Below, one piece after another: positions 1-64,000 of a stretch of DNA of 64,000 nucleotides. The translations under genes and the position numbers were made by a program. Source of the DNA: Paenibacillus sp. FSL R5-0766. GTDB lineage: Bacteria; Bacillota; Bacilli; Paenibacillales; Paenibacillaceae. The DNA lies in NCBI RefSeq assembly GCF_037971845.1, contig NZ_CP150227.1, forward strand, positions 1,736,001 through 1,800,000. Reading direction: 5' to 3'. The notes under the pieces are model-generated. The model was not told the origin of the DNA and ran no database searches. It saw only the letters and a list, made by a program, of their open reading frames with translations. How positions within the stretch are numbered: position 1 is the stretch's first letter; the number at the start of each line of letters is the position of its first letter.

Positions 1-83
1 GTTATTTAACTCAAGCCACCTGTCAGTTTAATGTACCAGCAAATGAAAGTGATTTAGTGGAATTTCAAAGGAAGTTAAGATAA
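1..83 (+). pseudogene. SMI1/KNR4 gene fragment (cut by window edge)
   Basis: Reading from base 3, the codons give about 26 residues (starting YLTQATCQFN and ending EFQRKLR) before a TAA at 81-83. The DNA matches 11358-11434, inside the intact SMI1/KNR4-like gene at 11267, with about six mismatches in 77 bases by eye. The match stops where the intact gene continues with GYKLPND, so this copy has lost most of its 3' part. A short motif reading GAATACAGGAACGTTAT follows at about 109, and the same motif follows the intact gene at about 11864. The 3' flank therefore seems to have been kept, with an internal deletion. The upstream end lies outside the window. Confidence 0.8.
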
Positions 84-166
84 GATCTATCCAAGCTGAT
101 AAGGTCATGAATACAGGAACGTTATCGGAAACCTGTGCAAAGTATATGATGAAAGATGGAATACCT

Positions 167-778
167 ATGAATAAAGATAATTCCAAACAAACTTTAATGA
201 TTATACTTCACGAGATTTATGGAATAAACGATCATATTAAGTACTTTAGTGACATGTTAATCAAGAAAGGTTTTGATGTCGTAATTCCAAATCTCATTGG
301 TCGGGAGCCATTTACATATGATGAAGAGGATAGGGCATATCAACATTTTTATAACAAAATTGGATTAACCCAAGCATTATCTAAAGTAGTAGATGTAGTA
401 AATCTTAAAAGAGATAAGTATGAATATATTTTCATTATAGGTTTTAGCGTAGGTGCAACAATTGCATGGATGAGTAGCGAGCATGGAGTCGATGGAATTA
501 TTGGATTTTATGGATCGAGAATAAGAAATTATTTAGAGATAGAACCAAGTTGTCCAACCTTATTAATTTTCGCAAGACATGAGGAATCAGTGAATGTATT
601 AGACTTAGAAGCAAAATTACGGAATAAAAAGCATACGAATATAAAAGTTATAGAAGCTGAACATGGATTTATGAACCCATATTATAGTGCATACAATAAC
701 CATGAGTGTGTGGAATGTATAGAGAAATGCAAGGAGTTTATTATGCAAATCGTCGAAGAAGACACAGTCATCCGATGA
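167..778 (+). CDS. dienelactone hydrolase family protein (alpha/beta hydrolase)
   Basis: A 203-residue alpha/beta hydrolase of the dienelactone hydrolase type. HEIYGIN near residue 14 matches the family's HE-x-[FY]-G-x-N strand motif. GFSVGA near residue 92 is the nucleophile elbow, with Ser where classical dienelactone hydrolases have Cys. EHGF near 165 supplies the catalytic His. The usual Asp strand reads FARHEES, so the acid may be Glu or may be missing. No signal peptide is visible, so it should be cytoplasmic. The start at 167 is preferred because bases upstream of it (an in-frame ATG at 107) lie in a repeated intergenic motif; 107 and 146 are alternatives. The stop overlaps the next gene by ATGA. 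The substrate is unknown. Confidence 0.75.
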   Translation: MNKDNSKQTLMIILHEIYGINDHIKYFSDMLIKKGFDVVIPNLIGREPFTYDEEDRAYQHFYNKIGLTQALSKVVDVVNLKRDKYEYIFIIGFSVGATIAWMSSEHGVDGIIGFYGSRIRNYLEIEPSCPTLLIFARHEESVNVLDLEAKLRNKKHTNIKVIEAEHGFMNPYYSAYNNHECVECIEKCKEFIMQIVEEDTVIR

Positions 779-1101
779 CAATGTATTCACGCTGCGGGAT
801 ATCAGAACAATTAGTTCTAATTTACGCTGTTTACTCTTTACTTATTGAGAAAGGAAGTGATCGTATTAGTAATATTGACAAGCGAAATAGACTTAGTGAA
901 GAAGTGTTCACTTATAAAACTGCTAAAGACAATAAAGTATTCATTTACTGGAAGGGAAAGCAAGTTACTATACTCTCTGGTAAGGCGAGTGATAAATTTT
1001 TAAAAGCAATAGAAGGAAAGGATCATAAGGGTACCCAATTAGTAATGGCCAAAATTACTGGAAATTTTAAACGCGGCAATGAGAAAGATAATAAATCATG
1101 A
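775..1101 (+). CDS. small conserved hypothetical protein
   Basis: A 108-residue soluble protein whose second half (KVFIYWKGKQ, then TGNFKRGNE near the end) resembles small uncharacterised Bacillales proteins; no function is known to me. The ATG at 775 overlaps the stop of the hydrolase gene (ATGA), so it may be translationally coupled. The conserved-looking part begins only around base 900, and the first 30 residues look less like real protein. The true start may be a rare codon near 865, where AAAGGAAG provides a ribosome binding site. It is rich in Lys and Gly. Start uncertain, gene likely real. Confidence 0.55.
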   Translation: MTMYSRCGISEQLVLIYAVYSLLIEKGSDRISNIDKRNRLSEEVFTYKTAKDNKVFIYWKGKQVTILSGKASDKFLKAIEGKDHKGTQLVMAKITGNFKRGNEKDNKS

Positions 1102-1206
1102 GTATTAAACAGCATGTTCACGAGAGGCTCAACAGTATGGACTGCAGATGTATTAACAACGATCATGGAACCGGGCAGTGAAACACTAAGAAATAGGAGG
1201 GTTCAT

Positions 1207-2124
1207 ATGAAAGCTGTGATTTGCACCAATTACGGACCGCCAGAAGTGCTACAGATGAAAGAGATGGAAAAGCCTAAACCGAAAGACCATGAGGTTTTAA
1301 TTAAAGTTTTTGCAGCTACTGCACATATTGGTGATACCCGTATTCGAAGAGCTGATCCATTCTTGGTGAGACTTGTATTTGGCATGCTCAAGCCCAGGAA
1401 AAATTTAATACTTGGCCTGGAAATATCCGGTGTGATCGAGTCGGTAGGGAAAGACGTACAATCCTTTAAGGAAGGAGACAAGGTCTTTGGGCTTACAGGG
1501 TTTTGTGGGGGTTATGCCGAATACATTTGTTTACCTGAAAAAGTGAAAAACGGAACCGGTGAAAAAAAAGGAATGGTTGCAATAAAGCCCAACCATTTAT
1601 CCTACGAAGAAGCTGCGGTCGTTCCATCGGGAGCACTTACAGCTTTGAAAAATTTGCAAAAAGCAAAGATCAAGCCAGGTCAGAAAATATTGATCAATGG
1701 AGCATCCGGTAGCCTTGGGACGTATGCAATTCAACTTGCGAAATACTATGAGGCAGAAGTCACAGCGGTGTGCAGTAAAAGTAATTTTGGATTGGTAGAA
1801 TCTATAGGAGCGGATAAAGTAATCGATTATACCGAAGAAGACTTTACGCAATCAGAAACGAAATACGATATCGTTTATGATGCCGTAATAAAAGCCAAAC
1901 CCTCACAATGCCAAAAAATCCTAACACCCAATGGTGTTTTTCTAAACAACAGTCGCCTTCCGAAAATGGAAGAAGCCGATTTACTCTTTCTCAAAGAGTT
2001 GATCGAGGAAAACAAACTAAAACCGATCATCGATCGAACCTATGCTTTGGATGAAATTGTGGAGGCCCACCGATATGTGGATACCGGGCGTAAGAGAGGC
2101 AATGTGGCAATAACGATCAGATAG
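1207..2124 (+). CDS. NAD(P)-dependent alcohol dehydrogenase / quinone oxidoreductase-like (MDR family)
   Basis: A 305-residue medium-chain dehydrogenase/reductase. The N-terminal GroES-like domain starts MKAVICTNYGPPEVLQ and carries the typical GLEISGVIESVG strand. The Rossmann fold has NGASGSLGTYAIQLAK around residues 164-179, the nucleotide-binding loop of zinc-independent quinone oxidoreductases. No structural-zinc Cys cluster is seen, so zinc-free NADPH-dependent reduction of quinones or enones is expected. The length is slightly short of the family's usual 320-340. The start at 1207 is set by AGGAGG at 1195-1200; an upstream in-frame extension to 1114 has no ribosome binding site. Cytoplasmic, apparently a single-gene unit. 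Confidence 0.85.
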   Translation: MKAVICTNYGPPEVLQMKEMEKPKPKDHEVLIKVFAATAHIGDTRIRRADPFLVRLVFGMLKPRKNLILGLEISGVIESVGKDVQSFKEGDKVFGLTGFCGGYAEYICLPEKVKNGTGEKKGMVAIKPNHLSYEEAAVVPSGALTALKNLQKAKIKPGQKILINGASGSLGTYAIQLAKYYEAEVTAVCSKSNFGLVESIGADKVIDYTEEDFTQSETKYDIVYDAVIKAKPSQCQKILTPNGVFLNNSRLPKMEEADLLFLKELIEENKLKPIIDRTYALDEIVEAHRYVDTGRKRGNVAITIR

Positions 2125-2162
2125 AATGCTTCCGCTGGGAGAAGAAGCCGCTGCCTTGTAGG

Positions 2163-2324
2163 TGCAGCGGCCGATTAGGGCAGGACAGTAAGGGCAGATG
2201 GCATTTCATCGATGATATCGAACCGAACGAAGATTTTGAAACAAAGCTAAAGATCGTTGACGAAGGTCATAAAGGAATGTTCTGGGGTGAACCGAATTAC
2301 AGAAGAATGACGAGTAAGAAATAA
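2163..2324 (+). pseudogene. 3' remnant of an unknown gene
   Basis: An open frame without a start codon reads GRWHFIDDIEP, then NEDFETK and GMFWGEPNYRRM before TAA at 2322. The composition (Trp, acidic patches, codon bias) looks like real protein, but no ATG, GTG or TTG with a ribosome binding site precedes it. I read it as the C-terminal remnant of a lost gene next to the broken phosphotransferase gene. The family was not recognised. Confidence 0.4.
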
Positions 2325-2409
2325 ACGGAATGATGGAGAGATTCATTGATACATTATAGACAGAATGCCGATAAACGAACTGCCAATTTCATAGATAAGG
2401 GTGATCAAT

Positions 2410-2994
2410 ATGGAACGAGGACTCATTATATTTTTGAACGGAACGTCAAGTTCGGGGAAGACAAGCATTGCGATGGAAATGAAAAATCAGGGAGACATTC
2501 CGTTTCATCATCTATCTGTAGATCAATTTCTCCATAATTATGATCATTTTATCGATACTACATATCCAGATATGAAGCCGACAAGAGAAGTGGAACACCA
2601 TGTGATGACAGATATCCTGTTCGACCCCATCAATTCGTTGTACTGTGCAACCATTAAACTGTTTTCGGAGATGGGTTTGAATGTCATCGTGGATACGGTC
2701 ATCAGCAATGACAAGTGGTTTAATGATTTTTATGAGTTACTATCGGATTATCCGATATTGTTTGTAGGCGTGCAGTGCTCGAAAGAAGAACTCACCAGAA
2801 GAGAGTAGAGCAGGGGAGATCGCGAGATTGGACTTGCCCATTCCCAGTTCGACTACATCTACTCCTATGATGAATATGATCTGGAAGTGAATACGGAAAA
2901 GCTTAGCTCAGCTGCATGTGCAGAAAAGATATTAAGTTATATGAAATCTGATCAGGAATACTTGGCATTTAAGAAGTTAAGCAGAAGAGGTTGA
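2410..2994 (+). pseudogene. chloramphenicol phosphotransferase-like protein, interrupted by an in-frame TAG
   Basis: Reads as one 194-residue P-loop kinase-like protein in a single frame except for TAG at 2806-2808. The P-loop NGTSSSGKT lies at residues 10-18. VDQFL (near 35) and VDTVISND follow the chloramphenicol phosphotransferase pattern. After the stop the same frame continues SRGDREIGLAHSQFD, the conserved segment that normally follows RRE-K-x-RGDR, so a single AAG to TAG change would explain it. The ATG at 2410 has AAGGGTG upstream. If read as is, only the first 132 residues are made, lacking the conserved RGDR segment. Members phosphorylate chloramphenicol or act as general nucleotide-binding kinases; the substrate here is unknown. 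A shorter remnant of a related gene lies at 17890. Confidence 0.85.
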
Positions 2995-3036
2995 AGCTGA
3001 TTGCGTCAGATCATATGATATCCATTCCAATGAAAG

Positions 3037-3408
3037 TTAGGGATTCGGCCAAATCTTTTTCTTAGCGTTGCCAGGACCTAATAAGTAGATTTCATCAACA
3101 CTCCCATAAGGATTAGAAAATGAAATTGTGAAGTCTTTACTACCACCGATAGGAAGTTTACTGCCTTTAATCTGAATGAAAAGTGAATTGTTATGATGTG
3201 AGAGGTAGTATCCGTGATATCTGCTAATACTGTCTGCAAATCCACCTTTTACCGTAATAAGCTCAGGAGAAACTTCAGTTCTCGTAACCATTGTCTCCTC
3301 AGGATCGACAACCTTGTTCAACATATAAAATCCAATGATAATAGGAACAACGACAATAATAACTGCGCTAACAATAATGCTAAACTTCATGTTTGGTCGC
3401 ATATTCAT
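3037..3408 (-). CDS. membrane-anchored hypothetical protein
   Basis: A 123-residue protein with one N-terminal membrane segment (about residues 9-29, rich in Ile and Val) and an extracellular domain predicted to be beta-rich, ending KKKIWPNP. The ATG is preceded by GAGGTGAATC on the minus strand. The domain contains SFSNPYGSVDEIYLLGPGN, which suggests an extracytoplasmic sandwich fold, but I do not recognise the family. It stands alone, convergent with the broken phosphotransferase gene. Function unknown. Confidence 0.65.
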   Translation of the reverse strand: MNMRPNMKFSIIVSAVIIVVVPIIIGFYMLNKVVDPEETMVTRTEVSPELITVKGGFADSISRYHGYYLSHHNNSLFIQIKGSKLPIGGSKDFTISFSNPYGSVDEIYLLGPGNAKKKIWPNP

Positions 3409-3568
3409 GATTCACCTCATAATTAGATGATATGAATCGATGTCTCAATACTCATTGGGCATCGATTTATTGTATTTAATCAGAACAGAATTCTACGTTT
3501 AGAAATATTAGGCTCATTTAAATAATATACTAATTCATTTTTTTTGTAGAGATAGGGGGAGGTCACCG

Positions 3569-3862
3569 ATGGAAATTAACGCTAAGAATCCAGAAGATCA
3601 TATTCAATACATGTTACAGGCAATCATTGAAAAAACACAATCCATTATCAACGATAGTCATAAACAATCCTTTGGCTCTTTGGAGTATTTCTTGGAGCAC
3701 ATTATAGCGTATCGGGATGAACAACAATACATGTCTAACGAGTGGCATATCCGCACACCGCGCTGGCTAGGGGAGTATGGAAATACGCCGGAGGAAGAAG
3801 AGCTTCTTTCAGACATTTACCGACTGCAAGCGTATATCGCTGAGACATTAAAGGGCGAATAA
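3569..3862 (+). CDS. hypothetical protein (97 aa)
   Basis: A 97-residue soluble acidic protein, probably helical, with no recognised domain. AGGGGGAGGT lies just upstream of the ATG at 3569. It contains an Arg/Trp patch, HIRTPRWLGEYG, and an acidic C-terminus. It precedes the siderophore uptake genes but is separated from them by a regulatory region, so it is probably not part of that operon. Function unknown. Confidence 0.6.
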   Translation: MEINAKNPEDHIQYMLQAIIEKTQSIINDSHKQSFGSLEYFLEHIIAYRDEQQYMSNEWHIRTPRWLGEYGNTPEEEELLSDIYRLQAYIAETLKGE

Positions 3863-3872
3863 GTCGCTCGCC

Positions 3873-3902
3873 ATGTCGCATTAGTCCGGCTCAAATGTCG
3901 CA
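3873..3902 (+). promoter_or_regulatory. ATGTCGCA direct repeat (candidate Btr operator) upstream of the siderophore operon
   Basis: ATGTCGCA occurs at 3873-3880 and again at 3895-3902, on the same face of the helix (22 bp apart). A TATACT -10 sits at 3935-3940, and the -35 position has no good match, which suits an activator-dependent promoter. A related pair of ATGTC sites sits at 5752 and 5775, ahead of the AraC-type regulator gene. The second half-site of each pair shares CTCAAATGTC followed by AAAA. AraC-type regulators bind direct repeats with this kind of spacing; the assignment to Btr is inferred. Confidence 0.45.
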
Positions 3903-3953
3903 AAAGTACATGGTAACGTGATGTGGAGATCGTTTATACTCTCTTTATGTTTC

Positions 3954-3972
3954 GATAATGAAAATCATTATC
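3954..3972 (+). promoter_or_regulatory. Fur box
   Basis: GATAATGAAAATCATTATC matches the classical 19-bp Fur box (GATAATGATAATCATTATC) at 18 of 19 positions. It lies between the TATACT -10 at 3935 and the start codon at 3999, so Fur-Fe would block transcription of the siderophore-binding lipoprotein gene when iron is plentiful. Confidence 0.9.
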
Positions 3973-3998
3973 AGTATTATACATAAGGGGGATTCATC

Positions 3999-5039
3999 AT
4001 GAATCAAGGAACGAAGGGGCAGGTTGCCGGAAGCAAGGCATATGCTGCTCACAAATCACGATTATTCATGGGCTTGATGTTGGCCCTTATTCTAGTCCTG
4101 ACGGCTTGCGGTGCCGCAACAGGTACAGATAGCGGTAAGCAATCTGCAGCAACGCCAGCGGAGACACCTGCGAATGCGGAAACGCAAACGGATGGAGCGT
4201 TTCCCGTAACGATCAAGGGCATGAAGGGTGACATTACTCTAAACGAAAAACCGAAGAGAATTGCAATTCTTGATGTTAAGTTCTTGGATCAGATGTTAGC
4301 GATTGGCGAGAAGCCAGCAGGAAGTGTTATTGCAGGAGGGAATACCGATTTTCCAGAATATTTAGGAGACCAACCGAATGGCGTAGAAGTTCTGGGTACA
4401 CGGGACGAGCCTAACCTGGAAGCGATTGTAGCACTCGACCCAGATCTGATCATCATGACCGACTTCCAGGAGAAACAGTATGAAAGTGTAAGCAAAATTG
4501 CACCTACCCTGGTACTCGATTTCTACGAAGACTGGCGTGATACGTTAGCTACCGTGGCTAAGATTACAGACAAGCAGGACGAGGCAGAGAAAGTGCGTAC
4601 AGCGTATGAAGAGAAAATCGCCGGGCTGAAGACAAAATTGTCAGAGAAGCTGGGTGATGAAACGGTGGCGATCATTCGTCCACGAAAAGAAGGAATTCGT
4701 GTTCACGGTATTGAGCACCGCATTGGCGGTATTATGTACAATGACTTGGGGCTGAAGATGCCTGCTATGGTACAGGAGATTAATGAAGATGGTTCCGTAG
4801 AAATCTCGATGGAAAAAGTGCCTGAGATCGGGGCAGATCGTTATTTTGTGCTGTCGGATGAACTGTTTGCGGCAGAAGCGGAGGCGATGGTGAACAATCC
4901 GGTATGGCAGTCTCTTGATGCTGTGAAAAATAACCGCACGTATGACGTAAACTCCACACTGTGGATTGCATACTACGGACCGCTTGCGATTAATCTGATT
5001 GTAGATCAGGCATCGGAAGCCCTGCTCGGATCGAATTAA
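3999..5039 (+). CDS. ferri-siderophore ABC transporter substrate-binding lipoprotein
   Basis: A 346-residue lipoprotein with a signal peptide and lipobox LTAC (Cys37), followed by a Ser/Thr/Ala/Gly linker and a FecB/FhuD-type periplasmic-binding domain. KRIAILDVKFLDQMLAIG and VALDPDLIIMTDF are typical of the family that captures ferric siderophores outside the membrane. The start at 3999 has AAGGGGGATTC upstream. It sits directly behind a Fur box and one base ahead of a FhuF-like reductase gene. The regulator two genes downstream ends in a domain of the same family, so both may bind the same siderophore. No permease or ATPase gene is adjacent; those must be elsewhere. Confidence 0.9.
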   Translation: MNQGTKGQVAGSKAYAAHKSRLFMGLMLALILVLTACGAATGTDSGKQSAATPAETPANAETQTDGAFPVTIKGMKGDITLNEKPKRIAILDVKFLDQMLAIGEKPAGSVIAGGNTDFPEYLGDQPNGVEVLGTRDEPNLEAIVALDPDLIIMTDFQEKQYESVSKIAPTLVLDFYEDWRDTLATVAKITDKQDEAEKVRTAYEEKIAGLKTKLSEKLGDETVAIIRPRKEGIRVHGIEHRIGGIMYNDLGLKMPAMVQEINEDGSVEISMEKVPEIGADRYFVLSDELFAAEAEAMVNNPVWQSLDAVKNNRTYDVNSTLWIAYYGPLAINLIVDQASEALLGSN

Positions 5040-5040
5040 T

Positions 5041-5817
5041 ATGAACCGATATCTCTCGACAGACTTATGGAAAGAGACGGTAGAGGATTATTCGATTTTG
5101 CTCGGTGAGCCGCCTGAACATAGTGTCCGTACCATTGCTCTGAGTGAGTTGCATGACGAAAAGGCGTGCCGAGAGTATATCCGCTGGTTTCAGAACTATA
5201 TCGATGCGCCTGACATGAAAGTCGCAGCCTCCATGTTAGCCAAGCGACTTGGCTATCTGTGGACGGCTCCGCTGGTGACCGCAATGACATTTCATCATCA
5301 GCATGTAACCTTTCAGCTGGAGAACAGCTTTCTCTATCATCCGGTACTCTCAGATCAGGAGGGCGGTACACGGTTTCCTTTTCTAGCGGTGAATGGAATT
5401 CAGGCTGAAGAACTAACGGGAGACAGAGCCATGTGGCGGGAAAAGGTGGCCCAGGAGATGTTTGCGGTACAGCTTACACCACTGTTAAAAACGCTTGCTG
5501 CAATTGCACCTCTTTCGATGAGTATTCTCTGGGAGAATATTATGGTACGGATTGGCCGACTATTCGCTCCTGATGAAGCCGAGACAGAGCAGGAAAGTAA
5601 GATCATCCGAGAGGACTTTTCCTATCTGACGCAGGTGGCATCCGGGGAGGTGTTTGGTGAGAGGAAGAATCCGTTAACCCGCTTCACCGATTGTAAGAAC
5701 AATGTGCATGTTGCCAAAAGTGAGAGGATTACCTGCTGTTTCTATTACCAGATGTCAGGGGAATATTGTCTCAAATGTCCGAAAATTGACAATGAGAAAG
5801 AATCTCAATTAAAATGA
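5041..5817 (+). CDS. FhuF-like (2Fe-2S) ferric-siderophore reductase
   Basis: A 258-residue cytoplasmic protein of the FhuF/IucA-C-terminal type. The C-terminus holds C232, C233, C243 and C246 in the pattern C-C-x9-C-x2-C, the 2Fe-2S ligand set of FhuF-like ferric reductases that release iron from imported siderophores. The start codon lies one base after the stop of the binding-protein gene, without a clear ribosome binding site, so translational coupling is likely. An imperfect palindrome TGAGA-n5-TCTCA near its 3' end, and ATGTC repeats at 5752 and 5775, may regulate the next gene. Confidence 0.85.
   Translation: MNRYLSTDLWKETVEDYSILLGEPPEHSVRTIALSELHDEKACREYIRWFQNYIDAPDMKVAASMLAKRLGYLWTAPLVTAMTFHHQHVTFQLENSFLYHPVLSDQEGGTRFPFLAVNGIQAEELTGDRAMWREKVAQEMFAVQLTPLLKTLAAIAPLSMSILWENIMVRIGRLFAPDEAETEQESKIIREDFSYLTQVASGEVFGERKNPLTRFTDCKNNVHVAKSERITCCFYYQMSGEYCLKCPKIDNEKESQLK
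5752..5779 (+). promoter_or_regulatory. second ATGTC direct repeat (candidate Btr operator)
   Basis: ATGTC at 5752 and 5775 lies inside the 3' end of the FhuF-like gene, about 80-110 bp ahead of the Btr-like regulator start. CTCAAATGTC followed by CGAAAA here resembles the CTCAAATGTC and GCAAAA at 3891-3905 upstream of the operon. It may be an autoregulatory site. Spacing is 23 bp rather than 22. Confidence 0.35.
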
Positions 5818-5859
5818 CAACAGCAACAACTTACTTGCTATTGTCAGGAGATGAGAGAA

Positions 5860-7581
5860 ATGCCGCTGCAAGAACAGACAAGTCTATGGAGTGATACAAC
5901 GATCAAGATGCTTGACGGGTATAGCGGTACTTTGCAGACAGGCAGCGTTTTACACGAAACGGATTTAACTTCAAATGTGCTGCTGCTGGCATATGGAGGG
6001 GAAGGGGAGCTTGCAATGGATGGCGAGGGTTGCCACATTGGAGCTTCTTTTGCCTGTCATGTGGTGAAGGGATCATCCTTTACGCTGACGGCCAGATCAG
6101 AGGACATTCATTATATTGTCATTATGTACAAGGCTTCTTCCATAGAGGGAGCCTCTCTTGTTGTACCTTCATATCGCAAGCATCCGCTGCGCAGGTCATT
6201 TGTTCAAAACTCGGCAACCCATGCGGAATGGATCGAAAACGCCGAGAAAATCGTTGCCAAATGGCGCCGTGGTGAAGGACTGGAACGTTTCTATGCCAAC
6301 GCTTTGCTCCAAGGAATGATCTACGAGCTAATCATGGAGTATGAACGGGGTCAAGGCGGAGCAGAGTCCGACATGGTGGATGTAGTCGCTTCTTATATCA
6401 CATCGCACTATCGTCAGAATTTGGAGCTAAAAGAGCTGGCAGCCCTGGCGGGCTGTAGTGTAAGACAGCTGCAGCGACGATTCAAACAAGAGAAGCAGCT
6501 TGGACCGATGGAATACGTCATTCAGCTGCGTATGGAAAGTGCCTCACGCATGCTGCGTCATACGGATGCCTCCATTGGGGAAATTGCTGAAAAAATGGGC
6601 TACCGCGACATGTATTATTTCAGCAGAGCATTTAAAAAATATAATGGCGTCCCACCGCTACATTATCGGCATGCCGCCGCTTCGAGAAGAGATGCAGACT
6701 ATGCGAATGCTTTGCTGCAAAATCGTACAGCTTCTTCCTATGAATCAGCCGAAGGCCCGGTCATCTGCCATATGCGCGGGGAGTACACCGTCACCGAAAT
6801 ACCACAGCGTATCGCTGTCCTCGATGTGCAATATGCTGATCATTTGCTTGCACTAGGCTTGTCTCCGGTAGGAAGTGTCGGACTAGGAAGTACCGTGTTA
6901 ACGTTCCCTCAATCACTTCGGGCAGGACTCCAGCATACAGCATTACTTGGTACGTATGAATACCCCGATCTTCCGGCGGTAGAGCGACTTACGCCGGATC
7001 TGATTATCTGCACCGAGGTTCATGAGCAGTATCTTGAACGGTTAAGCCAGATCGCTCCAGTGCTCATGTTCAAGCGTAATGAAAACTGGCAGACCATCCT
7101 GAGTCTATTCGGTGAACTGACAGACAAGCGTGCAGAGGCCAAGCAGATTATCGCGGATTATCATCGCCGAACAGCTTTGCTATCCGAGGAATTGTCCTCT
7201 GTACTGGCAGGAAAAAGTGTGGCATTGATTCGTCCACTCGATTCCCTCGTGCGCGTCCATTCTGCTGCTCATCGCACAGGCGCTGTGCTGTACCGGGATC
7301 TGGGTATGCCCGTTCCGTTGTTTGTAGCAGATACTTCCGACACGGCCTATCATATCTCGGTTGAGAGATTACCGGCTGTACAAGCTAGCCACTACTTTTT
7401 GCTGAGTAATGAGTTTATGCAAGATGGAATATCTGCCACAGAGCAACGTGTCTGGGGGATGCTTGATACAGATGAGCGACAGCAAATATACTCCGTAGAT
7501 GCCGCGACATGGATCGGTTGTTATGGGCCAACAGGCATCAATGGCATTGTGGACCAAATTGAACAGGCGTTGTTGGCTTGA
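5860..7581 (+). CDS. btr: Btr-like AraC-family regulator fused to a siderophore-binding domain
   Basis: A 573-residue fusion. The N-terminal cupin-like part (about 1-165) is followed by an AraC-type double helix-turn-helix at about 173-270 (LKELAALAGCSVRQLQRRF and IGEIAEKMGYRDMYYFSRAF). Then comes a FecB-type binding domain (about 305-573) resembling the lipoprotein at 3999 but without any signal peptide, so it acts in the cytoplasm. This is the architecture of Bacillus subtilis Btr, which senses ferri-bacillibactin and activates its uptake genes. The start at 5860 is preferred over 5851 because AGGAG at 5846-5850 needs the nine-base spacing. It probably activates the two genes just upstream. 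The exact ligand cannot be told from sequence. Confidence 0.85.
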   Translation: MPLQEQTSLWSDTTIKMLDGYSGTLQTGSVLHETDLTSNVLLLAYGGEGELAMDGEGCHIGASFACHVVKGSSFTLTARSEDIHYIVIMYKASSIEGASLVVPSYRKHPLRRSFVQNSATHAEWIENAEKIVAKWRRGEGLERFYANALLQGMIYELIMEYERGQGGAESDMVDVVASYITSHYRQNLELKELAALAGCSVRQLQRRFKQEKQLGPMEYVIQLRMESASRMLRHTDASIGEIAEKMGYRDMYYFSRAFKKYNGVPPLHYRHAAASRRDADYANALLQNRTASSYESAEGPVICHMRGEYTVTEIPQRIAVLDVQYADHLLALGLSPVGSVGLGSTVLTFPQSLRAGLQHTALLGTYEYPDLPAVERLTPDLIICTEVHEQYLERLSQIAPVLMFKRNENWQTILSLFGELTDKRAEAKQIIADYHRRTALLSEELSSVLAGKSVALIRPLDSLVRVHSAAHRTGAVLYRDLGMPVPLFVADTSDTAYHISVERLPAVQASHYFLLSNEFMQDGISATEQRVWGMLDTDERQQIYSVDAATWIGCYGPTGINGIVDQIEQALLA

Positions 7582-7614
7582 TAGGTAGTTGTTGGCACTA
7601 TCCCGCTTGCAGCG

Positions 7615-7639
7615 AAAGGTGGTACGCTCTACCTTTTTT
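7615..7639 (+). terminator. terminator 1 after Btr-like gene
   Basis: AAAGGT pairs with ACCTTT around a short loop and runs into a stretch of six T. Confidence 0.6.
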
Positions 7640-7668
7640 AAAGTTGATAGGTTCCAAAAGTATCGGAA

Positions 7669-7712
7669 GGTCTTCGGATTCCCTATGGGATGAAGGAGGA
7701 CCTTTTTGTTTT
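7669..7712 (+). terminator. terminator 2 after Btr-like gene
   Basis: GGTC, CTTC and ATTCCC pair with GGGAT, GAAG and GACC around the loop TAT, then TTTTTGTTTT follows. A strong intrinsic terminator in tandem with the weaker one before it. Confidence 0.75.
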
Positions 7713-7912
7713 ATTACTATAACGAAAGGTTCGACTGCATACTCGCGTCTTGTACAACCCTGCATATATTCAGCGTATTCAAAGCCCATTGGATCGATTG
7801 GATACGGGGTTGAGAAAACTAATAAATCTCCCTTATTCGCCAATTACCTTTCTCAATTGTAACAATATGGGTTATCATATACGTAGTTCAGGCACTATTA
7901 GGAGGGGATTCA

Positions 7913-8518
7913 ATGAAAAAAAATATAGCAATAATCATACTAATGGTTGGATTGATAATAAGTATGTACTTCAACTATCAATTCAAAGCGTACAAAGACA
8001 ATCAAGAAGTTAATTACACCGTTAAACTGAATCATGGAACTCAAATGGGTGTAAAAGAATCCATCTACAATTTAGATAATGTGATAAAAAGCTTAGAGGA
8101 CGGCTCTTCTAAGGAAACAGTCATACATGCCTTAGGAAATGTGGCGGTATCTTTGAAAGTCGGTGAAGAATCATTCGTCTTTCTGAATTCCGACTTTAGG
8201 GAAGATCAATTATCATCAACCAATTTAATCTACAATGTGTTTAGAGATATGTATACGTATATAAGAGTCGAAATCACAGAAGACATTTTATCGAATAAGG
8301 TATCGCTAGAAAAAGAATCGAGAAATCAACTGATTAAGGATATAGGAGTGCTTAAACAAGATTTGGAATATATTGATAGTCAATTTAACGAGGATATTCT
8401 GAAAGAACAAAGTCCTAAGTGGATTGAAAATAAATGGAAAGAGTTAATTGGAGAGATTGTAAATCGAAATATGGATTATAAGTTATATGAAAGAATGAAA
8501 ACGAAATATAATCTATAA
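7913..8518 (+). CDS. membrane-anchored hypothetical protein (201 aa)
   Basis: A 201-residue protein with one N-terminal membrane segment (about 5-22) and an extracytoplasmic, mostly helical, charged domain. TAGGAGGGGATTCA precedes the ATG. No lipobox Cys follows the hydrophobic stretch, so it is more likely a single-pass anchor than a lipoprotein. Low GC compared with the iron genes before it. Family not recognised; function unknown. Confidence 0.7.
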   Translation: MKKNIAIIILMVGLIISMYFNYQFKAYKDNQEVNYTVKLNHGTQMGVKESIYNLDNVIKSLEDGSSKETVIHALGNVAVSLKVGEESFVFLNSDFREDQLSSTNLIYNVFRDMYTYIRVEITEDILSNKVSLEKESRNQLIKDIGVLKQDLEYIDSQFNEDILKEQSPKWIENKWKELIGEIVNRNMDYKLYERMKTKYNL

Positions 8519-8584
8519 TGAGTTCGTGAGAGACTATGGATATTAGGCGGATAACCCCGCACCAACTAACTGTGCTCAGTAGCC

Positions 8585-8604
8585 GCACCCTTTCGGGTGC
8601 TTTT
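8585..8604 (+). terminator. intrinsic terminator
   Basis: GCACCC and GGGTGC form a perfect 6-bp stem with loop TTTC, followed by TTTT. Confidence 0.75.
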
Positions 8605-8662
8605 AAGCCGGTGGTGGGTTAACATCTACGAAACGACATCAAACCATAAGGAGGCCAATTAC

Positions 8663-9154
8663 GTGATTAGATTGTGTAAAAGCATGGATACGGATGTAAT
8701 GTATCAGATTATTAATGATGCAGCAAAGGCATACAAAGGAGTAATTCCTGACGATAGGTATCATGAGCCTTATATGACATTGGAAGAGCTAAAGTGCGAA
8801 ATGAACGATGGTGTAGTATTTTGGGGGTTTGAAGAAAAAAATCAATTATTAGGAGTTATGGGAATTCAAGATAAGGGTGATGTATGTTTAATTAGACACG
8901 CATATGTACGAACAAACCAACGGAATAGCGGAATAGGTACGAAGCTTTTAGCTCATATGGTGGCTTTAACAAATAAACCGATCTTAATAGGGACATGGGA
9001 CTCAGCTGAATGGGCTAAGAAATTTTACTTAAAGAATGGTTTTAAACTGGTATCACCTGATGAGAAGAAAAAGCTATTAAATACCTATTGGAATGTTCCA
9101 GAAAGACAAATTGAGACCTCTGTAGTCTTATGCGATAGCAAGAGGGTCACTTGA
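8663..9154 (+). CDS. GNAT family N-acetyltransferase
   Basis: A 163-residue acetyltransferase. The acetyl-CoA binding motif A reads VRTNQRNSGIGTKLL (about residues 87-101), matching R/Q-x-x-G-x-G/A, and KFYLKNGFKLV is the typical C-terminal beta-bulge segment. The GTG at 8663 is chosen because AAGGAGG sits at 8648-8654; reading further upstream would run into the terminator stem. Acceptor unknown. Single gene. Confidence 0.85.
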   Translation: MIRLCKSMDTDVMYQIINDAAKAYKGVIPDDRYHEPYMTLEELKCEMNDGVVFWGFEEKNQLLGVMGIQDKGDVCLIRHAYVRTNQRNSGIGTKLLAHMVALTNKPILIGTWDSAEWAKKFYLKNGFKLVSPDEKKKLLNTYWNVPERQIETSVVLCDSKRVT

Positions 9155-9436
9155 CAAAATTTCAGAATGTACAAGTTAAAATTAAATTAGAAGTAGTTTC
9201 GTATAATATCATATTCCCGCACAGGGGCTTGTGCCCCTTGATCTGCCCGTAATATTTCTGTGGAATGGGTAAGCAGGTACATCCATTCCCTAAGATAAGG
9301 GCTATCTAAAGGGGGCCGTCGTGATGCTGGAACATTTCAGAAATTAATAAATCAAAATTTGAAAAAGAGGTTTTTTCCTAAAACCGCTTATGTTTAGTTC
9401 TGGACGCTTAAGTGAAAGACTATAAGGAGGGACATA
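9155..9436 (+). other. intergenic region with several hairpins
   Basis: No gene is visible. AGGGGC and GCCCCT (9223-9238) form a 6-bp stem with loop TTGT. GGAATGGGT at 9262 pairs with ATCCATTCC at 9281 over nine positions with one G-T pair. CCCT (9288) and AGGG (9298) can form an overlapping alternative. This density of GC-rich stems in an AT-rich area suggests a terminator followed by a structured leader or small RNA, but no known riboswitch class was recognised. Confidence 0.4.
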
Positions 9437-10123
9437 ATGAAGCTCTTTCGTGGAAAAGAAGCCTTAATTCAAGGGACTGACCTTATAAAACCTTCAATAT
9501 ATACGCCTCTTGGAACAATTGAACTTTCACTTGCTGCCTCTGGCGAATGTTATCTTCCTACTCACTGTTCTCAGCTCAAACATGGCGGATCACTATACCA
9601 GTATTACTACGACTCGTTTGATTGCGAGTTAGTGCTCTGTAATCTGAACTATAATCTTTCTTCACCTCAGGAAGTAGAGGAATGCTGGGGAGCCGTATTT
9701 AGAATCAAACCCAATACACATCATCAGATAAGCACGTGTAGCTTTTCTGCTTTGTGGAAAGAGGGATACAGCTGGGAAGATTACGGGGCTGACACGGGAG
9801 AAAATCTTGAAGCTGTCGAATATGAGAATGAATATTACCGCTTACACATAGGAACCCAAGAAGAACCACTGATAATGGGAAAAAGAAACCAAGGTGATAT
9901 GATTCCTAAATCTCTAGCTTTGCACTCTGATTCTGAGAAGTATAGTTTTGTCTTACATTCTGATCAAGGCATTGAAGTATCTATGACAGAGATTGATTCC
10001 CACCAGATATGCCAAGTACATTTTTTAATAGCGTGGAAGAGAAAAATAGAAGAGGATATTTCTACTTGGTTAGCTGTAGACCAGCCCACGAAAGAAATCT
10101 TAAAGGGAGAAGATATTTGGTAA
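9437..10123 (+). CDS. hypothetical protein (228 aa)
   Basis: A 228-residue soluble acidic protein with no signal peptide or membrane segment; AAGGAGGG lies upstream of the ATG. Predicted to be rich in beta strands with many Tyr, Glu and Cys (CELVLCNLNY). I do not recognise the family. It opens a run of small AT-rich genes, several of which look like immunity proteins, so a similar role is possible but not shown. Confidence 0.65.
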   Translation: MKLFRGKEALIQGTDLIKPSIYTPLGTIELSLAASGECYLPTHCSQLKHGGSLYQYYYDSFDCELVLCNLNYNLSSPQEVEECWGAVFRIKPNTHHQISTCSFSALWKEGYSWEDYGADTGENLEAVEYENEYYRLHIGTQEEPLIMGKRNQGDMIPKSLALHSDSEKYSFVLHSDQGIEVSMTEIDSHQICQVHFLIAWKRKIEEDISTWLAVDQPTKEILKGEDIW

Positions 10124-10254
10124 ACGATAAACGAAAATAGTATATAAAGATCAAGAGATACATCCTTGATCAAGTAGTGGAAGAAGTGTGGTACTTTACA
10201 TAAAAATAGAGGATAAATTTTGATATACGTCTAAGGTAGAAGGAGAGAATGTAA

Positions 10255-10563
10255 TTGAACAACATAAACTCTCATAATTGCAATCTAAATATAAGATATG
10301 ACCTGCCTGATGAGTTGTGGGCTAAAGTTTCTAAAGTATATGAGCGGATGCCAGGGTGGATTGGTTATAAAAGTGGAATTCCATATTGGTTTGGAACTGA
10401 AGAGGATGATGTTTTTATTGAAGCATCCGTTGAGCCTAGTGGATTATCATTTTATGCACAGATGAATAACGATGATTGGACTTCATGGATAGAAACGTTC
10501 AAGTTGGAAGCGTCAAAAATATTAGGTTTTGATGTTGGTGATCCTGAAGATGGATATATGTGA
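10255..10563 (+). CDS. hypothetical protein, small acidic conserved family
   Basis: A 102-residue acidic protein. MPGWIGYKSGIPYWFG and SVEPSGLSFYAQMN resemble an uncharacterised family seen in many Gram-positives. The TTG at 10255 follows AAGGAGAG. Small size, acidity and its place among immunity-like genes are compatible with a contact-dependent or secreted-toxin immunity role, but there is no direct evidence. It ends with ATGTGATG, tightly joined to the next gene. Confidence 0.65.
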   Translation: MNNINSHNCNLNIRYDLPDELWAKVSKVYERMPGWIGYKSGIPYWFGTEEDDVFIEASVEPSGLSFYAQMNNDDWTSWIETFKLEASKILGFDVGDPEDGYM

Positions 10564-10583
10564 TGAAAAAGGAGGATGAACAG

Positions 10584-11063
10584 GTGAATGAATATGGTGC
10601 ATTACTTGAGTCAAACGGTCGTTATGCTTTGAGGTTTGAACGATTTCTTCATCAAAATCCAGAAGATGTTTTCCTTGTTATCACGAAGCCTAGTTCCTTC
10701 GCCCAATGGTACCCTTTCGCAACAGGAGAGATGGATCTGAGAATTGGTGGCAGGATTGCCTTCGATGATGGTGAAGGAACGACATATGAGGGGACCATTA
10801 CAGAGTTAGAAAAGCCATATGTATTTGGGTTCCGTGAAGTTGATGATCTGATTAACATTTCATTGCAGAAAGAAGATAAAGGATGTCGAATGATCTTTAC
10901 CCATACGTTTAACGATGATTCATGGGCAGTGAACACGGCCGCAGGATGGCATAGGTGCCTGGATGTATTGGTCCAAATTATCAATGGTAGACCCATTCAG
11001 TGGCATGATAACTCAACTGAGCTGCGTGAAATCTATAGTGAATTATTCAAGATAAAAGATTAA
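10584..11063 (+). CDS. SRPBCC (AHSA1-like) domain protein
   Basis: A 159-residue protein of the START/SRPBCC fold in the Aha1-like group. The N-terminal strand RYALRFERFLHQNPEDVF and ITKPSSFAQWYPF are the family signature, followed by GGRIAFDDGEGT and the C-terminal helix GWHRCLDVLVQII. It presumably binds a small hydrophobic ligand; the substrate is unknown. GTG at 10584 is selected because AAAGGAGG lies nine bases upstream; ATG at 10563 is the alternative. Likely cotranscribed with the gene at 10255. Confidence 0.85.
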   Translation: MNEYGALLESNGRYALRFERFLHQNPEDVFLVITKPSSFAQWYPFATGEMDLRIGGRIAFDDGEGTTYEGTITELEKPYVFGFREVDDLINISLQKEDKGCRMIFTHTFNDDSWAVNTAAGWHRCLDVLVQIINGRPIQWHDNSTELREIYSELFKIKD

Positions 11064-11087
11064 CAGAATTAAAAAAGTTATTTCAAT

Positions 11088-11130
11088 ATAACACCCTACC
11101 TCAACGTTGATCAGCATAGTGGGGTGTTAT
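11088..11130 (+). repeat. inverted repeat / possible terminator without T-run
   Basis: ATAACACCCTAC at 11088 can pair with GTGGGGTGTTAT at 11119-11130 over 12 positions with one G-T pair. The following bases are CGTGACTAAG, with no T-run, so it is either a weak terminator or a remnant of a mobile element end. Confidence 0.45.
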
Positions 11131-11266
11131 CGTGACTAAGGATTCGTGTATATTCTTTCCAATAACGAACGAAGCATTGCAAAAAACAGTATTCACCTAC
11201 CGTGATACGATAATTAACGATAACTAGCCAAAAGTTATACGAAATTGCCGAAAGGATTGATGGACG

Positions 11267-11815
11267 TTGATTCAAGGAGAATTAATTTATAAAACAATAG
11301 ACTCTTTAAAGAAAAGATTAGAAAATAATAAATTACTAGAATTGCAACTTCAAGAAGGTTATTTAACTCAAGCTACCTGTCAGTTTAATGAAGCAGCAGA
11401 TGAAAGTGATTTATTGGAATTCCAAAGGAAGTTAGGGTATAAACTTCCCAATGATTATATTAACTTTTTGAAGACAACCAATGGTTGCTCATTATTTGAC
11501 CATCCGCAATACGGTGGAGAATCATATTTATATAAGTGGCAGGATATTGAAGAATCAACGTACGAGGAACCAACTGATGGGTACTTAAAGATAGCATATA
11601 TATACCAAGATAATATAATAATTGATCTGAAAGCATATAGCCAAGGCTCAAATAATTACTTAATGGTTAAGGGGCACATAGATCATTTTCATGAGTCGAG
11701 GCCCTTGAATATGAACTTCGAGTTGTGGTTCGAACGATTTATTATCAGTCAGGGAGATAAGTTTTGGGAATGGTCAATATATACGGCAGAAAATTATTAT
11801 AGATTAAGAGGATAA
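11267..11815 (+). CDS. SMI1/KNR4 (SUKH) family protein, probable immunity protein
   Basis: A 182-residue protein of the SUKH superfamily. The diagnostic segment ESDLLEFQRKLGYKLPNDY, then INFLKTTNGCSLF, is the SMI1/KNR4 core (about residues 45-75), and the C-terminal GDKFWEWSIYTAENYYRL is also typical. In bacteria such proteins commonly neutralise nuclease or other polymorphic toxins. TTG at 11267 with AAAGGATTG upstream. No toxin gene is adjacent, so it may be an orphan immunity gene. A 5' fragment of a near-identical gene lies at the left edge of the window. Confidence 0.8.
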   Translation: MIQGELIYKTIDSLKKRLENNKLLELQLQEGYLTQATCQFNEAADESDLLEFQRKLGYKLPNDYINFLKTTNGCSLFDHPQYGGESYLYKWQDIEESTYEEPTDGYLKIAYIYQDNIIIDLKAYSQGSNNYLMVKGHIDHFHESRPLNMNFELWFERFIISQGDKFWEWSIYTAENYYRLRG

Positions 11816-11909
11816 AATATTGAAGGAGATTTCTGAGGAGTACTTTCAAACTAGAGGGTTCGTGAATACAGGAACGTTATGTGGAATTGTATTAAAAGAG
11901 TTGAAGTAG

Positions 11910-12263
11910 GTGAGTTCAGTGGTGGAGAGGAAATTCAAAAGTTATTTTTTTTATATTGTTCTACTGTCAGTTCCATTTGTAGTATTAGAGATTTTACTTT
12001 TATTAAAATATCCTAACACCGGATTAGGCAGGATTATAAGCTTGCCCATGACCTTTTTGGTGAATGGTATGATTATTCTGATCTTATCTAGTTTAGTTTA
12101 TTTTTTGCTTAAATACACCGGATTTAAAGTTGTTAGGCGAGTTATTCTAGGATTAACGATATGTTTAACTCTTATTGTAACAGTATGGTTGTATCCGCAG
12201 GATTCATCCAAACATATTTCAAAAACTATAGTAGAAGATATCAAGAGTTTATGGAGTAAATAA
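11910..12263 (+). CDS. three-helix membrane protein
   Basis: A 117-residue integral membrane protein with three hydrophobic segments (about 11-31, 45-70 and 75-97) and a short charged tail. Starts at GTG 11910 (GTG 11922 is possible). The motif GAATACAGGAACGTTAT ends about 30 bases upstream. Function unknown; small membrane proteins beside SUKH genes are sometimes immunity proteins, which is only a guess here. Confidence 0.6.
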   Translation: MSSVVERKFKSYFFYIVLLSVPFVVLEILLLLKYPNTGLGRIISLPMTFLVNGMIILILSSLVYFLLKYTGFKVVRRVILGLTICLTLIVTVWLYPQDSSKHISKTIVEDIKSLWSK

Positions 12264-12319
12264 GGAATTTAATTGTGAAACAGATAAAATCAATTTACTA
12301 AGATATTGGATGTGACTGT

Positions 12320-12829
12320 ATGAATCATGAACTATTCAATAAAATCAATGGATATTTAGAAGGGGTAAGTAATTTAATTACTCACTTCGGAGGATGTTAT
12401 GGGCACGAATATCAGTTTATAAAAATTGATTCGCCAATAGAACGAGCAATAGAACTTCATAATACTAATGGTAATTTAAAAGATCACAAAGATATTAAAT
12501 ATGTAGGACTAAGCGAATTAGATGATTGGAAGGATGAGATATTTAATATTACCGCAAGATGGTTTTTCTCTTTATTTCGCTTACAAAATTTTGGCGTAAG
12601 TGTTAAATATCCGGACACTGATGGAGAAACGCCTGCAGAACTAAATAAAGAGTCAAATAACGTGAGTAATAAACTGATTAAACTGTTGGAAGAATTCTTT
12701 GAAGGGTCAAATGTTAAAGCTTATAGACTGGTAACAGAGGTTGAATGGAAAGATGAGTTTGATTGGGAACAGATTTATTTTTCGCTAGGTAATGAAGTAT
12801 TTATCTTAGATCTATATCAGTGGGGTTAA
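12320..12829 (+). CDS. hypothetical protein (169 aa), immunity-like
   Basis: A 169-residue acidic soluble protein with no transmembrane segment; ends LGNEVFILDLYQWG. No family was recognised. It is AT-rich and monocistronic, like its neighbours. The small acidic character and the context suggest an immunity-type protein, inference only. The upstream region has no strong Shine-Dalgarno, so the start is tentative. Confidence 0.6.
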   Translation: MNHELFNKINGYLEGVSNLITHFGGCYGHEYQFIKIDSPIERAIELHNTNGNLKDHKDIKYVGLSELDDWKDEIFNITARWFFSLFRLQNFGVSVKYPDTDGETPAELNKESNNVSNKLIKLLEEFFEGSNVKAYRLVTEVEWKDEFDWEQIYFSLGNEVFILDLYQWG

Positions 12830-12940
12830 TGGACAACTTTGCACTTCTCAATCTGTCGAATCATTCCCGTTGGTATTTAATAAGTGTTAAAGGAAATTAA
12901 CAAGTCAAAAAAATAAAATAATGATAACTTGTGAGGCATT

Positions 12941-13321
12941 ATGAAATTAATAAAATTAAAGGGCACTAAAACTGAAGAAGATATAAGAAGAGAATTAGTA
13001 GGATCGCATGAGTCATTATTTAATGATGAAATAAGATCAGGTTTGCTTTCAGTTATTAAGAGGTTTTTTCCACAAATGAAAACTGCCTATATTTTGTTCT
13101 GGATACCTGAACAAGGGGAAGATATTTTTTCGTTGCTGATTAATAACGATACAATTGCAAAAGTAGAAATCGATCGCTACGACCACGATATTAAACCTAT
13201 AATTGAAAGCAAACAACTAGACAATACCTATTTAAAAGGACTTAGGAAATATACACGGATTAGACTAGCGATCGCACTTGAACTTGCAAACACGGATCTT
13301 AAAAATGAAGAAAAAAATTAA
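12941..13321 (+). CDS. hypothetical protein (126 aa)
   Basis: A 126-residue soluble protein, mixed alpha/beta. MKTAYILFWIPEQGEDIFSL suggests a central beta hairpin. Function not recognised. The TAA at 13319-13321 abuts the AAGGAG site of the next gene at 13321-13326, so the two are probably cotranscribed. Confidence 0.6.
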   Translation: MKLIKLKGTKTEEDIRRELVGSHESLFNDEIRSGLLSVIKRFFPQMKTAYILFWIPEQGEDIFSLLINNDTIAKVEIDRYDHDIKPIIESKQLDNTYLKGLRKYTRIRLAIALELANTDLKNEEKN

Positions 13322-13334
13322 AGGAGTTTCCGAA

Positions 13335-13789
13335 TTGAAGAATCAAAAGCGTTTAATGATTTTACTATTTCTTTTAACAATACTCGCCCTAAGTGGATGT
13401 ATTTCATACAGTGTGAAGACAGATAAAATTGTTGAGGACGGGTTGATAATAAACTCAAGTTCATTTGGACTGGGAGAGAGCGAAGAAGAGGCAGGTATTA
13501 CAGTTGTAACATACAATTTCACTCTTCGAAATAGAACCAATAAATCAATAATGTTAGAAACAGTTGAACCGATCTTGAGTAAGGATATTCAGGAGCGATT
13601 AATTGATAGGAATATTAAATTGGACATAAATATGAAAATTGATGGTAATAGCTCGGAAGAACTGACAGGTACTTTTAAATTAGATACTAAAGGGCTTGAT
13701 AAGAAGGGATAATCAAGTTAAACATTAATGTTAAAGAATTTAATATAGCATTTGAACAAGTCATAGGAATGAATGAAGTAAATAACTAA
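13335..13789 (+). pseudogene. lipoprotein, frameshifted near the C-terminus
   Basis: TTG at 13335 with AAGGAG eight bases upstream starts a protein with a signal peptide and lipobox LSGC (about Cys21), then a beta-rich extracytoplasmic domain. The frame closes at TAA 13710-13712 (125 residues) in GLDKKG-stop. The other frame continues immediately with IIKLNINVKEFNIAFEQV up to TAA at 13787-13789, reading like the natural C-terminal strand. One missing G in the run GGG at about 13707 would restore a protein of about 150 residues. The mature N-terminal part may still be exported. Function unknown. Confidence 0.7.
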
Positions 13790-13836
13790 TTTGAGATGAC
13801 TTTAAGAAAATATATCTAACAACGAGGTGTATTCTT

Positions 13837-14292
13837 ATGGAAAGAAAAAAAGATGATAACAATCAGATGGGTGTAATTCCAGAGCACCATAGCCCTGTTC
13901 GACATATGCTTAATGAAGCAAATGGACTACCGAGCAATCAATTTATAGACAGTTTTAAGAAAGCTCAGGATACTCCAGATGCATATGTAATTATGGAAGG
14001 TGATGATGGAGGACAAATCTACTTGTCTTGCCCTATGAAACTAGTAAATTGCAGTGAGGAGACATTACATACTCTATTAAAAGATTTAGATACCATTGCA
14101 TGGGACTGTAATGAGGGAGAAGGCCAAGGACTATTTTACGAAAAACTCTTTCCTGGTGATGGGATTAGTGGAGGTATGGGGGGAGGAGATGTTGAGGAAG
14201 GACTATGGATTCATGAAGAATTTATAGATTTACAATTATATGATGAAATTCATGAAGTCATATTAGGCAATAAAGAAAGAATAACAAAGTAA
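13837..14292 (+). CDS. hypothetical protein (151 aa)
   Basis: A 151-residue acidic soluble protein. It has a Gly-rich stretch (GDGISGGMGGGDVEEG, about 109-124) and conserved-looking AYVIMEGDDGGQIYLSCP and TIAWDCNEGEGQG. I recall similar uncharacterised Bacillales proteins but no function. ACGAGGTGT precedes the ATG. Possibly an immunity protein by context. Confidence 0.65.
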   Translation: MERKKDDNNQMGVIPEHHSPVRHMLNEANGLPSNQFIDSFKKAQDTPDAYVIMEGDDGGQIYLSCPMKLVNCSEETLHTLLKDLDTIAWDCNEGEGQGLFYEKLFPGDGISGGMGGGDVEEGLWIHEEFIDLQLYDEIHEVILGNKERITK

Positions 14293-14407
14293 TAGAATTA
14301 ATGAATCTTAAGGGCCTTCAACATCGGATAACAAAGTGTTAATGTTGTGGATTGGCAAACTGTTGAAATACTTCATACGGTGTTAAGCAAAATATGTGAG
14401 GTGAGTT

Positions 14408-14782
14408 ATGGGCGTAAGAAAAAAATATAAACGTAAAATCGTTCGCTCCAATCGATTATTTTATTGGTATGTTGAACCGGATATTGACGATGAAGGGATA
14501 ATCAAATTACATATCGTTTCTGAGGATAAGAAGTTAATCGTCACTTATGAAGTGGGACAACACAGTATTAAGAACAAGCCCCCATTTATAGTCATCATCG
14601 GAGAAGAATTCGAAGGCTGGACGTTAGAATATATAGGATACAGAAGAGTACTAACACCGAAATGGAGCGATGAGATCATCACGCCAAAATGGATAGGTGA
14701 AATCATTGATTGGTGTCTCTTGAAAGACAAAGAAATAAACATCGTTAATTGGAAGGGCGAAATTCTCCGACATCTCTCCTAA
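14408..14782 (+). CDS. hypothetical protein (124 aa)
   Basis: A 124-residue basic-then-acidic soluble protein beginning MGVRKKYKRKIVR, of a small Bacillales family whose members start similarly and contain FYWYV and IVSEDKKLIV. Function unknown. An internal near-repeat, TPKWSDEI then TPKWIGEI, marks a recent 24-base tandem duplication around 14650-14705. AGGTGAGTT lies ahead of the ATG. Confidence 0.65.
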   Translation: MGVRKKYKRKIVRSNRLFYWYVEPDIDDEGIIKLHIVSEDKKLIVTYEVGQHSIKNKPPFIVIIGEEFEGWTLEYIGYRRVLTPKWSDEIITPKWIGEIIDWCLLKDKEINIVNWKGEILRHLS

Positions 14783-14894
14783 ATGGAGTGTAAATGCATT
14801 GGAGAAATAACTTAGATTCATGTGGACTCTTTTGAAAACGCATACGTGAAAAAAGAGTATGTAATTAACATTTAAAATAAAAGGAGAGAAGCTA

Positions 14895-16700
14895 ATGCAG
14901 ATGAATCGTGGATATCACACTGTAAACAAATTAATTGCTTGTGTTTTGTCATTCATATTTATCATTATGGCAATAGCGGTATCTGCCCACGCTGAAGAGA
15001 AACAGGTTGAGACTACACCATCCAGGATTCCTTTATCCAAGTTAGAGGAAACGATTGATGCTTATGTTGCATCGTATGAGAAGTATACCGCTGCCGTTTC
15101 GGTTGTAGCTATCAAAGATGGTGAAACCATTGTGAATAAGGCATATGGTTACGCAGATATTGAGAATCAGCGAAAGGCGGACACCTCTACGGTTTTTGAA
15201 TGGGCTTCCATCTCGAAACTGTTGGTCTATACGAGTGTGATGCAGCTTGTCGAACAAGGAAAGCTTGATTTGGAGACCGATATCCAAGAATATCTGCCAG
15301 AGGGATTTTTCAAAAAGCTGAAATATGATGATCCGATTACGCTAATGAACCTGATGCATCACAATGCGGGGTGGGAAGATCAAACAGCGGCTGAGGTGTT
15401 TTATTACTCTGAGAATGAAACGTTAGAATTAGGAGAAACGTTGCGTAAAAATGAGCCGAAACAGATCTATAAACCGAATAGCATAGTGGGTTATTCGAAC
15501 TACGGCGTTGGTCTAGCTGGTTACATCGTGGAAGAGATAAGTGGACAACCTTTTTATGAATATGTTAATCAACATATATTTAAACCTCTTCATATGAACG
15601 ACACCTCGATTCATCCAACGGGGCAAGATCATCCGGACGTAGTACGAAGAAGGAGTGAGGTTGAAGGATATACGAAAGATTTGAAACTGATCCCTGAGAA
15701 CAGAGTATACGTAACGTTTTATCCTACAGGGGCAGCGATTGGGACAGCAGAAGATTTAGGGAAATTTCTTGCAGCGTTGATGCCTGTAGATGATAGCAAT
15801 GTTTTATTTAAGAACAGGGATACGTTAAACGAAATGTTGTCAACAAGTCTATATTATGACGGGACTTCTACTCCGCGATTTGCGCATGGGTTCGTTGAGA
15901 TGGAATACTGGGTGCCTACACTGATGCACGAGGGGAATTTGAAAGCATTCTCCAGCAAAGTTGTCTTTGATCCCTAATCTAAATTTGGGATGGTAGTCAT
16001 GACAAACCAGTCTTTTGAGGAAATTTATTATTATGGACTTATTAAAGAGATTTTCGGTGATAACGTCAATTCTAATAGAGTTACTTCGGAGGGGGGAGGA
16101 TATTTTCAATCCGCACGACGGGCAGCATCTAAATTTACTAATTTATTTACGGCCCTTGATATAAGGAAATTCACAAAAGCTGAATTAAGTAGTTCTTATC
16201 ATGTTGTCGAGCATAATGGTGTTGTTGATAAAATTTCCTTTACTCCTTATATTGATTACTTGCCTATATCGAATGTAAAGGTAAACTTGATTAAGATATC
16301 TTTTATCCCTGCTGTGCTTGCCGCCATTTTTACTTTAATTGCTTTGATCGGCTATGTAATCCAGATGCTTCTTAACAAACTAAATAAACGAAGAAAATCT
16401 ACCACCAATTTTAATAAATATCATCTTGCAATTAACTTTGCAGGTGTGGCACTCCTTCTAAACCTTTTCATCCTACAAACGAAGATTAGTTTTCCAAATT
16501 ATCCTGGTTATTCTTCGTTACGGATCAATTTAATGTTTAATCTACTTTATGTGGTTCTAGCAGTCGCGTATCTTGGCTTTCTTATGTTCAAACTGCGGAA
16601 GAACAGTTACAGCAAAAAGCAAAAGGTGATGTACATTATGTCTGGCATCTCGGCGTTCATCTTGGCTGCTTTTATTGTGGGATGGAATTTGTATGTTTAG
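14895..16700 (+). pseudogene. serine hydrolase (beta-lactamase/PBP class C type) with C-terminal membrane domain, in-frame TAA
   Basis: One continuous 601-codon frame broken only by TAA at 15975-15977. The first 360 codons encode a signal peptide and a class C beta-lactamase-like domain with S105-x-x-K108 (SISK), YSNYG and MHEG, the expected three motifs. After the stop the same frame reads SKFGMVVMTNQSFEEIYYYG, the normal last strand and helix of such domains (usually D-P-x-S/T-K-x-G-M-V-V-M-T-N). About four membrane helices follow, as in exported serine hydrolases with membrane tails. GAA to TAA at one base would explain it. The secreted 360-residue product may fold poorly and lacks its membrane tail. 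RBS AAAGGAGAG. Confidence 0.88.
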
Positions 16701-17189
16701 GGTGTTGTAGATAAGTTTTAAGCTTACCCTATTTATGAGCTGGTTAGGCGTTTTGATTTTCCGTGATTTCATTAATATTTAAGACAATCATTATGAAAGT
16801 ACATTGAAAATGTTGGGTCAGTATAGGATTGAAGCTAGTCCATACTATAGTTCAAATAAATGGAATTCACATCGTACACTAAGAAACAAAAATAAACAGA
16901 GAAACGATAACGAAGGGAATAAATAATATGATGAGTAAATTAAAACCTATAGAATGAAACATAGAAAAGATGAATCTAGTGAAGATAGAGATCTCAGAAA
17001 AGGTGAATGAAACATACCGTACGGAAACAAACTTTTTGAAGTTAATTTGCAGAGAGGCAGTTACCTTGTATAACATATTAATCATGCATCGGACATTTGT
17101 CCTTGGTCCGGTGTTCGCAGGACAACTAGCATAAGCTAAGTAGAGAATATAGGAACGTTAGCAGAAAATAATACAAGGGAGATACACTT
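16701..17189. other. intergenic region, no convincing gene
   Basis: About 490 AT-rich bases. A frame from ATG 16970 to a TAA just before 17140 would give about 54 residues, but it lacks a ribosome binding site and recognisable content. Near its end GAATATAGGAACGTTAG (about 17146) repeats, with two changes, the motif found after the SMI1 fragment at 109 and after the SMI1 gene at 11864. Confidence 0.5.
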
Positions 17190-17726
17190 ATGGATTTATT
17201 TATAATTCCGGCAAAAGAAGTGAAAGATCAAATTGTTGGTATTGTCGTGTTTTTATTATTTATTAGTTTAATAAGTTCTTTTAACTGGCGGGATAGAGAT
17301 TCAAAGTGGGACCATGGTGCAGTTTATATTGATTTCTTTAAAATAATTTTTTATTCAATACTTGGATTATTAACTCTCTACCTACAATATGATGATGTTA
17401 ACAAGTCACTAAAATGGAGTCTTGAGGGAAGAAATTTATCTTTCGCTGAGATCCTTGTCGTTATCTTGGCAATAATTGAAGTTATATCAAATATATTTAG
17501 TTACTTTCAGAGACAAAAAAATATACAAGATACAGTGAGTAAAGATATAAAGAGAGAGTTTGAAAGACATCAAAAAGAATATGAAGAAAAGAGAGCAAAT
17601 GAAAAAAGGCAGGAGGAACAACTATATATGAAAACTCAAATTGAGCTTGAAAGAAAAAATACAATGCTCCAATTAAGGCAACGAAGACTTCAACAATCAA
17701 CAAAAAAGAGATTTAAATATAAGTAA
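17190..17726 (+). CDS. membrane protein with C-terminal coiled coil
   Basis: A 178-residue protein with three membrane segments (about 12-29, 47-66, 85-108) and then a long charged helix (about 115-170) rich in Lys, Glu, Arg and Gln that should form a coiled coil. CAAGGGAGATACACTT precedes the ATG. Function unknown. It is the last intact gene before a stretch of gene remnants. Very low GC. Confidence 0.65.
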   Translation: MDLFIIPAKEVKDQIVGIVVFLLFISLISSFNWRDRDSKWDHGAVYIDFFKIIFYSILGLLTLYLQYDDVNKSLKWSLEGRNLSFAEILVVILAIIEVISNIFSYFQRQKNIQDTVSKDIKREFERHQKEYEEKRANEKRQEEQLYMKTQIELERKNTMLQLRQRRLQQSTKKRFKYK

Positions 17727-17889
17727 GTGAACATTTCTGTACGCCATTCCACGCATTGGAGACTAGCGGCTCCTCGAGCGTTTGAAGAAATGCGGCGCAC
17801 CAATTAAGAGTATAGCGGAGCCTTAAGTAGATGAGACTTTGTGGATACAACAACGTGATCTAAAAGATATTTCAATTTCATAGATAAGG

Positions 17890-17958
17890 ATGATTCATTT
17901 GGAACAAGGACTTATTGTGGTTTTGAACGGAACTTCAAGTTCGGGAAAGACGTATTGA
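17890..17958 (+). pseudogene. 5' remnant of a chloramphenicol phosphotransferase-like gene
   Basis: ATG 17890 opens a frame with NGTSSSGKT, the same P-loop as the broken gene at 2410, then stops after GKTY. The DNA from 17874 to about 17952 aligns with 2385-2460 at roughly 80 percent by eye, including the untranslated ATTTCATAGATAAGG. Only the first 22 codons survive; downstream sequence is unrelated. This is a diverged paralogue, not a recent duplicate. Confidence 0.8.
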
Positions 17959-18009
17959 ATTTTGTGAATGAGGTTGATAGTTTTTATAAGGGCAGATCAA
18001 TATCCATAC

Positions 18010-18154
18010 CGCTTTTATGTCTGGGATAACGCGTCTGACAGACGCAGGTCCAATAACAGACCAAGAGCAACTAGAATTGTTAATATGGTCTTTTAAGATT
18101 AGTAGAATAAAATTTACATACCCATCCTGTGTATCAATTTTAATACACGATTGA
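18010..18154 (+). pseudogene. unidentified coding remnant
   Basis: Without a start codon, this stretch reads ITRLTDAGPITDQEQL followed by ELLIWSFKISRIKFTYPSC and stops at TGA 18152-18154. The composition looks like former protein. A perfect 7-1-7 palindrome GCGTCTG-A-CAGACGC lies at about 18031 within it. Family unknown; it sits between two other remnants. Confidence 0.35.
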
Positions 18155-18175
18155 AGAATGGACGAAGATCGTGTA

Positions 18176-18515
18176 ATGGCATGTAGAAATGGAAACTATT
18201 CAGCCTTTTATGTAAGTGAACCTTTTTGCGGAAGTAATCTAGGAGCTGCTGCTGCCAAAGATTTATCTTATAACATGTTGCTGGGCGTGGAGAGCGAAAG
18301 AAAATGAGTTTCCTTTTGTAGACTCTCATAATAAAAATTAAATGTTAGAGATGGTAGTAAGTGAGGGGGGAATCTCAAACCACGCTTACATGATAGACTT
18401 AGAAAATTTAAAAACATTATCTTGTTTTTAAATTCAGCAACAAAAATTAATCGAGCCTTGAAAAAAAGAAATAAATTATGGAGTCGGTACCTTGAAATTA
18501 CCAGTACTCGTTGTT
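18176..18515 (+). pseudogene. decayed TIR-like domain gene
   Basis: Stitching frames gives a coherent protein: RNGNYSAFYVSEPF, then NLGAAAAKDLSYNML; after a +1 shift AWRAKENEFPFVDSHNKN; after a -1 shift NVRDGSK, a TGA stop, then LKPRLHDRLRKFKNIILFLN and SATKINRALK. The order SEPF, SNLGA, KD, YNML, FPF-DSHNK, NVRDGS, LKPRL-RLR-SKNIILFLS, SRALKEE matches, from memory, small TIR-like proteins related to the DUF1863/ThsB group. Two frameshifts and at least one stop make it non-functional. In intact form such proteins are signalling enzymes in anti-phage defence. The family name is recalled, not searched. Confidence 0.5.
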
Positions 18516-18636
18516 TTATCTAGAGTATAAAAAAAGAGATATAATTAACTGTGGATCGAAACAGTTAAATAACAAATAAAAAATTATGGGCTAATTCACC
18601 TGCTTTTTGAGACCAAAGAGAGGTTTAACTGAACTG

Positions 18637-18671
18637 TACCCTATAGAGTAGGTACTCTCTATGGGTATTTT
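18637..18671 (+). terminator. imperfect hairpin followed by T-run
   Basis: TACCCTATAGAGTA and TACTCTCTATGGGTA form a stem with two bulges and a GG loop, followed by TTTT. It may be a terminator, or the end of an IS3-like element (GAACTGTACCC precedes it), but no transposase is present. Confidence 0.4.
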
Positions 18672-18785
18672 GGTTGTACGGAATGGAGATACAATTACAT
18701 GAGCAAAAAATGTTTACGATATACGAAGTGAAGCAACCTTCTGGACATCCGTAAATTAACTCAGTATCAAGAAGAATAAGGATTT

Positions 18786-18836
18786 TTGACTTTTTTTATT
18801 GTTTACAATATAATTTGATGATCGGATACTTATCCG
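18786..18836 (+). promoter_or_regulatory. promoter and palindromic operator of the toxin-antitoxin pair
   Basis: TTGACT at 18786-18791 and TATAAT at 18809-18814 are separated by exactly 17 bases, a near-consensus sigma-A promoter. Nine bases further on, CGGATA-CT-TATCCG (18823-18836) is a perfect palindrome in the start-site region. It is the natural binding site for the XRE-type antitoxin, giving autorepression. Confidence 0.75.
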
Positions 18837-18872
18837 TATTATATATCATAATAATAAAAGGTGGCATCATTC

Positions 18873-19205
18873 ATGAGGTTTATACACTTCATTGATGCCC
18901 GTGGCTGCAATCCAGTAACTGAATATCTTTCCACTCTTCAGAAGAAGGAAGTTTCAAAGGTTGCCAAATACTTAGGTGTTGTCAACGAACATGGTACACG
19001 AATCGGAGATCCATATGTGGGTCACATCCAAGGTAAAATATGGGAATTGCGTCCGGGGAATTACCGTATCCTTTTTTTCGTTTGGGGAGATAAATTCGTT
19101 CTTACAAATGCATTTCGTAAAAAGGGAGAAAAAACTCCAGAAAATGAAAAAGCAATTGCAGAGAAACGATTTAAAGATTGGATTAAACAATACGGGCACA
19201 ATTAA
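18873..19205 (+). CDS. RelE/HigB-like toxin (phage-derived Gp49-like family)
   Basis: A 110-residue basic protein of the HigB/Gp49-like group (RelE superfamily ribosome-dependent mRNA interferase). GKIWELRPGNYRILFF (about residues 52-67) is the characteristic strand carrying the conserved Arg, and LTNAFRKKGEKTP is the conserved C-terminal strand and loop. AAAGGTGG lies nine bases ahead of the ATG at 18873. Toxin-first order followed by an XRE antitoxin fits HigBA-type systems. Preceded by a strong promoter and palindrome, followed by two overlapping hairpins before the antitoxin. Confidence 0.88.
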   Translation: MRFIHFIDARGCNPVTEYLSTLQKKEVSKVAKYLGVVNEHGTRIGDPYVGHIQGKIWELRPGNYRILFFVWGDKFVLTNAFRKKGEKTPENEKAIAEKRFKDWIKQYGHN

Positions 19206-19245
19206 GAGTAGGGGACAATCCCCTACTCCCCTTGATGGGGAGTAG
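19206..19245 (+). promoter_or_regulatory. two mutually exclusive hairpins between toxin and antitoxin
   Basis: Immediately after the toxin stop, GAGTAGGGG (19206-19214) pairs perfectly with CCCCTACTC (19220-19228). CTACTCCCC (19223-19231) pairs perfectly with GGGGAGTAG (19237-19245). The two 9-bp stems share CTACTC and cannot form together. The last arm holds GGGGAG, the only Shine-Dalgarno-like sequence ahead of the GTG at 19247, so hairpin two would hide the antitoxin ribosome binding site. Neither stem has a T-run, which argues against simple termination. Confidence 0.65.
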
Positions 19246-19246
19246 T

Positions 19247-19621
19247 GTGAATGATGATGCGCATATAGCACGAGGGAAAATTATAAAAGAAAGGAGTCGA
19301 CAGGAGACGGAAAACAAAAGAGGAGATTTCGTACATTGGTCGGATGTTCGAGGTCAGTTTCTTGATAGTGATGATCAGTTCAAGGTTGATGTGTTTATTA
19401 AGTACATTAGTCACTTGGTGATGCGTCGAAAAGATCTAAAGTTAACACAAGAGGCAGTGGCAAAACGTATGAATATTACCCAAGCTAATCTTGCCAGAAT
19501 TGAGAGAGGAGACGCGGTCCCAAAACTAGATACTTTTTATAAACTAATTACGGCTTTAGATATGGAACTTAAGTTAATTCCAAAAGATAATTTTGTTGAT
19601 GATTTTACAGGTGAGAAATAA
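19247..19621 (+). CDS. XRE-family antitoxin (HigA-like)
   Basis: About 124 residues. The C-terminal half is a Cro/CI-type helix-turn-helix: LTQEAVAKRMNITQANLARIERG, then VPKLDTFYKLITAL. It should bind the toxin and repress the palindrome at 18823. Start uncertain: GTG 19247, ATG 19235 and TTG 19232 are in frame; GTG 19247 has GGGGAG nearby. A second good site, AAAGGAG near 19290, has no in-frame start until ATG 19420, which would give only the HTH half. Confidence 0.82.
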   Translation: MNDDAHIARGKIIKERSRQETENKRGDFVHWSDVRGQFLDSDDQFKVDVFIKYISHLVMRRKDLKLTQEAVAKRMNITQANLARIERGDAVPKLDTFYKLITALDMELKLIPKDNFVDDFTGEK

Positions 19622-20001
19622 AATGAATTTTGAGAAAGTAAAAAAAACTTTTTATTTGGATGGGACTTTCAATGTATTTAAATAATAAATTATCTATTCT
19701 GGAGGAAAATAAAATGATAACAAAATTTTATATAAGTTGTTTTTAAAATTAGATATATAAACAAATTAGATAAGTATATGATGGAGGAACTAAAATGAGA
19801 ATATATTAGTATATTAATTAATTACACTAATTTTATTTATTAATGAAGAAATTTAAGATTTTTTATTGAATTAAGACATGTTTAGATTCACATGCTATCT
19901 AAACACTGCAAAAAGGGTTGGTGCATCATGCGCCAACCTTTTTGGTTTGTATTCAGTGAAATTTATATAATGGATTTTCTACAAATAAAGTTGATATTAA
20001 A
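19622..20001. other. AT-rich intergenic region
   Basis: No gene of reasonable size is seen. Two very short frames with good ribosome binding sites (GGAGG at about 19701 and GGAGG at about 19783) close after about 10 and 4 codons and look like remnants. A bidirectional terminator-like hairpin at 19911-19941 is the only clear element. Confidence 0.5.
19911..19941 (+). terminator. bidirectional terminator-like hairpin
   Basis: AAAAGGGTTGGTGC and GCGCCAACCTTTTT pair around ATCAT with one bulge and end in a T-run. It lies 3' of the minus-strand remnant as well as of the toxin-antitoxin genes. Confidence 0.65.
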
Positions 20002-20340
20002 TTATAGAACTCTCTTTTTTGATTTATTCTCAGAACAAAAACTCATTGATATTTCCAAATCTTTAGCGATCATCACGAATTCGTTGAACTTCTGAGGTGA
20101 AAACTGATCTGTCTGATACTTAGTTCCAGTTTTGCGAACTTATGAGCAGTCCTCTATGATTGATTCAATTTCTTTTGTTAAAGGCTTCCACTCAGAAGTC
20201 GATACTATTTTAGCTAACGGATGGTTTAATCGGTATTATTTATTTTAATTCGATGTCCGCATTAAAATGATCACTTAATTTTGTACAATCTGGATGAGAC
20301 AGAGATAATAGAGTATAACATCGGGCTTAGAAAATTGCTT
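20002..20340 (-). pseudogene. decayed minus-strand gene
   Basis: The complement strand reads LLSLSHPDCTKLSDHFNADI followed by a stop and a frameshift. It then continues RLNHPLAKIVSTSEWKPLTK, IESIIEDCS, stop, VRKTGTKYQTDQFSP, KFNEFVMIAKDLEISMSF and closes at 20002. The flow of sense residues across two stops and one shift is good evidence of a former gene of more than 110 residues. The family was not recognised and no start was found. Confidence 0.5.
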
Positions 20341-20408
20341 ATAAGAGACTGCTCATGTCTAGCATTAAAAAACACGATACAGTTTAGACCCATCAGAGAG
20401 GTGGATGT

Positions 20409-20582
20409 ATGAGCCGGTTGCTTGACTTATTGGAAGAGGAACGGCGCAAGCTTAATCAGCTTGGTGAGGCATCCTTGAAGCAAGCGATTCCGTTGTGGGA
20501 CAATCCCGAGGTTCAGGAACAGAGCCGAAGGGTGGATGAACTGGTGGCACGAGTGAGTGAAATGAAGGCGAGACATAGCTGA
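20409..20582 (+). CDS. Spo0E-like sporulation regulatory protein
   Basis: A 57-residue helical hairpin protein. EEERRKLNQL in helix one and the segment QSRRVDELVARV in helix two match the Spo0E family signature S-x-x-[LV]-D-x-L-[IV]. These small phosphatases dephosphorylate Spo0A-P and delay sporulation. Four extra residues between the helices make the assignment less than certain. The ATG at 20409 follows GAGAGGTGG. Likely cotranscribed with the gene at 20631. Confidence 0.6.
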   Translation: MSRLLDLLEEERRKLNQLGEASLKQAIPLWDNPEVQEQSRRVDELVARVSEMKARHS

Positions 20583-20630
20583 GTTGCACGATGATGAGCG
20601 AGGTACATAATGCATAGGGGAGGAGAAGCA

Positions 20631-20933
20631 ATGAACTTTCCACCGTGGTTGGAACAAGCGATTCGGGCGAGGCTGGATGAGGTGTCTGCCCGAATCGAGC
20701 ATGACCCTGAATTGAGTCGTGTACATGAGGAAAAGGACGAAGCGTTTGAAGCTTTGTTTGCAGGCAAGAATGTTGAGCAGACACCTGAATATACCGAGTG
20801 GGAGAATCGTTACATTGTCAGCAAAGGCATAGAGAATGAGCAGTTGTACATGCAAGGACTGAGGGACGGCATTCAACTCACAGTATCCTTGCTAGGTGTG
20901 TCGATGCCGGAGGAGATTGATACGGAGTCTTGA
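20631..20933 (+). CDS. hypothetical protein (100 aa)
   Basis: A 100-residue helical acidic protein with no membrane segment. GGGGAGGAG is eight bases ahead of the ATG at 20631. EKDEAFEALFAGKNVEQTPE and the C-terminal helix QLYMQGLRDGIQLTVSLLG suggest a helical bundle. It follows the Spo0E-like gene by 48 bases and may work with it, but no function is known to me. Confidence 0.7.
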   Translation: MNFPPWLEQAIRARLDEVSARIEHDPELSRVHEEKDEAFEALFAGKNVEQTPEYTEWENRYIVSKGIENEQLYMQGLRDGIQLTVSLLGVSMPEEIDTES

Positions 20934-20989
20934 TCCACTAACGCAAACCCATAAGTCAGGGGGAGCGACCCCGATCTTAACTTAAAAAA

Positions 20990-21028
20990 CCAGCCGAAGC
21001 GGTAAATTACACGCTTCGGCTGGTTTTT
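20990..21028. terminator. bidirectional terminator
   Basis: CCAGCCGAAGCG and CGCTTCGGCTGG form a perfect 12-bp stem with A-run before and T-run after. It serves both the gene at 20631 and the convergent solute-binding protein gene. Confidence 0.9.
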
Positions 21029-21056
21029 AACGCTCTACTTTTCCAAAATCCAATTC

Positions 21057-22736
21057 TTACTTCGCGCTTACCGACTTAAACCAATCATTCACTTCTTGCG
21101 TGATCTGATCCCCGCCATTGGATTTCCAATTGGCGACGAATTGGTCAAAGGCATCAATTGGCAGTTTGCCGTAGATGATTTTGTTGAAGGTTTCCATCTC
21201 GGACTGGCGGAGCAGGTTCCATTTGGATACCATGGTTGGCGTTGCAGCGCCAGTAAAGTAGTTTTGTTTACGGATGTCGATCTGGGACATAACCACTTTA
21301 CCTGCATACCAGTTTTCCGGTTTGCGGAATTCGGCCATTTGTTTCTCGTAAGGTGTTTCAGGCTTCTCGCCGTTGGCCAGCTTCACGAGTGTTTTCATGT
21401 ACAGATCCGGGATACGTGCTGGACCGGTCAGGAACGGGAATTCGTTGGAGAAATCTTTGATCTTCTCTTTGTCACTGGTCGGTTGTCCGTCAATGATATC
21501 CCAGTCGTAACCTTTGGCGAAGCCGTATTCATACTCACTGCCCGCTTTCGGGTTAGCCAGGTTATCGAGCAAGTAGTTGTAGTACAGGAAGATGGCTTCT
21601 GGATGCTTCGCATCCTTGTTGATCATGATACTTGCGTTGACACCAGAGTTCTGCCACTTCGTACCGATCTTGCCGTCTGGGCCAGCTGGAACAGGGTAAG
21701 CTTTATACTTTGAGCCAGGTACGTTCTTCAGCAGGTCAGGTGCAGGCCAGTCCGGTACCCAGTTTGCGCCAGGCAGAATGCCCGCTTTGCCAGCTGTCCA
21801 GCTTTCAGCGGATTTGCCTTCGTCCCACAGCGCGGAGTCAGCGTGGATATAACCTTTATCCATCCATTCAGCCAGCTTGGCAAGGGCTTGTTTGGCACCC
21901 GGGTTAACGGAGCCGTACTCGAGGTTGCCGTTTGCGTCTTTGTTCCATTGCTCCTCGATTGTGCCGTATGCACCGAACAACCAGTCGAGCTGACCCATCC
22001 AGGTGTTGGTGTTATTTTTCAGCGAGATCGCCAGTGGGAATACTTTGTCTGGAGACAGACCGTCCGGGTTCTCGTTTTTGAATTTGTCCATGATGTTCTC
22101 AAGGTCTGCAATGGTCTTCGGAGCTTCCAGGTTCAGCTTCTCCATCCAGTCCTCGCGGAGCCAGAGCAATGTATCATCGTTATCGGTGTACTCCATGATC
22201 GGCATGTTGTATTTCTTGCCGTCCTTGGTGAACGGATACCACAGTTCAGGATGTGCTGCTGCGTGATCTTTCAGAGTCTGACTCGCGTACTTGTCGAACA
22301 ACTCATCGATGGCGATGAATTGACCGGAGTCGATCAGCTGATTAGTCAGTACCGCATTGGTGGGTACGGATACAAAATCAGGCAGCTTTTCGCCAGAGGC
22401 GATAGCCAGTTGCAGCTTTTGTCTGTATTGATCGTCATTGGCCGGATACCAGGTATCTTTATGCTTCATACCCAGCGTTTCGAGCATCCAGCGATCGTGC
22501 ACGTTATTTTCTTTGGTATCTCCTTGCACGTATTTCTTCGGCATCAATACCGAACTGAACTCGATGGGTGGATCATATTTTCCTTTGGCAAAAGCAGCTT
22601 CTGCTTCAGCAGATCCGACAGTTCCCGGCGTATTATTACCATTGTCACTGGCTGTCTCGCCACTGCCGCACGCAGTGATCGTGATGAGCGCGATGACCAT
22701 GAGCAGTGACCACCATGTTTTTTTGAATTTGATCAT
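21057..22736 (-). CDS. extracellular solute-binding lipoprotein, LplA-like (CUT1 sugar transporter)
   Basis: A 559-residue lipoprotein: signal peptide with lipobox TITAC (Cys23), a Gly/Asn linker, then a family-1 solute-binding domain of the LplA/YtcQ type. PKTIADLENIMDKFKNENPDG and KDAKHPEAIFLYYNYL are characteristic. It captures an oligosaccharide for the two permeases encoded divergently at 26906 and 27885. AGGGGGATTG precedes the ATG. Downstream of the response regulator and histidine kinase genes, which probably control it. The nature of the sugar cannot be read from sequence. Confidence 0.9.
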   Translation of the reverse strand: MIKFKKTWWSLLMVIALITITACGSGETASDNGNNTPGTVGSAEAEAAFAKGKYDPPIEFSSVLMPKKYVQGDTKENNVHDRWMLETLGMKHKDTWYPANDDQYRQKLQLAIASGEKLPDFVSVPTNAVLTNQLIDSGQFIAIDELFDKYASQTLKDHAAAHPELWYPFTKDGKKYNMPIMEYTDNDDTLLWLREDWMEKLNLEAPKTIADLENIMDKFKNENPDGLSPDKVFPLAISLKNNTNTWMGQLDWLFGAYGTIEEQWNKDANGNLEYGSVNPGAKQALAKLAEWMDKGYIHADSALWDEGKSAESWTAGKAGILPGANWVPDWPAPDLLKNVPGSKYKAYPVPAGPDGKIGTKWQNSGVNASIMINKDAKHPEAIFLYYNYLLDNLANPKAGSEYEYGFAKGYDWDIIDGQPTSDKEKIKDFSNEFPFLTGPARIPDLYMKTLVKLANGEKPETPYEKQMAEFRKPENWYAGKVVMSQIDIRKQNYFTGAATPTMVSKWNLLRQSEMETFNKIIYGKLPIDAFDQFVANWKSNGGDQITQEVNDWFKSVSAK

Positions 22737-22839
22737 TGTTCAATCCCCCTACGGTGTATGATCTTTACAGTGTAACTGTACCAATTTGTGCGGGAGTGCA
22801 TCTATATGAGTTTTTTAGTTTTGATAGGACTCTATTAGT

Positions 22840-22877
22840 GAATGTTCAAATGAATGTTCAAATGAAGTTCAAAAAAT
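22840..22877 (+). repeat. 12-bp tandem repeat
   Basis: AATGTTCAAATG occurs twice in a row, followed by a shortened third unit AAGTTCAAA, upstream of the solute-binding protein gene. Confidence 0.6.
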
Positions 22878-22914
22878 TCGGTTTTCAGTACCGAGAAGAT
22901 GGGATAAAGCTAGA

Positions 22915-23035
22915 AATGGAGTAGCGGAGCGTAGGCAAACTACGTGAGCAACGGACATTTCGGCTGAATTCCATATTCGATGCTGATGATGCCGTGAGGC
23001 ATCCTTCGTAATCAAAAGCGGATTTTTTGAACAAC
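22915..23035. repeat. candidate interspersed intergenic repeat
   Basis: About 120 bases with two small hairpins (GTAG with CTAC around GCAAA, and GATGCC with GGCATC around GTGA) and a GC content above its flanks. The wording (GCGGAGCGTAGGCAAACTAC, then GAGCAACGGACATTTCGGCT) recalls an intergenic element I associate with many Paenibacillus genomes. Only one copy is present here, so its repeat nature is from memory. Confidence 0.4.
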
Positions 23036-23045
23036 CTCTAAGATG

Positions 23046-24656
23046 TTATTTATGCTGGTCTCGGTATTCCTGCGGTGTAACGCCAAACTGGCGTTTGAAC
23101 ACCTTGATAAAATAAGCCGGGTCCATATAACCAATCTCCATGCTGATTTCGTACACTTTTTTGGTGGTCGTGACCAGCTTGTGACAGGCCCGATCCATGC
23201 GCAGGCGCGAGATATAATCACTGATGCCTTCGCCGGTTTCGATCTTATAGATCTTGGACAAATGGGTCGGGTGCAGATTGACATGGTCAGCCAGCACACG
23301 CAAAGATACATCCAGATGCAGGTTCTTATCTGTAAAATCCTGAATCTTCTTCACATACTCAGAACGGATGTCCTTGATCTCGTTGGACGTGCCTTCCTTG
23401 AGTTTGCCAAGGACACTGAGCGACCATTTCCGCAGTTTGCTGATGGTAGCGAAAACTTCCCCACTTTGCAAATCCTCGACATCATTGCCCATTAAAGTGG
23501 TCAGAGTCAGCTTGTTCCGGTGGGCAATATTGGTGAATGAAGCCGTAATAAGAAAACCTGCCTCCATGCAGTGCTCCCATGATTCTGACCATTTCTCATC
23601 CAGCTCTGCGCAGACCGCGAGGATTTTCTCTTCGGCGGCATCCCACTGTCCGCTTTCCAACAGACTAATGAAGGTTGGCGGGGTATACAGCACATCGAGT
23701 GGACCTTGCGCCGCAGGTGTCTCAACATCGCTGACACGCATGACGAATTCGCGTTCGTCGCCAACGATCTGCCGGAAATAGGCCGAAGCCTGACGGAAGC
23801 GATCGTAAAGCTGATTCGGAAAGGTGAACCACTCGGTGATAACGATGGAGAGGGAGCCTTTCAGAAATTGTTTTACTTTGGATTGAAGCTGAATGGACAG
23901 CTTCTCCAGAATGGTTTCTTTGCCAATATCGCCTTTCCGATCTTTCAACTGAAGCAAAAACACCAGATATCCGTGCTCCTCCTTGACGCCCCACACTTCC
24001 ATAAATTCACCCATAATCTCTTCCGCCATATTGATGATGGCATATTCGATCAGGGTCTGATCATTGCTGTCATAGTGTCCGAATTCTTCTTCCAGCCTTA
24101 CCAGCATTAATGCAGCATCCCCGGTATGAAAGGGCAGAGCATAATTAGCGAGCTTCCGATCCCATTCGGCAGCGGCGATTCGTTGTCCCTGCAAAGCCCC
24201 CAGGAGCAGTCGTCCCCGCAAATGGGGGAGATTCTCTCGCAACGTAAACTGCGTTCGTGTCAGTGAACTAACAAGTTCCCATTCGTTGTTCAATTGATCG
24301 ATGGCCTTCTGCACAGCGCCCATTAATTCATCGTCAGTTGGGGGCTTGAGCAGATAGTCCACGGCCTCGAACTGAATGGCTTTTTTGGCGTAATCGAATT
24401 CGGAATACCCGGATAACAGGATACATTTTATTTTTTTGTCCCGGATGCGGATACGTTCGATCAGTTCAATGCCTGTCATTTCGGGCATCTGAATGTCCGA
24501 GATCACGATATCGATGGGGTGGGTGTCGATCATTTGAAGTGCTTCGTGTGCCGAGTATGCTTTATGCACATGTTCGATCCCCAGCGTGTGCCAGGGCTTG
24601 GTCATGGACAGGTTATCGACCCAGTGTGCTTCATCGTCTACGATCATCATTTGCAT
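23046..24656 (-). CDS. YesN-like response regulator with AraC-type output
   Basis: A 536-residue regulator. The receiver domain (1-120) has D7, D8, phospho-acceptor D54 (VISDIQMPEMTG) and KPPTDDEL. A long linker of about 300 residues follows, and the AraC-type double HTH occupies the last 100 residues (SLRVLADHVNLHPTHLSKIY and VYEISMEIGYMDPAYFIKVF). Such regulators pair with YesM-type kinases to induce sugar ABC transporters. The ATG at 24656 follows AAGGGAGA; a longer upstream reading has no ribosome binding site. It lies between its kinase and the solute-binding protein. Confidence 0.9.
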   Translation of the reverse strand: MQMMIVDDEAHWVDNLSMTKPWHTLGIEHVHKAYSAHEALQMIDTHPIDIVISDIQMPEMTGIELIERIRIRDKKIKCILLSGYSEFDYAKKAIQFEAVDYLLKPPTDDELMGAVQKAIDQLNNEWELVSSLTRTQFTLRENLPHLRGRLLLGALQGQRIAAAEWDRKLANYALPFHTGDAALMLVRLEEEFGHYDSNDQTLIEYAIINMAEEIMGEFMEVWGVKEEHGYLVFLLQLKDRKGDIGKETILEKLSIQLQSKVKQFLKGSLSIVITEWFTFPNQLYDRFRQASAYFRQIVGDEREFVMRVSDVETPAAQGPLDVLYTPPTFISLLESGQWDAAEEKILAVCAELDEKWSESWEHCMEAGFLITASFTNIAHRNKLTLTTLMGNDVEDLQSGEVFATISKLRKWSLSVLGKLKEGTSNEIKDIRSEYVKKIQDFTDKNLHLDVSLRVLADHVNLHPTHLSKIYKIETGEGISDYISRLRMDRACHKLVTTTKKVYEISMEIGYMDPAYFIKVFKRQFGVTPQEYRDQHK

Positions 24657-24924
24657 TGTGTTTGTCTCCCTTGGTGGTTGAACTAAGGCATATTTACACT
24701 TGCCACTCCGATGACAGAACAACCTTCCGATCGCTGTTATCCCCAGATTTATTGAATGAATTTTTTAATGTGTAAATCTGGTGATAGCTTATGCTTCCGA
24801 TGTAGCTTTCTTTCAGAAAGCTTTCAGGCGAACGCTTTGCTTCTTCAGGTTTTTTCTGTCCTCTGCGTTATCGTGTACATGATCTTGTTCAAAATTAAAT
24901 CGTCAATTTATTGTTTGTATAGTA

Positions 24925-26736
24925 TCAATTCGTATCGTCATTACCTTTATCGGAATCTGTATCCTCTTTTGGTATCTCCCAGATGATTTCGGTTCGGAAT
25001 CCGCCAAGTGGGGATGGGCCGAATAGGAGGTAGGAATGACTGCCGAACAGGTGCGTGATTCGTTGGTGCGTATTCCAAAGGCCGCAGCCCATTTCTTCTT
25101 GTAAAGGTTCCTGCATCTTCAAGTTCAGCGCTTCGTACTGTTCCGGGCTTAAGCCAGGACCATCGTCGTCGATATATATTCTGCCAAAACCATTCAAACG
25201 CTCCCCGGTAATTCGAATTTCCCCGGAAGAGTAGGACTTCGCTACACCATGTATGACGGAATTCTCGACCATCGGTTGAAGCATTAATCGTGGCACCGAC
25301 TGGGCAAGCATATCCTCAGGGATATCAATGTGATACTCAATGCGACCATTACGCAGCTTCTGGATATCCAGATAGTTGATCAGCAGCTTGATCTCTTCTT
25401 GTAGCGACGACGTCTCCCGTTCCATACGGGTGGTGTAGCGATAATACGCACTTAGGTTATGCGCCATGGAGACCACAGCTTGCTCGTCCTTCATCTGAGC
25501 CATGTTGATGATATAACCAAGACAATTATATAGGAAATGCGGATTGATCTGCGCTTGTAATTGCTTCAGCGTAGCTTCCTTGGCTCTAATTTTCTCATGG
25601 AATACATTCTCGATCAGATCTTGAATCTGATGGGACATATCGTTGAATCGGCGGAACAGGAATGAGAACTCATTCTTGTTTTTGCTATGCAGTCGGACAG
25701 AATAATCCCCTTGCTCTACGCGGCGTAAACCTTTGATCAGTTGTTTGATGGGATACTGGACATTCCGGTACAGCAGGATGGAAGCCGAGATGCCTACAAC
25801 GAGTAGCAAAATCATACTGGTGTAGAACAGATTCTGACTGAGCGAGATGGGTTTCAAAATCTGATACAGCGGGATGACGTCAACCAGATGCCAATCCAGA
25901 TAGGTGGACTTCACGGAGCTAACCAGATATTTCTTTCCGTTCAGCTTCACGACATCTTGTGTGGTGTCTTCCGGAGAATGCGTATCTAGATACTGAATGA
26001 GTTCTGCGGATAATTGCTTGTCCGCGCTGCGATTGAGGATGGGTGAATTTCCTTTGTGATACAAGAAAGGATCGCCTTGTCCCCCCGCTTTATACGTATC
26101 CAGCATATTTTGAATATTCTCGTAGCTGAAACTGGCTTCAATCACCAGATTACTTCCCGTGAGCATCCCCGGCTGTGCCAAGGAATCGGTATAAAACCAA
26201 TAGAAGGAATTTAGTTCATCCTCTGATACGGCTCCTTGATCCCCATAGGTCCATCGTCCGCTCATATTTTTTTTCAGATACTCCTCATCATATCCTGTCG
26301 TTTGATTGTAGTTGGCGATGACATCCTTATTCTGCTGTGAATGCACCGCATATCGGGTGGGCCATATATCCGTAACGCCGGTTTGCAGCGTCATCTTCTC
26401 TTGTATCACATAACGGGTCTGCATCCGGTCATATCGATCATCCCACATGTTAAGGCCGTTGAATGCTCTGACATTGGGGTCTCGGGAGAGAATCAGGCTG
26501 AAATCCATCATCTGATTGATACGGGAGTCGATCTGACTGGACAGAAAGGTGAGCTGTTTTGTGTTGGAGATCTGCAGTTCTTTGCTGACGACATCATAGG
26601 TGACGTTATTCGAGTAGGTGTACATGATTAGAATGGGGATGAACAAGACCACAATTAACAAGTTTATTTTGGCAAAAAGACTGAATGGGGATCTGGTTTT
26701 ACCTTGAAAAGGCATTAAGCGCTTCCATATATGCAT
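24925..26736 (-). CDS. YesM-like sensor histidine kinase
   Basis: A 603-residue two-pass membrane kinase. Membrane segments at about 22-42 and 300-320 flank a roughly 250-residue extracellular sensor (dCache-like). Then come HAMP (YPIKQLIKGLRRVEQGDYSV), a His_kinase domain with QINPHFLYNCLGYI (His about 400) and an ATPase domain with MVENSVIHG and DDGPGLS. It phosphorylates the AraC-type regulator at 23046. AGAAGGAGAC precedes the ATG. It is divergent from the permease operon, with a 169-base shared promoter region. Confidence 0.92.
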   Translation of the reverse strand: MHIWKRLMPFQGKTRSPFSLFAKINLLIVVLFIPILIMYTYSNNVTYDVVSKELQISNTKQLTFLSSQIDSRINQMMDFSLILSRDPNVRAFNGLNMWDDRYDRMQTRYVIQEKMTLQTGVTDIWPTRYAVHSQQNKDVIANYNQTTGYDEEYLKKNMSGRWTYGDQGAVSEDELNSFYWFYTDSLAQPGMLTGSNLVIEASFSYENIQNMLDTYKAGGQGDPFLYHKGNSPILNRSADKQLSAELIQYLDTHSPEDTTQDVVKLNGKKYLVSSVKSTYLDWHLVDVIPLYQILKPISLSQNLFYTSMILLLVVGISASILLYRNVQYPIKQLIKGLRRVEQGDYSVRLHSKNKNEFSFLFRRFNDMSHQIQDLIENVFHEKIRAKEATLKQLQAQINPHFLYNCLGYIINMAQMKDEQAVVSMAHNLSAYYRYTTRMERETSSLQEEIKLLINYLDIQKLRNGRIEYHIDIPEDMLAQSVPRLMLQPMVENSVIHGVAKSYSSGEIRITGERLNGFGRIYIDDDGPGLSPEQYEALNLKMQEPLQEEMGCGLWNTHQRITHLFGSHSYLLFGPSPLGGFRTEIIWEIPKEDTDSDKGNDDTN

Positions 26737-26905
26737 GAAAAGTCTCCTTCTAATTCGTGTGTAAACAACCTCTTCTGATGATACCCTAACAAAACACTAT
26801 CAAGCCTAACAATGTTATATAGCAGACCTCAGAATGGCTTGATACTATTTATATCAGAGAACCCGATCACACACAAAAACTTTTTTTGGGAACAGGAGAA
26901 GCGCT

Positions 26906-27868
26906 ATGGAGGCTAAATTGGAGGGTAAGCGGATCCCGCAGGCAAACGTTGGGAACAAGCTGGATAAAAAGAGAAAAAAACGCTACAAACAGCCATGGAT
27001 TCTGCACTTTATGGTGTTGCCGGCGGCCATTATGGTCTTTATATTTTCATACATTCCGATGTCCGGGATTTTGATGGCATTTCAAGATTATAAACCTGCA
27101 CTGGGATTTTTCAATTCCGAATGGGTAGGACTGAAACACTTTAGGTACATGTGGGAAAATGATTATTTCCTGCAAATTACGTGGAACACGTTGTTCTTTG
27201 CCTGTTCCAAGATTGTCATGAACCTGATTATTCCGTTTGTATTCGCCTTATTACTTAATGAGGTACGGAAGATGGCGCTGAAAAGAACGATTCAAACGCT
27301 CGTGTATCTTCCTCACTTTCTGTCCTGGGTTACGCTATCAGGCATTTTGATCGACATTCTGGCCCAGACGGGTATTGTCAATCAGTTTCTGGTTTCGGTA
27401 TTCGGCATCAAGCCGATCTTTTTCCTGGGGGATGGCAGCTGGTTCCGATTCACGATTATCGCGAGTGATGTCTGGAAAGAGTTTGGATTCAACACAATCA
27501 TCTTCCTCGCGGCACTGTCTGGCATAAACCCTGCACTTTATGAAGCGGCTGAAGTGGACGGCGCAGGACGCTGGAAGCAAACGATGTATATTACCATCCC
27601 GGCACTTATTCCGATTGGGATCGTCATCGCCACCCTGGCACTGGGGAATGTGCTTAACGCCAACTTTGACCAGATCTTTAACTTATATAGTCCGTTGATT
27701 TACCAACAAGGAGATATTATCGATACGTTTGTGTATAGAGAAGGTCTGCTTAGTGGGCAGTTCAGTTTTGCTACCGCTGTGAATCTGTTCAAATCGGTCA
27801 TCAGCCTGATCCTGATTGTGATCTCGTACCGACTGGCTTACCGATTCGCCGGATACCGAATTTTCTAG
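26906..27868 (+). CDS. sugar ABC transporter permease, LplB-like
   Basis: A 320-residue six-helix permease of the CUT1 MalF class. The cytoplasmic loop EAAEVDGAGRWKQTMYITIP is the EAA motif that docks the ATPase. The N-terminus is positively charged (about 35 residues) before the first helix. AGGAG lies seven bases before the ATG. First gene of a two-permease operon; no ATPase gene is nearby, so a shared MsmX-type ATPase is expected. Confidence 0.92.
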   Translation: MEAKLEGKRIPQANVGNKLDKKRKKRYKQPWILHFMVLPAAIMVFIFSYIPMSGILMAFQDYKPALGFFNSEWVGLKHFRYMWENDYFLQITWNTLFFACSKIVMNLIIPFVFALLLNEVRKMALKRTIQTLVYLPHFLSWVTLSGILIDILAQTGIVNQFLVSVFGIKPIFFLGDGSWFRFTIIASDVWKEFGFNTIIFLAALSGINPALYEAAEVDGAGRWKQTMYITIPALIPIGIVIATLALGNVLNANFDQIFNLYSPLIYQQGDIIDTFVYREGLLSGQFSFATAVNLFKSVISLILIVISYRLAYRFAGYRIF

Positions 27869-27884
27869 AAAGGAGGACGAACGA

Positions 27885-28757
27885 ATGTATCATAAAACGA
27901 TGCCTTACCGCATATTCAGCATATTCAACAATGTGTTACTGACCATCCTTTCACTGCTCTGCTTGCTGCCTTTGTATCACTTGCTCATGGTATCACTTAG
28001 CGCATCTGCACCTGCAAATGCTGGTCTCGTCACGTTCTGGCCAATTGGATTTACACTGGAGGCGTATGCCAAGACGTTCGCCAATACCAACTTCCTCTCC
28101 TCCTTATGGGTATCTGTGGAGCGGACGGTACTTGGTACTGGACTTGCGTTAATCGTTAATACGATTGCAGCCTATGCGCTTTCCAAAGAGACGCGGGTGT
28201 TCCGCGCACGTAACATCTATCTATGGTATTTTGTCATCACGATGCTGTTTAGCGGTGGCCTCATTCCGGGATATATCCTGATTCTGAAGCTGGGACTGAT
28301 GAACACATTGCTGGCCTTGATTCTGCCGGGATTGGTTGCGGTGTTTAACATTATTCTGTTGCTGAATTTCTTCCGTACCGTTCCGAAGGATCTGGAAGAA
28401 GCGGCATTTATCGATGGCGCAGGGCACTTTAAAACGTTTATCAAAATCTATCTGCCTGTCTCCGTACCTGTTATTGCAACGGTTTCGCTCTTCATGATGG
28501 TTGGGCATTGGAACGCATACTTTGACGGGATTATCTACATCCGTGATGCGGAGAAGCTGCCACTCGCGACATTCATGCAGACGATCATCGTGCAGGCCGA
28601 TATGTCGAAGCTTGATCCAGAAGCCGTGAAGAACCTGTCCCAACGGACCATTCGGGCTTCGCAGATCTTTATCAGCGCGCTGCCGATCCTGCTTGTGTAT
28701 CCGTTCCTGCAACGGTATTTCGTGACTGGGATTGTAGTTGGTGCTGTTAAGGAATAG
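27885..28757 (+). CDS. sugar ABC transporter permease, LplC-like
   Basis: A 290-residue six-helix permease of the MalG class, partner of the permease encoded 16 bases upstream. The EAA motif reads EEAAFIDGAGHFKTFIKIYL, and the C-terminus ends in VTGIVVGAVKE, typical of LplC/YtcP. AAAGGAGGACG precedes the ATG. Confidence 0.92.
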   Translation: MYHKTMPYRIFSIFNNVLLTILSLLCLLPLYHLLMVSLSASAPANAGLVTFWPIGFTLEAYAKTFANTNFLSSLWVSVERTVLGTGLALIVNTIAAYALSKETRVFRARNIYLWYFVITMLFSGGLIPGYILILKLGLMNTLLALILPGLVAVFNIILLLNFFRTVPKDLEEAAFIDGAGHFKTFIKIYLPVSVPVIATVSLFMMVGHWNAYFDGIIYIRDAEKLPLATFMQTIIVQADMSKLDPEAVKNLSQRTIRASQIFISALPILLVYPFLQRYFVTGIVVGAVKE

Positions 28758-28806
28758 TTGAATGTAGGGAATGAATAGGATTGTAAAATGGAGTCACTGA
28801 ACTGGG

Positions 28807-28832
28807 GAAGGCCAGGGAGGTGGCTTCTTTTT
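28807..28832 (+). terminator. terminator after the permease operon
   Basis: GAAGGCCA and TGGCTTC pair, with one unpaired G, around GGGAGG, then TTTTT follows. Confidence 0.7.
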
Positions 28833-28944
28833 GTGTATGGATGAAGAACGTTGCATATATGTAGTGTATTACCTTTATTTAAATAAAATGGTACATTGGA
28901 AGTTGATGAAAGAGTTGTTTTATTAAGCCGAGAGGATGAATACG

Positions 28945-30564
28945 ATGATGGATCAAAACTTGAAACAAGCAATAGTCAGGGGAGAAACTTCGCTAGGCAT
29001 TGAATTTGGATCCACACGAATCAAAGCTGTACTTATTGATCCCCATTTTAATACCATCTGTTCCAGCAGTTATGAGTGGGAAAATCAATTGATTGGCGGT
29101 TACTGGACTTACCCTATGGATGAAATGATTCATGGGTTGCAACAAACCTATCATCAATTAAAGCAAGAGATTGAAACAAATTATGGTGTAACGATACAAA
29201 AAATTGGCTCAATCGGATGTTCTGCTATGATGCAGGGTTACATTGCACTCGATCAAACAGGGGAGTTATTGGTTCCGTTCCGTACATGGCGCAATGCCAC
29301 AACGGGTAAGGCTGCATCAGAGCTAACCGAGAAATTCCAGTTTAAAATTCCAGAGCGTTGGAGCATCGCACATTTGTATCAAGCGATTTTGAACGGAGAA
29401 GAGCATGTCACTAACATCAATTATATTACGACGTTATCGGGTTACATACATCGGCTGTTAACTGGCAGTAAAGCTATGGGTATAGGGGATGCCTCAGGTA
29501 TGTTCCCAATTGATGAATCCACACTGGAATACCATGAAGATATGTTGAAGAAGTTTGACGATTTAATTGCCGACAAAGGCTACCCGTGGAATCTTAAAGA
29601 TATTTTACCTAAAGTGTACACTGCCGGTGAACATGCCGGATATCTTAGTGAAGCTGGTGCCCGACTGTTAGATCCATCAGGTAACTTGGAATCCAATATT
29701 CCACTGTGCCCTCCGGAAGGCGATGCTGGAACAGGCATGGTTGCTACGAATAGTGTCCAAAAACGTACGGGTAACATCTCCGTAGGTACATCGATTTTTG
29801 CCATGATTGTATTAGATAAAAACCTATCTACGGTATACCCTGAGATTGACATCGTGACTACACCTGATGGCAATCCGGTGGCTATGGTTCTTGCGAATAA
29901 CTGCTCCAGCGATATTAATGCCTGGGTCGACTTGTTCCGTGAGTTTTATGAGGCTATGGGACAGAAGCCCGATATGAACCAGTTATTCAGTGTATTGTTC
30001 AATGAAGCATTGAAAGCTGACGCTGATGGCGGTGGCTTACTGAGCTATGGCTACTATTCAGGCGAGAACATTACAGGAATTGCAAAAGGTCGTCCGTTGT
30101 TTGTACGTTCTCCGGAGAGCCGCTTCAATCTGGCAAACTTTATGAGAGTCCATCTGTTTGCTGCGTTTGCTGCACTAAGGCTCGGGCTGGATATTCTTAC
30201 ACAGAAGGAGCACGTAACGATTGAGCACATTTGGGCGCATGGCGGATTGTTCAAAACCCCACGAGTTGCTCAAAAAATGTGCGCATCCGCACTGAATATT
30301 CCCGTGTCGGTCATGTCTACCGCGGGTGAAGGCGGCGCATGGGGAATGGCTATTTTGGCTTCCTACATGGTTAATAAGCAGCAGCACGAGGGTTTGGCGG
30401 AGTACCTTACCACCAAGGTGTTTATTGATGCAGAAGGACAAGAGGTTTCTCCGAATAGCGCGGATGTGAATGGATTTGCCTTGTTCATGGAGCGTTACAC
30501 GGAAGGACTGGCCATTGAGCAGTCAGCAATAGATCATTTCGTGGAAAATGCGAAGAAAGCCTGA
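28945..30564 (+). CDS. FGGY-family carbohydrate kinase (AraB-like)
   Basis: A 539-residue sugar kinase. GIEFGSTRIKAVLID (about 18-32) is the N-terminal phosphate-1 motif. The segment RTWRN, then PEGDAGTGMVATN, and the C-terminal AHGGLFKTPRVAQKM (with GEGGAWGMAIL) fit the FGGY C-domain of ribulokinase-like proteins. It phosphorylates a sugar or polyol in the cytoplasm; the substrate is unknown, and no aldolase or isomerase gene is adjacent. The start at 28945 is chosen because AGAGGA ends eight bases upstream; 28936 is too close to it. A terminator separates it from the transporter genes, so it may be regulated separately. Confidence 0.85.
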   Translation: MMDQNLKQAIVRGETSLGIEFGSTRIKAVLIDPHFNTICSSSYEWENQLIGGYWTYPMDEMIHGLQQTYHQLKQEIETNYGVTIQKIGSIGCSAMMQGYIALDQTGELLVPFRTWRNATTGKAASELTEKFQFKIPERWSIAHLYQAILNGEEHVTNINYITTLSGYIHRLLTGSKAMGIGDASGMFPIDESTLEYHEDMLKKFDDLIADKGYPWNLKDILPKVYTAGEHAGYLSEAGARLLDPSGNLESNIPLCPPEGDAGTGMVATNSVQKRTGNISVGTSIFAMIVLDKNLSTVYPEIDIVTTPDGNPVAMVLANNCSSDINAWVDLFREFYEAMGQKPDMNQLFSVLFNEALKADADGGGLLSYGYYSGENITGIAKGRPLFVRSPESRFNLANFMRVHLFAAFAALRLGLDILTQKEHVTIEHIWAHGGLFKTPRVAQKMCASALNIPVSVMSTAGEGGAWGMAILASYMVNKQQHEGLAEYLTTKVFIDAEGQEVSPNSADVNGFALFMERYTEGLAIEQSAIDHFVENAKKA

Positions 30565-30712
30565 GAATCATATTTCTTGAACAGAGGAAATTGGAACGAA
30601 GCCCGTTGCCTACACTATGCTGCCCTGTTATAATTTCGATATATCTATCGTATAGGGGGTTATGACGTGGCAATATGGATGATGCCGGATTGCTCGTTCG
30701 CTAGAAAGCCTT

Positions 30713-30856
30713 ATGCAAAGCCTGAATAGGGGCGGACTTTGTGTAGGGCGCGACAAAATGAGATTGTTTGCCCTGGAATCAACATCAACATAATGTTACA
30801 TCCCGCAGGCTTTGCACCTTATTTGTTCTTCCAATAAAAATAAGGGGCTGAACGCC
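30713..30856 (+). promoter_or_regulatory. structured leader of the FusB-type gene, possible antibiotic-responsive attenuator
   Basis: A perfect 11-bp long-range pairing joins TGCAAAGCCTG (30714-30724) and CAGGCTTTGCA (30806-30816). Inside, GGGC with GCCC and ACAA with TTGT form one hairpin (30746-30773). Just downstream, CCTTATTT (30817-30824) pairs perfectly with AAATAAGG (30838-30845), covering the AAGGGG ribosome binding site (30842-30847) of the gene at 30857. A short open frame of 26 codons spans 30713-30793. This arrangement (leader peptide plus alternative stems plus hidden ribosome binding site) is the standard layout of translational attenuation for ribosome-targeting antibiotic resistance. 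Confidence 0.6.
30758..30793 (+). CDS. putative leader peptide
   Basis: ATG 30758 encodes MRLFALESTST and stops at TAA 30791-30793, 64 bases ahead of the FusB-type gene. AGGG at 30745-30748 could be its ribosome binding site. An in-frame upstream ATG at 30713 would extend it to 26 residues (start MQSLNRGG). A ribosome stalled on it would disrupt the closing stem at 30806. Evidence is positional only. Confidence 0.4.
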   Translation: MRLFALESTST

Positions 30857-31498
30857 ATGCAAACACCATTTATTCAGAATCATCAATTTAATTATATTCA
30901 AAAACAAGCTGATTTCCTGCTGAAAACGCTACGCTCGGTTGTGGATCCCAAAGTATTGGAAACCGTCCGTTATACGGTCGGCACCAATGCGGTGAGCATC
31001 TTCGATGACCTCACTCCGGAGCAGAAGCAACTGCTGGAGCAGTTATCCACGTATGAGACGACACATGAATTGCAGACGTATCTGAACCAGCTCGAATCAT
31101 ATCTGATTCCATTTCCGCAAGTATCAGCGAAGCAGATTCAGAAGCTGTTTCCTAAGGCGAAGAAGCTTAAATTGCCGGATCTGGAGTTAGTCGATTACGC
31201 ACGTACTACCTATCTGAGATGGACTGACATTGCGACGAGCCGTTTGTTCATCGTGTACCCGTACGAAGGCAGATTCCTCGGTATTGAGGGACGGCTTACA
31301 GCCACGAACAAAAAAGGGTACTGCATGTTCTGTCATCGCCATCAGGAGCTCGGATTCTTCAACGTGAAGACCAAGGCTCATTCGGCGGATAACTTTTCTT
31401 CCATTGCCCAGTACGTATGCATGGATAACACAGCTTGCAACCATAGCATTACCGATATCACTATGCTGGAGAAGTTTCTTCTCTCGACAGTAAAATAA
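30857..31498 (+). CDS. FusB-type elongation factor G-binding protein (fusidic acid resistance family)
   Basis: A 213-residue two-domain protein with the same length as FusB/FusC. The N-terminal helical domain (1-80) starts MQTPFIQNHQFNYIQKQ. The C-terminal domain carries a treble-clef zinc site with C156-x2-C159 (CMFCHRH) and C188-x5-C194 (CMDNTACNH), as in FusB. These proteins bind EF-G and release it from the ribosome, giving resistance to fusidic acid; in Paenibacillus the chromosomal copy may be intrinsic. AAGGGG nine bases before the ATG sits in a stem of the leader. A strong terminator follows. Confidence 0.9.
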   Translation: MQTPFIQNHQFNYIQKQADFLLKTLRSVVDPKVLETVRYTVGTNAVSIFDDLTPEQKQLLEQLSTYETTHELQTYLNQLESYLIPFPQVSAKQIQKLFPKAKKLKLPDLELVDYARTTYLRWTDIATSRLFIVYPYEGRFLGIEGRLTATNKKGYCMFCHRHQELGFFNVKTKAHSADNFSSIAQYVCMDNTACNHSITDITMLEKFLLSTVK

Positions 31499-31516
31499 TG
31501 CAAGACACACAGGCAG

Positions 31517-31541
31517 GGTCGCTCTTCGGAGCGACCTTTTT
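31517..31541 (+). terminator. terminator after the FusB-type gene
   Basis: GGTCGCTC and GAGCGACC form a perfect 8-bp stem with loop TTCG and then TTTTT. Confidence 0.92.
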
Positions 31542-31628
31542 GCCGTGTTCAAACGTAGTGATTTGCCATTGAACGTACCACAAAACTTCAGAATTCATAG
31601 TCGGGGTCATGCCTTTTTTCTCATACGA

Positions 31629-32216
31629 TCATGGAGTCGGAATATCGTTGACATAGTTCAGTCCCAAGTGATGTGCATGGTTCAGCAGTGCCTCATAATG
31701 CTCAGGCTTGGATTCCAACGTTTCATATATAAACTCAACCCTTGATTGGGACACACCGCAATAATCGGCAATCCCCACATTGAGCAGGTTGGCGATCGAT
31801 TGACCATAATTGCGCTTATGCATCTGTTCTTCCGTCACACCCGAAAGAGCGATCCACAATATCTGCTGATGAGGAAGTTTGTTCGCGCCATAGGCAAATC
31901 CGTTGTTCATGACACGATCCACATAACCTTTCAACATGGCTGGCAGATGCCACCACCAGAGAGGAAACACAAAAGCCACAGCATCGTGCTTCTTCAAACG
32001 CTCCATCTCCGTTTCAACCTCTGGTGAGAACACCTGATTTTCTTGAGTATAGTCGGGTTCATCCTTTTCACGAAGAATCGGGTCGAATCCAATTCCATGC
32101 AAATCCAATATCTCATAACCGTGACCAGCCTCGGTAAGCCCTTTTGCAAAACGTTCAGCTACCTGGAAGGTCAACGAATCTTTACGCGGGTGGGATACTA
32201 CAACGAGTACGTTCAT
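31629..32216 (-). CDS. NAD(P)H-dependent oxidoreductase (flavodoxin-like fold)
   Basis: A 195-residue FMN-dependent NAD(P)H oxidoreductase of the NQO1/KefF/MdaB group. VVVSHPRKDSLT (about residues 4-15) is the FMN-phosphate loop, VFPLWWWHLPAMLKGYVDRV (about 80-99) is the second signature, and GANKLPH follows. It probably reduces quinones or nitro/azo compounds. ATG 32216 is preferred, as upstream codons lack conserved content. It is divergent from an HxlR-type regulator, a common pairing in which electrophiles induce the reductase. Confidence 0.88.
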   Translation of the reverse strand: MNVLVVVSHPRKDSLTFQVAERFAKGLTEAGHGYEILDLHGIGFDPILREKDEPDYTQENQVFSPEVETEMERLKKHDAVAFVFPLWWWHLPAMLKGYVDRVMNNGFAYGANKLPHQQILWIALSGVTEEQMHKRNYGQSIANLLNVGIADYCGVSQSRVEFIYETLESKPEHYEALLNHAHHLGLNYVNDIPTP

Positions 32217-32321
32217 CTTATCTTTCACTACCTTTCTGGATTGCAGTCTTGTAGCCATAAATCAGTGGCTGATGCTATTATAAACAGGTATGAAAACATC
32301 TGGAAGTACGCACTTTGATGT

Positions 32322-32359
32322 TCTATAGGAAGAATGAAGTGCCATAGGAACATCAAAGT
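32322..32359. promoter_or_regulatory. 12-bp inverted repeat, probable HxlR operator
   Basis: ACTTTGATGTTC (32322-32333) and GAACATCAAAGT (32348-32359) are perfect inverted copies separated by 14 bases, in the shared promoter region of the oxidoreductase and HxlR genes. GTAC also flanks both arms. Fits a dimeric winged-helix regulator. Confidence 0.75.
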
Positions 32360-32463
32360 ACCCTAAATGGATGCCTCGAAATGGGCTTAAATAATAGAAA
32401 GAAGAGCAGCAAAAAGTTTATATTTTCACTTGGGATACAGCCTGATTATGGAGGGGTTCAAAA

Positions 32464-32850
32464 ATGACAGAACATGGAGAAACGAGTGCTCCAAAAAAAT
32501 ATAAAGTAGGCGTGGAAGCGGCCTTGGAAGTAATGGGCGGAAAGTGGAAGCCATTGATTATTTATCATTTGATGACCGGGCGGAAACGTACGTCGGAGCT
32601 TCGAAGATTGATACCGGACATTACGCAGAAGATGCTGACGACACAGCTCAGAGGACTGGAAAAGGATGAGATCGTACAGCGCAAGGTATATTCGGAGGTG
32701 CCTCCCAAAGTGGAATATGAGTTGACGGACTACGGCTGGGGACTCAAGCCCGCCTTGGACCATCTGTGCTATTGGGGAGAAGAGCATCTGGACAAAATCC
32801 ACGGGGATAGGTTTAAAGTATTGGAGGATTTCGATTCTCAGGAAAGTTGA
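32464..32850 (+). CDS. HxlR-family transcriptional regulator
   Basis: A 128-residue winged-helix regulator. ALEVMGGKWKPLIIYHLM (about residues 19-36) is the HxlR signature, followed by RTSELRRLIPDITQKMLT and RGLEKDEIVQRKVY (recognition helix and wing). It lacks the N-terminal Cys of HypR-type members (that segment reads KYKVGVEAA), so thiol sensing is not evident. GGAGGGG precedes the ATG. Expected to bind the inverted repeat at 32322 and control the divergent oxidoreductase. The Nudix gene follows 18 bases later and may be cotranscribed. Confidence 0.9.
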   Translation: MTEHGETSAPKKYKVGVEAALEVMGGKWKPLIIYHLMTGRKRTSELRRLIPDITQKMLTTQLRGLEKDEIVQRKVYSEVPPKVEYELTDYGWGLKPALDHLCYWGEEHLDKIHGDRFKVLEDFDSQES

Positions 32851-32868
32851 AGAGAGGGGCACGAGAAG

Positions 32869-33360
32869 GTGGATGGTGCAGAGCACGTGAAACAGGCAGT
32901 TCCCATTCGTTGTGAAGGCGTGGCTGTAGTTCTGTTGAAGAAAAGCCACGATCAATACCGTGTACTGATGCTAAAGCGGGCTGGTCGTATGTTGCATAAC
33001 GAGTGGTGTTATGTTGGTGGCGGGATAGAAAAGGGCGAGAAGGCATGGGAAGCTGCACTCAGAGAAGTTCATGAGGAAACAGGTATTACGGAAGTCCGGT
33101 TGTATTCTGCCAATCAATTCGAGCAATATTATTCACCCATGGAGGAGTACATCTATATTGCTCCCGTATTCGTAGGATATGTGGATGAAGGCCAGGTTGT
33201 CCGGTTAAATCATGAACATATCGAGTACCAATGGATGACGTTTGACGAAGCCAAAGAAAATGCGGCATTACCCGGCATTGATAATATTTTGGATTTTGTT
33301 GAAAAGCATTTTGCCAAGAAGGCTCCGTCGAAATGGCTGCGGATTGATGGGAAGATGTAA
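32869..33360 (+). CDS. Nudix hydrolase
   Basis: A 163-residue Nudix pyrophosphohydrolase. The Nudix box GGGIEKGEKAWEAALREVHE, ending ETGI (about residues 45-68), is complete with the REXXEE glutamates. Substrate unknown (nucleoside diphosphate linked to X). GTG 32869 with GAGAGGGGC upstream. Its last about 200 bases (33157-33360) recur at 36362-36565, giving a direct repeat that bounds about 3 kb of other sequence. Possibly cotranscribed with the HxlR gene. Confidence 0.9.
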   Translation: MDGAEHVKQAVPIRCEGVAVVLLKKSHDQYRVLMLKRAGRMLHNEWCYVGGGIEKGEKAWEAALREVHEETGITEVRLYSANQFEQYYSPMEEYIYIAPVFVGYVDEGQVVRLNHEHIEYQWMTFDEAKENAALPGIDNILDFVEKHFAKKAPSKWLRIDGKM

Positions 33361-33438
33361 TTCGAGATCAGAAGATATGAAGGTTTTTAGAGAAATTCAG
33401 AAGTTTAGAGGCATAATAATGAAAGAGGTGTGAGACAA

Positions 33439-34560
33439 ATGATTAACGAAGAATATTATGTGAAGCTTAATCGAGATGCACAAGAACAGTATCAATCTTA
33501 CAAACAAGAAGCAGAAGCACGGGTACATAGAAGAGAATATACGACAAGTAAACGGTATGACATTTCTCCGTACTGGTATGCGCGCCAAGGTGAAATTCCT
33601 GGAGATATCTCGTATGAAGTGACAGATACCTATTATGAGTTTGATGATGAAGGTAGAATACGGATTTTGGCCTGTGACGATTTAATTGATGGCTACACGT
33701 ATGTTTCATATGATGAAAGTCATATAACGACAAGAACGTATGTCGATGGCGAATTGGACTCAGTCAAGGAATATTTGATACAAGACGGGTTAATCTGTCG
33801 GTCAGTTGAGTATTTTACTCGATTCAATAAATTAGAGTATGAGGATTATATCTATGAAAGCAACAGACTTGTAGAAGTATATCAACCTCAATACGAAAAT
33901 AATGCTCTTTTTGATCACCTTCTTCTCACCTATTTCAAATATGATGAGCAAGGAATTCTCCAGCGAGTGTTAGATGGAACCAAAGGTGTGATCTATGTGA
34001 AGATGCCACCTGAAGAAGTTCTAATACTCCGGGAAACGGTGAAAAAGGAACTCATTCTGACCGTGAAAGACATTATTGATGTTCTCTGTGAAAATCAATC
34101 GGACAAAAGATATTGTTTTCTGTCCATCTACTTACACGATGAAGTTGATACGGTATATTCACCTATTTTTGATCCAGGTTTGCAAGAAATAAGAGAAGAA
34201 CAAATTGAAGAGAAAGATGAAAACGAAGATTACTATTACAACATTTGGAATTCAGGAGAGCATCCTGGAATTGATCAACAAGAACTTACAAATCATGATT
34301 TAATTGAGAAGCTTAGAACTCTTATTATGTATTGGCGTAGCAACGGAGATTGGTGGGAGGAAGGAATGAGATTGTGGAAGGAAGTCGCGTATGACCTCAA
34401 TGAAACGACGAATTGGTCCGATTACTCCCGACTTACGGAAAACTTTGTTGTATTCGTCGAATGGGAGGCGATGGATGTTATGAGTGGAGATTTGCAAGAA
34501 AGCATCCCACCTGCCAAGTTAGAAGTTTTACAATCAGAAGGCTTAGCACCAATCATTTAA
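33439..34560 (+). CDS. hypothetical protein (373 aa) with YD-like repeats
   Basis: A 373-residue acidic soluble protein. The first 190 residues contain repeated short motifs like YYEFDDEGRIRIL, TYFKYDEQGILQRVLDG and SVEYFTRFNKLEYEDY, reminiscent of YD/Rhs-type beta repeats. The C-terminal part is helical with a Trp-rich patch (YWRSNGDWWEEGMRLWKE). No signal peptide. GAGGTGTGAG precedes ATG 33439. Proteins with this layout can be immunity proteins of Rhs-type toxins, but that is only a guess. It lies inside the block bounded by the Nudix repeats. Confidence 0.7.
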   Translation: MINEEYYVKLNRDAQEQYQSYKQEAEARVHRREYTTSKRYDISPYWYARQGEIPGDISYEVTDTYYEFDDEGRIRILACDDLIDGYTYVSYDESHITTRTYVDGELDSVKEYLIQDGLICRSVEYFTRFNKLEYEDYIYESNRLVEVYQPQYENNALFDHLLLTYFKYDEQGILQRVLDGTKGVIYVKMPPEEVLILRETVKKELILTVKDIIDVLCENQSDKRYCFLSIYLHDEVDTVYSPIFDPGLQEIREEQIEEKDENEDYYYNIWNSGEHPGIDQQELTNHDLIEKLRTLIMYWRSNGDWWEEGMRLWKEVAYDLNETTNWSDYSRLTENFVVFVEWEAMDVMSGDLQESIPPAKLEVLQSEGLAPII

Positions 34561-34603
34561 AGTCCATCAAACTCACAAGTAGAAATTTGAGAGAAAAAAT
34601 ATC

Positions 34604-34680
34604 ATTACTGAATATGAATTTGAGCAAAATAAGGAGAAGCTGCTTACCAAGATTAAATGGTTCAGAGACAACTGCATAAT
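34604..34680 (+). pseudogene. short coding remnant
   Basis: A frame without a start reads EYEFEQNKEKLLTKIKWFRD and NCIINN, running into the terminator stem. It looks like the C-terminal end of a lost protein. Weak evidence. Confidence 0.3.
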
Positions 34681-34725
34681 TAACAATGGACGATCACCTA
34701 AAGTGGGCATCCATTGTTAATTTTA
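34679..34725 (+). terminator. intrinsic terminator
   Basis: TTAACAATGGA (34680-34690) and TCCATTGTTAA (34710-34720) are perfectly complementary, followed by TTTTATC. Confidence 0.75.
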
Positions 34726-34754
34726 TCTTCGTAAATTAATTATCTAAGTCAAAC

Positions 34755-35183
34755 TTACTCATTCGTAATATTTATCGTTTCATCAGTGATCGTTTTTCCA
34801 TCACTCCCCAATGCTTGAACCACTAAACGATTGTGTAAGGACTTACCCGCAATATTCCACGTTATTTTCCAACCATCATTCCCACTGGTATCGTATCCGA
34901 TTAGTTCTCTTTCTCCCCATGTCTCTGTCCCAGTTGGAACGGACCAGAAAAGAAGTGTTTCCGCGTTGGTCGTCTCTACAGTGACAGTTAAATCAGAACT
35001 GTTTGCAGGGACTACAACCCAACCTTCTTTTTCAGGGAAGTTAGTCTTAATACTCATGATCATAGGTGCAGACTCTTTTCTTTGCACATCCTCAGACTCA
35101 TGATTTTTCGCAGAGTCTTCTGAAGTGCACGCAGTGAGAAGAAGAAGGAAAAAAAGAAGCAGATAGAATGCTTTTTTTGTCAT
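34755..35183 (-). CDS. small lipoprotein
   Basis: A 142-residue lipoprotein with a very hydrophobic signal peptide and lipobox LTAC (about Cys18), then a charged linker and a beta-sandwich-like domain (WVVVPANSSDLTVTVET, TLLFWSVPTGTETWGE). AAGGAGGTGATAATA precedes the ATG. Resembles Ig-like extracytoplasmic domains; function unknown. It lies inside the Nudix-bounded block. Confidence 0.75.
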   Translation of the reverse strand: MTKKAFYLLLFFLLLLTACTSEDSAKNHESEDVQRKESAPMIMSIKTNFPEKEGWVVVPANSSDLTVTVETTNAETLLFWSVPTGTETWGERELIGYDTSGNDGWKITWNIAGKSLHNRLVVQALGSDGKTITDETINITNE

Positions 35184-35254
35184 TATTATCACCTCCTTCT
35201 ATAATTTTGAATGAATAATCTATATTATAGAAAAAAATTAAATAAAATTCCAAA

Positions 35255-35286
35255 AAAAACGCCAAACTTTACGTTTGACGTTTTTA
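35255..35286 (-). terminator. terminator of the SpoIID-domain gene
   Basis: On the minus strand, AAAAACGTCAAAC pairs with GTTTGGCGTTTT, with one A-G mismatch, and a run of eight T follows. It lies just 3' of the SpoIID-domain gene. Confidence 0.75.
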
Positions 35287-35301
35287 ATCTGAACTAAATG
35301 A

Positions 35302-36360
35302 TTAATAGTTCCCAGTTTGGATGTATCCACTACTTTTATCAGAAAAACTGTAATAATAGCTTAGTATAGTGTAGTAGTTATACTCTGGATAATTTTGTGC
35401 AATATATTGTGTGCCCCATTGACTTAACACTCCACCCCAAGCTGTACCAATATCCCCTTCTGATCCTGCTCTATATTGAGCGTCAAAAACTTTGCCATCA
35501 GAATTGACCATGAAAATTCCTGATACAGCATTAACGGCATTATTTGTAGCTGTTTGTCCAGAATTTGGAACATAATGTTGGTAATTTTGCCAGCGGTCTG
35601 TCAAGTGTGCCCCATAATCTGTTGCAGGTTTTCTTGGGTAAGTGGCGTTATACCATGCATATGTCTTAATTGTTACTGCTCCAGCTTTCAATGACTCTGA
35701 TTTCCATGATCCATACCACTCGTTTGGCAATACATTCTTAGCGTAAGTGTCAAAGCCGATATTGGTGATTGTTCCGGAACCAGTAATATACAATTTAAAT
35801 GTTGATGGCGTACTAGTAGCACTTAGAGGTTGTATATCGCCCGAATTACCCTGAGCGTTAACTCCGTTCTTAGCTTTTTCCAAATTTAATTGTTCTCTAG
35901 GTTTCTTAATCGTAGTCGTTTCGGGAAAATCCTGATTTAGATCTATACTATTTTCATCTACTATTTGATTCAATTCTTCATGTTGTGAATCTTCTTTAAT
36001 AGTAGTTTGCTGGATAGATTTATTTTCAAAGTTTACTATATGCCCTTGTTCTCTTTCTTTAACTACGTTATTTGCTTGTTGCTCAGCTGCTGAATTAAAT
36101 GCATAACCAAGAGCTACAAGTTCATCAATGTTATAAACATTTTCATGACCAATAATATATTCTTGTCCGTTTAGTTTCCCTGTTGCAATTAACTCATATT
36201 TAACACCATTGTAGAAGAATTCACTTTCTTTATTGACTGTATAATTAAAACCAACATAGTAATATCCGATATCCGTATATGCTGAGCTAATGTCAGCAAA
36301 ATAGGGCTCTACTTTTAGTATATTATTGGAAGGAAGTTTTTTAGCCTCAAATACACTTAC
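35302..36360 (-). pseudogene. SpoIID/LytB-domain protein, truncated at its 5' end
   Basis: The minus strand is open for about 350 codons from a breakpoint at about 36360 down to 35302, but it has no start codon, ribosome binding site or signal peptide at its upstream end. The first in-frame alternative start is TTG 35973, giving 223 residues. The C-terminal half is a SpoIID/LytB domain: VLPNEWYGSWKSESLKAGAV, then TIKTYAWYN, SQWGTQYIAQ and YTILSYYY are typical. Such proteins bind or cleave denuded glycan or act as amidase enhancers at the cell wall. The N-terminal half (VSVFEAKKLPS to SQHEEL) has no recognised domain. The coding sequence runs straight into the antisense of the Nudix copy at 36361, so its 5' end was lost by recombination. 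Confidence 0.8.
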
Positions 36361-36565
36361 TGCTACCGTATTCGTAGGATATGTGGATGAAAGCCAGCCT
36401 GTCCGGTTAAATCATGAACATACCGAGTACCAATGGATGACGTTTGACGAAGCCAAAGAAAATGCAGCATTACCCGGCATTGATGATATTTTGGATTTTG
36501 TTGAAAAACATTTTGCCAGAAAAGCCCCTTCCAAGTGGCTTCGGATTAATGGTGAGAATAACTAG
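36361..36565 (+). pseudogene. 3' fragment of a Nudix gene (direct repeat of 33157-33360)
   Basis: Reads VFVGYVDES, then RLNHEHTEYQWMTFDEAKEN and IDDILDFVEKHFARKAPSKW to TAG 36563. About 90 percent identical by eye to the last 200 bases of the Nudix gene at 32869, best in the first 140 bases. The Nudix box is missing, so it cannot be active. It begins abruptly at the breakpoint with the SpoIID-domain gene. Confidence 0.9.
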
Positions 36566-36568
36566 GAG

Positions 36569-37015
36569 GTGGAACTCATCACGTACAAGACGATTTATCC
36601 AAGAGCATGGTTGAGCCTACTATGTATGTTGATCATTGAAGCTATACTTTTCAGGGATGGTATTTACGATAGAAATGGTATTCTGAAGTACTCCCTGATC
36701 GTTATATTGACCTTTATTCTCGGTTATATCGTTTTTCTGCTCTGGCGTTTATTTTTCACTAAACCCAGTATTACGCTGGAAAGCGATCATGTGATTTCTA
36801 TGAAACATCAGAGATATGATGCATCTCAGATTGAGTGTATTTATATGAATTACAGACGCATTGGCATCAAACTCTATGGTAAACGGTTAGTGCCGATGGA
36901 TCTATGTTTTTATTTTCAACGAGGTCAGGAGTCCGCAGGCGTAGAAGCTGTGCATGAATGGGCGGCGCGAAACGACAAAGAGATTAAACATAAATTGTTT
37001 CAAACCGTGGGGTAG
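36569..37015 (+). CDS. membrane protein (2 TM) with C-terminal PH-like domain
   Basis: About 145 residues: two membrane helices (about 12-30 and 38-62) followed by a soluble domain of about 80 residues (SITLESDHVISMKHQRYDAS, QIECIYMNYR), similar to short PH-like domains of Bacillales membrane proteins. AGGAGG (36563-36568) touches GTG 36569, leaving no spacing. The codon eight bases downstream is ATC at 36578, where ATG would be expected (ATC ACG TAC). The natural start codon may thus be mutated or an ATC start may be used. Function unknown. Confidence 0.65.
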   Translation: MELITYKTIYPRAWLSLLCMLIIEAILFRDGIYDRNGILKYSLIVILTFILGYIVFLLWRLFFTKPSITLESDHVISMKHQRYDASQIECIYMNYRRIGIKLYGKRLVPMDLCFYFQRGQESAGVEAVHEWAARNDKEIKHKLFQTVG

Positions 37016-37073
37016 AACAGTGCGTTTGTGAATATAAGGAATCGTTGAGGCTGAGGATTTTGGAGGAGTAGCG

Positions 37074-37180
37074 ATGCAAACAATAGAGCAGTTTCTAACG
37101 AGATCGATCGGAAGTGGTCGAGGTGTTAGGCTTTACGAGATCTGTTATCGCTAACACGATTATTGACGTAGATTTCTAAA
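37074..37180 (+). pseudogene. short frameshifted remnant
   Basis: ATG 37074 with GGAGGAG upstream reads MQTIEQFLTRSIGSG and ends at a TAA near 37152. In another frame the sequence continues EVLGFTRSVIANTIIDVDF to TAA near 37178. A single frameshift would join them into a roughly 35-residue peptide. Probably the remainder of a deleted gene. Confidence 0.35.
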
Positions 37181-37200
37181 AACCAGTAGGAGAGGTGCTT

Positions 37201-38064
37201 ATGAGATATCTAACGAAAGAATGGTATGAGCTGTGTCAACAGACACATCTTCATTTTGGTTTAAGAGTACATAACGGAGCTAACGAGTCAGATGAGAATC
37301 TATTTTTAAGGCTGTATAAAAGAAAGGAAAAAGCACATGTGAAGCAGGAGCGAGAGCTATATAACTTGGACCCACGTTTCATGCTGGAGCATGATGGACA
37401 GGTGCTCACTCGCCTAGACAAAGCTTTCGGTGAGGAAGAAGTGACAGAAGAGGATCAGATCGTTTATCACATGCCTCCGGAAGAACGAGCGCATATCGAG
37501 AAACTCATTGCAGAATATGATGTGCGCCCTCCTTTTGATGAGAAGAAATGCAAGGAAGAGTACAAAGAATCGATGGAGTCGAGTTTTCAATACAAGGCGG
37601 AACATTTGCCACAGGAAATCGTTGAACAAATTGCGGATATTCGTGTGTTTACTTTGGGATATTGCACGAGAAAGATGCTACAGCAATTGAAGAAACAGAG
37701 TGCGCACAATTGGAGACGTGTGGAACACACATCGAAAGAATTTAGAGAAGTGATGATGGCACAGGATATTTCCGATGAAATACATAGCCGGGTTCAATAT
37801 CATGATTGTACGATAACGGAACTGCTGACAGGGGATGAGGTGGTCATTCGTTTTGACACCCGTGGGGGCTTCACCAATATAAATAAACTTACGCTGGTTG
37901 CACCCGAAATCATCAAGCAAGACGGTGGGATTGTAGGCAGTTACTGGCTGTATCAAGAGCTGTATCGGATCGATAACGGATATGAGCTTCATGTTTTATT
38001 TGATGGAGAGAATATGCCTGAATTGATTGTTCGCTGTGCTGACATTCTCGTAGAGGTAGAATGA
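37201..38064 (+). CDS. DUF4085 family protein
   Basis: A 287-residue soluble protein. The N-terminus MRYLTKEWYELCQQTHLHF is the family hallmark (DUF4085). The C-terminal segment VIRFDTRGGFTNINKLTLVA and IIKQDGGIVGSYWLYQELY is also typical. Function unknown. AGGAGAGG precedes ATG 37201. Its stop overlaps the following reading frame (ATGA), so the two are probably coupled. Confidence 0.8.
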   Translation: MRYLTKEWYELCQQTHLHFGLRVHNGANESDENLFLRLYKRKEKAHVKQERELYNLDPRFMLEHDGQVLTRLDKAFGEEEVTEEDQIVYHMPPEERAHIEKLIAEYDVRPPFDEKKCKEEYKESMESSFQYKAEHLPQEIVEQIADIRVFTLGYCTRKMLQQLKKQSAHNWRRVEHTSKEFREVMMAQDISDEIHSRVQYHDCTITELLTGDEVVIRFDTRGGFTNINKLTLVAPEIIKQDGGIVGSYWLYQELYRIDNGYELHVLFDGENMPELIVRCADILVEVE

Positions 38065-38078
38065 GGGAGGCCAAGAAG

Positions 38079-38372
38079 ATGAATATGGAGGGAATAGAGA
38101 TGGAATGGACCACCAGTACCTTTGGTTATTTATCTACTCCCGTATTTGTCGTGGGTATTGCGTGTTATTTCTTTCCTGATTTTCTATACAAAATATTTGT
38201 TCTGATGAGATATCGAGAAATAAAACCGAATCACGAGTTTGAAGATAACCCACCTAATAGTGATATCCCTAAACATATAGAGATAATATTAAAAGTACTA
38301 GGCACCACTATGGTTATCCTGGGGATTATATGGTTTTGGTTTTCAGAAGAGTTTTACAACTTATTTTTTTGA
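38079..38372 (+). CDS. small membrane protein (2 TM)
   Basis: About 97 residues with two hydrophobic helices (near the N-terminus and at the C-terminus) and a short polar loop rich in Asn and Pro. The start is uncertain: ATG 38079 follows GGGAGG by about nine bases; ATG 38100 follows GGAGGG by six; ATG 38061 overlaps the previous gene. Function unknown. Confidence 0.6.
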   Translation: MNMEGIEMEWTTSTFGYLSTPVFVVGIACYFFPDFLYKIFVLMRYREIKPNHEFEDNPPNSDIPKHIEIILKVLGTTMVILGIIWFWFSEEFYNLFF

Positions 38373-38394
38373 CAGCAAGGAGTTGAACACCATT

Positions 38395-38610
38395 TTGGAG
38401 TTTTATGGAGCTTTAGTAGTATCACTTATAAGTTTTATTGTGGTTCTTATCTTTGCTGCAATTGTACGGTATGCGATAGATTCATCCAAAACATCGAAAA
38501 AGCTGGATGTATTAATCAAAGAAGTACACTATCTGAAAACTGAAATTAAAAAATTGCAACACCATAAGCAGCAAGATGGTAGCAAGCATATTATTGACGA
38601 AAAAGTATAG
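38395..38610 (+). CDS. small membrane protein with coiled coil
   Basis: About 71 residues: one membrane helix (about 5-28) followed by a charged heptad-like segment (SKKLDVLIKEVHYLKTEIKK). TTG 38395 (or TTG 38383, which touches AAGGAG) is the likely start. Function unknown; small anchored coiled-coil proteins like this are common in Paenibacillus. Confidence 0.5.
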   Translation: MEFYGALVVSLISFIVVLIFAAIVRYAIDSSKTSKKLDVLIKEVHYLKTEIKKLQHHKQQDGSKHIIDEKV

Positions 38611-38653
38611 ATGAACGACACGACTTGAAATTTGTCTAAGAAAGGAACAGACC

Positions 38654-39202
38654 ATGATGAAACCACAGGGAAACGTACAAGCTGTTTTTATAGACAGAGA
38701 TGGAACTATCGGTGGTACAGGTCATTTTATTCATCCGAGAGATTTCAGATTATACCCAAATGCTCAAGAAGCAATTATGCTTTTGAAACGAGAAGGAATT
38801 ATGGTACTGGCTTTTACGAATCAATATCGAATCTCACGTGGAGAAGCAAGTGTTGAGGATTTTGAAGAGCAATTTCGCGAGTATGGATTCGATCACTCCT
38901 ATATATGTCCGCATGAGCAAGAATGCAGTTGCAGAAAGCCTAAACCCGGAATGTTATTACGGGCATCAGAGGAACTCGGTCTGGATTTATCCAAATGCAT
39001 CGTTATTGGAGATGTAGGAGATACAGATATGCTTGCTGCCCATGCCGTAGGAGCGACCAAGATCATGGTGCGAACAGGCTGGGGGGAATCTTCATTAACT
39101 AAATTCAGAGACAAATGGACGGAGACCGAACCTGATTATATCGCAGAGGATATTTGGGATGCCGTACAATGGATCATTCATGGAAGAGAATTCAGAGAAT
39201 AA
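38654..39202 (+). CDS. HAD-IIIA family phosphatase (GmhB/HisB-N-like)
   Basis: A 182-residue HAD phosphatase. VFIDRDGTIGG (about residues 11-21) holds the nucleophile Asp and acid/base Asp, FTNQ is motif II, and CPHEQECSCRKPKPGML (about 91-107) is the zinc-binding loop with motif III Lys that distinguishes GmhB/HisB-N. GDVGDTDMLAA is motif IV. It probably removes phosphate from a sugar or histidinol phosphate. AAAGGAACAG precedes the ATG. The Nudix gene at 39223 follows closely. Confidence 0.88.
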   Translation: MMKPQGNVQAVFIDRDGTIGGTGHFIHPRDFRLYPNAQEAIMLLKREGIMVLAFTNQYRISRGEASVEDFEEQFREYGFDHSYICPHEQECSCRKPKPGMLLRASEELGLDLSKCIVIGDVGDTDMLAAHAVGATKIMVRTGWGESSLTKFRDKWTETEPDYIAEDIWDAVQWIIHGREFRE

Positions 39203-39222
39203 AAGACAGGAGGTACCTGTGT

Positions 39223-39696
39223 ATGGGCATGTCAGACTATTACAAAAACCTGAGGGGCAAGATCGGCAACGAGCTTGTTTTTATGCCGGGTGTAGCTGGG
39301 ATTATCCGAAATGAACAAGGGAAGATCCTGTTCGGTCGTAAACATAACGAATCAACTTGGGGGTTGATAGCCGGAGCAATTGAGCTTGGTGAGACACCGG
39401 CCCAAGCGATGGTAAGAGAGGCACTGGAAGAGACAGGTCTGGTTGTTGAACCGGAGAAGATTATCGGAATATACGGGGGTGAAGCAAGAAGGTTTACATA
39501 CAGCAATGGTCATCAGGTTGAATATTTGACTATCGTATTTGAATGCAGGATCAAATCTGGGCAACTCACGCCCGATAATGAAGAAATGAAGGATCTGCAG
39601 TTTTTCCCCGAGGATCAGCTCCCACCCATGGCAAACCAGTACCCAGATTATATTTTTAGTTCCAATCAAGAAGAACGTGCCCATTTTGAAAGGTAA
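39223..39696 (+). CDS. Nudix hydrolase
   Basis: A 157-residue Nudix protein with box GAIELGETPAQAMVREALEE followed by TGL (about residues 47-69), complete. PGVAGIIRNEQGKILFGRK is the usual first strand pair. ATG 39223 with AGGAGG nine bases upstream; the frame upstream overlaps the HAD gene and is not used. Probably cotranscribed with the HAD phosphatase. Substrate unknown. Confidence 0.88.
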   Translation: MGMSDYYKNLRGKIGNELVFMPGVAGIIRNEQGKILFGRKHNESTWGLIAGAIELGETPAQAMVREALEETGLVVEPEKIIGIYGGEARRFTYSNGHQVEYLTIVFECRIKSGQLTPDNEEMKDLQFFPEDQLPPMANQYPDYIFSSNQEERAHFER

Positions 39697-39710
39697 GCCA
39701 AGCCACTGTG

Positions 39711-39804
39711 CCGAATTGGGCTGAGTAACAAGCATCATCCGGATGATCTGCCTGAGTATTTGAAGGCTTGGCATGAATGGAGGCGATTATGTCAGGAACT
39801 TTGA
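39711..39804 (+). pseudogene. C-terminal gene remnant
   Basis: A start-less frame reads GLSNKHHPDDLPEYLKAWHE and WRRLCQEL, ending TGA 39802. It looks like a true protein tail. No upstream partner remains. Confidence 0.35.
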
Positions 39805-39875
39805 ACTAACAAACTTTTTACAGCTATCGTAAATGCCTTAGATCAGACTATACAAGACAGGAGAGATATCACAAG

Positions 39876-40436
39876 TTGGATAACAAAAGTAGTTTGAATC
39901 GTCCGAATTCTTGGACGACCTCCGAGATGCTTCATGGCGACTTACTTGCCAGTAAAGAACTTATCTATGACAAGTGTGGCTTTGGTTGCTCACAACCATA
40001 TGAAGAAGCACAAAATGCTGAATATGGGGCATATGTGTTCACCATAAATTCTCTCTCCATTCGATTTCGTGTTGCCAAAACCACCCCAACCAAGATTGGA
40101 CAATTTGTTACTCTGTGGCAGCGGGGTGAGGATGGAACGACACAGCCATATGATGGATCAGATTCAGCAGATGTGTATGTCATTAGTACGCGCATAGGTA
40201 GCCACTTTGGTCAATTTGTATTTCCGAAGCATGTATTGTTACAGCGAGATATCCTATCGAATCAAGGCAAAGGTGGCAAGCGTGCCATACGTGTATATCC
40301 GCCTTGGGATAAACCAACAAGTAAACAGGCTCTAAAAACGCAGCAATGGCAGCTGGAATACTTCCTGGAAGTACCTTTTACCGAACCATTGAACTGTGAT
40401 CAAGCTAGGGTACTTTATGGCACGCCTAGCGATTAA
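39876..40436 (+). CDS. MepB family protein
   Basis: A 186-residue protein of the MepB family. YGAYVFTINSLSIRFRVAKTTPTKIGQFVTLW (two adjacent pieces, about residues 51-82) and RIGSHFGQFVFPKHVL are characteristic, as is the C-terminal KGKRAIRVYPPWD-like strand (KGGKRAIRVYPPW). In Staphylococcus mepB lies with the MepRA multidrug efflux genes, but its own function is unknown. TTG 39876 is a tentative start; GGAG lies about 15 bases upstream. Single gene here, without MepR or MepA. Confidence 0.85.
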   Translation: MDNKSSLNRPNSWTTSEMLHGDLLASKELIYDKCGFGCSQPYEEAQNAEYGAYVFTINSLSIRFRVAKTTPTKIGQFVTLWQRGEDGTTQPYDGSDSADVYVISTRIGSHFGQFVFPKHVLLQRDILSNQGKGGKRAIRVYPPWDKPTSKQALKTQQWQLEYFLEVPFTEPLNCDQARVLYGTPSD

Positions 40437-40612
40437 AGTAAGCGAAACAGTAGCCCAGCATCTCCAAACTCTTCTCCTCTGAATATCAGCTTTTCACCGA
40501 TCTTTTCGAAAGATATCCTCTATTCGTTATTTCTCAGTACTGAAGCGTGTATTATGTCCTCCACTGTTAAAAATAGTGAACGTCAATTCATTTGATTTTT
40601 TTGAAATTGTGC

Positions 40613-40643
40613 TTGCCTTAATGTGAACATTAAGCCTTAGGAT
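40613..40643 (+). promoter_or_regulatory. MerR-type promoter with 19-bp spacer
   Basis: TTGCCT (-35) and TAGGAT (-10) are 19 bases apart, and a perfect palindrome CTTAATGT-GA-ACATTAAG (40617-40634) fills the spacer. This is the classical layout for activation by a MerR-family protein through DNA untwisting. It controls the MerR and aldo/keto reductase genes downstream. Confidence 0.88.
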
Positions 40644-40698
40644 GTAAAAGAACCAGCCAAATGCATCCAAAAATGAACATAAAGGAGGAGTCAGCATT

Positions 40699-41115
40699 AT
40701 GGCTTTTTCGATAAAAGAAGCTTCGGAGCGGCTGGGTTGTCCTGCACATAAAATTCGTTACTACGAGAAGGAGGGACTGCTCCCTTACATTCAACGGGAT
40801 CAACATGGAAATCGGATGTTCGAGGAAGAACATCTGGATTGGATGAGACTGATGTCTTGTTTCCGGGCAACGGGTATGAAGGTAGCTACCCTGAAACATA
40901 TGGTTAGTCTGGCGCTGGATGGTGATTCAACGATTCCACAACGGAAAGCGGTCCTTCACGAATACAAAGAGGAGTTACATCGCCGCCAACTTGAAATTGC
41001 CGAAGCACTTGCAGCGGTGAATAACAAATTGAACATCTATGAAGACATAGAAACAGGAAAGCTTCCTTCAGAAAGCAAGCTGCTAGATCAAATGGAAAGC
41101 ATCGGCAAAAACTAA
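40699..41115 (+). CDS. MerR-family transcriptional regulator
   Basis: A 138-residue regulator. [20 protein letters not shown] is the MerR HTH, followed by [20 protein letters not shown] (wing) and a long coiled-coil dimerisation helix. No Cys metal site at the C-terminus, so it belongs to the AdhR/NmlR-like or TipA-like group responding to aldehydes or other small molecules. It probably activates its own promoter at 40613 and the adjacent aldo/keto reductase. AAAGGAGGAG precedes the ATG. Confidence 0.9.
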
Positions 41116-41140
41116 TATTAACGGATGGAGAGATGGAGAT

Positions 41141-42112
41141 ATGAAGCAAAGAGTGCTGGGAATTAGCGATATCGTCGTATCTTCAATTGGACTGGGAATT
41201 ATGGGCATGTCTCCGGGGATGTACGGCGAAACCAATGATGAGGATTCAATAAAGACCATCCATCACGCGCTGGAGATTGGCGTTACACTGCTAGATACAG
41301 CTGATGTGTATGGTAATGGTCATAATGAAGAACTACTGGGGAAAGCACTGAAGGGACGTCGCGATCAGGCCATTATTGCTACCAAATTTGCGTATACCCC
41401 GAACTATGAGACGTTGAATGGTCATCCGGATTACGTGAAAAAGGCTGTAGAAGCAAGTCTTCGCAGGCTGGACACCGACTATATTGATCTGTATTACCAA
41501 CACAGGGTAGATCCTCAGATTCCGATTGAGGAAACGGTTGGCGCGATGGCTGACTTGGTTAAAGAGGGGAAAGTCCGCTGCCTTGGCTTGTCGGAAGCAT
41601 CGGCTTCCACTTTACGCCGTGCACACGCCGTTCATCCAATCTCTGCGTTGCAGAGCGAATACTCCCTGTGGAGCAGGGATATTGAGGACGAGATTCTACC
41701 AACTGCTAGAGAACTGAGTATTACCCATATTGCATACAGTCCATTAAGCAGAGGGTTTATGTCAGGTGAGATACGGAAATTCGAAGATTTGGATGTTAAT
41801 GATCTGCGCAGATATATGCCGAGGTTCCAAGGAGAAAATTTTGCCAAAAATATAGAAGTTGTGGATAAAATCAAAGAGATCGCCATGGAGAAGAGTTGCA
41901 CGCCTGCACAATTGGCTTTAGCTTGGACAGTGGCTAATAACGCATTGCCGATTCCGGGAACGAAACGAATCAAATATTTGGAGGAAAACGCGAAGGCTGC
42001 AACGATTGAACTGACATCTGATGACTTAGCTCGCATTGAAAAGGTAAGTCCTCAACATGAGGTCCATGGAACACGTTATATGAAAGAAATGATGACTCAG
42101 CTTAACGGGTAA
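41141..42112 (+). CDS. aldo/keto reductase
   Basis: A 323-residue TIM-barrel oxidoreductase (AKR, YafB/YdhF-like AKR13 group). [20 protein letters not shown] carries the catalytic Asp and Tyr; KFAY supplies the Lys and YQHRVD the His. [17 protein letters not shown] is the NADPH-binding C-terminal strand. It reduces aldehydes or ketones with NADPH. It is 25 bases behind a MerR gene with a spacer-type promoter, so induction by reactive aldehydes is likely. RBS: GGAGAGATGGAGAT. Confidence 0.92.
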
Positions 42113-42272
42113 AAATGAGGAGAAAAAGGAAGTATGATTTAGTGGCATATCCTGTATAATTTAGAGAACAATCAGGTTAGCATTTCTGTAGAGAGTGAAG
42201 GATCTACGATTGGAAAATAGGGTATCCCTATTATGGGAGTGTTGCTACTGCCACTTTGACTGGAGTGTGGTC

Positions 42273-42656
42273 ATGATTGTATTGACATCGGCAATCGTAT
42301 TCACCGTCTTGATCCTGATCGTTATTCTGTTTCAGGTTGCGTTGGCAGTAGGTGTGCCCTGGGGAGAGTACGCCATGGGTGGGAAGTTTCCCGGGAAATA
42401 CCCCGTATCCATGCGTTTTGCCTGCATAGTTCAGATTGCAATTTTGGCATTCATGGGTATCGTTGTCCTGAGTAAATCAGGATTGCTTTTGCCTGGATGG
42501 TCTTCGTTCTCAGATATAGCAATTTGGTTTATCGTTGGGTATTTGGTGTTGGGGACGATTTTGAATCTGATCACGAGAAGTGTATGGGAACGAAGAATCT
42601 GGGCGCCCGTAACGTTGTTGATGTTGATAACGGGTATAATCATTGCCATTTCATAA
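42273..42656 (+). CDS. membrane protein (4 TM)
   Basis: A 127-residue protein with four hydrophobic helices (about 3-25, 46-68, 77-98, 105-125). A conserved-looking motif VPWGEYAMGGKFPGKYP lies after the first helix. Similar small proteins are widely found in Bacillales and are uncharacterised. ATG 42273 with TGGAGTG upstream; an earlier in-frame start at 42195 would add an implausible N-terminus. A hairpin follows. Confidence 0.75.
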   Translation: MIVLTSAIVFTVLILIVILFQVALAVGVPWGEYAMGGKFPGKYPVSMRFACIVQIAILAFMGIVVLSKSGLLLPGWSSFSDIAIWFIVGYLVLGTILNLITRSVWERRIWAPVTLLMLITGIIIAIS

Positions 42657-42685
42657 CAATGAGCAACAATAGAATATACTAAACT

Positions 42686-42715
42686 AGAGCCCTGGCATGT
42701 ATGCCAAAGGGCTCT
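42686..42715 (+). terminator. hairpin after the 4-TM protein gene
   Basis: AGAGCCC and TGGCAT pair with ATGCCA and GGGCTCT with a two-base bulge (13 pairs). No T-run on either side, so termination would be inefficient. Confidence 0.5.
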
Positions 42716-42797
42716 ATGAATTACTGCTGTTCCTCATTTATACTAATGATAGTTTAACCCTACATAGAGAAGATCAACGGAGAGGAGCGGTTTTATT

Positions 42798-43835
42798 ATG
42801 CCGATCTACTACTACCTTGCAGCAGTTTTATTAGTTGTAACAACCTATTTGGTTCGACGTAAGCTCAAGATTTTCCGTCCAGCAGGAAGACGCAGAAAAC
42901 AGACGAAAGTTACGTACAGACGAAAAAAAGCACCATTGAATCTTGGACTTCGAGAAGAAGTCCTCTATCAGCAAACCATTCTTCAATTGGAGAAGAGTTA
43001 CAATAAGCATTTTGCGAACAAACTCAAGATCCGAATTCAACAGGAATATCCTTACATGAAAACGCTGGAGTATCGGTGGAAACTGATAGAGCTTAAGCGA
43101 TATTTCATTATGGCTTCATTACTTAAGCAGGTGCCCATGTTCAGTGATGAAGTTGATGATTTGTGGCATGAGATGCTAATGTTTACGAAATCTTACGCTG
43201 AATTTTGTGCAGAATTCATGGGTTCCACGGTGCACCATGAGCCGGCAATCACCCGCCGGGAAACGCCAGGAGCACGTGCATGGTTTGACTGGGTGTACTG
43301 TCAATTATTCGAGTTCACCCCCTACAGTGCTGTAATCTGGGGTGATTTTTTCACTTACCCATTATCCAGTGATGTACAGAAGCTGATCGCACAGGGAGAT
43401 CAGTCTGAGCTGGTGAATGAACTGTTTCATGCCAGACGCATGCAGGAGGATCCTGAAGCTGCTCAGGTGATTGCCTATTTGATTGATCAACTACGTAGAT
43501 CCGCAACGCTAAGTGAAGAAGAGCTATCTCCAGCATCTTCCGGAAGTAGCGATGTAGCTCTCGTCATGGCTAGCGCCATGGTGTATTACTCCATGCATAA
43601 CGAGGCGACATATGGGCTACACATGGGCCGGCTGGAGCAGGAAATTCTTCCACAGGAAAAGGCAGCCTATGGTTCCTCGTCAAGCAGTGGTTGCACGAGC
43701 AGTTCCAGCTGTTATGCGGATCAATGTACTGACAGTAGTAGTTCCTCGGGAGGATCCGGATCATCCTCGGGATCATCTTCCGACTCTTCTTGCAGCTCAT
43801 CCAGCTGTTCATCTTGTGGTGGTGGCGGAGATTAA
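42798..43835 (+). CDS. glycine-rich-domain-like protein with Ser/Cys/Gly-rich tail
   Basis: A 345-residue protein: one N-terminal membrane helix (about 4-20), a basic segment (RRRKQTKVTYRRKK), and a helical domain with DEVDDLWHEMLMFTKSYAEF and MGSTVHHEP (about 115-150). The motif resembles the D-x-x-W-H...Y-x-x-F-C...H-H-x-P pattern of GRDP-like proteins (PF07173-type). The final 55 residues are almost only Ser, Cys, Gly (SSCSSCGGGGD at the end). The basic stretch after the helix favours a cytoplasmic domain by the positive-inside rule, but this is uncertain. RBS AGAGGAG. Function unknown; the Cys/Ser tail may bind metal or be cross-linked. Confidence 0.7.
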   Translation: MPIYYYLAAVLLVVTTYLVRRKLKIFRPAGRRRKQTKVTYRRKKAPLNLGLREEVLYQQTILQLEKSYNKHFANKLKIRIQQEYPYMKTLEYRWKLIELKRYFIMASLLKQVPMFSDEVDDLWHEMLMFTKSYAEFCAEFMGSTVHHEPAITRRETPGARAWFDWVYCQLFEFTPYSAVIWGDFFTYPLSSDVQKLIAQGDQSELVNELFHARRMQEDPEAAQVIAYLIDQLRRSATLSEEELSPASSGSSDVALVMASAMVYYSMHNEATYGLHMGRLEQEILPQEKAAYGSSSSSGCTSSSSCYADQCTDSSSSSGGSGSSSGSSSDSSCSSSSCSSCGGGGD

Positions 43836-43964
43836 TGAAGTATGAAGCTAGCGAATGAATGGAAAAAGAGAAGATGTTGATGATACAGCGGAATAACCTG
43901 TCAGAAAAGAAGGCAGGGATGTGTTCATCAAGCCGTAGGACATACCAAAAAATTATAAAAATCA

Positions 43965-44004
43965 AAAACAGGGCTTTCCCAGTGATGGGAATCAGCCCTG
44001 TTTT
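43965..44004. terminator. bidirectional terminator
   Basis: AAAACAGGGCT (43965-43975) and AGCCCTGTTTT (43994-44004) are perfectly complementary, with TTCCC and GGGAA extending the stem inside. It serves the CDF exporter gene on the minus strand and the gene at 42798. Confidence 0.9.
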
Positions 44005-44031
44005 CATTTAGCAGTTATGCTTAGTAAACAT

Positions 44032-45015
44032 TCAATGGTGATGATGCGCATGAGCATCTGGTGCGTCGCCTTTGACCGTACATAATACCGAGGTATCATG
44101 CAGATGTTTCTCAGACTCCACTTGGAGCGTCACATGTTTGATTTCTTTATGTTCCAGCATATGCTCAATCTTCTGAACCAGGATCTCGGATGCATAGACA
44201 TCCATCGTTCCATCCACCACGATATGAGCGGTCAGCGCATTGAGGTTACTGGTAATGGACCAGACATGCACATCGTGAACGCCTTTGACACCTTCGACTT
44301 GTTTGATGGTTTGCACCAGTTCATTCACATCCACATTGGCCGGAGTGCCTTCCATCAAAATATGCAGGGATGATTTGGTGACATAGAAACCACTTCGTAA
44401 TACCAACGCTGCGACAATCACACTCGCAAGTGGATCGGCCCAACCCCAGCCAAAGAACATCATGAGCAGTGCTGCCGCAATGGCCCCAACCGATCCCAGC
44501 ATGTCGCTGATGACATGGAGATAAGCCCCTCGCATATTCAGGTTATTCTCTGTATCGCTACCACGCATCATGATCCAGGCCACCAGAATATTGATGAGCA
44601 ATCCAATGACGCTGATGATTAACATGCCTACGGTTGCGACTTCTGGCGGGTTGATGAAACGGCCAATGGCTTCGTAGAAAATGTAGAGCGCAATGGCGAT
44701 TAACGTGACTCCGTTCAACGTAGCGGCCAAAATTTCAAATCTTCTGTAGCCGTACGTTTTACCCGTATTCACTGCTTTTTCACCAAACGTAAACGCCAGT
44801 AAAGCAATCCCGAGCGCAATGGAATCGGACAGCATGTGTCCAGCATCCGAGATGAGTGCGAGACTGTTGGTGACAAATCCTCCAATGGCTTCAACGATCA
44901 TATAGACGGTAATAATGATGAAGGAAAACAGCAGTACTTTCTTGTTATTGGTGGTGTGAGCGTGGTTATGTCCATGATCGTGCCCATGGCTATGATTATG
45001 TTGATGTCCTGACAT
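44032..45015 (-). CDS. czcD: cation diffusion facilitator, CzcD/ZitB-like Zn exporter
   Basis: A 327-residue CDF transporter with six membrane helices. His-rich N-terminus (HSHGHDHGHNHAH) and C-terminus (HAHHHH). Transport-site residues HMLSDSIAL (H and D, about residue 60) and HVISDMLGS (about 165) form the HDHD tetrad of Zn/Cd exporters, and the cytoplasmic C-terminal domain is ferredoxin-like. It exports Zn2+ and similar ions in exchange for H+. AAAGGAGAGG precedes the ATG; a small hairpin GGAGC-TTC-GCTCC lies in the leader. Control by an ArsR-type operator at 45115 is predicted. Confidence 0.92.
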   Translation of the reverse strand: MSGHQHNHSHGHDHGHNHAHTTNNKKVLLFSFIIITVYMIVEAIGGFVTNSLALISDAGHMLSDSIALGIALLAFTFGEKAVNTGKTYGYRRFEILAATLNGVTLIAIALYIFYEAIGRFINPPEVATVGMLIISVIGLLINILVAWIMMRGSDTENNLNMRGAYLHVISDMLGSVGAIAAALLMMFFGWGWADPLASVIVAALVLRSGFYVTKSSLHILMEGTPANVDVNELVQTIKQVEGVKGVHDVHVWSITSNLNALTAHIVVDGTMDVYASEILVQKIEHMLEHKEIKHVTLQVESEKHLHDTSVLCTVKGDAPDAHAHHHH

Positions 45016-45114
45016 ATAAATCCTCTCCTTTGGAGCGAAGCTCCGTTATGTAATATGATTTCTAGTGGGGCTATAAATGAATCTTTAGCAATGGTTATTT
45101 GCTAACAAATGAAT

Positions 45115-45174
45115 ATATGAGCGTTTGTTCATATGTTATGGTTTTATTATAGTTGCGCTTCATAGTAGTGTCAA
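45115..45174 (-). promoter_or_regulatory. sigma-A promoter and ArsR/CzrA-type operator of the CDF gene
   Basis: Read on the minus strand, TTGACA (45174-45169) and TATAAT (45151-45146) are both consensus and exactly 17 bases apart. Downstream of the -10 lies ATATGA-n8-TCATAT (45115-45134), the inverted repeat typical of ArsR/SmtB/CzrA metal repressors (half site ATATGAAC). No ArsR gene is found in this window, so the regulator must be elsewhere. Confidence 0.82.
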
Positions 45175-45305
45175 CCAGATTTAAGGAAATGTAAACATAC
45201 CAAGGTATCTCCTTGCATGTGCTGGCGAATGAGATTGCTTTTATGCTACCATCTGTGCAGGATCAAAGTGAGATGTACTCGCTACATAGAAGGGCGGACA
45301 ACCAT

Positions 45306-45983
45306 ATGAAACATCTGCTGCTGGCAGACGATGATGCGAATATTCGAGCACTCCTCCGGCATATCATGAGCAAGGAAGGCTATCGGGTTCATGAAGCGCA
45401 GGATGGACTGGAAGCGGTCAAATTGATGCAAGAAACGCCGATCGATCTGGCGATCCTTGATGTCATGATGCCGGGCATGGACGGACTGGAGTTATGTGAT
45501 TACATTCGGCAGCACTACGATATTCCCATTATGCTACTGACGGCACGTGATCAGCTATCCGATAAGAGAGATGGTTATTTGAGAGGAACAGATGAATATG
45601 TGACCAAGCCGTTTGAACCTGAAGAATTGGTCTATCGGGTAAAAGCGTTGTTTCGTCGGTACCATCGCACATCCAGCGATATTATCCGTATGAACCGGAT
45701 CGTCATTGACCGAAACAATGTGGAGGTTACCGATGGGCAATCCATTCTCTTTTTGCCAATGAAAGAATTTGAATTACTTTCACAGCTGGCCCAGTTTCCG
45801 GGCCGTTTGTTCTCGCGGGATGAACTCATTCGGCTCGTCTGGGGAGCAGATTACGAAGGAGATGACCGTACCGTTGATGTGCACATCAAGCGGCTACGTG
45901 ATCGTTTTGCCGATTATACGGAAGATTTTGTCATTCAGACTGTGCGGGGTATTGGTTACAAGATGGAGGTGAAAGCACCTTGA
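45306..45983 (+). CDS. hssR: HssR-like haem-sensing response regulator (OmpR family)
   Basis: A 225-residue OmpR-type regulator. The receiver has D8-D9-D10 region acids, phospho-acceptor D52 (LAILDVMMPGMDG), LTARD and KPFE. The winged helix ends with YEGDDRTVDVHIKRLRDRF. LTARDQLSDK, GTDEYVTKPFEPEEL and the length match HssR, which activates haem efflux. ATG 45306 is used; an upstream in-frame extension to 45213 is not supported. It overlaps the kinase gene by four bases. Confidence 0.85.
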   Translation: MKHLLLADDDANIRALLRHIMSKEGYRVHEAQDGLEAVKLMQETPIDLAILDVMMPGMDGLELCDYIRQHYDIPIMLLTARDQLSDKRDGYLRGTDEYVTKPFEPEELVYRVKALFRRYHRTSSDIIRMNRIVIDRNNVEVTDGQSILFLPMKEFELLSQLAQFPGRLFSRDELIRLVWGADYEGDDRTVDVHIKRLRDRFADYTEDFVIQTVRGIGYKMEVKAP

Positions 45984-47356
45984 GGACCTTGTACGTCCGG
46001 GTATTCCTCATTACGATTGCCGTGATTATGGTCAGCGGCATGCTCGGTTTTCTTTTGTCCAACATCTACTATCATACAAAGCTCAAGGATTTCAATGATG
46101 AGAAGCTGGTGGGCATTGCGATGCAAATGAAGCAATTTGTGGAGCAGCAACCGGACACGATGGAGCAGTATCTGAACAATGCCGCCGCACTTGGGTACGA
46201 AATCTATGTAACGGATGGAAAAGGCAACGACCAATTTTACGGCCGCGAATTCCGTGAGAAAGATCTGGATAAGCAAGCTGTAGAACTGGTGTTGAATGGT
46301 GAGGTATACCATGGCGTCGCGCAGTTTCCAAGCAAACCGTTCATTACCGGGTTCTTCGATAATCAATTAAGCAATACCGTGGGTGTTTATCTACAGCTGG
46401 GCAATGCAAATTACGCTCTCTTTATGCGTCCGGATGTAATTCTGCAATTCGGTGAGCTGCGAATCTTTTTTGCGCTGATTGGAGCATTGACGATAGGCAT
46501 TAGTATCCTGATCTTTCTGATCAGTACCCGTTATCTGGTCAATCCGATTGAACGTCTGTCCGAGGCAACCAAACGTATTGCGCAAGGAAAATATAATCTG
46601 AAATTGCCTACCGCACGGCGGGATGAGATTGGACAGCTGGCCCAGCATTTCATGACCATGAGTCGTGAATTGGAAAGGGTAGATCAGGCGCGACAGCAGT
46701 TTGTATCCAACGTATCGCATGAGATTCAATCACCGCTGACCTCGATTCAGGGTTTTGCCCAATTGGTGGCGGATCGGGATCTGCCTGAACAGGAACGGGA
46801 GCACTATGCATCAATCATAGAGGAGGAGAGTCGTCATCTCTCTTTGCTCAGCAAACAACTGCTTCTCCTGTCTTCCCTTGAACAAGGCAACGAAGATCTG
46901 TCCAAAGTAAAGTTCTCTCTGCGAGATCAATTCCGGCAAGCCGTTCAGGTGCTGCAATGGCAATTGGAAGAAAAAGAACTGTTGCTTCGGATTTCGGTAC
47001 CCGAATCCATCCAGCTAGTGGGCAATGAAGTGCTGCTCATGCAAGTTTGGATGAATCTACTGGGCAATGCGGTGAACCATCTACCACAGGGAAGAAGCAT
47101 TGAGATTCATGCCGAGCAGACAGATAACCAGTGTGTGATTCAGATTCGGGATACAGGAGACGGAATTGCTGCGGAGCATCTGCCTTTCCTGTTCGATCGA
47201 TTCTATCGGGTGGATCGTGCGCGGGAACGTTCTTCTGGACGAACCGGGCTTGGACTTGCCATTGTGCAGAAAATTATCCGAATTCATGACGGTACAATCG
47301 AGGTTTCCAGTTCGCCTGAGGGTACGGTCTTTATCGTGACACTTCCGCAGATGTAA
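45980..47356 (+). CDS. hssS: HssS-like haem-sensing histidine kinase
   Basis: A 458-residue kinase, the same length as HssS. Two membrane helices (about 9-31 and 160-183) flank a sensor with FITGFFDNQLSNTVGVYLQ and ALFMRPDV, the HssS-specific segment. HAMP, then SNVSHEIQSPLTSIQGFA (His about 246), GNAVNH, DTGDGI and GRTGLGLAIV boxes complete it. It detects membrane haem stress and phosphorylates HssR. ATGA overlap with the regulator gene. Confidence 0.88.
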   Translation: MRTLYVRVFLITIAVIMVSGMLGFLLSNIYYHTKLKDFNDEKLVGIAMQMKQFVEQQPDTMEQYLNNAAALGYEIYVTDGKGNDQFYGREFREKDLDKQAVELVLNGEVYHGVAQFPSKPFITGFFDNQLSNTVGVYLQLGNANYALFMRPDVILQFGELRIFFALIGALTIGISILIFLISTRYLVNPIERLSEATKRIAQGKYNLKLPTARRDEIGQLAQHFMTMSRELERVDQARQQFVSNVSHEIQSPLTSIQGFAQLVADRDLPEQEREHYASIIEEESRHLSLLSKQLLLLSSLEQGNEDLSKVKFSLRDQFRQAVQVLQWQLEEKELLLRISVPESIQLVGNEVLLMQVWMNLLGNAVNHLPQGRSIEIHAEQTDNQCVIQIRDTGDGIAAEHLPFLFDRFYRVDRARERSSGRTGLGLAIVQKIIRIHDGTIEVSSSPEGTVFIVTLPQM

Positions 47357-47363
47357 TCTGTTA

Positions 47364-47396
47364 TTCATTTGCCGTTCATTTTCGCCTCCTATACTT
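47364..47396 (+). promoter_or_regulatory. direct repeat (candidate HssR site) and -10 of hrtBA
   Basis: TTCATTT at 47364-47370 and 47375-47381 are 11 bases apart, and TATACT (47390-47395) is the only good -10. The repeats overlap the -35 position. Staphylococcal HssR binds a GTTCATATT direct repeat in the same location, so this is probably the activator site. Confidence 0.65.
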
Positions 47397-47423
47397 GGGT
47401 TATCAAGAGGGAGGTCACAGAAC

Positions 47424-48554
47424 ATGTACTTGGCTATTCGGGAAATGAGGTATGCCAAAGGGCGGTATGCCTTAATTGCTACAATCATGGTACTGGTTTC
47501 ATTTCTGGTACTGTTTGTTACAGGTCTTGCACAGGGGCTGGCGTATGATAACGCAGCTTCGGTCAAAAATATGGCAGCAACCCATTTTGTGCTGGAACAA
47601 GATTCCAATCATCGGTTCACCCGGTCACAAGTGGATCAGGATCAACTTGAGCAAGCTCGCTCCGTAGTGGGGCAAGAGAACGCTGAGCCGCTCGGTGTGA
47701 AAATGACAACCGTCAGTCCAACCGGCGACACAAAAAAGATTGATGTCACGCTGTTCATGGTTAATCCGGAAGGTTGGCTTGCTCCAACCGTTACCGAAGG
47801 ATCTCCGATTACGGATCAGACAAAAGGGCAGGTTGTGGTAGATCATAAGTTGACTGAATCTGGCGTCACGATTGGCACTGTTCTCGTCGATCAAGCTACA
47901 GGAGCGGAGTGGACCGTTGGTGGATTTGTACAAAATGAGTCCTTCAGTCACTCCCCGGTGGTATTCCTGAATGAACAGGAATGGCTCGCACTCCAGGGAA
48001 GTTCACGAACTTCGCAAGGTTCAGCAGACACCAATGCTAATGCTCCGGTGTACAATGCCATTGCGATCAAGGATGGGGGCGATCAGCTAGACCGCCTGAG
48101 TACTGCATTGCCTAATACGGAAGTTATTACGAAATCGGAGGCCGTATCGGCCATTCCTGGATATAAGGAAGAGCAGGGATCGTTACTCATGATGATCGCA
48201 TTTCTATATGTCATCTCAGCGTTTGTGCTTGCAGTATTCTTCTACGTCATCACGATTCAGAAAACAAGTCAGTTCGGCATATTAAAAGCCATCGGAACCC
48301 GGAATGGTTATCTGGCAGGTAGTGTTTCGTTACAAGTATTGGTTCTGTCGGTTGGTAGTTTGGTGATTAGCGTGCTGTTGGTTCGACTGTTCGAGTCCAT
48401 CTTGCCAGCATCGATGCCGTTTCAATTAGGTTTATCCACCCTCGCGCTGACCTGTGTGTTATTCATACTCATGTCTGTGGCTGGTTCATTATTCTCGGTG
48501 TGGAAGGTTACCAAAATTGATGCACTTGATGCGATTGGGAGGACTGCAGCATGA
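47424..48554 (+). CDS. hrtB: HrtB-like ABC transporter permease (haem efflux)
   Basis: A 376-residue MacB/FtsX-type permease. One helix at the N-terminus (IATIMVLVSFLVLFVTGLAQ), a large extracytoplasmic domain (about 45-240) and three C-terminal helices, with TSQFGILKAIGTRNGYL between helices 2 and 3. Works with HrtA to remove haem from the membrane. It is about 25 residues longer than the staphylococcal protein. Follows the HssS gene by 67 bases that contain its own promoter. RBS AGAGGGAGGTC. ATGA overlap with the ATPase gene. Confidence 0.87.
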   Translation: MYLAIREMRYAKGRYALIATIMVLVSFLVLFVTGLAQGLAYDNAASVKNMAATHFVLEQDSNHRFTRSQVDQDQLEQARSVVGQENAEPLGVKMTTVSPTGDTKKIDVTLFMVNPEGWLAPTVTEGSPITDQTKGQVVVDHKLTESGVTIGTVLVDQATGAEWTVGGFVQNESFSHSPVVFLNEQEWLALQGSSRTSQGSADTNANAPVYNAIAIKDGGDQLDRLSTALPNTEVITKSEAVSAIPGYKEEQGSLLMMIAFLYVISAFVLAVFFYVITIQKTSQFGILKAIGTRNGYLAGSVSLQVLVLSVGSLVISVLLVRLFESILPASMPFQLGLSTLALTCVLFILMSVAGSLFSVWKVTKIDALDAIGRTAA

Positions 48555-49228
48555 GAAACCGATTGGTATTGCAGGGAATTACACAGACCTTTGAAGATGG
48601 CGGCAGCAAACGCGTGATTCTGGACAAACTGGACCTTGAAGTAGCAGAAGGGGAACTAGTGGCTGTGATGGGGCCTTCCGGCTCGGGCAAAAGTACATTC
48701 TTGTCCATTGCTGGTGCACTTCTTGAACCGACCGAAGGGCAGGTTCTACTGGACGGTGCTTCTATTATGGGCAAAAGCAAACAGGATATATCCGATATGC
48801 GGCTTCAGCAGCTTGGTTTTATATTTCAAAGTGCCAACCTCATTCCTTATCTGAAAGTAGAAGAACAACTGATGGTGGTCGCGAAACTCGCCGGAACGGA
48901 TAAAAACAAGGCGGAGAAGCGTATTGATGAGCTACTGGATACGGTAGGCTTGACCCATCGGCGGAAGGCGTATGCGGAGAAGCTGTCTGGTGGGGAACGT
49001 CAGCGTGTCGCCATTGCACGGGCCTTGATGAATGATCCCGCTGTCCTGCTTGCGGATGAACCAACAGCCAGTCTGGATGCGGAACGTGGGCTGGATATTG
49101 TCGGCATGATTGCACGGCTCGTGAAGGAGCAGGGCAAGAGTGCAGTGATGGTTACACATGATGAGCGGATCTTGCCGCTCTGTAGCCGGTTTCTTTTTTT
49201 GGAAAATGGGAAACTAGTGCAGCATTAG
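48551..49228 (+). CDS. hrtA: HrtA-like ABC transporter ATPase (haem efflux)
   Basis: A 225-residue ATPase: Walker A GPSGSGKST (about 38-46), Q-loop, signature LSGGERQRVAIARAL (about 141-155), Walker B VLLADEPTASLD, and the H-loop VMVTHD. Length and pairing with the FtsX-type permease match HrtA. Energises haem export. It overlaps the permease gene by four bases. Confidence 0.9.
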   Translation: MRNRLVLQGITQTFEDGGSKRVILDKLDLEVAEGELVAVMGPSGSGKSTFLSIAGALLEPTEGQVLLDGASIMGKSKQDISDMRLQQLGFIFQSANLIPYLKVEEQLMVVAKLAGTDKNKAEKRIDELLDTVGLTHRRKAYAEKLSGGERQRVAIARALMNDPAVLLADEPTASLDAERGLDIVGMIARLVKEQGKSAVMVTHDERILPLCSRFLFLENGKLVQH

Positions 49229-49291
49229 AAGGAGTATAGTCTGAGAGTCTGGAGAGAACACTGATTCAAGGCTTAAGGGCAGAGAGCGTAA

Positions 49292-49334
49292 GAAGAGGGT
49301 CACGTATTCCCAGGTGGGAAGGTGGCCTTCTTTC
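49292..49334 (+). terminator. terminator after hrtA
   Basis: GAAG, GGGTCAC and CCC pair with GGG, GTGGCC and CTTC, leading into TTTC. Confidence 0.65.
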
Positions 49335-49392
49335 TGTGTTTTCGACTATAATTGGAAGAATAGTGGAATTAGATAGAGAGGATCGGGTGCGG

Positions 49393-49929
49393 ATGAGCAG
49401 CTTGAGTGCGGAATTATTTCCGGCGCTGAGTACGTCAATTCATTGGGGAATTATTGAGGCAGAGTTCAGATTGAACGACATCGTGGATGAAAAGCTGGTG
49501 AGTAATATTAGCATCATTCCGTTTGTCGGGGATCAATGTGTTGTCTTCCAACTGGATAGTGGAGACTGGGAGCTGCCAGGAGGGACGCTTGAAGCAGGTG
49601 AGCATTACATGGATGGACTGAAGCGCGAACTGATGGAGGAACTTGGGGCAGAAATGCGGTCCTATCAGATTTTCGGTCAATTCTACTGTACATCCAGTGC
49701 GTTGGAACCGTATCGACCGCATATTCCGCATCCCCATTTCGTACGAATTATCGGTTATGGAGATGTTGAACTTGTCGGTGATCCGCTGAATCCGGAGGAT
49801 GGTGAGCAGGTGGTTGCAGTGGAAGTGGTAGAGATTGATGAAGCGATCCAAAGATTCCAGAAACAGAACAGACATGACATTGCGGAGATGTACAAACTGG
49901 CTCATATGCTGCGAGAAGAAGCTAAATAG
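49393..49929 (+). CDS. Nudix hydrolase
   Basis: A 178-residue Nudix protein; box GGTLEAGEHYMDGLKRELME followed by ELGA (about residues 62-85) has all catalytic glutamates. An N-terminal helical extension of about 40 residues precedes it. ATG 49393, or GTG 49387 just upstream, lies behind AGAGAGGA; a longer start at 49336 would overlap the terminator. Substrate unknown. Fourth Nudix-related gene of the window. Confidence 0.85.
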   Translation: MSSLSAELFPALSTSIHWGIIEAEFRLNDIVDEKLVSNISIIPFVGDQCVVFQLDSGDWELPGGTLEAGEHYMDGLKRELMEELGAEMRSYQIFGQFYCTSSALEPYRPHIPHPHFVRIIGYGDVELVGDPLNPEDGEQVVAVEVVEIDEAIQRFQKQNRHDIAEMYKLAHMLREEAK

Positions 49930-50014
49930 TATTTTTATAAAATTGAACAAGCATGATTCTGAACAAAAAAGGGTAACAACGAATTAAATAAACTTTGCCT
50001 TGGGAGTGATATCA

Positions 50015-50608
50015 ATGCAGGAACTTTTTAAGAAGATCATCAAAACAGACGTCAAACCCGTATTTGCCAAACACGGCTATTCGAAGAAAAATCTGAATTT
50101 CTACAAAGCGGATGGAAACCTCGCATATAAGTTCAACATTCAAAGAGCAAAGTATAACACCAGTAGACAAGTCCAGTTTTATGTTAATTGTGGTGTTCAT
50201 TCCACCGAACTTGCGGAGTTGCATTCCGTTGGATTGAATGGAGACATATTGGAGTTCACATCTCATTTTACCTGCCGAATCAGAGAAATAGCCCCTTCCG
50301 CTCCGGCCCACTATACCTTAACGCCTGATATCGATCCAGACGCTTTATCGAAAGAACTGGTGTCACATTTGGAAGAGGGTATGTCATTCTTACACTCGCT
50401 AACAGGGGCCAAAGATATAGTCCATTATTATATGGACAAGACAGCGCTATATTTAAGCGAAGTAACCTTCCGCTTCCTGCTAAAAGCCGGCAATACGGAA
50501 GAAGCCAAGCATTATTTACAGCAACTGCACGCCAAATACGGAGCTGAAAAGCGCTGGACGATATTAGAAAAGAAATATGCAGCCGTTTTTGCCGAGTATG
50601 GAATGTAA
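50015..50608 (+). CDS. DUF4304 family protein
   Basis: A 197-residue soluble protein. LFKKIIKTDVKPVFAKHGYSKK (two adjacent pieces) and NFYKADGNLAYKFNIQRAKY are the DUF4304 signature, then QVQFYVNCGV. Function unknown. ATG 50015 is chosen since TTGGGAGTG lies nine bases upstream. A small zinc-finger/HhH gene follows 28 bases later. Confidence 0.82.
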   Translation: MQELFKKIIKTDVKPVFAKHGYSKKNLNFYKADGNLAYKFNIQRAKYNTSRQVQFYVNCGVHSTELAELHSVGLNGDILEFTSHFTCRIREIAPSAPAHYTLTPDIDPDALSKELVSHLEEGMSFLHSLTGAKDIVHYYMDKTALYLSEVTFRFLLKAGNTEEAKHYLQQLHAKYGAEKRWTILEKKYAAVFAEYGM

Positions 50609-50636
50609 TCTTTGATTCAGGAGGAGTGATGCCCAC

Positions 50637-50930
50637 ATGGCAAACGATAAAGGAACACTCAGAACATGCGAACAAGGACATTTGTATTATAAAAAAAGTG
50701 ATTGCCCAACCTGTCCAATGTGCGAAGCTGAACGTAAACCGACAGAAGGATTTCTAGCCTTGTTGTCAGCTCCCGCCAGACGTGCCTTGGAGAATGAAGG
50801 CATTACAACACTACTTCAACTTGCGGAGTACACCGAGAAAGAGATCTTGAAACTGCATGGAATCGGACCATCTGCCATGCCTAAACTTCGAAACGCATTG
50901 GAAGAAGAGGGATTGTCTTTTAAGAAATAA
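50637..50930 (+). CDS. RNA polymerase alpha-CTD-like helix-hairpin-helix protein with zinc ribbon
   Basis: A 97-residue protein. N-terminal Cys cluster: CEQGHLYYKKSDCPTCPMC (C-x12-C-x2-C-x2-C, about residues 11-29), probably a zinc ribbon. The C-terminal 60 residues (LLSAPARRALENEGITTLLQ and LKLHGIGPSAMPKLRNAL) match the alpha-CTD/HhH fold used for DNA or protein binding. Whether it touches RNA polymerase or DNA is unknown. GGAGGAGTG precedes the ATG. Family members occur widely in Bacillales next to DUF genes. Confidence 0.82.
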   Translation: MANDKGTLRTCEQGHLYYKKSDCPTCPMCEAERKPTEGFLALLSAPARRALENEGITTLLQLAEYTEKEILKLHGIGPSAMPKLRNALEEEGLSFKK

Positions 50931-50949
50931 CCCTCTTCACGCTGTTCCA

Positions 50950-51598
50950 CTAATCCAAACCAGTAGCTGAAGTAATCTCCCCCATCGTTACCCGATACAA
51001 CAAGTTACCTTCACTGAGTAGCAGACGATGTTGGCGAAAATCCTGTCGTGCCTGCTTGAAGGGCTGATCATCTTCATTTAGCAAATCAATCTTCTGTCCT
51101 TTGCTCAATCTTCCGGACTTCTCCATTTTCTTAAGTACAAACGTACCATGTTTACCGTACCCGGCATCGAACAAGAAATGATAACCATCCGTACTGAAGC
51201 CGGAGGAATCGGAGATGTTCGGGTTCATGAATTTAACGTTGGCTTCGCTGGTGCCCCCTGTGATACAACCGAGTTCAAAATCGGTTTCCGTAATTCGTAC
51301 AGCGTGCTCCGACGAGCAGCAGGTGATCATGCAATGGTTGTACGTAATGATAATTGAACGTCTGCCCCCAGATGACAACTTCCTCGATATTTTGATCTGT
51401 CACAATGAGCACTTTGTACGTATAGCTTTGATTCAATTTACTCTGAACGAACATATCTCGTTTTCTTTCGGGAATCTGATTCATCAGCAGCACATAGACA
51501 AGGCCATCACCGCCCCACTGGGTGGAAACGATATCGAAGCCCTCGACATAATTTGAAATGTCGGCGAAAGGCAAAAGTTTTACTTTGGGATTGGGCAT
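50950..51598 (-). pseudogene. hypothetical protein, frameshifted
   Basis: Two overlapping minus-strand frames form one protein: the first starts at ATG 51598 (AAGGAGG upstream), reads MPNPKVKLLPFADISNYVEG to LLLVGARCTNYGNRF and stops. The other continues DFELGCITGGTSEANVKFMN, PNISDSSGFSTDGYHFLFDA and ends at 50950. An extra C at about 51278 (AACCGATTTT instead of AACGATTTT) would account for the shift. Restored length is about 216 residues, soluble. Family not recognised. Truncated product: about 107 residues. Confidence 0.8.
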
Positions 51599-51958
51599 AT
51601 CCATATCCTCCTTCGTAGTCGATTACAGTGTCACCATCTGCATCAGTATAAGAGGGATTATGACGTACGTGTACTTTGCTGAACATGGCGGAAGTATAGC
51701 GAAAGCCTTATTTGGTTTTTACAGTGTATGAGTACGATGTTTTAAAATGGCTGCTTCGTCCTTGACATATGTAGTACAATAAGGAAGTTGTATAAAATTC
51801 CATATAATAGGAGGGCGAAGAGATCGCTATAAGGAGAGTTTGAAAATACATACAACGTACGTGAATGAAGGGGTGAGAATCACCCGTAGGTTCAATGTGC
51901 AATATTAAGATGAAGACTCATCTCAGAAAAACAAAACTAGTTAAGGAAGTGTTAAGAG
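51599..51958. other. intergenic region (promoters, one hairpin)
   Basis: About 360 bases with no gene between divergent units. TTGACA at 51762 and TATAAT at 51803 are present but too far apart to be one promoter. GGGTGA and TCACCC (around 51870) form a hairpin with loop GAA in the presumed 5' leader of the DUF2569 gene. No repeat or known riboswitch was recognised. Confidence 0.5.
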
Positions 51959-52465
51959 GTGGAACCACATATTCAAGAGCAAAAGACAGACTACCGTCCA
52001 CTAGGCGTATCGGGCTTAGGTGGTTGGCTGATTCTCGTCCAGATTGGATTATTTCTTACGTTGATTTTCCTGGCTCTCCAATTGGTTCTGTATTGTTTGC
52101 CCATGCTTGCAACAGAGACTTGGGAGTTGCTAACTTCGAAGCAATCTGAATATTATCACCCGCTATGGGGACCGGTCGTTATTTTTGAAACGGTATATAA
52201 CGCACTGTTTTTAGTGTTTAGCATATATACTATCATTGCTTTGTATAGTAAAAAATCGATCTTTCCTCGTCTTATGATCATGTTTTATAGTGTCAGTCTA
52301 GCCGTTAGCATCATTGATTATCTATTGTTGCTCCAGATTCCGATGGCGAGAGAACTTGAGGATGGAAACTCTTTGAGAGATATTGGCAAGTCGGTACTTA
52401 CTTGTGCCATCTGGATTCCTTATTTTATCAAATCCGAGCGAGTTCATAACACATTTGTGAGATAA
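51959..52465 (+). CDS. DUF2569 membrane protein
   Basis: A 168-residue four-helix protein of the DUF2569 family: GLGGWLILVQIGLFLTLIFL is the conserved first helix, and IPYFIKSERVHNTFVR the conserved end. Function unknown. GTG 51959 with AAGGAAG upstream. Followed by an intrinsic terminator. Confidence 0.85.
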   Translation: MEPHIQEQKTDYRPLGVSGLGGWLILVQIGLFLTLIFLALQLVLYCLPMLATETWELLTSKQSEYYHPLWGPVVIFETVYNALFLVFSIYTIIALYSKKSIFPRLMIMFYSVSLAVSIIDYLLLLQIPMARELEDGNSLRDIGKSVLTCAIWIPYFIKSERVHNTFVR

Positions 52466-52481
52466 ATGGTAAGTAGGAAAT

Positions 52482-52519
52482 ACCCGATCTTGGATAGAAG
52501 CTATCTGAGGTCGGGTTTA
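52482..52519 (+). terminator. terminator after DUF2569 gene
   Basis: ACCCGA, then GATAG, pairs with CTATC, then TCGGGT, with internal mismatches; TTAT follows. Confidence 0.6.
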
Positions 52520-52589
52520 TTATATATGCGGGGCTGTCATACAGTGTAAAGGATATTGTTCATTATAGAAGTGAAAAGGAGGAGAGATC

Positions 52590-53192
52590 TTGAAAATTTA
52601 CCTGGTAAGGCATGGGATGGATGAGGAAGGGTATCGAGGCGGATGGAGCGGTCGTGGACTTACGGAACAGGGAATCAATCAATCCAGGAAACTGGGAGAG
52701 CATTTGCATCATCATGCTGAGGAGTACAACATACATACGATTATTAGCAGTGATCTTCCTCGTGCAGTGCAGACGACACGGGAAATTGAGAAACACTTAA
52801 ACATGCAGGCTAGCTTAATGAAAGAATGGCGGGAGATGAATAACGGAGATTTGGCAGGCATGCTACATAAGGATGCTGAAGAGCATTACCCAGGGGTTTA
52901 TTTCAACACTCTTGAGATGGACTCCCTGTTTCCGGGAGGAGAAAGCCCGAGGGATTTTTATAACCGGATAAGCACAGCATTCGAGAGTCTATTCAGAGTT
53001 ATGGAGGAGAAAACAGTAGAGTCCAATGTTCTATTAATTACTCACGGCGGAGTGATTAACATCCTGTATTATCTGCTTGAGAAGAGGGAATGGAGCAATA
53101 AGTCCAGCTTTTATCCCATGGACAACACCAGTGTACATACCGTTGAAAAGGGAAGGCATGGTTGGAAAGTTAGCAGTGTAAATATTCTTTAG
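52590..53192 (+). CDS. histidine phosphatase (phosphoglycerate mutase-like)
   Basis: A 200-residue histidine phosphatase. YLVRHGMDEE (about residues 4-13) carries the catalytic RHG, SSDLPRAVQTTREI the second Arg, and ITHGGVINIL the second His. It dephosphorylates a small phosphoester; the substrate is unknown. TTG 52590 behind AGGAGGAGAGATC. Its last codons and following bases recur in altered form near 56540. Confidence 0.88.
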   Translation: MKIYLVRHGMDEEGYRGGWSGRGLTEQGINQSRKLGEHLHHHAEEYNIHTIISSDLPRAVQTTREIEKHLNMQASLMKEWREMNNGDLAGMLHKDAEEHYPGVYFNTLEMDSLFPGGESPRDFYNRISTAFESLFRVMEEKTVESNVLLITHGGVINILYYLLEKREWSNKSSFYPMDNTSVHTVEKGRHGWKVSSVNIL

Positions 53193-53249
53193 TTCAATTT
53201 ATATAGATTAGTTGTTTTTCCATGTTAAATAGAAGACGGAGGCGATGAC

Positions 53250-53906
53250 ATGAGCGATCAACCCATTGAACCGCTACAAAGGTTGAAGTCTTTATCCGGC
53301 CCTTTTCCAACGTGGGATATGGGGCAGTTGCCGGAGCGGCCGGGGAAGCTATTTTTGGAGTGGTTGAGATTGGCGGTTGAGAATGAAGTGAAAGAACCTC
53401 ATGCCATGACGATTTCAACCGTGGATCAAGACGGTTATCCCGATGCGCGGGTGTTGATTTTGAAAAACGTAATCGACGAAACGTTTTATTTTGCCTCCAG
53501 TTCGGAGAGTCGAAAAGGCCAGCAGTTGAAGGAGAACTCTCATGTGGCCCTGACATTCTACTGGCCTTCCCTTGGAAGACAGATTCGGATAAGGGGAATT
53601 GCCGAGGATCGGGGAGATGAAGCGGGTGCTGATGATTTCCGCAAACGTTCAGCTGGAGCAAGAGCAGTTGCTATGACAGGACATCAGAGTGAGGTTTTGG
53701 ATAGCGAGGAAGTGTTGGATAGTTCCATTGAAGCTCAGAAGGAAAAGATAATTCGTGACCCCGGTGTCGTTACACCTAATTGGCGTTTATATGCCGTGAA
53801 TGCACAAGAGGTGGAGTTTTGGCAGGGAGATCCAGAGCGCAAGCATGTACGAGTCCAATATGTGATGCAAGATGGGCAGTGGAAGTCACTCAGATTGTGG
53901 CCTTGA
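53250..53906 (+). CDS. pdxH: pyridoxamine 5'-phosphate oxidase family protein (PdxH-like)
   Basis: A 218-residue FMN protein. PHAMTISTVDQDGYPDARVL and FYFASSSESRKGQQLKEN are the FMN-binding core, and ITPNWRLYAVNAQEVEFWQG-like text (VTPNWRLYAVNAQEVEFWQ) with a C-terminal RLWP is the PdxH C-domain. The length matches PdxH. It oxidises pyridoxine or pyridoxamine phosphate to pyridoxal phosphate; a related flavin oxidase is possible because Paenibacillus makes PLP by another route. RBS GGAGGCGATGAC. Confidence 0.85.
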   Translation: MSDQPIEPLQRLKSLSGPFPTWDMGQLPERPGKLFLEWLRLAVENEVKEPHAMTISTVDQDGYPDARVLILKNVIDETFYFASSSESRKGQQLKENSHVALTFYWPSLGRQIRIRGIAEDRGDEAGADDFRKRSAGARAVAMTGHQSEVLDSEEVLDSSIEAQKEKIIRDPGVVTPNWRLYAVNAQEVEFWQGDPERKHVRVQYVMQDGQWKSLRLWP

Positions 53907-53987
53907 TTTTAGAACAGATGAGTCAGGCAATATGAAGCGAGCTGCTGTGTGTTTCTTTTTCCTAACAATCTGAGGGAGGATAAATCT

Positions 53988-54563
53988 ATGAAAACGATTG
54001 AAAGTTTCTTCGAACCATTTCCCGTGTTGGAAACCGAACGGACGTTACTCCGACCTCTTACCTATGATGATCTGGAGGATATGTACAGTTACTGCGTTGT
54101 ACCTGCTGTATCGGAGTTCACCACCTGGGATGCGCATCAGAGCAAAGAAGACACCAAAGTTTTTTTGAATTTTGTCATGAGTCGCTATGAGACGGATTTA
54201 ATTGGCCCATGGGGGATTGAAGATAAAGACACCAAGAGGCTGATTGGTAGTTGTAACTATTTAGGGTGTGACAGCGATAACAGGAGAGTTGAACTGGGAT
54301 ATGTGTTATCTGATCAATTTTGGAATCAAGGCTACATGACCGAGGTAGTGAAACGAATCATCCAATTTGGATTTGACGAAGTGGGGCTCGAGCGAATCCA
54401 GGCCAGATGTTTGGTGAAAAACACAGGTTCCGCCAAGGTCATGGAGAAGGCAGGCATGCAATTCGAAGGTGTGCTGAGGAAATACATGAAGGTGAAAAAC
54501 GAGCTTCAAGATCTGAAGATGTATGCTATCGTAAAAGAAGACTTCTATACTCGTGTTAAATAA
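53988..54563 (+). CDS. GNAT family N-acetyltransferase (RimJ/RimL type)
   Basis: A 191-residue acetyltransferase. LETERTLLRPLTYDDLEDMY is the N-terminal strand of the RimJ/RimL group, GYVLSDQFWNQGYMTEVVKR the acetyl-CoA loop, and RCLVKNTGSAKVMEKAGMQF the conserved N-x-x-S-x-x-V-x-E-K-x-G-F segment. Acceptor unknown. GGGAGGAT precedes ATG 53988. Confidence 0.9.
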   Translation: MKTIESFFEPFPVLETERTLLRPLTYDDLEDMYSYCVVPAVSEFTTWDAHQSKEDTKVFLNFVMSRYETDLIGPWGIEDKDTKRLIGSCNYLGCDSDNRRVELGYVLSDQFWNQGYMTEVVKRIIQFGFDEVGLERIQARCLVKNTGSAKVMEKAGMQFEGVLRKYMKVKNELQDLKMYAIVKEDFYTRVK

Positions 54564-54592
54564 AGAACGTGTTATTGAAAGGGCGATCGTGG

Positions 54593-55224
54593 TTGAACAA
54601 AGGAATTCTGTATCTTATGTTATTCATGACCTTTTTAAGTAGCTCAGAAGTGACATATAATCGTAATGCCGTTTCAAAAGAACCTCCTGCATCTCATTCG
54701 ACTAAGATATTTACTGAAGATGAGTTCCAATTTCAGATTAAATCCAAGATATTACGATTAAATTAGGAAGTACTCGTGAAGAGATTGAGCAGCAACTTGG
54801 AACACATGTAGATTATTATAAGCATACGAATGTCTACCAGTACAAAGATATGAGAATTCATTACAAAGATGGCATTGTGGATGGCATCATGATTGATGAC
54901 CCGGCAAAGTTCAAAACGTATAAAACGCCATGCGGGATAGGTTATGGAAGTACAGTCCAGGAGGTCTTCCAACAATATGGCAAGAAAGCTTTTATAGATA
55001 CTAAAAAAGGAAAAGTAAAAAGTATTACATATGTTATGGAGGAAAATAAACAAGGCAATTACCATGTTATACCGTCCTTTGACCATGCAATATTGGAAGG
55101 AGGATATGAGAACATGAAAGTATTGTCCATGGCATTTGATCAGAAGGGGCGTGTGTCATTCATCATGCTGGCGAGCCATGAGTTTGCCTATAATCCTGAG
55201 TTCAACATGGATGACATACAATAG
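54593..55224 (+). pseudogene. exported hypothetical protein, frameshifted
   Basis: TTG 54593 starts a frame with a signal peptide-like N-terminus (ILYLMLFMTFLSS), ending at TAG 54764 after FTEDEFQFQIKSKI. Another frame, entered just before, reads DITIKLGSTREEIEQQLGTH, VDYYKHTNVYQYKDMRIHYK and on to TAG 55222. A missing A at about 54748 (AAAG to AAG) would fuse them to about 210 residues. The C-terminal part resembles short two-repeat domains that follow signal peptides in Bacillales. Function unknown. Confidence 0.78.
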
Positions 55225-55390
55225 AGGATTATGGGATTATCCACATCACTCCTGATAGTTGGGAAAATGGGTTTATGTTGTTTTTAACAACCAACGTACA
55301 TAATGTCATATCGTGAACCTGGTGCTTTCCGCTATAATCTTCAAGTTATCCAAATGTGGATTGAATGAAGGAACCAGGAGGTACAACGAA

Positions 55391-56347
55391 TTGATAGCCA
55401 AAAACAAATATAAATCACTCGAACTGGAAACCCCCGGCGTATATGAGCTGGAAGGGCTTGAGGTGGGAGTGACATCGAACTGCAATTATAAATGCGACTA
55501 TTGCTGCGCCTACAATCGGGATGATGGAGCGTGCATCAATAGTCAGGAAGTCATCCGTATTATTCGTGAGCTTCCTCGTCTCAAGAGAGTGCGATTGTCA
55601 GGGGGAGAAGTTACTCTGAAATATCAGGATTGCCTGGAGATTGTGACGTACTGTGCGGCACATGGCATCGATACACAATTGAACAGTAATGCAAGTCTGC
55701 TGACAGAAGAACGGATTCTTGCGTTGCGTGATGCAGGCTTGTCCAACATTCATATCTCGTTCAATTATACGGATGCGGAGTCGTATGCTGCGTACTACCG
55801 CGTGCATCCTCGCATGTATGAGAGACTGGAGCAGAATATCCGTTTGTGTACGGAAGCCGGTCTGGAGACGGTACTGGAAACGTTACTGTTTGAAGGTAAC
55901 CAAGCGAACATGCAAGCCATTAGCGATAAGGTGTATGACCTGGGTGTGCGCATTCATGAGATCCAGAACAGCATTAAGATGCCACATACCGATTGGAGTC
56001 AGGTTGTCTCCAAAGAGTCCCTTGTTCGATCTGTTACGGAGCTGATAGAACATAAAAAGCCGGATACAACGCTCTATTTTACCTGTATGGATCGGTTTGC
56101 TGGGCAGTTGAATCTGCGTGAACAACCTGGGGTGTATTTCTCTAATTGTGTGGATGGCACGAAACAGCTGCACCTGCACGGCAACGGGGATATTCTCATC
56201 TGTGAGTTATGCCATCCTGTTGTGATTGGCAACATCTATACTGGAACGTCTTTGAAGGATATATACGCTCAGCAGCCACCGGCGTTAACAGAATTCCTGG
56301 AGAAGCGGCCTTGTCCCGCATACGATGCTCTTTTTGCAGATGCATAA
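55391..56347 (+). CDS. radical SAM protein
   Basis: A 318-residue radical SAM enzyme. VTSNCNYKCDYCCAYNRDDG holds the C-x3-C-x2-C cluster (C-N-Y-K-C-D-Y-C). RLSGGEVTL is the SAM-binding glycine motif. Additional Cys at CMDRF, SNCVDGTKQLHLHGNGDI-LICELC and CPAYD may bind a second cluster (SPASM-like, but not full). The start is TTG 55391, with AGGAGG nine bases upstream; TATAAT at 55333 places the promoter just before. No substrate peptide or partner gene is visible next to it. Function unknown. Confidence 0.82.
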   Translation: MIAKNKYKSLELETPGVYELEGLEVGVTSNCNYKCDYCCAYNRDDGACINSQEVIRIIRELPRLKRVRLSGGEVTLKYQDCLEIVTYCAAHGIDTQLNSNASLLTEERILALRDAGLSNIHISFNYTDAESYAAYYRVHPRMYERLEQNIRLCTEAGLETVLETLLFEGNQANMQAISDKVYDLGVRIHEIQNSIKMPHTDWSQVVSKESLVRSVTELIEHKKPDTTLYFTCMDRFAGQLNLREQPGVYFSNCVDGTKQLHLHGNGDILICELCHPVVIGNIYTGTSLKDIYAQQPPALTEFLEKRPCPAYDALFADA

Positions 56348-56431
56348 CAGGAAGAGCTGATGAAGATATGTGATATGAATGTTGAACGAGATATGTACAC
56401 GATAACAGTGACCTTTAGGGTTCTATAGATT

Positions 56432-56486
56432 AAAAAATCAAGGTGATCTGATTTCCTTAATTGGAAAACGGATCACCTTTTTTGAT
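56432..56486 (+). terminator. strong terminator
   Basis: AAAAAATCAAGGTGATC pairs with GATCACCTTTTTTGATT around an A/T loop. Bidirectional in form. Confidence 0.85.
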
Positions 56487-56521
56487 TGAACTATTCATTT
56501 ACACAGTAACAGCGATTGGAA

Positions 56522-56575
56522 GGTTGTTCTGTCATCGGAGTGGCTAGTGTAAATAATCTTTAGTCCAATTAATAT
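56522..56575 (+). repeat. diverged copy of the histidine-phosphatase 3' end
   Basis: AGTGTAAATAATCTTTAGTC and AATTAATAT here match AGTGTAAATATTCTTTAGTT and AATTTATAT at 53175-53205, the end of the gene at 52590. TTGGAAGGTT precedes it as TTGGAAAGTT does there. Looks like the tail of a lost paralogue. Confidence 0.5.
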
Positions 56576-56645
56576 GGTTTCAGATTCATTTAAGCTACTC
56601 AGCCTAATATGGCCTTAAGAACTTAGATGAAGAGGTGAGCTTCAC

Positions 56646-57659
56646 ATGATGAAGATCTATGAGAAACCAACCCGGAAAGAACCACATAAACGACCAATCT
56701 CTCCAAGAAAGCGCAGATGGCTCATTATTACACTTGTCATCGTGCTTGCGGTAGGTGGAATCCTGTACAGCCTGGCTGACCGTTACTTGATCCGGCATGT
56801 GCAGGTGGTTGTGGCAGATGAGAACACGGCAACGGCAACAACGAACAATGCCAATGATTCCAGTAGCACTTCGACAACCGCAACTGAGGTGAATGCAACG
56901 TCAGATGATTGGAATTATTCGAGTGATGATATGAATGTCAGTATTGAAAAGGTACAGACCGGTTCTGGCTCGGATCAGATTACGTATTATGTCGCTGATG
57001 TTCAGCTAACGGATGCAAGCAGCCTGCGAACTGCGCTGGCAGACAATAGTTTTGGAACGAATATTACCGAAAATACGTCAGAGATTGCTGCTGCCAACAA
57101 TGCGATCTTTGCCATTAATGGTGACTACTACGGATTCCGTGATGATGGTGTCATTATCCGAAATGGAACGTTGTACCGGGACAGCCCAACGCGGGATGCG
57201 CTTGCCCTGTTCAACGACGGTACGATGCAAACATATAACGAGAATGAGATTTCTTCCTCGGAACTTCTGGCCGAAGGTGCAACCAATACGTTATCCTTTG
57301 GGCCCATTCTGATTCAGGATGGCGAGATTATCAGTGATTTTAGCAGTGTGAAAATCGATAACAACTTCGGTAATCGCTCCATTCAGGATGCAAATCCAAG
57401 AACAGCGATCGGCATGATTGCTCCGAATCATTACGTCTTCGTGGTGGTGGACGGACGGCAGGATGACAGCCGTGGCATGACCTTAGCAGAACTGGCCGAT
57501 GTCATGAAAGGTCTTGGAGCAACCGAAGCCTACAACTTGGACGGAGGCGGTTCATCCACGATGTATTTTATGGGCAGAGTTGTCAATAACCCGCTGGAGC
57601 GTAACCAGGAACGGGGTGTAAGTGACATTTTATATCTGACGGAGGGACAAGGATCATGA
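56646..57659 (+). CDS. phosphodiester glycosidase (NAGPA-domain) membrane-anchored protein
   Basis: A 337-residue protein with one N-terminal membrane helix (about 27-44) and a Ser/Thr/Asn-rich linker. An extracellular phosphodiester glycosidase (NAGPA, DUF2233-like) domain follows (about 95-335): AIFAINGDYYGFRDDGVIIR, NPRTAIGMIAPNHYVFVVVD and AYNLDGGGSSTMYFMG are the family motifs. It probably cleaves GlcNAc-phosphodiesters or polymer linkages in wall or exopolysaccharide. RBS GAGGTGAG. ATGA overlap with the glycosyltransferase gene. Confidence 0.9.
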   Translation: MMKIYEKPTRKEPHKRPISPRKRRWLIITLVIVLAVGGILYSLADRYLIRHVQVVVADENTATATTNNANDSSSTSTTATEVNATSDDWNYSSDDMNVSIEKVQTGSGSDQITYYVADVQLTDASSLRTALADNSFGTNITENTSEIAAANNAIFAINGDYYGFRDDGVIIRNGTLYRDSPTRDALALFNDGTMQTYNENEISSSELLAEGATNTLSFGPILIQDGEIISDFSSVKIDNNFGNRSIQDANPRTAIGMIAPNHYVFVVVDGRQDDSRGMTLAELADVMKGLGATEAYNLDGGGSSTMYFMGRVVNNPLERNQERGVSDILYLTEGQGS

Positions 57660-58669
57660 CGATATTAATTCCATCATACGAACCCGATGTACGTTTACTG
57701 AATCTCGTTCTGCAACTGCAAACATTTAAACTTGGACCCATTGTGATTGTGGATGATGGCAGTGGCCCAGGGTACCGTGGGATTTTTGAAACGGCAGAAG
57801 CCTATGGCTGTAAGGTCCTGACACATCCCGTCAATCTGGGTAAGGGTAGTGCGTTGAAGACGGGTTTTCAATATATTAAGGAGTACGGACCTCAGGGCGG
57901 TGTAGTGTGCGCAGATAGTGACGGGCAGCATCTGCCACATGATATTAAGCGTATCTTCGAAGTGCTGCTCGCACAAACGACACCAGGAATTGTACTTGGC
58001 AGCCGTCGCTTCAGCGGGAAAATCCCAGCACGCAGCCGTTTTGGCAACACAGTCACCCGGGCAGTTTTTTCGCTCACGACAGGTACCCAAGTATATGACA
58101 CGCAGACGGGTCTTCGAGGTTTTCCATACTCCATGCTAGGCTGGCTGAACCAGATTCCGGGGGATCGGTTTGAATACGAGATGAACATGCTGTTAACGGC
58201 ACACAAGGAAGGGTATGAGATTACGGAGGAGTTTATTGATACGGTGTATCTGGATCACAATGAGTCCTCCCATTTCCGCCCGTTGGTTGATTCGTTCCGG
58301 ATCTATATGCCAATCCTGATGTTCAGCACATCATCGGTGCTGTCCGCTCTGATTGATTTTGGACTATTATTCGTCATCCAGTATTTCACGCATAATCTGT
58401 TTCTGTCGGTTGTCGCAGCAAGACTGTGCAGCTCCATCTTCAACTATACGATTAATCGGAAGTACGTATTCTCTGCTGGACAGGACTCGAAGGTTCGGCA
58501 GTCTTTGCCCAAATACTTCTCACTTGTTCTACTGGTGCTGCTATTAAACTATGGTTTATTGTATTTTTATAATGAAAAATTGATTATTCCGCTGCTCGCA
58601 GCCAAGCTGTTGACCGAGGTATCCATCTTCCTGTTCAGCTATTGGGCGCAGCGCAGATTTGTCTTTTAA
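57656..58669 (+). CDS. glycosyltransferase family 2 fused to GtrA-like membrane domain
   Basis: A 337-residue fusion. The N-terminal GT2 domain (1-215) has VIVDDGSG, NLGKGSALKTGF and CADSDGQH (DxD) motifs typical of polyprenyl-phosphate-sugar synthases. The C-terminal GtrA domain (about 222-337) has four helices, with NRKYVFS and YWAQRRFVF at its end. It likely makes and/or flips a polyprenyl-linked sugar for wall or exopolysaccharide decoration. ATGA overlap with the glycosidase gene suggests a shared pathway. Confidence 0.9.
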   Translation: MTILIPSYEPDVRLLNLVLQLQTFKLGPIVIVDDGSGPGYRGIFETAEAYGCKVLTHPVNLGKGSALKTGFQYIKEYGPQGGVVCADSDGQHLPHDIKRIFEVLLAQTTPGIVLGSRRFSGKIPARSRFGNTVTRAVFSLTTGTQVYDTQTGLRGFPYSMLGWLNQIPGDRFEYEMNMLLTAHKEGYEITEEFIDTVYLDHNESSHFRPLVDSFRIYMPILMFSTSSVLSALIDFGLLFVIQYFTHNLFLSVVAARLCSSIFNYTINRKYVFSAGQDSKVRQSLPKYFSLVLLVLLLNYGLLYFYNEKLIIPLLAAKLLTEVSIFLFSYWAQRRFVF

Positions 58670-58752
58670 CACAGAGAGAGTAAGCCTATGACTTGCTCTC
58701 TTACTTTCAATCCAAACCGTTTCAAAAGAATATCCTGCGCTTCTTGGTTAAC

Positions 58753-58800
58753 AAAAAAGGTCGAGAACAGGGGTAAGAATACCCTTGCTCTCGGCCTTTT
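58753..58800. terminator. bidirectional terminator
   Basis: AAAAGG, CGAGA and GGGTA pair with TACCC, TCTCG and CCTTTT. Between the convergent glycosyltransferase and PTS genes. Confidence 0.8.
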
Positions 58801-58821
58801 AAACTCACAGGAGGACGAGCG

Positions 58822-60276
58822 TTACATCAGCTTCTTAATCTCATCCTTCAGGATTTCGGACTGGGTGCCGAAGATGACCTGCACAGCTCCACCACCGAGC
58901 CTCATGACGCCGGAAGCGCCAAGCTGTTTGAGCGCCCGATCGTTGACGGCTTTGTCGTCCCTAACAACTAGCCGGAGGCGAGTGATGCAGGCGTCAATGC
59001 TCTCAATATTATCTGTTCCCCCGATCTCGGCGAGCACTTTGCCAGCCTTGGTGTCGGCAGACGCTGCCACGGCGGAAGTATCAGTGGGGGGATCGGCATC
59101 ATAAGCGTCATCCTCGCGCCCCGGCGTTTTCAGGTTGAACTTGACAATCATGAACCGGAACAGGAAATAATAGACGACCGCAAATGCGAGTCCGACCGGG
59201 ATCATGAGCAGCGGATTGGTCGACAGCTTCATGTTCACGAGGTAATCGATCAGACCTGCAGAGAAGGCGAAGCCCAGCTTAACATTCAGCAGGTACATGA
59301 TTAGGGCCGCCGCACCGGTAAGAATAGCGTGCACCACATACAGCAGAGGCGCCGCGAACATGAAGGAGAACTCGAGCGGCTCGGTAATACCCGTTAAGAA
59401 CGAAGCCACCGCTGCGCCGATAAAGATCGAAGCGACCATTTTGCGCTTTTCAGGCCGGGCTGTATGAATCAAGGCTAGCGCCGCCGCCGGAAGAGCGAAC
59501 ATCATAATCGGGAAGAAGCCAGACATGAACATGCCTGCCGTAGGGTCTCCGTTGAAGAAGCGGGTCAGGTCGCCGTGCACGACTTCCCCGGCTACATTGG
59601 TATAATCTCCAATCTGGAACCAGGCGATGGAGTTGAGGACATGATGCAGACCGAGCGGGATGAGTAGGCGGTTGGCGATCATAAACACCATGGAGCCAAC
59701 GCCTCCAAAACCTACAATCCAGGCACCGAAAGCGCCGATGGCATCCTGAATCGGGCTCCAGACCATGCCGAACAGGATGGCCAACACCAGCATGGAGCCG
59801 GCGGTGACCATCGGCACAAAGCGTTTGCCGGAGAAGAAGCCGAGCCAGTCAGGAAGCTTGATATTATGGTATTTTTTATACATATAGGCTGCAAGCAGTC
59901 CGGCAAATATCCCGCCCAATACGCCCATATCCAACTTGACATCGTCAGGAATATAGCCGAATACACCTGGAACGGCTCCCAGAATCCGCGTCAGCACCAT
60001 ATAAGCGATCAGGGCGGAAAGCGCGGCGACCGCATCCCCCGCCAGTCCGATTGCCACCCCAATGGCGAAGATGAGCGCAAGATTGCCGAAGATCGCCCCC
60101 GCTCCCTCATTCAGGAATGGAACTACATACTGATTAAGGAATCCCCCGATCACGGGACCGAGCGGAATATCCTTTTCATAATTAAGAAGACCGAGGCCTT
60201 GAAGAATACCTGCCGCAGGCAGGGTTGCTACAGGAAGCATCAGGGATTTTCCCAGCTTTTGCAGTGATTTCAGCAT
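58822..60276 (-). CDS. PTS transporter EIICB, N-acetylglucosamine/glucose type
   Basis: A 484-residue EIICB. The IIC domain (1-380) has about ten helices and reads GAGAIFGNLALIFAIGVAIG, then RFFNGDPTAGMFMSGFFPIM and ITEPLEFSFMFAAP. The IIB domain (about 405-484) has Cys in IDACITRLRL (about residue 427), the phosphorylated residue. HHVLNSIAWFQIGDYTNVAG resembles the GlcNAc transporter NagP more than PtsG, so GlcNAc is the better guess. It imports and phosphorylates the sugar with EIIA from the gene at 60307. GC content is higher than in neighbours. Confidence 0.82.
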   Translation of the reverse strand: MLKSLQKLGKSLMLPVATLPAAGILQGLGLLNYEKDIPLGPVIGGFLNQYVVPFLNEGAGAIFGNLALIFAIGVAIGLAGDAVAALSALIAYMVLTRILGAVPGVFGYIPDDVKLDMGVLGGIFAGLLAAYMYKKYHNIKLPDWLGFFSGKRFVPMVTAGSMLVLAILFGMVWSPIQDAIGAFGAWIVGFGGVGSMVFMIANRLLIPLGLHHVLNSIAWFQIGDYTNVAGEVVHGDLTRFFNGDPTAGMFMSGFFPIMMFALPAAALALIHTARPEKRKMVASIFIGAAVASFLTGITEPLEFSFMFAAPLLYVVHAILTGAAALIMYLLNVKLGFAFSAGLIDYLVNMKLSTNPLLMIPVGLAFAVVYYFLFRFMIVKFNLKTPGREDDAYDADPPTDTSAVAASADTKAGKVLAEIGGTDNIESIDACITRLRLVVRDDKAVNDRALKQLGASGVMRLGGGAVQVIFGTQSEILKDEIKKLM

Positions 60277-60306
60277 ATTGTTCTTCCTTTCTTTTTTTGA
60301 ATTAGG

Positions 60307-60813
60307 TTATTTGGACAAGCTGACTTTCATGATAGTTCCCATGCCTGCTTCTACGCTGCCATACTCCGGGTGCGACTCCCACGGCTGTTCTGCCGCATTT
60401 GCAACGATGACAGGGGTGATGACCGGATAACCGGCCGAAGTGATCGCATTCAGGTCAAATTCAATCAGAGTCTGACCGATAGTGACCTGATCCCCGGTCT
60501 GCACTTGGGGTGTGAAGCCCTGTCCTTTCAGGCTGACAGTATTCATACCGATATGAAGCAGCAGCTGCAGCCCGGAAGCATGTTCAATTATTACGGCATG
60601 GTGCGATTTGATCAGGTGTACCACAGTGCCGTCGATAGGGGCGACCAGCCTGCCCTCCTGGGGAATCATTGCAACTCCCGGTCCCATAAGTCCTTGCGCG
60701 AACGCTTCGTCAGGTACTTCTTCCAAACTGACGCAGGTTCCGGTGAGCGGGGAGGCGACAGATATTGTTTCAGATGTTTTGGCAGATTTGTTGTTTTTCC
60801 ATTTCCAGATCAT
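60307..60813 (-). CDS. PTS glucose-type EIIA
   Basis: A 168-residue EIIA-Glc domain. HASGLQLLLHIGMNTVSLKG contains the phosphorylated His87 in LLLHIG, and H71/H72 in KSHHAVII is the second active-site His. It receives phosphate from HPr and passes it to the EIICB Cys. It lies 30 bases upstream of the EIICB gene in the operon and overlaps the antiterminator gene by ATGA. Confidence 0.9.
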   Translation of the reverse strand: MIWKWKNNKSAKTSETISVASPLTGTCVSLEEVPDEAFAQGLMGPGVAMIPQEGRLVAPIDGTVVHLIKSHHAVIIEHASGLQLLLHIGMNTVSLKGQGFTPQVQTGDQVTIGQTLIEFDLNAITSAGYPVITPVIVANAAEQPWESHPEYGSVEAGMGTIMKVSLSK

Positions 60814-61694
60814 TGTGTGTTGTCCTTTCTGTTGTTGGTTTTGGCATGGGTTTGAAAAAGCCGGTATAAATGCATGGCGAGAAAAGCCGTTTCTTCCTCG
60901 GGCACTTCTGTACCCAAATCCTCGGCCATTACAGCGCTCAGTTTTCTGGCTAGCTGGTATTCGGACGTATATTCATTTTTCACATATTGTGCGAAGGTGG
61001 GGGCCGTCATCGGCTGCTGATACAGGCGTTCCATGGAGAAGCGCAGGTGTATCATGAGTCTTGCCTGGCTAAGGCTGCCCTGATCAAAGCGAATGCCACC
61101 CTCCTCTTCAATAATCGACTGAAGCTTGCTGATCACATTGGATACCTTAACCAACTGTCCGACAGGGACGTGATTTACAGAGGAGTACACATGGTATGTC
61201 AGGAACCCCGCCTCATCCTCCGGTATCTCTACGCCAAAAGCCTCTCCGATCATGGCCGCCGCTTCCGAGGCGATTTCGAATTCTTTTGGAAAACTGAGCT
61301 TTGTCTCCGCAAGGAAAGGATTCAGAATCTCCATCCCGTTGCGGATACGATATAAGGTGAACTGAATATGACTCGGAAGAGCAAGATATATCTTGTCATT
61401 CAACTTGCCGGGAAACTGATCCGCGATGAGACGGATAATTCGGTCAGAGATGTCGATGACATTGGGATCCAAGTCTTTCATCAGCTCCTGAGCCTGCCCC
61501 CATTCCTCCCGGTCTTCCAGCCGGAACCTTTTCTCAATCCGCGGATCATCGGACTGAACGGTGCTTTCTACCTTGAACGCAAATCCCAACCCTTTGCCAA
61601 TCAGTACGTACTCCTTGGTATTCTGGTGCGACCGGGCCAGAACAATATTGCTGCCGACGACCCGCTCCACCTGCAGAATCATTCCTTTACTCAC
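60810..61694 (-). CDS. BglG-family transcriptional antiterminator (LicT/GlcT type)
   Basis: A 294-residue protein: RNA-binding CAT domain (1-56, MILQVERVVGSNIVLAR and KEYVLIGKGLGFAFKV), then PRD1 (about 70-170, LALPSHIQFTLYRI) and PRD2 (about 175-290, LMIHLRFSMERLYQQ). PTS-dependent His phosphorylation controls dimerisation and binding to a RAT sequence, preventing termination ahead of the operon. GTG 61694 with AGGAGG nine bases upstream. First gene of the operon with EIIA and EIICB. Confidence 0.92.
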   Translation of the reverse strand: MSKGMILQVERVVGSNIVLARSHQNTKEYVLIGKGLGFAFKVESTVQSDDPRIEKRFRLEDREEWGQAQELMKDLDPNVIDISDRIIRLIADQFPGKLNDKIYLALPSHIQFTLYRIRNGMEILNPFLAETKLSFPKEFEIASEAAAMIGEAFGVEIPEDEAGFLTYHVYSSVNHVPVGQLVKVSNVISKLQSIIEEEGGIRFDQGSLSQARLMIHLRFSMERLYQQPMTAPTFAQYVKNEYTSEYQLARKLSAVMAEDLGTEVPEEETAFLAMHLYRLFQTHAKTNNRKDNTQ

Positions 61695-61745
61695 GGTTCA
61701 CCGCCTCCTCGTTTCTAAAGTTAACGCTTTCATGCCTCCGGAACG

Positions 61746-61793
61746 CAAAAAGAGCCAAGAAGCGAGTATAGTCTCATGTTCGCTTCTTGGCTC
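61746..61793 (-). terminator. leader terminator/attenuator of the PTS antiterminator operon
   Basis: On the minus strand GAGCCAAGAAGCGA and TCGCTTCTTGGCTC (61780-61793 and 61752-61765) form a perfect 14-bp stem followed by TTTTTGCG. It lies about 50 bases ahead of the GTG of the antiterminator gene. Because the flanking genes are divergent, it cannot end either of them and must act within the minus-strand leader. A RAT overlapping its 5' side is expected, but I could not match the RAT consensus. Confidence 0.8.
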
Positions 61794-61991
61794 ATGCCCT
61801 CTGGGGTGGTAACACGCCAATTCATTTTATGTTTTTATCAGAACGTTCTTCCTACATAATATATAAGCTGATCTGCCACCGTCAACCATAATTTTGTCAT
61901 CCACCTGTTCGTCGTTTAATATAGGGAATGTGTAAACGAAAAGGTACCTGTCATAGATGGAGCCAAATCTAACATGAATAGGAGTATGCCT

Positions 61992-62702
61992 ATGTATCTT
62001 CGAAGTGTGGAACTCTTGTCGTCCAAGATCGAGAATCGGGACCAATATCCTTTTGACATCCCCTCGATCCGGTCCTTGGAACGGTTGGAGCTCACGAATA
62101 ACGTTACTTTTTTTGTAGGTGAAAATGGTTCAGGGAAATCTACGCTGCTGGAAGGCATTGCTCATCAATGTGGATTCAATACCGCAGGGGGCGGCAGGAA
62201 TAATACCTATGAGACACATGCTTCGGAATCCTCGCTCGGGAATTATCTCAGGCTGGCATGGTTGCCCAAAATAACAAATGGTTTCTTCATGCGCTCTGAA
62301 TCCTTCTATCAATTCGCATCGCATGTCGATGAGATGCCGGCGTCGCTTCCATATTATGGCGGACGTTCATTGCATGAACAATCACATGGGGAGTCTTTTC
62401 TCAGTCTGTTCGTCAATCGCTTCAGTTCTAGAGGCATCTATCTGCTTGACGAGCCCGAAGCCGCTTTATCTCCAGCTAGGCAGCTCTCCTTATTGCGTAT
62501 CCTTCATGATCTGTCAGGCACTTCACAATTCATTATTGCGACGCATTCACCGATTTTGCTGGGATATCCGGGGGCAGAGATTTTAAGTTTTGACGATAGC
62601 CATATTCAAGAGGTAACCTATGAGGAGACCGATCACTATCAGATTACCCGCAGCTTTCTGGAGAACCGTGACCGGATGCTGAATGAATTGTTTAAAGACT
62701 AA
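61992..62702 (+). CDS. AAA-family ATPase (SMC/ABC-type, single domain)
   Basis: A 236-residue P-loop ATPase. Walker A GENGSGKST (about 38-46), signature-like SHGESFLSLF, Walker B YLLDEPEAALSP (about 147-158) and THSPILLGYPGAEIL for the D/H-loop. It resembles stand-alone AAA_21/RecF-like proteins found in Bacilli. The role is unknown; related proteins occur in defence systems but also as housekeeping genes. ATG 61992 behind TAGGAG; ATG 61974 is the longer alternative. No partner gene is adjacent. Confidence 0.85.
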   Translation: MYLRSVELLSSKIENRDQYPFDIPSIRSLERLELTNNVTFFVGENGSGKSTLLEGIAHQCGFNTAGGGRNNTYETHASESSLGNYLRLAWLPKITNGFFMRSESFYQFASHVDEMPASLPYYGGRSLHEQSHGESFLSLFVNRFSSRGIYLLDEPEAALSPARQLSLLRILHDLSGTSQFIIATHSPILLGYPGAEILSFDDSHIQEVTYEETDHYQITRSFLENRDRMLNELFKD

Positions 62703-62756
62703 ATTGAATTTTGTGATACCAAGATTAAAACTACATTTTGTATGAGGAGAGATTGG

Positions 62757-63245
62757 ATGAAAGTAGGATTCATAATCATTGATATGCAAGAGAGTATTGT
62801 GCGAAAAAAGATGGATCAGAGCTCGATAGGCCATGCTTGCGAGTACATTAACCATGTAGCTAACGTGCTGCGCTCGAATGATCATGTGGTCGTTCACGTG
62901 CAGGATGTGGAGGGCATGGAGGAGACACCACCGGAAGAATATCGTATTATTCCCGAGGTAGATGTGAATGAGAAGGATATCACAGTTACCAAAGAAGCTT
63001 CCAATGCTTTCTGGCAAACTGATCTGGAGCAGGTGTTGAAGAGTCACGGAATTGAATTGGTGATTATCGCCGGTTTTGCTGCAGAGGAATGTGTTCTATT
63101 CACCTACAACGGAGCAATGGAGCGAGGATTCCGGCCGGTGATGTTGCAAAACGGAATTCTTAGCACCCATCATGAAGCGGTGACTTCAACGTACAGAGAT
63201 CGCAATGTGATCTCATATCCTGTGGTTAATTATCTAATCCATTAA
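62757..63245 (+). CDS. isochorismatase-like hydrolase
   Basis: A 162-residue cysteine hydrolase of the isochorismatase-like superfamily. IIIDMQESI (Asp9), a Lys in VTKEASNAF and Cys in AGFAAEECVLFT (about residue 119) form the catalytic triad. It may hydrolyse an amide (nicotinamidase-like) or other substrate; isochorismate is unlikely given its short length. GAGGAGAG precedes ATG 62757. Confidence 0.88.
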   Translation: MKVGFIIIDMQESIVRKKMDQSSIGHACEYINHVANVLRSNDHVVVHVQDVEGMEETPPEEYRIIPEVDVNEKDITVTKEASNAFWQTDLEQVLKSHGIELVIIAGFAAEECVLFTYNGAMERGFRPVMLQNGILSTHHEAVTSTYRDRNVISYPVVNYLIH

Positions 63246-63278
63246 GTGTCGGTTATATCCAAAATGGAGGTGATGGTG

Positions 63279-63515
63279 ATGAACGTGCTTCACATTGCTT
63301 TTGTCCTTGTGATCTCATTGGCAGGCGTTGCCTTCGGCGTTCAGGGATTGAAGAAAAAATCTCCAGTCATGATGTATATCAGTGTAATATTTATTTTCGT
63401 TCCTATACTTCTTTTCATGGATTGGTTGACATTCTTACCTTTTATCGCTCCCGCAGCGCTTGCCAGTGGATACTTGGTGAAAAATAAAGACAAGACCAAT
63501 AATCGGACTCTGTAG
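63279..63515 (+). CDS. small membrane protein (78 aa)
   Basis: A 78-residue protein with two or three hydrophobic helices and a charged C-terminal tail (VKNKDKTNNRTL). ATG 63279 with TGGAGGTGATG upstream. Lies 33 bases behind the isochorismatase-like gene, likely cotranscribed, and ends at a terminator. Function unknown. Confidence 0.7.
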   Translation: MNVLHIAFVLVISLAGVAFGVQGLKKKSPVMMYISVIFIFVPILLFMDWLTFLPFIAPAALASGYLVKNKDKTNNRTL

Positions 63516-63529
63516 GGAGTCTTTTTTTT
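63506..63529 (+). terminator. intrinsic terminator
   Basis: GACTC (63506) and GAGTC (63517) pair, followed by a run of eight T. Confidence 0.75.
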
Positions 63530-63709
63530 TGCACAAATGTACACTTCCACTACGAAAGTTAAGGTTACTCCATGGTTTAAACCAAACTTTGCCTATATCT
63601 GCTGTGGTTGAAAGGATATATTGAGAACAGGGCACAGCAAACTCGTTGTGGACATCGGTAATGTCATGTATGGACCACTAACCAACTCATTAACTAAGGG
63701 AGATGTGCA

Positions 63710-64000
63710 ATGAAGATGAATGTGCAAATTACGAGTATTTTGGCAGAACAAAAGGAATTGTTTCTCAACCTGTACAACTTGTATTTATATGATCTGTCTG
63801 AATTTTCTGGTGAGGATCTACTTGAAGAGGGGAAATATGATCCAACGAACACCTATCTATATCTGGAACGCGATGAATTACATCCGTTTTTGATTCAGTA
63901 TGAAGGAAAGGTTATTGGATTCGTACTGGTGTGCTCACCTCCATATGTGCCGGAAGGTGTGGATTATACCGTGCAAGAGCTGTTCCTGGTTAAAAAGTAT
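63710..64000 (+). CDS. GNAT-like acetyltransferase, partial (runs off window)
   Basis: ATG 63710 with AAGGGAGATG upstream opens a frame to the window end (97 codons). ILAEQKELFLNLYNLYLYDL and FLIQYEGKVIGFVLVCSP, followed by VQELFLVKKY, are the first strands of a GNAT fold (acceptor region and start of motif A). The acetyl-CoA loop lies beyond the window. Confidence 0.75.
   Translation, partial: MKMNVQITSILAEQKELFLNLYNLYLYDLSEFSGEDLLEEGKYDPTNTYLYLERDELHPFLIQYEGKVIGFVLVCSPPYVPEGVDYTVQELFLVKKY

Follow-up and report, generated by a model that had tools for sequence, protein, structure and literature searches.

The window analyzed here, a stretch of 64,000 nucleotides from Paenibacillus sp. FSL R5-0766 (contig NZ_CP150227.1), contains a gene, fbp, whose product can be assigned as an EF-G-binding protein (FBP), in agreement with the initial annotation. 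The protein scores 77.4 bits against PF07299 (cut-off 27.1) and 41 bits against PF16571 (cut-off 27.2), and five solved sequences match it, namely Far1/FAR1 (9ghc, 4e4b, 4adn, and 2mzw) and a putative fusidic acid resistance protein (2yb5). It falls below the NCBIfam exception models for the named clinical alleles FusB, FusC, FusD, and FusF, the highest score, 107.5 bits for fusD, comparing with a cut-off of 450, and the other three likewise lying below their cut-offs. According to two reports, FusB binds EF-G and the ribosome, and the fusB gene of plasmid pUB101 is regulated by attenuation (PMC12493156, PMC12008383). In front of fbp lies a structured leader preceded by an upstream open reading frame (uORF), the parts of which are listed in Table 1. 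Farther upstream, positions 26906-30564 hold two ORFs that by reading resemble ABC transporter permeases and an FGGY carbohydrate kinase, seemingly with no relation to the leader.

Table 1. Features of the fbp leader and its surroundings (positions in the window).
Feature	Coordinates	Strand	Basis or remark
Promoter-like site TTGCCT-17-TATAAT, TG before the -10	30606..30634	+	consensus scan
uORF ribosome binding site AGGGGG	30654..30659	+	sequence
uORF, GTG start, MAIWMMPDCSFARKPYAKPE*	30667..30729	+	sequence; runs through arm A
Arm A	30710..30724	+	30710-30720 pairs with B, 30714-30724 with D; pairings mutually exclusive
Arm B, local partner of A	30737..30747	+	covariation count
Inner hairpin	30745..30774	+	fold; GGGCG...CGCCC type in relatives
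Arm D, distal partner of A	30806..30816	+	covariation count
Arm E, 5' side of the hairpin over the fbp ribosome binding site	30817..30824	+	fold, covariation
Arm F, 3' half of the E:F hairpin	30838..30845	+	holds AAGG of the Shine-Dalgarno AAGGGG (30842-30847)
fbp (213 aa), encoding the EF-G-binding protein	30857..31498	+	PF07299, PF16571

Both stems of the initial annotation are exact. The 11-bp stem joins perfect complements at 30714-30724 (TGCAAAGCCTG) and 30806-30816 (CAGGCTTTGCA), and the 8-bp stem does the same at 30817-30824 (CCTTATTT) and 30838-30845 (AAATAAGG). The minimum free energy fold of 30713-30859 (147 bases) contains both helices together with the inner hairpin that had also been described; at -49.7 kcal/mol (z -3.82) it is more stable than any of 200 dinucleotide shuffles, and a perfect stem of at least 11 bp arose in six of 1000 dinucleotide shuffles of the 144-base region. 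The structure of the window leader thus exceeds chance on a single sequence, and its conservation in relatives provides strong support. A consensus scan found one promoter-like site in the window where shuffles gave 1.4, so that this site taken alone is no evidence of a promoter; in 109 of 128 leaders a -10-like hexamer lies 14-70 nt before the start of the uORF, compared with 981 of 2560 shuffled sequences. Between 30500 and 30900 the window has no terminator-like site, and premature termination was therefore rejected as the mode of control.

The relatives of fbp comprise 55 named loci, including the fragments L054 and L055. The DNA upstream of the gene is strongly conserved in L001-L047, which belong to Paenibacillus, Saccharibacillus, and one other member of the Paenibacillaceae. 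The conserved parts are the uORF with its purine-rich site, the arms A (TGCAAAGCC type), B (CTTTGxxT), and D (GGCTTTGC), and a CCTTATT...AATAAGG hairpin. When 40 leaders were folded together with RNAalifold, A:B was chosen and not A:D, whereas the window leader folded alone adopts A:D. The leader is larger and more general than first noted, and it includes the uORF and a second partner, arm B, for its 5' arm.

Covariation was counted in 64 diverse leaders aligned with MAFFT and compared with 500 shuffles. Pairing is retained in 97.9% of cells for A:B (27 double-change cells), in 92.7% for A:D (double changes in six of nine pairs), and in 91.4% for E:F (18 double-change cells, with slid partners giving up to 19). 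The covariation scores of 0.275 for A:B (0.202 shuffled), 0.117 for A:D (0.086 shuffled), and 0.148 for E:F (0.054 shuffled) were reached by none of the 500 shuffles; since these ignore kinship, we take the scores as strong indications rather than formal tests. The number of pairs with double changes, three in A:B and three in E:F, was reached by 289 and 104 of the 500 shuffles, respectively, as few pairs vary. The stems first described, A:D and E:F, are thus borne out in relatives, as is the proposed masking of the EF-G-binding protein gene's ribosome binding site by a structured leader. Because arm A is unable to pair with B and D at once and both pairings are supported, the alignment indicates an RNA with two states. 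Positions used in only one of the two pairings vary and positions common to both vary little, as expected for one arm with two partners. Two mutually exclusive helices and a helix covering the Shine-Dalgarno sequence, all covarying beyond shuffles that ignore kinship, form the arrangement of a translational attenuator. Arm D is degenerate in L219, L227, and L228. A divergent subgroup (L147, L150, L252, L253, L255, and L256) carries AACAACGGCGGTTGTT between A and B, and L147 has a long extension of its A:D helix. In L035 and similar leaders of groups B and C, a block, TTTCTAATAA, is complementary to early fbp codons (TTATTAGAAA); this pairing appears in some folds and was not seen in the window group.

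The distribution of the leader was surveyed with two covariance models, R1 for the leader core and R2, a broader model; the E-values of both are rough. At E<=0.01, R1 matched 306 of 392 genomes of the order and 97 of 398 genomes of the class. R2 matched 21 of 398 genomes of the phylum. One match outside the class, in G985, is convincing (R2, E 3.8e-13) and stands before an ORF resembling CD3324, a second target family introduced below. Ten other genomes outside the class gave R2 matches at E 8e-4 to 1e-2; their loci (L240-L249) have neither a D-E motif nor a CD3324-like motif, and these matches are probably due to chance. Among the more distant relatives of fbp, R2 found no leader at L048, L049, L051, L052, and L054; at L053 its only match was weak and on the opposite strand. 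At L050 (Bacillus sp. FJAT-49736) it matched positions 1280-1404 (E 8e-28), leaving about 600 bases before FBP, a spacing that would fit a CD3324 gene between the two. A blastn search with window positions 30640-30900 found no match in plasmids or phages, and an origin from a mobile element was rejected on this ground, although R2 does detect one plasmid-borne copy, described below.

The leader is indeed linked to a FusB-type gene, as had been proposed, but the link is not specific, as the leader also precedes genes of the CD3324 family (NF040785). The three proteins tested all score above the cut-off of this family, which consists of small proteins that weakly resemble Mor/HTH proteins at scores under the Pfam cut-off. 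Bacillus subtilis, used as a control genome, also contains a CD3324 match, perhaps YraL judging from the name of a Bacillus sonorensis relative. Targets were counted in a fixed set of 230 Bacilli genomes using all 83 R2 matches, all 90 PF07299 matches, and 76 NF040785 matches (those over the cut-off plus four strong fragments, with weaker ones dropped). The leader stands before CD3324 in 53 cases and before FBP in 22, accounting for 75 of the 83 matches; of the eight before neither, seven have E-values of 3e-5 or worse and the eighth is in G099, where the match reads into a broken CD3324 frame. Wherever CD3324 is followed by FBP within 900 nt, the leader is present (27 of 27), and each of the 18 FBP genes in this set that belong to the window's family is directly preceded by it. 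Neither arrangement is found at 41 of the 90 FBP genes, and 23 of the 76 CD3324 matches are without a leader. The window's own genome has three strong R2 matches, for one FBP and two CD3324 genes. G095, G482, G555, and G587 have leaders but no CD3324 match at E<=0.001, and G116, G530, and G546 have a leader before CD3324 but lack an FBP match, so that neither protein is obligatory for keeping the leader.

The uORF was followed through 129 leaders, a dereplicated gathered set rather than a random sample, in which motif labels assign 66 to FBP and 53 to CD3324; nine of the 10 unassigned leaders read as CD3324 by translation, and the tenth, L198, has CD3324 in two pieces. By the score used, 128 of the 129 have a purine-rich site before the uORF, and in 128 a uORF with its binding site starts 24-52 nt before A and stays open into A, compared with 413 of 2580 cases after the upstream bases were shuffled. 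The single exception is L128, described below. These leaders thus have a predicted ORF, preceded by a Shine-Dalgarno sequence, that overlaps a regulatory arm, a further property of translational attenuators. Arm A is read in all three frames across the leaders (72, 48, and 8), and together with the near-universal uORF this argues that A is preserved at the RNA level and that an open frame into it is maintained, while the peptide at A appears not to be kept. In the window group, the uORFs of FBP leaders stop within or just after A. The third codon position is more variable than the second in five of seven uORF sets, equal in one, and less variable in group C; nonsynonymous differences exceed synonymous ones in six of the seven, and synonymous change upstream of A is seen at some codons, such as Leu7, Pro8, and Ala12 of the main CD3324 set. 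In this comparison one CD3324 leader (L207) fell into an FBP-labeled set. Such a pattern would give weak support to selection on the uORF peptide, and a specific stalling peptide is not established by it. A third short ORF near -64 (MxxPAGFAPY..), considered as a means of melting E:F, was rejected as its ATG is absent in several relatives.

The energetics of the switch were modeled with ViennaRNA in 126 of the 129 leaders. A:D is favored over A:B in 96 of the 126, and the two differ by no more than 5 kcal/mol in 71. Opening of the Shine-Dalgarno sequence costs 6.2 kcal/mol in A:D and 8.1 in A:B; it is dearer in A:B in 100 of the 126 leaders and dearer in A:D by more than 1 kcal/mol in 10, with values of 6.4 and 7.3 for the window leader. 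The higher cost in A:B may arise because the 3' end of D is then able to extend the Shine-Dalgarno hairpin, which in the printed model structures persists in both states. Compared with shuffled interiors, the natural leader interior favors A:D (mean z -2.25, below -1 in 85 of 102 leaders), with a mean z of -0.27 for A:B; the arms were located in 102 of 113 leaders for this test, and D was misplaced in six leaders, where differences exceeded +10 kcal/mol.

A ribosome footprint was then modeled in the 119 of these 126 leaders that have all three ribosome zones. The mean opening cost was 7.0 kcal/mol with the ribosome far upstream, 5.8 with it 15-22 nt before A, 7.6 with it on A, and 6.6 with no ribosome. 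The footprint 15-22 nt before A is cheaper than the one far upstream in 90 of 119 leaders (by more than 1 kcal/mol in 67, and dearer by more than 1 in seven), than the one on A in 94, and than the absence of a ribosome in 82; with a ribosome near -18 nt, the modeled probability of A:D is about 0.94. For the window leader the corresponding costs are 7.5, 6.3, 9.2, and 6.4 kcal/mol, so that there a waiting ribosome gains nothing over none. The initial annotation had suggested that breaking the long stem could free the second, and on this the model gives a mixed answer: when 13 nt of arm A were blocked, the opening cost fell in 26 of 48 leaders (from 6.6 to 4.6 kcal/mol in that of the window), rose in 17, and did not change in five. 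The cost with this block stays at or above 3 kcal/mol in 47 of the 48 (1.0 in L032), and a block of 32 nt raises that of the window leader to 7.9. Modeled differences of 1-5 kcal/mol are within the error of such models, and the average shifts with ribosome position are 1-2 kcal/mol and of mixed sign among leaders. On average, the energy model weakly favors opening when a ribosome waits just before A.

We propose, with moderate confidence, that the leader is a conserved cis-acting RNA of Bacilli that would act as a translation-sensing attenuator controlling the translation of FBP and CD3324. The uORF would be translated into arm A, which may pair locally with B or distantly with D, and D abuts the hairpin predicted to hide the Shine-Dalgarno sequence of the target gene. 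As A:B appears to extend further upstream than A:D, a ribosome held about six codons before A would block A:B and still permit A:D, and formation of A:D would remove D from the extended Shine-Dalgarno hairpin. Impaired elongation on the uORF would in this way raise expression of the target. The pattern of opening costs and the further reach of A:B favor this order of events, in which holding a ribosome before A would lead to A:D and open the gene further. From the nature of the target protein we infer that the inducers would be inhibitors of EF-G or other inhibitors of the ribosome.

The initial annotation had placed the sensing ribosome elsewhere, on a short frame, MRLFALESTST (30758-30793), where stalling would break the long stem and free the fbp Shine-Dalgarno sequence. 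This frame and the stems exist, and the attenuation reported for pUB101 fusB offers a precedent; however, the frame sits between the arms and stops 12 bases short of D, its nearest purine run (AGGG, about 9 bases before the ATG) is weaker than the uORF site, and a comparable ATG ORF of at least eight codons is present in only 16 of 48 FBP leaders, three of which encode exactly this peptide. As the frame is not conserved among relatives, we rejected it as the leader peptide and give this explanation almost no probability. A leader that merely sets mRNA stability or a low rate of translation, with no switching, is also very improbable: E:F alone would hold translation low, but a static leader would not need two competing, covarying helices on one arm.

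More serious is the possibility that the switch has the opposite sign, with A:D and E:F together as the OFF state and a ribosome on A, for example during slow termination of the uORF, or the A:B pairing turning the gene ON. This scheme resembles classical attenuators, in which a ribosome occupying the 5' arm opens the structure; it also fits the ends of the window-group uORFs and the lowered cost seen on blocking A in just over half of the 48 leaders, above all in L032. The footprint on A tells both ways, being cheaper than one far upstream in 49 of 119 leaders but dearer by more than 1 kcal/mol in 49 and cheaper by that margin in 23, and the greater opening cost in A:B speaks against an ON state formed by that pairing. 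Complementarity between AGGTGC and GCACCT after B in several leaders might provide a release helix, but by an uncounted reading it is not seen in other groups and was rejected as a universal feature on that account. On balance, we consider the opposite sign unlikely. Less likely still is an RNA bound by a protein or small ligand, as in autoregulation by CD3324 or FBP or in a riboswitch, with the uORF secondary. The weak Mor/HTH resemblance of CD3324, the binding of FusB to EF-G and the ribosome, and the conserved loop sequences of groups B and C (for example GGCGAUAC and UAUCGUUUCUAAUA) would be compatible with it, but neither CD3324 nor FBP is obligatory for the leader and the uORF is near-universal, which makes this explanation improbable.

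A leader RNA family that is real, conserved, and apparently undescribed is thus identified, and on comparative grounds it is most likely a translation-sensing attenuator. In Rfam release 15, neither the window nor 20 relatives had a match at gathering score; the family would be a bacterial cis-regulatory RNA like the leader and riboswitch families of that release, but is distinct from them at this level. Window positions 30600-30900 gave one chance-level row (mir-124, E 4.5), and four relatives gave nothing at E<=0.5. Our literature search found no paper on the leader or on CD3324 and no link in print between CD3324 and EF-G-binding proteins. The names searched are absent from the main text of two motif-discovery papers, one of which lists eight uORF candidates and names two others among them.

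In erm and cat attenuators, the ORF of a leader peptide overlaps one arm of competing hairpins that hide the Shine-Dalgarno sequence. The leader described here shares the ORF over a competing arm and the hidden Shine-Dalgarno sequence but differs in that the arm is read in three frames, the peptide varies between groups, and the targets are FBP and CD3324. Like the vmlR-type leaders of antibiotic-resistance ABC-F genes, it would exert leader control over an intrinsic ribosome-protection gene in Bacillota; unlike them, it has other targets and no terminator-like site at window positions 30500-30900. The closest parallel by target is the pUB101 fusB attenuator of Staphylococcus aureus, which likewise combines a uORF with its own ribosome binding site, an alternative mRNA structure, and a target of the FusB/FBP family. 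In the pUB101 sequence (L262, 300-640) the fusB leader ORF, MLKDITYLKLLDLEYKMLCS, is followed by stretches that read as complementary to its end. The pUB101 leader differs in serving a plasmid resistance gene and in having no R2 match (E<=10, default filters).

The pair of targets, FBP and CD3324, is unexpected, and through the common leader and joint operons the uncharacterized CD3324 family gains a functional link to EF-G-binding proteins. A broader reading, which we offer tentatively as possible rather than probable, is that the leader serves as a Bacilli-wide sensor of failing elongation, in which the position of the ribosome on the uORF would turn on FBP and its HTH partner CD3324; these genes would then form an intrinsic translation-stress regulon and a possible origin of fusidic acid resistance genes. 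If the leader were a general sensor of stalled translation, this would account for the silence of an intrinsic ribosome-protection gene until it is required.

Several individual loci show unusual arrangements. A leader-CD3324-FBP unit was found by R2 on a 355-kb plasmid of Pseudalkalibacillus hwajinpoensis (L264, 956-1090 and downstream), and L209 (G608:C4:174766-174897 and 175531-175662) has two tandem copies of leader and CD3324, with equal scores, followed by FBP. In L198, L205, and L182 (G462, G099, and G446) the leader is kept before a broken or split CD3324 frame, which in L198 is in two fragments. In L128 (G008, 1501-1630, minus strand), counted under FBP in the motif labels, the leader precedes a gene resembling a serine hydrolase or class C beta-lactamase, for which the best named models score far below their cut-offs. 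This protein begins with NPFIRKHQ, a stretch similar to the beginning of FBP, as though the leader and the first codons of FBP had been captured by another gene.
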